The translations under genes were made by a program, and so were the position numbers. Shown in pieces: positions 1 to 32,050 of a DNA stretch of 32,050 bases. Numbering within the stretch: the stretch's first letter is position 1; the number at the start of each line of letters is the position of its first letter. Origin of the DNA: Nitrobacter sp. 62-13. Lineage in GTDB: Bacteria; Pseudomonadota; Alphaproteobacteria; Rhizobiales; Xanthobacteraceae. The stretch spans positions 1 to 32,050 of the forward strand of contig NZ_MKRN01000079.1 of NCBI RefSeq assembly GCF_001896955.1. Reading direction: 5' to 3'. A model generated the notes under the pieces. That model had not been told where the DNA came from. It did not search any database and was given only the letters and a program-made list of their open reading frames with translations.

Positions 1-907
<907 letters not shown>

Positions 908-917
908 CTACATGATC

Positions 918-1460
918 TTACATCCGTTCCGGTCCACGCCCGATCGCCGCGACGCCGGTTCGTGATACCTCGACAAGACCGATCGGCCGCATCAGGTCGA
1001 CAAACTGATTGATCTTCGAGGTGCCCCCGGTGATCTCGAACACGAAGCTCTCGTTGGTGGCATCGACCACGCGGGCGCGAAACACCTCCGCGAGCCGCAT
1101 CGCCTCGATGCGCTGGTCGCCCGAGCCCTTGACCTTGACCATCGCCAGTTCGCGCTCGATGGATTTGCCGGTCAGCGTCATGTCCACGACCTGGTAGACC
1201 GGGATCATGCGATCGAGCTGATGCTTGATCTGCTGGATCACCATCGGGGTGCCGGTGGTGACAATGGTGATGCGCGAGACGTGCTTCTGGCTTTCGGTCT
1301 CCGACACCGTGAGGCTTTCGATGTTGTAGCCGCGGCCGGAGAACAAGCCGATCACCCGGGCCAGCACGCCGGGCTCGTTGGCGACCAGCACCGACAGCGT
1401 ATGCGTCTCGTTCGGATCGTGACGCTCTTCGAGAAAATAGGCGGAAGCGGGCTGGTTCAT
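918..1460 (-). CDS. ilvN: Acetolactate synthase small (regulatory) subunit
   Basis: ACT-domain protein: THTLSVLVANEPGVLARVIGLFSGRGYNIESLTVSETE...SRITIVTTG. Start at 1460 (MNQPAS) or 1466 (MKMNQ). Confidence 0.95.
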   Translation of the reverse strand: MNQPASAYFLEERHDPNETHTLSVLVANEPGVLARVIGLFSGRGYNIESLTVSETESQKHVSRITIVTTGTPMVIQQIKHQLDRMIPVYQVVDMTLTGKSIERELAMVKVKGSGDQRIEAMRLAEVFRARVVDATNESFVFEITGGTSKINQFVDLMRPIGLVEVSRTGVAAIGRGPERM

Positions 1461-1484
1461 CTTCAAATCCTGTCACTCTCTTTC

Positions 1485-1513
1485 GTCATGCCCGGCCTTG
1501 TGCTGGCAATGAC
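1485..1513. repeat. Imperfect palindrome of the GTCATGCCCGGC type in the ilvB-ilvN gap
   Basis: gtcatgcccggc-cttgt-gctggcaatgac: 12-bp arms with about 3 mismatches; resembles dispersed intergenic palindromes recalled from rhizobial genomes. Confidence 0.45.
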
Positions 1514-1525
1514 GACTTCTCCAGC

Positions 1526-3304
1526 TCACACCAGCGCCTTGCCGCCGGCGAAGGCGGCCGCGGTCGCATCGTCATTGGCTTCCGCCGGCAACAGCATTTC
1601 GTTATGCGCCTTGCCGGACGGAATCATCGGGAAGCAGTTTTCCAGCGCCGCGACGCGGCAGTCGAACAACACCGGCTTTTTCACCGAGATCATTTCCTTG
1701 ATCGCGCCGTCAAGATCGGACGGCTTTGTCGTCTGGATCCCGACGCAGCCGAAGGCATCGGCGAGCTTGACGAAATCCGGCAGCGCTTCCGAATATGAAT
1801 GCGACAGGCGATTGCCGTGCAGCAACTGCTGCCACTGCCGCACCATGCCCATGTACTGGTTGTTGAGGATGAAGATCTTGATCGGAAGCTCGTGCTGAAC
1901 AGCCGTGGACATTTCCTGCATCGTCATCTGCACGGAGGCATCGCCAGCGATGTCGATGACAAGGCTGTCGCGATGCGCCACCTGCGCGCCGAGCGCGGCC
2001 GGCAGGCCGTACCCCATGGTGCCGAGGCCGCCCGAGGTCATCAGGCGGTGCGGCTCCTCGAAGCCGAAGAACTGCGCCGCCCACATCTGATGCTGGCCGA
2101 CTTCGGTGGTGATGTAGGTGTCCCGTCCGCGCGTCGCCTCGAACAGGCGCTGGATCGCGAACTGCGGCAGGATCACGTCGTTGTTCTTCTTGTAGGCCAG
2201 CGAGTTGCGCGCGCGCCAGCGTCCGATCTCGAACCACCACGGATCGATCTTCGGCGCCTTGCCTTCAGCCTTGAATGCCTGCAACAGGTCGGCCATGACG
2301 TTGCCGGCATCGCCGATGATCGGCACATCGACACGGATGTTCTTGTTGATCGACGATGGATCGATGTCGATGTGAATCTTCTTTGACCCCGGCGAGAACG
2401 CGTCGGTGCGCCCGGTAATGCGATCGTCGAAGCGCGCGCCGATGCACAGCATGACGTCGCAATCGTGCATCGCCATGTTGGCTTCATAGGTGCCGTGCAT
2501 ACCGAGCATGCCCAGCCAGTTCTTGCCGGAGGCCGGGTAGGCGCCGAGCCCCATCAGGGTCGAGGTGATCGGAAAGCCCGTGGCTTCGACCAGCGCGCGC
2601 AATGTCTTCGAGGCGTCGCGGCCGGAATTGATGATTCCGCCGCCGGTATAAATCACCGGCCGCTTGGCATTGACCAGCAGCGACACCGCCTTGCGGATCT
2701 GTCCGGCATCGCCCTTGACCTGAGGCTTATACGAGACATGGACGTCCGACTTGCGCGGCGGCGTATAGGTTCCGGTCGCGAACTGCACGTCCTTCGGCAC
2801 GTCGACAACGACAGGTCCGGGCCGGCCCGTGGTCGCCACGTAGAATGCCTCGTGCAGCACCTTGGCGAGATCGTCGACATTGCGCACCAGCCAATTGTGC
2901 TTGGTGCAGGGCCTGGTGATGCCGACGGTGTCGCATTCCTGAAACGCATCGTTTCCGATCAGGTGGGTCGGCACCTGGCCGGTGATGCAGACCAGCGGGA
3001 TCGAATCCATCAGCGCATCGGTCAGCGGCGTCACCATGTTGGTGGCGCCGGGGCCCGAGGTCACGAGCACGACGCCCGGCTTGCCGGTCGAGCGGGCGTA
3101 GCCTTCGGCCGCATGACCGGCGCCCTGCTCGTGCCGCACCAGGATATGTTCGATGTCGCTCTGCTGAAAGATCTCGTCATAGACCGGAAGCACCGCTCCG
3201 CCCGGATAGCCGAAAATGTGTTTCACGCCGTGATCGACGAGGGCGCGGACGATCATGGCCGCACCGGTCATCTGTTGGGGGGCGTGGCGTTTGCTGTCGC
3301 TCAT
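1526..3304 (-). CDS. ilvB: Acetolactate synthase large (catalytic) subunit
   Basis: ThDP-enzyme motifs: GYPGGAVLPVYDEI, HEQGAGHAAEGYAR, GDASVQMTMQEMSTAVQHELPIKIFILNNQYMGMVRQWQ. Start set at MSDSKRHAPQQMTGAAM (ATG 3304); the track ORF over-extends into the leader. Confidence 0.96.
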   Translation of the reverse strand: MSDSKRHAPQQMTGAAMIVRALVDHGVKHIFGYPGGAVLPVYDEIFQQSDIEHILVRHEQGAGHAAEGYARSTGKPGVVLVTSGPGATNMVTPLTDALMDSIPLVCITGQVPTHLIGNDAFQECDTVGITRPCTKHNWLVRNVDDLAKVLHEAFYVATTGRPGPVVVDVPKDVQFATGTYTPPRKSDVHVSYKPQVKGDAGQIRKAVSLLVNAKRPVIYTGGGIINSGRDASKTLRALVEATGFPITSTLMGLGAYPASGKNWLGMLGMHGTYEANMAMHDCDVMLCIGARFDDRITGRTDAFSPGSKKIHIDIDPSSINKNIRVDVPIIGDAGNVMADLLQAFKAEGKAPKIDPWWFEIGRWRARNSLAYKKNNDVILPQFAIQRLFEATRGRDTYITTEVGQHQMWAAQFFGFEEPHRLMTSGGLGTMGYGLPAALGAQVAHRDSLVIDIAGDASVQMTMQEMSTAVQHELPIKIFILNNQYMGMVRQWQQLLHGNRLSHSYSEALPDFVKLADAFGCVGIQTTKPSDLDGAIKEMISVKKPVLFDCRVAALENCFPMIPSGKAHNEMLLPAEANDDATAAAFAGGKALV

Positions 3305-3333
3305 GGTCGGCTCCGTCGGCTCCGGATCGTCGG

Positions 3334-3359
3334 AAATAAAAAAGGGCCTCTGAAGGCCC
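3334..3359 (-). terminator. Intrinsic terminator/attenuator hairpin upstream of ilvB
   Basis: Minus strand GGGCCT-TCAG-AGGCCC followed by TTTTTTATTT: perfect 6-bp GC stem plus T tract, about 30 nt before the ilvB start. Confidence 0.8.
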
Positions 3360-3389
3360 CCGGGCGCACCGCCTTGGATTCGGACGGCC

Positions 3390-3458
3390 TTAGCCGTCCC
3401 GGGCGGCGCTCCAGGGTACGACGATAAGGGATACCAGGTCGGTAACAAAATTACGCAT
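3390..3458 (-). CDS. Putative branched-chain amino acid leader peptide, MRNFVTDLVSLIVVPWSAARDG*
   Basis: 22 codons plus stop read by hand from ATG 3458 to TAA 3390. Seven Val/Leu/Ile residues, six of them in the run L-V-S-L-I-V-V. Followed by overlapping hairpins and a terminator before ilvB. Confidence 0.75.
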   Translation of the reverse strand: MRNFVTDLVSLIVVPWSAARDG

Positions 3459-3554
3459 TTTATCGCCAGAATTCCCAAAGGTTGCGCGGGTTATAGAGGC
3501 CGGATTCGCTGTCGTCAACCGATTTCAGGCTCAAACGGCCGAACTCCACGATGC

Positions 3555-4256
3555 TCACTTCGTCCTCTCGGCCGGACCGACGCAACTGGGGTAAGGAGCT
3601 CGTTCTCCAGGAATTATCGGGCAAAGCTTCAAAGGCCCGAGCTTGTTATAGCGGTCAGACCACTTTGCAACGTCCACGGGTATCGGCTCCCTGGAAGGAG
3701 CCGCCCGCTCGGCCCACTGCACAGTATAAACGTCAGCCACTCCTTTGATGACCACGATCAACGCCGTCTCGCTTGTCGTGCCCCTGGTCATTGGAGTCGC
3801 GCCGCAGGAAACAACAGCGGCGATCGCATCGAAGCCACTCACTTTGTGGTTGTTGATGGATTGCGCGCTGAACGAACCCGGACACGCGCGCTTGAAACCA
3901 CCGGCCATCGCGTCGAAGACGACTTTGGGGGTTAGGCCAGGTTTCGCAGCGAGGCCTTTTATGCCCGTAACCGTGATGATCTGTGTCCAGTGGTCTACCG
4001 TCTCACCGGTCAACACCGCTTCCCGAAGATAGGATTGCGGCTGGGCTTTTTCGAATGCGGTTGTAAATCCCGCCGGATAGCCCGTGCCCATCAACTGACT
4101 GAAAATCGGGGTGATCGTTGTAGCGGACAAATTCTTATGCGCCTGCTCGGCGCTGCCCGCGTATGCGACCGCGCACCCGCATACTATTGTCGCAGCCACC
4201 TTTGAGGGCGTCTTCAAAAGACTTGTCGTGGTCATCGCGGATTTCATCAGCTTCAT
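3555..4256 (-). CDS. Hypothetical secreted protein
   Basis: 233-aa ORF with a signal-peptide-like N-terminus (KVAATIVCGCAVAYAGSAEQA); no family recognised. Confidence 0.65.
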   Translation of the reverse strand: MKLMKSAMTTTSLLKTPSKVAATIVCGCAVAYAGSAEQAHKNLSATTITPIFSQLMGTGYPAGFTTAFEKAQPQSYLREAVLTGETVDHWTQIITVTGIKGLAAKPGLTPKVVFDAMAGGFKRACPGSFSAQSINNHKVSGFDAIAAVVSCGATPMTRGTTSETALIVVIKGVADVYTVQWAERAAPSREPIPVDVAKWSDRYNKLGPLKLCPIIPGERAPYPSCVGPAERTK

Positions 4257-4279
4257 CAGACGCAGCTTTGAAGCGCATA

Positions 4280-5236
4280 TTATCTAAATGGAGCTTCAAA
4301 CCACGAACAAATCGCCGCTTCCGCGTCCTCAGGCCCCACCCATTCGAATTCCGGCAACTGGTGGCGGAACCATGTGAACTGCCGCTTGGCGTAATGGCGG
4401 GTGTCGGCGCGGCCAATCCCGGCAGCCTGCTCCAACGAAAGCTCACCGCGCAGATGCCGGATCAGCGCCGGCACGCCGTGCGCCTTCATCGCAGGCAAAA
4501 GCGGATCGAGGCGGCGTTCGGCCAGCGCCGCGACTTCCTCCAGCGCTCCGGCCTCGAGCATCGCACCGAAGCGGGCATCGATCCGCGCATAGAGCGCATC
4601 GCGATCCGGGGAAAGGAAGACCGCCCTCACCCGCCCGGGCGGCAGCAACGGCGGCAAGCCATCGCGATGCCAGTCGGTCAGCGAGCGGCCGGTCGCCTCG
4701 ACGACTTCGAGCGCGCGGGCGATGCGGGTGCGGTCGCGCGACTTCAGGCGCTCCGCCGCCGCCGGATCGCGCCGAGCGAGAACGGCATGCAATGCCTCGG
4801 GCCCTTCGCTTTCGAGTCGCGCCCGCACGGCGTCACGCACCCGGTACGGAATGGGCGGCACCGCCGACAGGCCGCGGGTCAGCGCCTTGAAGTAGAGACC
4901 GGAGCCACCGACAAAGATCGGCAGCCGGTTTTGCGTGCGCGCATCCTGAAGAGCTTTGGCCGCGTCGCCGACCCACATCCCCGCGGAGCAGTTCACGCTC
5001 GCATCGACATGACCGTAAAGCCGGTGCGGCGCGCGCGTTTCCTCGTCCGGCGTCGGACGTGCCGTGATGATACGGAGATCGCGATACACCTGCATGGAGT
5101 CGGTGTTGATGACGATGCCGCCGGTCCGCTCGGCAAGCGAAAGCGCCAGCGCCGACTTGCCGCTCGCCGTCGGTCCTGCGATAAGCACGGCGCCCGATGC
5201 TTCGCCTTCCGCCTCGCCAGGATTTACCCCGCTCAT
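4280..5236 (-). CDS. miaA: tRNA dimethylallyltransferase
   Basis: [61 protein letters not shown]...; P-loop and DSMQVY motifs. Track ORF over-extends to 5737. Confidence 0.95.
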
Positions 5237-6128
5237 GTCGCTCGTCGCCACGCTGATCTGCAATCCTGCCAACCCCGCGCTCGATAGCACGGTGCTGGAC
5301 GGCGCGCGCGCAATTCTTGGCAATGCCGGGCCGGCGCATTGGCTGTGGGACGAAGTCGCGGCCGACATTCCCTTCGAAAGTGAGGAGACCATTCCTGCGA
5401 TCGTGCAGCGCCTGCGCGAAGCGCGCCGCGACCTGCCGATCGACATTGTGGTGCAGCCGCAGCTTGGCCGGCGCAAGAAGCTTTTTCTGGCCGACATGGA
5501 TTCCACCATGATCGGCCAGGAGTGCATCGACGAACTCGCCGATTTCGCCGGTCTCAAGGCGCATGTCGCCGCCATCACCGAACGCGCCATGCGCGGAGAA
5601 ATGAAATTCGAAGACGCGCTTCGCGAGCGGGTGGCGCTGTTGAAGGGCCTTCCCGTCACCGTTGTCGACGACGTACTGGCACAACGCATCACGCCGACGC
5701 CGGGCGGCCGCGAACTGGTCATGACCATGCGCGCCAATGGCGGCTATACCTGCCTGATCTCCGGCGGCTTTACGCTCTTTACGAAAGCGGTGGCCCCCAT
5801 GATCGGCTTCCAGGAAGATCGCGGCAATACGCTACTTATCGAAGACGGGAAATTGTCAGGCAAGGCCGCCGAACCGATCGTCGGCCGCGAGGCAAAACTT
5901 GCGACGCTGGTCGAACTGCGCGAGGCCTTCGATCTCGACAATGTCGATACGCTTGCCGTCGGCGACGGCGCCAACGACCTCGGCATGATTCAAAACGCAG
6001 GTCTTGGCGTCGCCTATCACGCCAAGCCGGCGGTTGCCGCAGCGGCCGCCGCGCGAATCGACTATGGCGACCTCACTGCCCTATTGTATGCGCAAGGATA
6101 TCGGCGCGACGAGTTCGTCAGCGAATAG
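5235..6128 (+). CDS. serB: Phosphoserine phosphatase
   Basis: HAD motifs: [22 protein letters not shown] and [29 protein letters not shown]. Start set at [11 protein letters not shown] (ATG 5235). Confidence 0.95.
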
Positions 6129-6311
6129 ATTGGTTCTGGGGCATAGCAGATATCAATAACGTCGGCATTCCGAGGGGCGCGTAACTGCGAACCCGGAAAC
6201 CGTCATCCGTGCGACTGCTGTTACCCGAAACGCCCATACAGGGACCATGAATTTCTGGTCGGCTCGCATTGCAAGCCGTCGGAACGACGTGCTGAAGATG
6301 CGGTCGCCCGC

Positions 6312-7805
6312 CTACTTCAGACTCAGCGCCACGAACCGCAGTTCGCCCGCGCCGTTCGAGACCATCAGCAGCACAGCCTTTTTGCCGTCCTTCTTCAACT
6401 GGTCGACGCGCTTGCGGATATCGGAAGCGCTGCTCACGGCTTCCTGCGCCACCTCGACGATGACGTCGCCGGCGCTGAGCCGCTTCTCGGCAGCGTCCGA
6501 ATCCGCCTCCACATCGGTGACAACGACGCCCTTGACGCTGTCCTTGATCTTGTAGCGCGTCCTCAGATCCTTGCTCAGCGCGGCGAGATCGAGGCCGAGC
6601 GCCTTCTGCGTTTCGAGCTTGTCGCCGCCATCGGGCCTGGTCTTGACCGACACGGGCATGGCCTTGTCGCTGTCATCGAGCCGCCCCAGCGTCACTTTCC
6701 TGGTCTCTTCCTTGCCCTTGCGGATGACCACGACGTTGACGGTCTTGCCGACGGCGGTGTCGGCCACGATGCGTGACAGGTCCTTCGGCTCCTTGATGTC
6801 CTTTCCGTCGAAGGAGATGATGACGTCGCCCGGTTCGATGCCGGCGGGCTTGGCCGGCCCCTTGTCCTCGACCCCGGCGACCAGAGCCCCGCGCGTCGGC
6901 TTGATATTGAGACTGTCGGCGATTTCATCGGTGACCTGCTGGATGCGAACGCCGAGCCAGCCGCGCCGCAACTCACCGAACTGCCGCAACTGATCGACGA
7001 CGCCGGCGACCGTTTTCGATGGCACGGCGAAGCCGATGCCGATCGAGCCGCCTGACGGCGAGATGATCAGCGTGTTGACCCCGACGACCTCGCCGTCGAG
7101 GTTGAAAAGCGGACCGCCGGAGTTGCCGCGGTTGATGGCGGCGTCGGTCTGGATGTAGTTCTCATACGGACCGTTGTTGATGTCGCGGTTGCGCGCCGAG
7201 ACGATACCGGCGGTAACCGTGCCGCCGAGGCTGAACGGATTGCCGATGGCGATCACCCATTCGCCGAGCCGCAACTTGTCGGAATCGCCGAACTTGACGG
7301 CGGTCAGCGGGTGCGGCGGCTTGAACTTCAGCACGGCGAGATCGGTTTTCTTGTCCACGCCGACGATCTCGGCCTTGATCTTGGTGCCGTCATTCAAGAT
7401 GACGTTGATCTCGTCTGAATCCGCGATGACATGATTGTTGGTGACGACGATTCCGGAGGGATCGACGATGAACCCGGAGCCGAGCGAGTTGGTCTTGTGC
7501 GGCTGCAGGCCACCGTCCTTGCCGCTGCGGCGGTTCTTGAAGAAGTCGTCGAAAAACTCTTCGAACGGCGAACCCGGCGGAAGTTGCGGAATGGCGCGCC
7601 GCCCCTCCGCGCCGCCTTTGGCTTCGATCGTCTGGGTCGTGGAGATGTTGACCACCGCGTCGATCACCTTCTCCGCGACGTCGGCGATGCCGTCAGGACC
7701 GCGGGCCAGGGCTGGCGCGGATATCAGGACACTCGCGGCACCGAAGCAAAGCGCGGCCAGCAGGGAACGCCGGCGAAGTCTCAATGCGGGGATCGCTCCG
7801 GTCAT
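6312..7805 (-). CDS. degP: Periplasmic serine protease, DegP/DegQ (Do) family with PDZ domains
   Basis: Signal peptide; VTNNHVIADSDEI (His), DLAVLK (Asp), AAINRGNSGGPLF (Ser) catalytic motifs; PDZ segments. Confidence 0.93.
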   Translation of the reverse strand: MTGAIPALRLRRRSLLAALCFGAASVLISAPALARGPDGIADVAEKVIDAVVNISTTQTIEAKGGAEGRRAIPQLPPGSPFEEFFDDFFKNRRSGKDGGLQPHKTNSLGSGFIVDPSGIVVTNNHVIADSDEINVILNDGTKIKAEIVGVDKKTDLAVLKFKPPHPLTAVKFGDSDKLRLGEWVIAIGNPFSLGGTVTAGIVSARNRDINNGPYENYIQTDAAINRGNSGGPLFNLDGEVVGVNTLIISPSGGSIGIGFAVPSKTVAGVVDQLRQFGELRRGWLGVRIQQVTDEIADSLNIKPTRGALVAGVEDKGPAKPAGIEPGDVIISFDGKDIKEPKDLSRIVADTAVGKTVNVVVIRKGKEETRKVTLGRLDDSDKAMPVSVKTRPDGGDKLETQKALGLDLAALSKDLRTRYKIKDSVKGVVVTDVEADSDAAEKRLSAGDVIVEVAQEAVSSASDIRKRVDQLKKDGKKAVLLMVSNGAGELRFVALSLK

Positions 7806-8073
7806 CTTTCGAATCTCTCCTGGAGAGGCATGTCGTCGGGCCTACAGTGCGCCCGAACACCGTATCGACGCAAGCAGCGGAAATTGCGTTCGCCGACACC
7901 AACGGCATCGATTGCGGCGAAAAGCTGGCGCTGCCTTCACGATGCTGTTGCCGGGACGCCGTGCCACCGCTGGTTTTGCGAACCGGACCGCTCGCCCGAT
8001 GCAACGCCGTTCTTTGCACGGCTATGAACCGGCCATGACGGATCAGCCCGCTTTCGCCAAAACGCAAATGGCT

Positions 8074-8274
8074 TTAATGCCGGACCAGCCAGATCAGGAT
8101 CAGGCCCACGATGGCCGAACCGATGCCGATTATCCGCAACACGTGTTCCGGCGACGCCAATGCGCTTTTCATGGCCCGCCGCGTCAGATCCGGCGCCGCC
8201 GCGAACAGGATGCCTTCGAGCACGAAGAGAATACCAAGACCGATCAGGAAATCGGCAAAGGCAATGGAACCCAT
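8074..8274 (-). CDS. DUF2065 family small inner-membrane protein
   Basis: 66 aa, two hydrophobic segments (FADFLIGLGILFVLEGILFAAAP ... ILRIIGIGSAIVGLILIWLVRH-like), directly downstream of hflC. Confidence 0.85.
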   Translation of the reverse strand: MGSIAFADFLIGLGILFVLEGILFAAAPDLTRRAMKSALASPEHVLRIIGIGSAIVGLILIWLVRH

Positions 8275-8303
8275 CGGACGGCCCCCGGCATCCCGTCTCG
8301 GAG

Positions 8304-9200
8304 TTACTGCTTCGGCGCGGGTGCGGACGGCTTGCCGCCGGAATTTCCGAAGAAGCGGAAGAAGTCGGAATCGGGTTTCAGCAGGAAGCGCGTATCGCTA
8401 CCCTTCAAGCCGTTCTGATAGGCGGTCATCGACCGGTAGAACGCAAAGAACGCCGGCGCCTGATTGTAGGCCGCGGCAAACAGCCGGTTGCGCTCACCAT
8501 CGCCCTGACCGCGAATCTGCTCGGCCGCGGAATTGGCCTCGGCGATGATCACGGTCGCTTCGCGATCAGCCTTGGCCCGGATCTCCTGCGCTTTCTGACC
8601 GCCCTGAGCGCGGAACTCGGCGGCTTCGCGTTGCCGCTCGGTCTGCATCCGCTGATAGATCGCCTGGCTGTTCTGCTCGGGCAGATCGGCTCGGCGAATC
8701 CGGACGTCGACCACGGAGATACCGTATCCGGCGGCCTCCTTGTCGAGTTGGTCGCGAATGCGGGCCATCAGCATTTCGCGCTCGTCCCGCACGACCTGGA
8801 TGAACGTCACCTCGCCGAGAACCCGGCGCAGCGATGCGTTGAGCAGCGTCGTCAACTGAATATTGGCGGCCTGGACGGTGCCTACGCTTTGATAGAAGCG
8901 CAGCGCATCCTTGATTCGATAGCGCGCGAACGCATCGACGACGAGCCGCTTCTGATCCGATGCGATAACTTCCTGCGACGCCTGCTCGAGGTCTAGAATT
9001 CGCTTGTCGATCGGGATCACGGTATCGACGAACGGCGCCTTGAAATGCAATCCCGGCTCGGTGACGACGCGCACCGGTTCGCCGAGTCGCACCAGCAACA
9101 CCTGTTCGGTCTGGCTCACGGTGAATACGGAACTATATCCCACCACGAGCAAAGCCAGCCCGAGCAGCAATCCGGCAATTCCTAAAACTCCGATTTTCAT
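8304..9200 (-). CDS. hflC: Protease modulator HflC (SPFH/band-7)
   Basis: N-terminal TM, VFTVSQTEQVLLVRLGEPVRVVTEPGLHFKAPFVDTVIPIDKRIL; 4-bp overlap with the upstream gene. Confidence 0.94.
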   Translation of the reverse strand: MKIGVLGIAGLLLGLALLVVGYSSVFTVSQTEQVLLVRLGEPVRVVTEPGLHFKAPFVDTVIPIDKRILDLEQASQEVIASDQKRLVVDAFARYRIKDALRFYQSVGTVQAANIQLTTLLNASLRRVLGEVTFIQVVRDEREMLMARIRDQLDKEAAGYGISVVDVRIRRADLPEQNSQAIYQRMQTERQREAAEFRAQGGQKAQEIRAKADREATVIIAEANSAAEQIRGQGDGERNRLFAAAYNQAPAFFAFYRSMTAYQNGLKGSDTRFLLKPDSDFFRFFGNSGGKPSAPAPKQ

Positions 9201-10348
9201 CGAGCGCTCCCGTTCGTCTTGGCCGGCTGGTTCGCGGTCGCGCCGCCGCCGCGCTGCGATGTCAGTTCGTTCAACGGCAGGTAAGGCACAATACCGGAAG
9301 ACGATGAGCCCAGATCGTACACGAGCTTGTCCGCGTCCCCGAGCACATGCTCCATGGTCTCCAGGTAGATGCGCTCGCGCGTCACGTCAGGCGACGCCTT
9401 GTAGGCTTCATAAACCTGCAGGAACCGCGAACTCTGACCTTTGGCTTCGGCGATCGCCTGCTCCTTGTATCCTTCGGCATTCTGCACGATCTGCGCGCCC
9501 CGTCCGCGCGCGTCGGGAATGACGCGATTGGCATAGGTCTGGGCTTCGTTCTGCAGCCGCTCGAGGTCGGAGCGCGCTGCCTGCACGTCGCGGAATGAAT
9601 CGATGACCTGAGCCGGCGGGTCGACCTTCTGCATCTGCACCTGCTGGATCAGAACGCCGGCGCCGTACTGGTCCAACGTCTTCTGCATCAACTCCTGCAC
9701 GGAGGCTTCAATCTTGGTTCGCTCGGACGTCAGGATCGGTTGAATATCCGAACGTCCCACCCACTCGCGCATCGCGCTTTCCGCTACCGCCTTGACGGTA
9801 CCTTCCGGGTTCTGGATGTTGAACAGGAAGTCGCCCACCCCACCCGGCTTGATCCGCCACAACACGGTGAAATCGACGTCGACGATGTTTTCGTCGCCGG
9901 TCAGCATCAGGCTTTCCTCAGGCACATCGCGCATCGTGCTGGTGTTGCGCGCCGGGTCCTGCGCCAGCGTCAAACCGATATTGAGGGTCGAGACGCGCAG
10001 CGCCTTCGGCAGCAACACGGACTCGATCGGGTACGGCAGGTGATAGTTGAGGCCGGGCTGCACCGTCCGCACATGCTTGCCGAAGCGCAACACCACGCCG
10101 AGTTCTTCCGACTGCACGCGGAAGAAGCCGGACATGCCCCAGATCACAAGGGCGCCGATCAGGATCAGCACAATGCCCATGCCGCTGAGATGTCCGCCCG
10201 GCAGCAGTTGTCGGATACGTTCCTGAGCGCGGCGCAGCAGATCCTCGAGATCGGGCGGCTTCGGCCCCCCCGCCGGTTGCGGGCCGGATCCCCATGGTCC
10301 TTTCGGACCAGAGCCCCACGGACCTCCGCTTTGATTCTTCCACGGCAT
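9197..10348 (-). CDS. hflK: Protease modulator HflK (SPFH/band-7)
   Basis: Gly/Pro-rich N-terminus MPWKNQSGGPWGSGPKG, TM, FFRVQSEELGVVLRFGKHVRTVQPGLNYHLPYPIE. Confidence 0.95.
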   Translation of the reverse strand: MPWKNQSGGPWGSGPKGPWGSGPQPAGGPKPPDLEDLLRRAQERIRQLLPGGHLSGMGIVLILIGALVIWGMSGFFRVQSEELGVVLRFGKHVRTVQPGLNYHLPYPIESVLLPKALRVSTLNIGLTLAQDPARNTSTMRDVPEESLMLTGDENIVDVDFTVLWRIKPGGVGDFLFNIQNPEGTVKAVAESAMREWVGRSDIQPILTSERTKIEASVQELMQKTLDQYGAGVLIQQVQMQKVDPPAQVIDSFRDVQAARSDLERLQNEAQTYANRVIPDARGRGAQIVQNAEGYKEQAIAEAKGQSSRFLQVYEAYKASPDVTRERIYLETMEHVLGDADKLVYDLGSSSSGIVPYLPLNELTSQRGGGATANQPAKTNGSAR

Positions 10349-10508
10349 CGATACTCTCCTCCGCGCGGATCCGGGCTTCGCAAACCCCAGCCTCGCTCTG
10401 TCTGTTCGACCTTATAGGGGACGCACACGGCCCTTACAACGCGGCTTGTTGGCCGCAAGGAGCTATATCCGAACAGAAAATTGTCAATGTTAACGTCGCG
10501 GCGCGCGA

Positions 10509-11045
10509 TTACTGCGGCGTCCGACGGCGATATGTCACATAAGAATAGTCGGTGGTGTCGCCTGCTGCCGCCTCGTTTCGGCTCCGGTCGGTTTCGTGCC
10601 AGACCGACGGATCGATCGCGGGAAAAACGGAATCGCCATCGATCTCGGCATGAACTTCCGTCACTTCGAGGCGATCGGCCGCAGGCATTGTCGCGGCATA
10701 AATCACCGCACCGCCGATCACCGCGATCTCGGTGACCGACCGCCGCAGCGCATCCCCTTTTGCGACGGCAAGGGCGTCTGCCAGCGACCGTGTCACCACC
10801 GCCCCGATCGCGGCAAAATCCGGATCGCGGGTGACGACGATATTGGTTCGCCCAGGCAGCGGCCGGCGCAACGAGGCAAATGTCTTGCGGCCCATCACGA
10901 TCGGCTTGCCCATGGTGATCGCCTTGAAGCGCTGCTGATCGGCCTTCAGCCGCCACGGAATATCGTTATCCTTGCCTATCACGCCGTTCTCGGCCATCGC
11001 GACGATCAGGACAATTTCGGGATGCGGGGAGGCGTTCGCGATCAC
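10509..11045 (-). CDS. folA: Dihydrofolate reductase
   Basis: [49 protein letters not shown]; 4-bp overlap with thyA. Confidence 0.95.
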
Positions 11046-11836
11046 ACCGCGACCTCGGCCTTGATGTGCGGGTGGGGATCGTAGTTCTCGAGTTTGAAAT
11101 CCTCGTATTGGAAAGCGAAAATATCCCCTATCTTGGGATTGATCGTCATCGTCGGCAGCGGACGCGTCGGTCGCGTGAGCTGAAGCCGCGCCTGGTCGAG
11201 GTGATTCAAGTAGAGGTGCGCATCACCGAGACTATGCACGAAGTCCCCGGGCTTGAGCCCGGTGACCTGTGCGACCATCATCGTCAGTAGCGCGTAGGAC
11301 GCGATGTTGAAGGGCACGCCCAAGAACACATCCGCGGAGCGCTGATAAAGCTGGCACGACAGTTTTCCGTGGGCGACGTAGAACTGAAACAGGCAGTGGC
11401 AGGGGGGGAGCGCCATCCTGTCGACATCAGCCGGGTTCCAGGCGCTGACGACCAGCCGCCGCGAATCCGGATTGCGTCGGATCATGTCGACCACGTTGGC
11501 GATCTGGTCGATGCTGCGTCCATCCGGCGCGGGCCATGAGCGCCACTGCGAGCCGTAGACCGGGCCGAGATCGCCGTTGGCGTCCGCCCATTCGTTCCAG
11601 ATCGAGACGCCGTTATCTGTCAGGTACTTGATATTGGTGTCGCCTTTCAGGAACCAGAGCAGTTCATGCACGATCGATTTGAGCGAGAGCTTCTTGGTGG
11701 TCAGCAGCGGAAATCCGGATCCGAGATTGAAGCGCATCTGATGCCCGAAGATGGACAACGTTCCGGTGCCGGTCCGGTCATGTTTTTCCGCACCGTCGCT
11801 GAGTATTCGTTCGAGCAGATCGTGGTATTGATTCAT
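11042..11836 (-). CDS. thyA: Thymidylate synthase
   Basis: [38 protein letters not shown] ... [12 protein letters not shown] active site ... [11 protein letters not shown]-terminus. Confidence 0.97.
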
Positions 11837-12114
11837 GGCGTTTGGCGTTTTCGAGCTTGTCAGCTTGGCGTCCGACCGACTGGGCCGACAGCAGCGACTC
11901 GGGTCTTACCCGAATTATACCGGGAAACGGGATCGCGGCGGCAGGCGGATTTCGCCTCCATTCCCCAATATAGGTGAGGACTGCAACGGTAACGACGTCG
12001 GATTCGTCGAATCGGTGTCCGGCTCGATTTCCGCGCGGCGCTGACCGGAAGCGCGAAATATGCCCGCAAACACCTTTTTTCTTCAACCCTTGCAGACTAT
12101 ATTCAGCCTGCCGG

Positions 12115-12432
12115 TTCGCCGGCTATGGAAATAAATGGCCGTCGTAATAAACCATTCGGACCCGGGGGCAGTACCCGGCGCCTCCACCAGAGCCCGACTT
12201 TTGTCACCCATTGCGGGTTCCGGCGGGGGCGAAACAGGATCGACGAGGGCGTAAAGGGCTCGCTTTTTCTCGGTATGGTTCCGCCGTTATCGGGCTATGC
12301 AATAGTTGCAAACGACAACTATGCTCCGGTTGCTCAGGCTGCGTAACGCGGTTTGAAAGACCACTCTGAAGTCCTGATGGGTTAAGCTCCGTCAGGCGGG
12401 GTTCGGAGGCACCTGGCAACAGAAGCCTCCAC
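12115..12432 (+). ncRNA. ssrA: tmRNA, circularly permuted two-piece form (acceptor RNA then coding RNA)
   Basis: Acceptor piece: T arm CCGGG-GGCAGTA-CCCGG (12162-12178), acceptor 3' strand CGCCTCC (12179-12185), then A-CCA ending 12189. Coding piece starts GGGGGCGAAACAGGATCGACGAG at 12225; GGGGGCG pairs with CGCCTCC. Tag reading frame GCAAACGACAACTATGCTCCGGTTGCTCAGGCTGCGTAA (12308-12346) encodes ANDNYAPVAQAA*. 3' hairpin GGAGGC/GCCTCC 12405-12430. Outer ends approximate. Confidence 0.95.
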
Positions 12433-12603
12433 TATCATCATTCGCCGCTTGCTCGCCGGGCAGCGGCAAGAATTTCACAAGTCCGACCACACCATTGCTG
12501 ACCTGGCGCGAGCGCCGGAGTAGAATCGGCGAGGTCCGCGAGTCGGCTCCCATACGCTCGCAGCGGGTTTGTACGACTTCTGCGGAGGTGATTAGACCAA
12601 ACG

Positions 12604-13122
12604 ATGTCAACCGATCATATCCGATACGATGTGCTGACCAGCGATGCGATGCGCGGCGTTTTGCGCCGGGTGCTGACGGACGCCGCCGAACAGGGGCTGC
12701 CGGGCGAGCATCACTTTTTCATCACCTTCCTGTCGAAGGCCGACGGGGTGAAGATATCGCCCCGTCTTCTGGCGCAGTACCCGGAGGAGATGACCATCAT
12801 TCTCCAGCACCAGTTCTGGGATCTGGCGGTGAACGAGGATCACTTCGAGGTCGGCCTGTCTTTCGGCGGCATACCCGAGCGCCTGGTGGTTCCCTTCAAC
12901 GCAATCAAGAGCTTTTTCGATCCGTCCGTCCAGTTCGGCCTGCAGTTCGAGCCCGCCGAAACCGCGACAGCCGAGAACGCCGCGCCTTCGGCATCGCCTG
13001 CGCCGGAGGTCTTGGCCGTTCCGGAAGCTCCCGCCCTGCCCGCCGCGGCTGAAATCGAGGACAAACCCAGGCCTGGCGAAGGCGCCGAGGTTGTCAGATT
13101 GGACCGCTTCCGCAAGAAGTAG
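12604..13122 (+). CDS. sspB: ClpXP adaptor SspB (alphaproteobacterial type)
   Basis: RYDVLTSDAMRGVLRRVLTDAAEQGLPGEHHFFITFLSKADGVKISPRLLAQYPEEMTIILQHQFWDLAV ... FGGIPERLVVPFNAIKSFFDPSVQFGLQFE, then an Ala/Pro-rich tail. Confidence 0.92.
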   Translation: MSTDHIRYDVLTSDAMRGVLRRVLTDAAEQGLPGEHHFFITFLSKADGVKISPRLLAQYPEEMTIILQHQFWDLAVNEDHFEVGLSFGGIPERLVVPFNAIKSFFDPSVQFGLQFEPAETATAENAAPSASPAPEVLAVPEAPALPAAAEIEDKPRPGEGAEVVRLDRFRKK

Positions 13123-13210
13123 TGCGCGTTGCATGCTGAGTTGTCCCAATCCGCAACGATGCGGCCGGCGGCGTTCGCCATCGCCGCATCGAGCATAACG
13201 GATCTGATTC

Positions 13211-14620
13211 ATGGCTTCGTCACCACGCAAAACAGCGACGCGCACGGAAACCGACAGCTTCGGCCCCATCGACGTTCAGGCTGACCGCTACTGGGGAGCC
13301 CAGACCGAGCGCAGCCGGCAGAACTTCCGCATCGGCGACGATCGCATGCCGATGCCGATCATCCGGGCGCTCGGCATCGTCAAACTTGCAGCGGCCCAGA
13401 CCAATCGCGAACTCGGCCTGCTCGACCGGCGGCGCACGACCGCAATCATTCGCGCCGCGCGCGAAGTCATCGACGGCAAGCTCGACGATCATTTTCCGTT
13501 GGTTGTCTGGCAAACGGGCTCGGGCACCCAAACCAACATGAACCTCAACGAGGTGATCGCGAACCGCGCCAACGAGTTGCTCGGCGGAGAACTCGGCGCC
13601 AAAAAGCCCGTTCATCCCAACGACCACGTCAATATGAGCCAGTCGTCGAACGACTCGTTTCCGACCGCGATGCACATCGCGGCGGCCGGCGGCATCGCGT
13701 CCGACCTGGTCCCCGCTCTCACCGCCCTGCTCAAGGCGCTGCGCAAAAAGGAAAAGGCGTTCGCTCGTATCGTCAAGATCGGCCGCACCCACACCCAGGA
13801 CGCGACGCCCCTGACGCTCGGCCAGGAATTCTCCGGCTACGCGGCGCAGGTCGAGAGCGGCCTCTCACGACTTCGCGTCGCGCTCAAAGACCTCTACCCG
13901 CTGGCGCAGGGCGGAACCGCCGTCGGCACCGGTCTCAACTCCAAGCCGAGATTTGCGAAACTGTTCGCGAAACACGCGGCGACGCTGACGAAACTTCCGT
14001 TCACCAGCGCGCCCAACAAATTCGAGGCGCTGGCCTCCAACGACGCCTATGTTTTCGTTCACGGAGCCATCAACGCGGTCGCGACCGGCCTGTTCAAGAT
14101 CGCCAACGATATCCGCCTGCTGGGGTCGGGGCCGCGGTCCGGCCTCGGAGAATTGATCCTTCCCGAAAACGAGCCGGGATCGTCCATCATGCCGGGAAAG
14201 GTCAACCCTACCCAGTGCGAAGCCATCACCATGGTGTGCTGCCGGGTGTTCGGAAACCAGGCCACGATAACGGTCGCCGGCAGCCAGGGTCACTTCGAAC
14301 TCAACGTTTACAAGCCGGTTCTCGCCTATTGCATGATCAATTCCATCCAGTTGCTCAGCGATGTCGTGCGTTCCTTCACCGAGCACTGCGTCGAGGGCAT
14401 TCGCGCCGACGAGAAGCGGATCAGCGAACTGATGCAACGCTCGCTGATGCTGGTCACGGCGCTTGCACCAAGGATCGGTTACGACAACGCCGCAAAGGTC
14501 GCCAAGGCCGCCCACGCCCGCGGAACGACCCTGAAGGAGGAGGCGCAGCGGCTGGGTTTCGTCACGGCCGCGGAGTTCGACCGGCTGGTGCGGCCTGACA
14601 AAATGACGCATCCCCGATGA
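13211..14620 (+). CDS. fumC: Class II fumarate hydratase
   Basis: [63 protein letters not shown] signature. Confidence 0.96.
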
Positions 14621-14823
14621 CCTTCCCTCATAGCGGAAGATCACCCGAGGAGGTGGACATTCTAAAAACAGGGTCCCCCGAAATAGTTATGTTTCATATC
14701 GCATCTTGATTTAGAGATTATTTTCTATCACTGTTGCGGTGCATCATGGTAGAGCATTCATAGCCGCTTGTGCAGAGCGGGATATATTTTGAACCTTGAA
14801 GGTACGCGTTCCCAGCGTTTGAG

Positions 14824-15027
14824 ATGGCGGAATCGGTCATGGGGGATGTGGTCAATCTAAATCAGCGCAGGAAGCGCATCAAACGGGAACGCGTGGCGGC
14901 GGTTGCCGACGCCAATCGAGTACGCTTCGGCCGTCCCAAGGCCGAACGCGATCTCGACGAGCAGCGTATGGCGCGCGAGAAGCACCTGCTCGATCAGCAC
15001 CGCATCGACACCGGGGACGCATCATGA
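14824..15027 (+). CDS. DUF4169-like small basic protein
   Basis: GDVVNLNQRRKRIKRERVAAVADANRVRFGRPKAERDLDEQRMAREKHLLDQHRID; start may be 14839. Overlaps the next ORF by 4 bp. Confidence 0.8.
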   Translation: MAESVMGDVVNLNQRRKRIKRERVAAVADANRVRFGRPKAERDLDEQRMAREKHLLDQHRIDTGDAS

Positions 15028-15275
15028 AGTCACCGGTGGTGAAACGATCGATCGTGGTAGCCGGCCACAAGACCAGTGTGAGCCTCGAGGAGGCGTTCTG
15101 GAATGGGATGAAGGAAATCTCGGGCCTTCGTGACATGACATTGTCCGAACTGGTCGGCGAGATCGACAGCAACCGTCAACAAGGCAATCTGTCCTCGGCC
15201 ATCCGCCTTTTCGTCCTGGACTACTTTCGAAGCCGCGCGACCGATTCAGGATCAGAAAACAGCCCCGGCGCCTGA
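15024..15275 (+). CDS. Ribbon-helix-helix domain protein (copy 1)
   Basis: VVKRSIVVAGHKTSVSLEEAFWNGMKEISGLRDMTLSELVGEIDSNRQQGNLSSAIRLFVLDYFRSRA. Confidence 0.85.
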   Translation: MKSPVVKRSIVVAGHKTSVSLEEAFWNGMKEISGLRDMTLSELVGEIDSNRQQGNLSSAIRLFVLDYFRSRATDSGSENSPGA

Positions 15276-15331
15276 TAGCAAACCTCGATTCTTGCGCAGC
15301 AAATTGCATTCGCGCATCGCATCCGTATGTC

Positions 15332-15360
15332 TGCTCACGTCGGCATCATGATAGTGAGCA
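15332..15360. repeat. Inverted repeat between the two RHH genes
   Basis: TGCTCAC-N15-GTGAGCA, perfect 7-bp arms (15332-15338 / 15354-15360). Confidence 0.55.
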
Positions 15361-15597
15361 ACACTTAGGTTGTTTCCCGAATACCGGTACTCGGCTTTTT
15401 CAGCTACTATGTACCTGTACCTCGATGATCCGCCACGGCACGATCAGAGGTGGGCCGGCGAAGATCACCCGCATGCCCGCGGCCTGGTCCACCGATGGTC
15501 TGTAGCAACCATGTTCGCAGTTCAATCGAATGAGCCGTCCGGTGAGATATCATCGCGCGCCGATGAGGCACGCGTCCGGAATCAGATGGAGCCAATC

Positions 15598-15918
15598 ATG
15601 CAAAACGACCAAAGCGGCGATGGCCGCGGCGAGCGTGAATATGCCGTCGTTAAACGATCGGTCGTCGTCGGCGGTCACAAGACCAGCGTGAGTCTCGAAG
15701 ATGCGTTCTGGACAAGCCTGAAAGATATCGCGATGCTGCGGGGCACGACGCTGTCCACCCAAATCGCCACAATCGATACCACTCGCCGGACCGGCAATCT
15801 GTCCTCGGCGATCCGTCTCTATGTGCTCGAGCATTTCCGTGCGCGAGCGGCAAGCGCCATTTTCATCGGCGAACGTCAGTCACCATCGACGCGGCTTGCG
15901 CCGCTTGGTCCGGAATAG
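15598..15918 (+). CDS. Ribbon-helix-helix domain protein (copy 2)
   Basis: Paralog of copy 1: VVKRSVVVGGHKTSVSLEDAFWTSLKDIAMLRGTTLSTQIATIDTTRRTGNLSSAIRLYVLEHFRARA. ATG 15598 (MQNDQS) preferred over the track start. Confidence 0.82.
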   Translation: MQNDQSGDGRGEREYAVVKRSVVVGGHKTSVSLEDAFWTSLKDIAMLRGTTLSTQIATIDTTRRTGNLSSAIRLYVLEHFRARAASAIFIGERQSPSTRLAPLGPE

Positions 15919-15986
15919 TTGCAGCGCTCTCGGGTGTTTGGAGCCTTTCCGCGTCCTACGGAGTGGGAAGCGAAAAGTTTCCAGTC

Positions 15987-18900
15987 TCAAAGAGCCGGTC
16001 GCGCGGTCGACGCCGGCGGCCTTTGCACCAGCGGCTGGCGCGAAACAGGCCTCGGAATCGGCGCAGGCCGGATCTGGATCGGCAACGGCAGACGCCCGAC
16101 CCATGGCAGCGCCGAGGCGCTCGACGCCTGAGACGCCGGACGCCGCGGGACAGCCGACCGCGCCCTCGCGCGAACCCGGCGCGGATCGCGTTTCGGCACG
16201 GGCGCATTGGCGATGGGCGCGTCATCCGTCGCCGACGGTTCAGCGGAAACGTCAGGCTGCGCGGCCGGAAGCGATGCCACCGCCGGCGCGGGGATGCTCA
16301 TCCGGGCTTTTGCGCGCGACCACCGCGGATCGCGCTTCGGCACGGGCGCATTGGCGATGGGCACGTCATCCGTCGCCGATGGCTCAGCCGAAACCTCAGG
16401 CGGTGCAGCCGGAAGCGGCGCAGCCGGAAGCGACGCCGTCACGGGCGGCGGAGCAGCAGGAGGCGGCTTGGGGGGCACCTGCATGCTTTGCTCGATCGAA
16501 TCGAGCCTGCGGGTTTCGCGATCGATCGCCTTGACCGCCAGCCAGGACGACAACGCGGCAACATCAACGCTTGGACTGATCGTGTCGGGAGATCCAGCCG
16601 CAAAGATCTGAATTTCGGGACGATCGTTTGCAGACCCCACCGAGGTTGAAGCAAGGCTGGCGCGAATATCGACTTGATCAGCAGCGATGTCATAACCGCC
16701 GGAGACGATGGCTCGCGCCCCGTCACCCTCCAGAGTCGTTGCGCTGACGCGCAAGCGGCCATCTTTTACGGTGAACGGAATCTGGGCCGATGCGACCGCC
16801 AACGGATTTACCGACAAAGACCGCTCCACGGTCTGCTGCAGTTTGGCCTCGTCCGATGGAGCGCCCTCTCCTGCGCTGATCGCAGCGTCGAACACGTGTG
16901 GATCGAGTCCCGGAATACGCGCCTGGTCGAGCGTGATAAGACCGTTGCCGGACAGCGCTCCCGCCAGCGCGGACGCGCTGCGGGCCTCACTCGCAAGCGT
17001 GACCTGCGCCGAGGCGCGGCCGGCTGGCATCGCCAGCTTGCCGTAATGCAATGCCGGACCGTCGATGTTCCTGAGTTGAACGTCCGCATTCAAGGCAACA
17101 CCATCGGTGGCTTGCCGTATTTCAAGACGCGCGGTGGCATCACCATTGCCGATCTTCCCCTTCATCGCATCGAACGTCAGGGAGTGATCGTCACCTTTGA
17201 GGGTGCCGCTGACAGGCCGTATCTCCACGCCTCCCGGCAATGTAGCGCGCAGCGCCTCGAATGCGAGCTGTCCGCGCCAGCCTTCCGGCAGACCGGCACG
17301 CAGCGGCTCTTTGGTATCGTGTCGCGCGGTGCCGACGACAAATCCAAATGCCGACGCCAGATCGAGCGCGTCCAAGCCGATTTCGCCCTCGACGACGTTT
17401 TCCTTACCGAAGGCCACCGCAACGCGCCCGCGCATGCGAGCACCCGCTGCCGCGCCGTCGAGATCGTGGAAGACCACTTTGCTGTCAGCCAGCGTGATAT
17501 GCGACGACAGGCTGGCGTTCCGGGCGCGGGGGTCGGATGGCTTGAGATCCAGCAGCGGTCCGAGATCAGCCCGGCGGACCGCGAGATTGAGATCAGCCTT
17601 GCGCTCGGATGACCATGGCTCCATCGTTCCTTTGATTTCGGCATCCAGGTCAGTTCCCGACATCTTCGCGTTCAGCCGGATCGGTGCATGCCATGCTCCC
17701 GTCGCCGTCGCTTTCAGGACCGATCCGTCGCCAACTGCAATCACCCGGTCAAGACCGAGCAACGCCGGCAAGGCTCCGCCTCGCCCCCCCGTCAGTTTCG
17801 TCCGGAGCGTGACCTCGTTTCGCGCCAATGCATCAAGGTTGGCCGAGCGCAAATCCGAAAGCGAAGGCGCCGCAACCAGCGACAGCGTGCCTTTCAGTTG
17901 CGGCAGATCGACATGGAGCTTCGCGTTGGCCTCAGCCTTGTCTTCGTCGGCGGGGTTTTTATCGACATTCGCCGTAAGGTGAAGTTGCGCGCCTCCCGCA
18001 GCCGCCGGCATCGCATTGAGGCGCGCCGCGACAGTCGGCGCGACTGGCGCAATCAGGTCGGTTATTTGTGCAATCGACGCCGATGTCGCATTCAGCGCCA
18101 GCTGTCCGGTCGCATTCACGGGGTCGAACGCACCCGACCCTTCTATCAAGAGGCCTCCGGGCGAGCCGATTTTCAATTGCTCCAGCGAGATTGCCGAGTT
18201 TGCATAGCTCAATCTGGCGATGAACGGACGCAATTCCTGCCCCGCCGATATCGCGTTTTCGACGTTCAATGAGAGGTGTCCCTCATCCGGCCATTCGGCT
18301 TGCGGGCCAGCGATCGCGCGGACCAGACTGGTCGTTGCATCGAGATCGAGACGATCCGCTTTGAGTTCAGCATCGAGGCGCGCACCCTTCCCGGCCGTCG
18401 AATTGATAAACGCCAGCCGCCCTTCAACGCTGCCGCCCTCGATATCGGCCCTGAGCTGATCGAACGCAACCTGGCCTGAATCAACGTTCAGATTGCCACG
18501 CAGACGCAACCGCTTTTGGCTTTGACGGACGATTTCGCCGCGACCTTGCAGCCAGGCGACAAACGCATCGGGATCGGCCGACGCAACGTCGAGCGCACCC
18601 TTGAATTGGGCCGATGGCCCGGGCTGTGCGATCTGACCGTCAAGCACCACCTGCGTTGTGCCGGGCGCGCGGAATTCCAGTCGGCTGACGGTCCACGATG
18701 CGGGGTCGCCGCGTAAGTCAATGCCGAAATTTTGTAGCGGACGGCCGCCCAGCATAATTTGGTCGGCACTGATTCCGATGTCGGCGGCCAGCGGAGCTTG
18801 TGGAATTTTCGTCAGAACACCCTGCAGCGCAGATAACGTCGTCGCAGGCGCGTCCTTGCCTAACAGACGATCGGCATCGAGCTGACGTGCAAACAATTCG

Positions 18901-19811
18901 GCGTGAATCCGGGGCGATGCGCCGAAACGAACGTCGCCGACGCCCGCGAGCTTCAGCGCAGTCTCACCCGCACCGTAGCTCGCTTCGACCTGCTCGAGCC
19001 GCGCACCGCTCGGGGCAGCCTTGGCCCTGGCCGACACACGCCACGGCCTTTGAGACGGATCGCCGGAAAAATTCTTGCCGGCGGATTCGGCAGCGCCCGC
19101 CAGAGTTACCGCGCCCTCGAAATGCGGCGTTCGCTCATCGAATGACAAGATTCCGTCCAGATCGATGGATGCAGCGTGCATTCCAGGGTCGATCGTGACA
19201 TGCACACGGCTGGCCTCGCCATCGCTCACCGGCCCGGACGATACCCGAAATGGATAGCGCGTGCCTGACAGCACGAAATTGCCGTCGCCGCGAACGGCTG
19301 CTCCGGCTCGGACATCGCCGCTGAAAGCGATGTCGCTCAATTCAAGCGTGGTGCGGCTGGCCGCATCATGAAGCGCCACGCGGCCCGTGAGGTTCAACCG
19401 GTCGATGGAAACCGAACCGGGATTGAACGATTGTGACGACAGAGGCCAATCGATCCGCCCGCCAGTATCGAGGCCGAGGTCAAGCCCTACGTCGTTGATC
19501 GTCAGTTCGGTCGCGCGCCATTCTCCCCGCATCAGCGAACCCAGGCTGAATTCGACACCGAGATTGCCGGCGCGCACCTTGCCCGGATCATTCGGCCCTC
19601 CGACCACCACCGAACGAAGCTGCAACGACGGCGACGGGAGCAGCCGGACGTCAAGCCCACCCTCGATTCGAACAGGCGCGCCGATCACGCGCGCCGCCTG
19701 CGCCTCGAATTGAGGCCGAAAGCGGTTCCAGTCGATCAAATACGGCCCGATCAGCGCGGCGACGAGCGCGACGATGAATGCAATCGCCAGGCCGAGCAGC
19801 GTAGTCTGCAC
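15987..19811 (-). CDS. AsmA-family protein with a Pro/Ala-rich repeat-bearing C-terminal tail
   Basis: MQTTLLGLAIAFIVALVAALIGPYLIDWNRFRPQFEAQAARVIGAPVRIEGGLDVRLLPSPSLQLRSVVVG, typical AsmA N-terminus; 1274 aa. Confidence 0.88.
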   Translation of the reverse strand: MQTTLLGLAIAFIVALVAALIGPYLIDWNRFRPQFEAQAARVIGAPVRIEGGLDVRLLPSPSLQLRSVVVGGPNDPGKVRAGNLGVEFSLGSLMRGEWRATELTINDVGLDLGLDTGGRIDWPLSSQSFNPGSVSIDRLNLTGRVALHDAASRTTLELSDIAFSGDVRAGAAVRGDGNFVLSGTRYPFRVSSGPVSDGEASRVHVTIDPGMHAASIDLDGILSFDERTPHFEGAVTLAGAAESAGKNFSGDPSQRPWRVSARAKAAPSGARLEQVEASYGAGETALKLAGVGDVRFGASPRIHAELFARQLDADRLLGKDAPATTLSALQGVLTKIPQAPLAADIGISADQIMLGGRPLQNFGIDLRGDPASWTVSRLEFRAPGTTQVVLDGQIAQPGPSAQFKGALDVASADPDAFVAWLQGRGEIVRQSQKRLRLRGNLNVDSGQVAFDQLRADIEGGSVEGRLAFINSTAGKGARLDAELKADRLDLDATTSLVRAIAGPQAEWPDEGHLSLNVENAISAGQELRPFIARLSYANSAISLEQLKIGSPGGLLIEGSGAFDPVNATGQLALNATSASIAQITDLIAPVAPTVAARLNAMPAAAGGAQLHLTANVDKNPADEDKAEANAKLHVDLPQLKGTLSLVAAPSLSDLRSANLDALARNEVTLRTKLTGGRGGALPALLGLDRVIAVGDGSVLKATATGAWHAPIRLNAKMSGTDLDAEIKGTMEPWSSERKADLNLAVRRADLGPLLDLKPSDPRARNASLSSHITLADSKVVFHDLDGAAAGARMRGRVAVAFGKENVVEGEIGLDALDLASAFGFVVGTARHDTKEPLRAGLPEGWRGQLAFEALRATLPGGVEIRPVSGTLKGDDHSLTFDAMKGKIGNGDATARLEIRQATDGVALNADVQLRNIDGPALHYGKLAMPAGRASAQVTLASEARSASALAGALSGNGLITLDQARIPGLDPHVFDAAISAGEGAPSDEAKLQQTVERSLSVNPLAVASAQIPFTVKDGRLRVSATTLEGDGARAIVSGGYDIAADQVDIRASLASTSVGSANDRPEIQIFAAGSPDTISPSVDVAALSSWLAVKAIDRETRRLDSIEQSMQVPPKPPPAAPPPVTASLPAAPLPAAPPEVSAEPSATDDVPIANAPVPKRDPRWSRAKARMSIPAPAVASLPAAQPDVSAEPSATDDAPIANAPVPKRDPRRVRARARSAVPRRPASQASSASALPWVGRLPLPIQIRPAPIPRPVSRQPLVQRPPASTARPAL
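16181..16420. repeat. 144-bp-period degenerate tandem repeat in the AsmA-like gene
   Basis: gcggatcgcg(t/c)ttcggcacgggcgcattggcgatgggc... begins at 16181 and again at 16325. Protein units PSATDD(V/A)PIANAPVPKRDPR are 48 codons apart. Confidence 0.8.
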
Positions 19812-20065
19812 GGTGTCTCCCCCTGAAACGTTCCGGCAAAATCAAATTCCGCTTCCGTCGCGACTGCGGACGCGTGCCAGAGGCCCAAGACTGCCGTATC
19901 GATCCCAAGCCTGCAAGACCGAGCCAAAACGAGCCGATCAACATCGTATAATATGGCTAACTGTGGCGAAGTAGCAGCGACGATCGGGTCGGTTCCCGCA
20001 GCGACCCGGGACTTCACATCGCGCCAACGGAAGAAGAAGTGATCCGACAAAAGCAGGAAACGAGA

Positions 20066-20581
20066 ATGAAGGGCACGCCAGCCACTGCCATAGACCGCCC
20101 GTCGCAACTGTTTCAGTCATCCATCATGCGGATCGAGCCGCAATGGATCGACTACAATGGCCATCTCAACATGGCCTACTACAATGTCCTGTTCGACCGG
20201 GCGCTCGACGAGTTCTGGGCGGAGCTTGGACTGGGGCCCGATTACATGGAAACGCGCAATGGCTCGACCTTCACCGCCGAGTGTCACGTGCGCTATCTGC
20301 GAGAAATTCATCTGGACGACCCGGTGCGGGTGTCCGTTCTGCTGATTGCTGCCGACGACAAGCGTCTGCACATCTTCGAGGAACTGCGGCATGCGAGCGA
20401 AGGATGGCTGTCGGCGACGTCCGAAAACATGACCCTTCACGTCGATATGGCCGCTCGCAAGGTCGCGCCGTTTCCGCCTGATATTCGTGCGCGCATTAAG
20501 ACCGTCGCTGATGCTCACGAACCGGTCGCACGTCCCGAGGGCATCGGCCGGCAAATCGCGATGCCCTCGCGGTCCCGTTAG
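20066..20581 (+). CDS. Thioesterase family (4HBT hot-dog fold) protein
   Basis: MRIEPQWIDYNGHLNMAYYNVLFDRALDEFWAELGL ... TFTAECHVRYLREIHLDDPVRVSVLL, typical 4HBT active-site region. Confidence 0.85.
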   Translation: MKGTPATAIDRPSQLFQSSIMRIEPQWIDYNGHLNMAYYNVLFDRALDEFWAELGLGPDYMETRNGSTFTAECHVRYLREIHLDDPVRVSVLLIAADDKRLHIFEELRHASEGWLSATSENMTLHVDMAARKVAPFPPDIRARIKTVADAHEPVARPEGIGRQIAMPSRSR

Positions 20582-20587
20582 CTATCG

Positions 20588-20764
20588 CTACACGCCGGTG
20601 CGACGGCCCCGCAAGAGTCCGACCACCGCAGAAACCACAAACAGGATCAAAGCTATGAAAAAAATGATCTTGGCGATTTCTATTGATGCACCCGCAATAC
20701 CGCCGAAGCCGAGAATACCGGCAATCAGCGCGATAATCAGAAATGTCACGACCCAGCTCAACAT
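20588..20764 (-). CDS. DUF1328 small membrane protein
   Basis: 58 aa: [58 protein letters not shown]. Internal to the longer track ORF 20588..21361. Confidence 0.9.
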
Positions 20765-21008
20765 GACTTGATCTCCGTGCTTTCGGCGCCCGCGCCTGAG
20801 AAAACAATCCGCCCCCGAAACAATAGTTCCCCGTGGCGGGATGGAGGTTTTTACGGAACAAAACGGCGATGGCCGGCACAGAATCGCGGGATGCACTCGG
20901 CGGAAAACCGATGCAAACACGTCATCGTCCCTATATATCCACGCAATCCTGCTAAGAAGGCTCCCTTTCGCCGCCCCGCGGTGCCATCGTGGGGAGAAGA
21001 CGATTCGC

Positions 21009-23456
21009 ATGACCGAGCCGAACAGACAGATCCATCGCGACGTTCCAGAGCACCGGCCTGCCGCCGGCGGCATCGCTGCGCGTGCGCGCGCCGCCGCAAC
21101 GCCGCAGTATCTCGCCGGACTCAATCCGGAACAGCGCGACGCAGTGGAAACGCTGGACGGCCCGGTCCTGGTGCTGGCCGGCGCAGGCACCGGCAAGACC
21201 CGCGTGCTGACGACCCGCATCGCGCACATCCTCAGCCAGGGCCGTGCCCGCCCCGGCGAAATCCTCTCCGTGACATTCACCAATAAGGCCGCGCGCGAGA
21301 TGAAGCAGCGGCTCGGCCAGATGCTCGGGCAAGCCGTGGAAGGCATGCCGTGGCTCGGCACCTTTCATTCCATCGGCGGGAGAATTCTGCGCACACACGC
21401 CGAGCTTGTGCAGCTCAAATCCGATTTTACCATCCTCGATGTCGACGACCAGATTCGCCTGCTCAAACAGCTTCTGCAAGCCGACAACGTGGACGACAAG
21501 CGCTGGCCGGCGCGGATGCTCGCGGGATTGATCGACGGCTGGAAGAATCGCGGCCTGACGCCGGCGCAGGTGCCCTCAGGCGAAGCGGCCGTGTTCGGCA
21601 ACGGTCGCGGCGGCAAACTTTATGCCGCCTACCAGGCGCGATTGAAAATCCTCAATGCCGCGGATTTCGGCGACCTGCTGCTGGAGAACATCCGCCTGTT
21701 CCGCGAGCATCCGGACGTGCTGCGGCAATACCAGAACCGCTTCAAATTCATTCTCGTCGACGAGTATCAGGACACCAACGTCGCACAATATCTGTGGCTG
21801 CGGCTGCTGTCGCAGGCGCCGACACGCACTCCACTTCCCTCTCCCCTTGCGGGAGAGGGAACGTCAGCACCGGTCGAGACTCTGAGACAGAAAAACATCT
21901 GCTGCGTCGGTGACGACGACCAGTCGATCTACGGCTGGCGCGGCGCCGAAGTGGACAACATCCTGCGCTTCGAGCATGATTTTCCGGGCGCCAAGGTGAT
22001 CCGCCTGGAGCGCAACTACCGCTCCACCGGCCATATCCTCGCCGCCGCCTCGCATCTGATCGCACATAACGAGGGCCGGCTCGGCAAGACGCTACGCACC
22101 GAGGACGTCGACGGCGAAAAGGTCACCGTCACCGGCTCCTGGGACTCCGAAGAGGAAGCCCGCGCCATCGGCGAGGAGATTGAACAGCTTCAACGTGCCG
22201 GGGAAAAGCTGAACGAGATCGCGATTCTGGTGCGCGCCTCGTTCCAGATGCGCGAATTCGAAGACCGCTTTGTCACGCTCGGGCTGCCCTATCGTGTCAT
22301 CGGCGGTCCGCGCTTCTACGAGCGCGCCGAAATCCGCGACGCGCTCGCCTATCTGCGCCTCATCAACTCGGCGGCCGACGATCTCGCCTTCGAGCGCATC
22401 GTCAACGTGCCCAAACGCGGCCTGGGCGAGGCCACGGTGCAGATGCTGCACGAGATTGCCCGCAAGCGGCGGATACCGCTCAGCGAGGCCGCGCGCGCCG
22501 TCGTCGACACCGACGAGATGAAGCCGAAAGCGCGCGGCTCGCTGCGCGCCCTGCTTGACTGCTTCGATCGTTGGCGCGCACAGCGCGAGACCCTGCCACA
22601 CACGGAGTTGGCCGAGATCGTGCTCGACGAGAGCGGTTACACCGAGATGTGGCAGAAAGACCGTTCGGCCGACGCCGCCGGCCGGCTCGAGAATCTCAAA
22701 GAACTTGTGCGCTCGATGGAGGAGTTCGAGAACCTGCAAGGTTTTCTCGAACACATCTCGCTGGTGATGGACCGCGATGGCGGCGCGGACGAGGATGCGG
22801 TTTCGGTCATGACTCTGCATTCCGCCAAGGGACTGGAATTCGACAACGTCTTTTTGCCCGGCTGGGAAGAAGGACTGTTTCCGCATCAGCGCGCGCTGGA
22901 CGAACAGGGACGCGCCGGGCTCGAGGAAGAACGCCGCCTCGCCCATGTCGGCCTGACGCGGGCGCGCCGTCGCGCGAAACTCTACTTCGCCACCAACCGG
23001 CGCATTCACGGCTCATGGTCGACGACGATCCCATCCCGCTTTCTCGACGAACTGCCCGCGCAAAATGTCGAGATCACGGAATCGAAGGGCGGCTCGGGCT
23101 GGGGCGGAACGGGCGGCTACGGTCCGTCCCGCTTCGACAACATGGAATCCTTCGGCTCGAGTTATTCGACGCCAGGCTGGCAGCGCGCGCAGGCCAATCG
23201 CAGCCGCGGCGGTTTCAACGAGGCCGGCGCGGCATATGCAGGCCGGTCGAATTCGAAGCGCGCGCCGATGACCATCGAAGGCGAGCTGGTCGCCAAATCC
23301 ACCGGCACGGCGTCCGCCTTTTCAACGGGTGATAGGGTCTTTCACCAGAAGTTCGGCTACGGCAAGGTAACGCGGATCGACGGCAACAAGCTGACCATCG
23401 CCTTCGACAAAGCCGGCGAGAAAAAGGTGGTCGATAGTTTCGTCGAGCGCGTGTAG
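21009..23456 (+). CDS. uvrD: UvrD/PcrA-type ATP-dependent DNA helicase
   Basis: Walker [20 protein letters not shown], motif [11 protein letters not shown], motif [46 protein letters not shown]. Start set at MTEPNRQ. Confidence 0.94.
21835..21861. repeat. Intragenic palindromic element (TTCCCTCTCCC-CTTGC-GGGAGAGGGAA)
   Basis: Perfect 11-bp arms 21835-21845 / 21851-21861 with a 5-nt loop; translated in frame as LPSPLAGEG inside the helicase. Confidence 0.85.
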
Positions 23457-23569
23457 CCGATTGCGAAACAACACGCGTGTTCCTATCTCTTGACCCGGAC
23501 TGTCATCCCGCCGCCAGCCGGTGTCGCTAATCCCATTTCTGCTTTTCATTCACAGCGTATCAAACCTGC

Positions 23570-24490
23570 ATGTCACCCATTATTTCCGTTTCCGGTTTGT
23601 CGAAGGTTTATGCATCCGGCTTCACGGCGCTGAAGACGATCAATCTCGACATCAACCGGGGCGAGATTTTCGCGCTGCTGGGTCCGAACGGCGCCGGCAA
23701 GACGACACTCATCAGCATCATCTGCGGCATCACGAACCCCTCCATCGGACAGATCCTGGTGGACGGCCACGACATCCAGCGCGACTATCGGGCGACCCGC
23801 TCGCTGATCGGTCTCGTGCCGCAGGAACTGCATACCGACGCGTTCGAAACTGTCTGGGCCACCGTCAGTTTCAGCCGCGGGTTGTTCGGCAAGCCCAAGA
23901 ACCCGGCTCATATCGAGAAGGTTTTGAAAGACCTGTCGTTGTGGGACAAGAAGGACAACAAGATCGTCACGCTGTCCGGCGGCATGAAGCGGCGCGTGAT
24001 GATCGCGAAAGCATTGTCACATGAGCCGCAAATCCTGTTTCTCGACGAGCCGACCGCAGGCGTCGATGTCGAGTTGCGCAAGGCCATGTGGGATGTGGTG
24101 CGGACGCTGCGAGCGTCCGGTGTCACGATCATTCTGACGACGCATTACATCGAAGAGGCCGAGGAGATGGCCGACCGTGTCGGCGTCATCAACAGGGGCG
24201 AGATCATCCTGGTCGAGGAAAAGACAGCACTGATGCAGAAGCTCGGCAAGAAGCGGCTGAAGCTGCACCTGCAAGGCAAGGTCGATGCCCTACCCTCGTC
24301 ACTGGCCGCCTACAATCTCGATCTGGCCGAAAGCGGCAAAGAGTTGATCTACACCTACGACACCCGGAGCGAACATACCGGCATCACCAGCCTGCTGGGC
24401 GATCTTCGAGCCGCCGGCATCCGGTTTTCCGATCTCGACACCACCCAGAGCTCGCTGGAAGAGATCTTCGTCAGCCTGGTGAGGGCCTGA
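23570..24490 (+). CDS. ABC-2 type exporter ATP-binding protein
   Basis: Walker [14 protein letters not shown], signature [15 protein letters not shown], Walker [13 protein letters not shown]. Confidence 0.94.
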
Positions 24491-24491
24491 C

Positions 24492-25253
24492 ATGAACCTC
24501 GGGGCTGTGAAAGCAATCTACCGGTTCGAAATGGCACGGACCTGGCGTACGCTGCTGCAAAGCATCGTGTCTCCCGTGGTGTCGACATCGCTCTATTTTG
24601 TGGTATTCGGCGCGGCGATCGGCTCGCGCATCACCCAGGTCGAGGGCGTCAGCTATGGCACCTTCATCGTGCCGGGGCTGGTGATGCTGTCGGTCCTGAC
24701 GCAAAGCATCACCAATGCGTCGTTCGGCATCTACTTCCCGAAATTTATCGGCACCATTTACGAAATATTGTCGGCGCCGGTATCCTATTTCGAAATCGTG
24801 CTGGGCTATGTCGGGGCGGCCGCGACCAAGTCGATCATCCTCGGCCTGATTATTCTGGCGACAGCAGGCCTGTTCGTGCCGCTGCACATCCATCATCCGG
24901 TTTGGATGCTGACGTTCCTGGTCCTGACCTCCGTGACCTTCAGCCTGTTCGGCTTCATCATCGGCATCTGGGCCGACGGTTTCGAGAAGCTGCAGATGAT
25001 TCCAATGTTGATCATCACGCCGCTGACATTCCTCGGCGGCAGCTTCTATTCAATCAGCATGCTGCCACCGAACTGGCAGACGGTCGCGCTGTTCAATCCG
25101 GTGGTTTATCTCATCAGCGGCTTCCGCTGGAGCTTTTACGAAATCGCCGACGTCAGCCTGTCCGTGAGCATGGGCATGACGGTCAGTTTTCTCGTGATCT
25201 GCATGACGGTCGTGTGGTGGATCTTCAGGACCGGCTATCGGCTGAAAAGCTGA
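24492..25253 (+). CDS. ABC-2 type exporter permease
   Basis: Six-TM-like pattern, [44 protein letters not shown]; 1 nt after the ATPase stop codon. Confidence 0.92.
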
Positions 25254-25273
25254 GCCTGCTATGCGGATTCACA

Positions 25274-25309
25274 AAAGACCGCGGCCCGGTTTGCCCCGGA
25301 CCGCGTCTT
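25274..25309. terminator. Probable bidirectional terminator between convergent genes
   Basis: aaagaccgcggcccgg-tttgc-cccggaccgcgtctt: near-perfect GC-rich hairpin flanked by A- and T-rich sequence. Confidence 0.7.
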
Positions 25310-25326
25310 ATTCTCAAAAAATACTC

Positions 25327-25665
25327 TTATCGATAGCAGTGGAAATGGCCGTGGCGCCAATAGCCGCGGCACCGATGCCCACGACGCGGCCCGCGATCCG
25401 GTATGCCAAGCACGCCCTTGACACCGCCAACCGCGCCACCGACGCCGGCGCCGATCGCACCACCGATCGCACCGCCAACCGGACCAGCCGCACGATTGCC
25501 TTCACGCGCACCCTGGTTCGCACCACGCTCCATGCCTCCAAAGACGCCTTGCGCGTGCGCCAGATGTGGAATGGAAAAAAGGGCCAGAGCGGCTGCTGCG
25601 GCTGCCGCCGCGAACTGAAGGCGGATTGAAGCTGTCGTCGGCAATGCTGCGGTTCTGGTCTTCAT
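25327..25665 (-). CDS. Small secreted glycine-zipper protein with Cys/His-rich C-terminus
   Basis: Signal peptide ...AAAAAAALALFSIPHLAHAQG, GGAIGGAIGAGVGGAVGGVKGVLG, C-terminus RGHRCRGYWRHGHFHCYR. Confidence 0.75.
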   Translation of the reverse strand: MKTRTAALPTTASIRLQFAAAAAAAALALFSIPHLAHAQGVFGGMERGANQGAREGNRAAGPVGGAIGGAIGAGVGGAVGGVKGVLGIPDRGPRRGHRCRGYWRHGHFHCYR

Positions 25666-25934
25666 GTGTATCCTCTGCTGGCTCGGCCGCGAACGGGCCA
25701 TGATCGAATGGATTGACGCCGTCATAACGCGATCGTGTTCCAAAAGTTCCAGAATCGCGACGGGCCGCGGTTGCTTGTTACCGAATTTCCCTTTCGTGAC
25801 TTTTCGGCCCTGTCTTGGCCTTGGTCATGCCGCTTCGAGATTTGACCATGATACAATCCGCTACTGGAAGCAGAACCGTTTTGAGCGCATATAGGACACG
25901 GGGGACGTCAGGCTGCATCCGAGGCCCAGGTAAA

Positions 25935-26738
25935 ATGCGTAGATTTCTTATTCCCGTCACCGGTCTGCTACTCCTTGGCGCCGTCAGCGCCGCTCAGGCG
26001 AAGGTGTCGATCCTTGTCGACAAGGACAATCAGCAAATGACCGTCTCCGTCGACGGCGTCGAGCGCTATCATTGGCCGGTCTCGAGCGGAAATCCGTCCC
26101 ACGAAACGCCGAACGGCAGCTTTCAAGCTTTCCGTATGGAAGCCGATCATTTCTCCAAGGAATTCGACGACGCTCCGATGCCGCACTCGATCTTTTTCAC
26201 CAAGATCGGTCATGCCATCCATGGCACGTTTTCCGAAGGCAGCCTCGGCGTTCCCGTCTCGCATGGTTGCGTTCGCATATCGCGCGCCAATGCATCGACC
26301 CTCTATGCGCTGGTTCAGAAAGAAGGCGTCCTCAATACTACCGTCAAACTGATCGGATCGTCGCGCGTCGCACTGGCGCGCAATCCCCGCGGCAAGCGCA
26401 AAACCGATGTCGCCCGTCGCAATCCGCCGGGCGATCAATCTTATGACGCCGTCGGAAATCCGGTCGATCTGACGCAGGGGCGGATCGTCCCAAGTCAGCA
26501 GCCGCAAGCGGCCGTTCGCGACGACGGTTATATCTATCCGGCGGACGGCAGTTCCAGCGATCAGCGCTATCCTGCGCCGCGTAGTTCTCGCCGCCTCCGC
26601 GATGCGCGAAACGTTCCCCAGCAGTATTACAACGGCAGCGATCAAGCCGATTACGGTTATGCACAACCCTATTCGCCACAGGTGTACGCGCCGCGGCCTT
26701 ATCGACCGCGGGGCCTGTTCACGGACTTCGGCGACTGA
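25935..26738 (+). CDS. L,D-transpeptidase (YkuD family), secreted
   Basis: Signal peptide; HGTFSEGSLGVPVSHGCVRISRANASTLYALV matches the HxxxxxxxxSHGCVR catalytic motif; Tyr/Pro-rich tail. Confidence 0.92.
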   Translation: MRRFLIPVTGLLLLGAVSAAQAKVSILVDKDNQQMTVSVDGVERYHWPVSSGNPSHETPNGSFQAFRMEADHFSKEFDDAPMPHSIFFTKIGHAIHGTFSEGSLGVPVSHGCVRISRANASTLYALVQKEGVLNTTVKLIGSSRVALARNPRGKRKTDVARRNPPGDQSYDAVGNPVDLTQGRIVPSQQPQAAVRDDGYIYPADGSSSDQRYPAPRSSRRLRDARNVPQQYYNGSDQADYGYAQPYSPQVYAPRPYRPRGLFTDFGD

Positions 26739-26779
26739 CCGCTACGACCGTCGCCGTCCCGTATCGATCGAAGCGGACT

Positions 26780-28387
26780 ATGCCGGATACCGACGTCGTC
26801 ATCATCGGCGCAGGCCATAACGGGCTCACCTGCGCTGCTTATCTCGCGATGGCCGGACTGCGGGTCAGGGTCGTGGAGCGGCGCAAGGTGGTGGGCGGCG
26901 CTGCCGTGACGGAAGAATTCCATCCCGGATTCCGTAATTCGGTCGCGGCCTACACCGTCAGCCTGCTCAATCCGAAAGTCATCGCGGACCTGCGGCTGCA
27001 TGATCACGGCCTGCGGATCGTCGAGCGCCGAGCCCAGAATTTTTTGCCCGCCCCCGACGGCCAATATATCCTTACCGGCGAGGGCCGCACTGCTGCGTCG
27101 GTCGCCAGCCTGAGCGAACGGGATGCCGTCGCGATCGCCGGTTTCATGCGCGAACTGGAAGAGATCGCGGACGTGATTCGGCAGTTCGTGCTGCGCGCAC
27201 CGCCGAACCTCATCGATAGTTTTGGCCTCAACGCCGCGCATGAATTCGCCAACGCGATCGGCTCAGTCGGAATCCTGCGCGGCCTGACGCTGGAGCAGCA
27301 GCGCAACCTGCTCGATCTCTTTGCACGATCAGCCGGAGACATACTCGACGACCGCTTCGAAACCGATCTGGTGAAATCCCTGTTCGGCTTCGACGCCGTC
27401 GTCGGCAACTACGCCAGCCCCTACGCAGCCGGCTCGGCCTACGTAATGCTGCATCATGCCTTTGGAGAAGTGAACGGCAAGAAGGGCGTCTGGGGTCACG
27501 CCATCGGCGGCATGGGCGCGATTACCCAGGCGATGGCCACGGCCGCTCGCGAACGCGGCGCCGAGATCGAGACCGGAGCCGGTGTAAGCGAGATCGTTGT
27601 CGAGCGTGGCCGCGCGACGGGTGTCGTTCTCGATGACGGACGGACGGTCCGCGCGAGATATATCGCCGCAAACGTCAACCCGAAGCTGCTCTACACGCGG
27701 CTGCTGCCCGCCGGCTCGCTTGACCCCGCTTTTCTCAATCGCATCAAGAACTGGCGCAACGGCTCCGGAACGTTCCGGATGAACGTGGCGCTCTCCGCCC
27801 TGCCCTCCTTCTCGGCCTTGCCGGGCGACGGCGACCATCTCAGCGCCGGCATCATCATCGCGCCCGGCCTCGGCTACATGGACCGCGCCTGGCAGGATGC
27901 GCGGCGGTTCGGCTGGAGCCGCGAACCGGTGGTGGAGGTTCTGATCCCATCCGTGATCGATGATTCACTCGCCCCGACCGGCCGCCATGTCGCGAGCCTG
28001 TTCTGCCAGCACGTGGCGCCGGAGTTGCCTGACGGCGCATCCTGGGACGACCACCGCGACGAGGTCGCCGACCTCATGATCGCAACCGTCGACCGCTACG
28101 CGCCCGGCTTTGCCGCCAGCGTGATCGGCCGCCAGATCCTGTCTCCGCTCGACCTCGAACGCGAATTCGGACTGCTGGGTGGAGACATTTTCCACGGCGC
28201 GCTGACGCTGAACCAGTTGTTCTCCGCCCGGCCGATGCTGGGGCACGCCGACTATCGGGGACCGCTGAAAGGTCTCTACCATTGCGGCTCCGGTGCGCAT
28301 CCGGGCGGCGGCGTCACCGGCGCACCCGGCCACAACGCGGCGCGCGCGATCCTGCGGGATCACCGGGCGCTGTTCGCCCGCCATTAG
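26780..28387 (+). CDS. FAD-dependent oxidoreductase, phytoene desaturase / PYROXD2-like
   Basis: DVVIIGAGHNGLTCAAYLAMAGLRVRVVERRKVVGGAAVTEEFHPGF; C-terminal LYHCGSGAHPGGGVTGAPGHNAARAIL. Confidence 0.9.
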   Translation: MPDTDVVIIGAGHNGLTCAAYLAMAGLRVRVVERRKVVGGAAVTEEFHPGFRNSVAAYTVSLLNPKVIADLRLHDHGLRIVERRAQNFLPAPDGQYILTGEGRTAASVASLSERDAVAIAGFMRELEEIADVIRQFVLRAPPNLIDSFGLNAAHEFANAIGSVGILRGLTLEQQRNLLDLFARSAGDILDDRFETDLVKSLFGFDAVVGNYASPYAAGSAYVMLHHAFGEVNGKKGVWGHAIGGMGAITQAMATAARERGAEIETGAGVSEIVVERGRATGVVLDDGRTVRARYIAANVNPKLLYTRLLPAGSLDPAFLNRIKNWRNGSGTFRMNVALSALPSFSALPGDGDHLSAGIIIAPGLGYMDRAWQDARRFGWSREPVVEVLIPSVIDDSLAPTGRHVASLFCQHVAPELPDGASWDDHRDEVADLMIATVDRYAPGFAASVIGRQILSPLDLEREFGLLGGDIFHGALTLNQLFSARPMLGHADYRGPLKGLYHCGSGAHPGGGVTGAPGHNAARAILRDHRALFARH

Positions 28388-28486
28388 AGCCTTTCCGCGT
28401 CTGATAAAATCAGAAGCGGGGCTCATGATTTTTGATTTGATCCGTTTTCTTCACGCGAACCGGTATCCACTTCGCTCGAAAACGCT
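28386..28486. repeat. Dispersed Bradyrhizobiaceae-type repeat, copy 1
   Basis: agagcctttccgcgtctgataaaatcagaagcggggctcatgatttttgatttgatccgttttcttcacgcgaaccggtatccacttcgctcgaaaacgct; begins inside the stop codon of the upstream CDS. Confidence 0.75.
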
Positions 28487-28494
28487 TTGACCGC

Positions 28495-28635
28495 TCACGC
28501 GACCAGCAGCACATAGACCGCCATCAACGGCGTGAGCCCGAGCACGATGGCGCTGATGCCAAACGCCCACATAATGTCCTCGGCCGCGATCCCGGATGTT
28601 CCTCCGGTCGGCTCGACCTCGTCGATGCCTTCCAT
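28495..28635 (-). CDS. Putative 46-aa single-TM membrane protein
   Basis: MEGIDEVEPTGGTSGIAAEDIMWAFGISAIVLGLTPLMAVYVLLVA; compact ORF with one hydrophobic helix; no strong Shine-Dalgarno. Confidence 0.5.
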   Translation of the reverse strand: MEGIDEVEPTGGTSGIAAEDIMWAFGISAIVLGLTPLMAVYVLLVA

Positions 28636-28831
28636 GACGCCCCCGCATTCTGCTTGGGAGCATCGATACCGACAAAACTCTAACAAACCTCGCCGCGATT
28701 TCGCTGTGATTTGGACACAAGAGCTACCGGGAATTAACCCTCGCGGGCACTGCGCTGCCCAAGCCCTCATGCATCTCTTGTTCTGCAACAGCGAAATCCC
28801 GCCCGAAAGCTTGATAACCCGCCGCCCGGCC

Positions 28832-28875
28832 TGTGGATATCTTGTGGATATCCTGTTGATAACATGTTGAAAACA
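28832..28875. promoter_or_regulatory. Cluster of 11-bp-phased DnaA-box-like repeats
   Basis: TGTGGATATCT-TGTGGATATCC-TGTTGATAACA-TGTTGAAAACA, units starting at 28832, 28843, 28854 and 28865. Confidence 0.55.
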
Positions 28876-28973
28876 ACCCGGAAAATCGCGCAACGGCGGT
28901 TCGGGATTTATGGGACGATCCGGGGTGGTCCATCGCGTTTCAGACGTCTGACCGACCCGGTCGCGAGACTCTA

Positions 28974-29033
28974 TGATTTTGATTTAACGCGTTTTCTTCA
29001 CACGAACCGGTACCCATGTGGCTCGAAAACGCT
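28974..29033. repeat. Dispersed Bradyrhizobiaceae-type repeat, copy 2 (partial)
   Basis: atgattttgatttaacgcgttttcttcacacgaaccggtacccatgtggctcgaaaacgct, same orientation as the 3' part of copy 1 with scattered substitutions. Confidence 0.75.
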
Positions 29034-29096
29034 ATAAGTTGCCGCTTTGTGCCAAAGCAAATGTTTGGCAAAGCAGGCAGGTAACTGGGGGTTGGT

Positions 29097-29381
29097 GTGC
29101 TGAACATTCTTGGCCGGGTCTTTCTCACGATCGTTATCCCGATAGTCGGAGGTTACCTCGGCACATCATTGAACACCTTCGACATTTATCTGGCCCTCGC
29201 TGCCTCGTGGTCGTTCTGGGCCTATGCGCAACCAGGGCCCCAAGAGCTTTGGCAAACGGGCGGCTGGGCCGGCATTCTGAAAGGCTGGCTTCTCATGGCG
29301 ATCGCCGTGCTCATGGTGGCCGGGCCGGCTTATGGCGTCGGCTATCTTATCGCCAGAACCTGGGCCCCGGCCGGATCCTGA
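29097..29381 (+). CDS. Small integral membrane protein, hypothetical
   Basis: 94 aa with GTG start: MLNILGRVFLTIVIPIVGGYLGTSLNTFDIYLALAASWSFWAYAQPG...GWLLMAIAVLMVAGPAYGVGYLIA. Confidence 0.65.
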   Translation: MLNILGRVFLTIVIPIVGGYLGTSLNTFDIYLALAASWSFWAYAQPGPQELWQTGGWAGILKGWLLMAIAVLMVAGPAYGVGYLIARTWAPAGS

Positions 29382-29400
29382 CCCTGTTCGTCGGACGTCC

Positions 29401-30297
29401 ATGACCAACACCGTCACGCCGGCGACCAGTCGCGCCACCTTCGCCATCGGCGAGGAGCAGGTCGCGCGGCGGGTAGTCGACCTCCTGACCGAGACACTCG
29501 ACGACGGCGAGCTTGCGGTCGCCGCATTCGAACGCAGCGACGGCCGCTGGGGCGTTTCGATGCACTTCGCCACCCCGCCCGATGAAGAGCGAATCCGCGC
29601 GCAGGTGACGCTGGTCGCCGGCGATGCCGTCGCGCAAACCGTTGTCTTCGATACGGTTGCCGCCAGGGATTGGGTCGAGGCCAGCCTCGAAGGTCTGGCG
29701 CCGGTCCCGGCCGGGCGCTTCGTCGTCCACGGCCGGCATGACCGCGCACGCGTCCCGCCAAATAAACTCGGCATCGAGATCGAGGCCGCGCTGGCATTCG
29801 GCACCGGTCACCATGGCACGACCCGCGGCTGCCTGCTGCTGCTCGATCAGGTGCTGCGCAGCAAGATGCCGCGACGGGTTCTCGATCTCGGCGCGGGCAC
29901 CGGTGTTCTCGCCATCGCCGCGGCCAAGGCGCTGCATCTGAACGTGCTGGCCAGCGACATCGATCCGCGTTCGGCGATCGTGGCGAAGGAGAACGCCGCG
30001 CTGAACGGCGTCGGCGATCTTGTCTGGTCGATCTGCGCGACCGGTTTTTCCGCGCCGCTGTTGCGGACGCGCGCGCCATTCGATCTGGTGCTGGCGAACA
30101 TTCTGGCCAATCCGCTGCGGCAGATGGCGCCGGTCATGGCAACTCATCTCGCGTCCGAGGCCATGGTGATCCTGTCGGGGCTGCTGCCGCATCAGACCCG
30201 CGGCGTGATCGCGGCCTACCGGGCGCAGGGGCTGGTGCTGATCCGGCAGATGCGGATCGACGGATGGTGCAGCCTGCTGATGCAGAATCGAGGCTAA
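29401..30297 (+). CDS. prmA: Ribosomal protein L11 methyltransferase
   Basis: LGIEIEAALAFGTGHHGTTRGCLLLLDQVL ... VLDLGAGTGVLAIAAAK ... DLVLANILANPLRQMAP. Confidence 0.95.
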   Translation: MTNTVTPATSRATFAIGEEQVARRVVDLLTETLDDGELAVAAFERSDGRWGVSMHFATPPDEERIRAQVTLVAGDAVAQTVVFDTVAARDWVEASLEGLAPVPAGRFVVHGRHDRARVPPNKLGIEIEAALAFGTGHHGTTRGCLLLLDQVLRSKMPRRVLDLGAGTGVLAIAAAKALHLNVLASDIDPRSAIVAKENAALNGVGDLVWSICATGFSAPLLRTRAPFDLVLANILANPLRQMAPVMATHLASEAMVILSGLLPHQTRGVIAAYRAQGLVLIRQMRIDGWCSLLMQNRG

Positions 30298-30390
30298 GCC
30301 CGTCCCGCTCCGCTGGACCCGGCCTAGCCGGACCGTCGGATGCATCGCCGCGTTGCGTAGCCATCCTCGCGATCCTATGATGCCGAAAGA

Positions 30391-32050
30391 ATGTTCGAAG
30401 CCCATTTCCAGACCTTCGAGGATCCCGAAGGCGGCGTCGCGCTCACCGCCCGCCTCGCCGCGTTTCGCGAGGAGATGCACCGGCGGCAGTTGACCGGCTT
30501 CGTGATTCCGCGCGCCGACCAGCAGCAGAACGAATATGTCGCGCCCTCCGAGGAGCGGCTGGCATGGCTCACCGGCTTCACCGGATCGGCCGGCCTCGCC
30601 GTCGTGCTCGCCAAGGAAGCCGCCGTGTTTGTTGACGGCCGCTACGCATTGCAGGCGGCGCAACAGGTGGATACTCACGCCTGGAGCATCGTTTCGCTGG
30701 TCGACCCGCCTCCCGAAAGCTGGCTGGCGGAGCATCTCAGTGCCGGCGACCGGGTCGGATACGATCCCTGGCTGCATACTACGGCGGCGGCGGAGCGTCT
30801 CGCAAAGGCTTGCGCGAAAGCCGGCGCCGAACTGATCCCCGTCGAGAGCAATCCGGTCGACAGCATCTGGACCGATCGGCCCGCGCCGCCGCTCGGCCCG
30901 GTCACGATCCATGACGCGAGGTTCGCAGGCGAGACCGAGGCCGACAAGCTGACGCGCATCCGCGCCGAAATGAAGAAGCTCGGCGTCGATGCGACGGTGT
31001 TGTCGGATTCCCACGCGGTGGCCTGGACCTTCAACATTCGCGGCGCCGACGTCTCGCACACCCCGCTGCCTCTGTCCTACGCGTTGGTGCCGAAGGACGG
31101 CCGCCCTGTCGTGTTCATCGACTCCCGCAAACTCTCCAACACGAGCCGCGATCATCTCGAACGCAACGCCGACGTGTGCGAGCCGGATGCGTTGACCGAG
31201 GCACTGACCGCAACGGCCAGATCGGGCGCATCGATCGGGCTCGACAGCGCCACCGCCGCCGATGCCTTGACCCGTCTGATTACGTGCGCCGGCGGCAAAC
31301 CGGTGCGCGGCAACGATCCGGTCTCGCTGCTGAAGGCCGCGAAGAACCCGACCGAGATCGCGGGTGCACGCAGCGCGCATCAGCGCGACGCCGTGGCGCT
31401 GGCGCGGTTTCTCGCCTGGGTCGACCGCGAGGCGCCGAAGGGCGCGCTGACCGAGATCGACGCCGTCGAAGCACTGGAAACCTTTCGCCGCGACACCGGC
31501 GCGTTGAAGGACGTTTCCTTTCCGACCATCGCAGGCACCGGGCCGAACGGCGCCATCGTCCATTATCGCGTCACCCGCAAGAGCAACCGCCGCATCGCGC
31601 CCGGCGACCTGCTGCTGATCGACTCCGGCGCGCAATACGAGGACGGCACCACCGACGTCACCCGCACCATCGCGATCGGCCAACCGACCGACGAGATGCG
31701 CGACCGTTTCACCCGCGTGCTGCGCGGCCACATCGCCATCGCGCGCGCGGTGTTTCCCGACGGCACCACCGGCGCGCAGCTCGACACGCTGGCGCGGCAG
31801 TTTCTCTGGCAGGCCGGCGTCGACTTCGAGCACGGCACCGGCCACGGCGTCGGCAGCTATCTGTCAGTGCATGAAGGTCCGGCGCGGATTTCGAAACTCG
31901 GCACCACACAGCTCAAGCGCGGAATGATCCTGTCCAACGAGCCGGGCTACTATAAACGTGACGCCTTCGGCATCCGGATCGAAAATCTGGTGCTGGTCGC
32001 GGCGATGGAGATTCCCGGCGCGGAGAAAGCCATGAACGGCTTCGAGACCC
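30391..32050 (+). CDS. pepP: Aminopeptidase P / Xaa-Pro aminopeptidase family (M24B), C-terminus truncated by right edge of window
   Basis: ATG 30391: MFEAHFQTFEDPEGGVALTARLAAFREEMHRRQLTGFVIPRADQQQNEYVAPSEERLAWLTGFTGSAG ... LLLIDSGAQYEDGTTDVTRTIAIG ... GTGHGVGSYLSVHEGP ... SNEPGYYKRDAFGIRIENLV. No stop in window, so missing from the ORF track. Confidence 0.93.
   Translation, partial: MFEAHFQTFEDPEGGVALTARLAAFREEMHRRQLTGFVIPRADQQQNEYVAPSEERLAWLTGFTGSAGLAVVLAKEAAVFVDGRYALQAAQQVDTHAWSIVSLVDPPPESWLAEHLSAGDRVGYDPWLHTTAAAERLAKACAKAGAELIPVESNPVDSIWTDRPAPPLGPVTIHDARFAGETEADKLTRIRAEMKKLGVDATVLSDSHAVAWTFNIRGADVSHTPLPLSYALVPKDGRPVVFIDSRKLSNTSRDHLERNADVCEPDALTEALTATARSGASIGLDSATAADALTRLITCAGGKPVRGNDPVSLLKAAKNPTEIAGARSAHQRDAVALARFLAWVDREAPKGALTEIDAVEALETFRRDTGALKDVSFPTIAGTGPNGAIVHYRVTRKSNRRIAPGDLLLIDSGAQYEDGTTDVTRTIAIGQPTDEMRDRFTRVLRGHIAIARAVFPDGTTGAQLDTLARQFLWQAGVDFEHGTGHGVGSYLSVHEGPARISKLGTTQLKRGMILSNEPGYYKRDAFGIRIENLVLVAAMEIPGAEKAMNGFET

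Follow-up and report, generated by a model that had tools for sequence, protein, structure and literature searches.

The stretch of DNA analysed here, which we call the window, comprises 32,050 nucleotides from Nitrobacter sp. 62-13 (contig NZ_MKRN01000079.1). On its minus strand, the gene for the acetolactate synthase large subunit, ilvB, is followed by the gene for the small subunit (ilvN/ilvH), and an intrinsic terminator lies between a short leader ORF and ilvB, the first structural gene (Table 1). The two genes downstream of the leader make the amino acids that its control codons encode. A preliminary description of this DNA, made from the letters alone, had proposed a 22-codon leader peptide rich in Val, Leu and Ile, a GACGGC-TAAG-GCCGTC hairpin over its stop codon with an outer stem that could extend it, a terminator, and an ilvB start about 30 nt further on. 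All of these are present as described: the ORF reads MRNFVTDLVSLIVVPWSAARDG followed by a stop codon, the inner hairpin, the outer arms GCGCCGCC and GGCGGTGC and the terminator are in place, and the ATG of ilvB lies about 33 nt past the terminator U-tract. With G-T pairs added, the terminator stem given by the scan runs from 3361 to 3342.

Table 1. Features of the ilvBN leader region, in window coordinates and in the order in which they would be transcribed.
Feature	Position	Strand	Remarks and evidence
-35 element TTGACG	3513..3518	minus	conserved motif
-10 element TATAAC	3490..3495	minus	conserved motif
Leader ORF MRNFVTDLVSLIVVPWSAARDG and stop codon	3390..3458	minus	22 codons, ATG at 3458; sequence, conservation
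Val codon preceding the main control run	3444-3446	minus	
Main control-codon run, L V S L I V V	3417..3437	minus	conserved, rich in rare codons
Extension helix, 5' strand CCCTGG (codons P-W)	3411..3416	minus	clade-specific
Outer stem, 5' arm GCGCCGCC	3402..3409	minus	covariation
Inner stem, 5' arm GGACGGC	3393..3399	minus	stop codon in loop; covariation
Inner stem, 3' arm GCCGTCC	3382..3388	minus	covariation
Outer stem, 3' arm GGCGGTGC	3366..3373	minus	covariation
Extension helix, 3' strand CCGGGG	3358..3363	minus	overlaps terminator 5' arm
Intrinsic terminator GGGCCT-TCAG-AGGCCC-TTTTTT	3338..3359	minus	terminator scan, covariation
ilvB ribosome-binding site GGAG	3311..3314	minus	6 nt before ATG
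ilvB, acetolactate synthase large subunit	1526..3304	minus	ATG at 3304
ilvN/ilvH, acetolactate synthase small subunit	918..1466	minus	next gene after ilvB

The ilvB frame is open upstream to a TTG at 3478 (1526-3478, minus strand) and thus spans the leader, so that a gene caller might carry ilvB on across the attenuator. Upstream of the leader there is a 233-aa ORF (3555-4256, minus strand) without an NCBIfam match, and elsewhere in the window lies an alphaproteobacterial tmRNA (12071-12433, plus strand, 305 bits).

ORFs of this kind are not very rare by themselves. Within the window, 4 of 251 ATG ORFs of 10 to 45 codons contain a stretch with at least 6 of 7 codons for branched-chain amino acids (BCAA), a frequency that speaks for a chance ORF lying next to an ordinary terminator. 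The terminator is the sole terminator-like site in 3200..3800, and shuffled sequences averaged 0.6 such sites, so that the scan alone is weak proof. The fold of the leader gave a modest z-score of -2.36 against shuffles. Neither the ORF alone nor the fold alone would convince, and the case against chance is carried by comparison with relatives.

A leader peptide with a BCAA run was found in all 16 of the closest family relatives, where it begins about 140-230 nt before ilvB in the same layout. A covariance model built from these 16 leaders (R1) identified one copy each in 163 of 200 family genomes, and all 30 of the R1 loci checked were directly upstream of ilvB. Across Rhizobiales, a BCAA leader together with a terminator was present in 69 of 80 loci from named genomes, including those of Bradyrhizobium, Rhodopseudomonas, Rhizobium, Mesorhizobium and Sinorhizobium, and the codon run seen in the window is therefore conserved in relatives. 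Of 92 leaders, 86 have the stop codon within the inner hairpin loop, and in 69 the last control codon precedes the stop by 9 codons.

Covariation of the stems was analysed in two alignments, a plain sequence alignment of the 16 family leaders and an alignment of 73 leaders across the order. The result from the former carries more weight because the latter was fitted to the structure. In the plain alignment, 95.8% of the cells pair, with two-sided changes in 8 pairs; the covariation score was reached by none of 500 shuffles, and sliding the partners abolished the covariation. In the alignment of 73 leaders, all 21 pairs showed changes on both sides, 96.9% of the cells pair, compared with 31-52% when the partners were slid, and the 17 best pairs by mutual information were all within the proposed helices. 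For the Bradyrhizobium/Rhodopseudomonas-type clade by itself (the clade, below; 24 sequences), mutual information carried too much noise to be of use. Covariation is present in the outer stem, in the terminator and in the stem over the stop codon, which bears out the 1:2 and 3:4 stems drawn in the preliminary description. Because the leader is conserved and its stems covary, chance is excluded; conservation, covariation and synteny together make a chance ORF beside an ordinary terminator scarcely credible. The leader element is real and widely conserved.

The control codons are unusual in their composition. GTA accounts for 0.8% of the Val codons in three local proteins versus 42% in the leaders, and the corresponding values were 9% versus 41% for CTT and 8% versus 52% for ATT. 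Such rare control codons would fit a starvation sensor; PMC1183508 deals with the theory of control-codon sensitivity. The conservation of both codons and peptide is consistent with a leader that is translated.

A promoter resembling TTGAC-N16..18-TATAAC sits at a nearly fixed distance before the leader; 36 of 37 distinct clade sequences have it, compared with 2% of random stretches. A generic sigma-70 scan missed this promoter, as it requires T at the last position of the -10 element. The motif predicts a transcription start near 3483, about 25 nt before the leader. The preliminary description had tied its reading to where transcription begins, and the conserved motif does lie upstream of the leader; because it is conserved in the clade so far above background, the start of transcription very likely precedes the leader. 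Strong conservation in the clade extends to a block, CGCGCAACCTTTGGGAA (about 3472-3489, minus strand), that lies after the -10 element and ahead of the leader ATG.

Taken together, the leader, its codon bias, the promoter motif, the covarying hairpins, the terminator and the position before ilvB make it highly probable that the element is a ribosome-mediated transcription attenuator of ilvBN. The proposal of a functional ilvBN attenuator in the preliminary description is thus supported by the conserved BCAA run, the covarying stems and the upstream promoter. From the same features we infer the stalling of the ribosome, the switch itself, the choice of antiterminator pairing and the regulation by amino-acid supply, which would operate as follows. 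Transcription would begin shortly before the leader. With ample Val, Leu and Ile, the ribosome would translate as far as the stop codon, which the inner hairpin carries in its loop, and there cover the 5' half of the long hairpin; the terminator before ilvB would then form, and a short RNA would result. When Val, Leu or Ile is short, the ribosome would stall on the rare Val, Leu or Ile codons. The long hairpin, extended in the clade by CCC[U/A]GG:CCxGGG pairing into the 5' arm of the terminator, could then form first and hold the terminator open, and ilvBN would be transcribed.

The evidence for the extended hairpin comes from the clade, in which the outer stem is lengthened: the codons that directly follow the control run, CCC[U/A]GG, pair with CCxGGG, the Gs of which also belong to the terminator 5' arm. 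A compensatory change is seen in relatives, where CCCU:AGGG is swapped for CCCA:UGGG. The pairing energies of cognate partners were better than those of permuted partners (P = 0.0002; this permutation, like the others used here, does not remove relatedness). In nascent folds, the extended hairpin forms when the ribosome edge precedes the CCC[U/A]GG codons, and after the edge has moved beyond them the predicted probability of the terminator exceeds 0.9 in most members of the clade; at this passage it rises from 0.00 to 0.98 in one member (L012) and from about 0.5 to 0.97 in another (L006). Against the extended hairpin, the terminator prevails at equilibrium in many members even when the extension is left free (P about 0.65 in the window). 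Because the extension helix coevolves and the nascent folds switch at these codons, we prefer the extended long hairpin over a 2:3 pairing as the antiterminator of the clade, and give it an even chance of being right. A stall on the last Val codons would put CCCTGG under the ribosome, and the model therefore better suits stalls on earlier codons. Outside the clade, no coevolution of the extension helix was found. The terminator probability follows ribosome position in a consistent pattern within the clade, whereas it shows almost no switch in the other families, where no antiterminator was identified.

A classical trp-like switch would explain the same elements differently. On stalling, a separate 2:3 antiterminator would form, either the TAAGGCC:GGCCTT pairing of the preliminary description or one that uses the outer 3' arm, and the long hairpin would serve merely as the 1:2 protector. 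This scheme draws support from nascent folds, in which the terminator 5' arm can find an upstream partner if the ribosome edge stands 4-8 codons beyond the last control codon, a pairing seen in many members, other families included, and from the minimum-energy fold of the window, in which the long hairpin and the terminator can coexist. However, the TAAGGCC:GGCCTT pairing proved to be peculiar to the window, being absent from all the others of the 46 distinct clade leaders except a second copy of the window's own locus, and coevolution between these two segments was looked for in the clade leaders and not seen. Pairings of the stop loop and of the outer arm with the terminator 5' arm found no support, as neither coevolves (P 0.64 and 0.99), and across the 73 leaders mutual information singles out no pair of the 2:3 type. 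We therefore lean against the trp-like switch while regarding it as a serious possibility.

The leader drew no match from Rfam at gathering scores. The family RF02502 (Atu_C8), which has a gathering score of 50, matched the window leader below that value, over its full length (model 1-122), with 31.4 bits and an E value of 2e-4. Atu_C8 was found in 100 of 199 genomes of the order and in just 4 of 190 genomes of a class-wide sample; the model does not reach much beyond the order. It resembles the window leader in its position before ilvB, its BCAA leader ORF and its terminator, and differs in that Rfam files it as an sRNA and in that the window scores under the cut-off. Of the 30 Atu_C8 loci checked, 29 lie immediately before an ilvB-type gene, with BCAA leader ORFs present, and in named Rhizobium, Mesorhizobium and Sinorhizobium the family overlaps the R1 match. 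Atu_C8 therefore seems to represent the ilvB/ilvI attenuator in rhizobia, most likely as its terminated leader. Our literature search found no paper about the Atu_C8 RNA and none linking it to an attenuator; the original sRNA paper probably lies outside the literature searched, so the link may already be known.

The listing of RF02502 as an sRNA family raises the alternative that the element is mainly a trans-acting small RNA and that where it sits relative to ilvB is secondary. Action in trans by a terminated leader was shown for rnTrpL/peTrpL in Sinorhizobium (PMC7298713), and the element may have an additional role of this kind. Against a mainly trans-acting RNA stand the near-constant position of Atu_C8 before ilvB-type genes, with a BCAA leader ORF, and control codons that are both conserved and rare, and we consider it very unlikely.

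Some genomes contain second copies of Atu_C8 (G059:C1049:7949-8069, minus strand; G381:C67:78402-78521, plus strand), and that in G059 is just before a second acetolactate synthase gene. At one locus (L066 1501-1621; G323:C2:433741-433861, plus strand), an Atu_C8/ilv-type attenuator scoring 85 bits, with the leader MMIAIDMVVVGRRMGTAA, is not before ilvB. It lies after an apparent carB and before an apparent MFS transporter (both named by eye), and it is possible that the switch was recruited to a transporter. The same genome has a second, weaker copy of the attenuator.

A broader reading of the attenuator in the Bradyrhizobium/Rhodopseudomonas-type clade, which we put forward as speculative and rather doubtful, is that of a two-state switch. 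The long leader hairpin would itself be the antiterminator, an untranslated leader would allow read-through where the trp scheme has super-termination, and the terminated leader (the sRNA Atu_C8 elsewhere) would be a by-product or a dual-function RNA.

In the enterobacterial ilvBN and trp attenuators, the ribosome stalls on codons for the end product. The element in the window is likened to them by this mechanism, not by sequence, and differs from them in that the long hairpin of the clade itself overlaps the terminator. The preliminary description had taken the enterobacterial systems as its precedent; the nearest precedent is instead the alphaproteobacterial ilvB/ilvIH attenuator, as far as the citing papers describe it (PMC4117421; PMC1273637, PMC2573895). 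Leader-peptide attenuators of ilvB/ilvIH in alphaproteobacteria were predicted in 2004 by Vitreschak et al., whose work is known here through PMC1273637, which cites it as ilvB leader peptide, and PMC2573895, which counts the ilvIH leader of S. meliloti among cis elements of this type. As cited there, these attenuators share with the window element a BCAA leader peptide and an attenuator before ilvB/ilvI. The ilvBN leader of Caulobacter crescentus, studied in 1994 by Tarleton et al. and described in the citing paper PMC4117421, has tandem Ile and Val codons and a terminator avoided by ribosome pausing; Caulobacter belongs to a different order, and its leader is likened to that in the window by description, not by sequence. 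In Corynebacterium, a leader uORF likewise regulates the ilvBNC operon (PMC10272879, PMC11857589), and this likeness too, across phyla, is one of description, not of sequence.

The attenuator in the window thus belongs to a kind already described in related bacteria and is not a discovery. The modest additions made here are a probable identity for Atu_C8 and, as a better candidate for the antiterminator in the clade, the extended helix. For ilvBN, the analysis provides a well-supported regulatory annotation in a large clade. The two possible wirings of such a switch would differ in how a leader that lacks its start codon behaves. If Atu_C8 is the terminated leader of the attenuator, the annotation of these loci as sRNA genes would be corrected.
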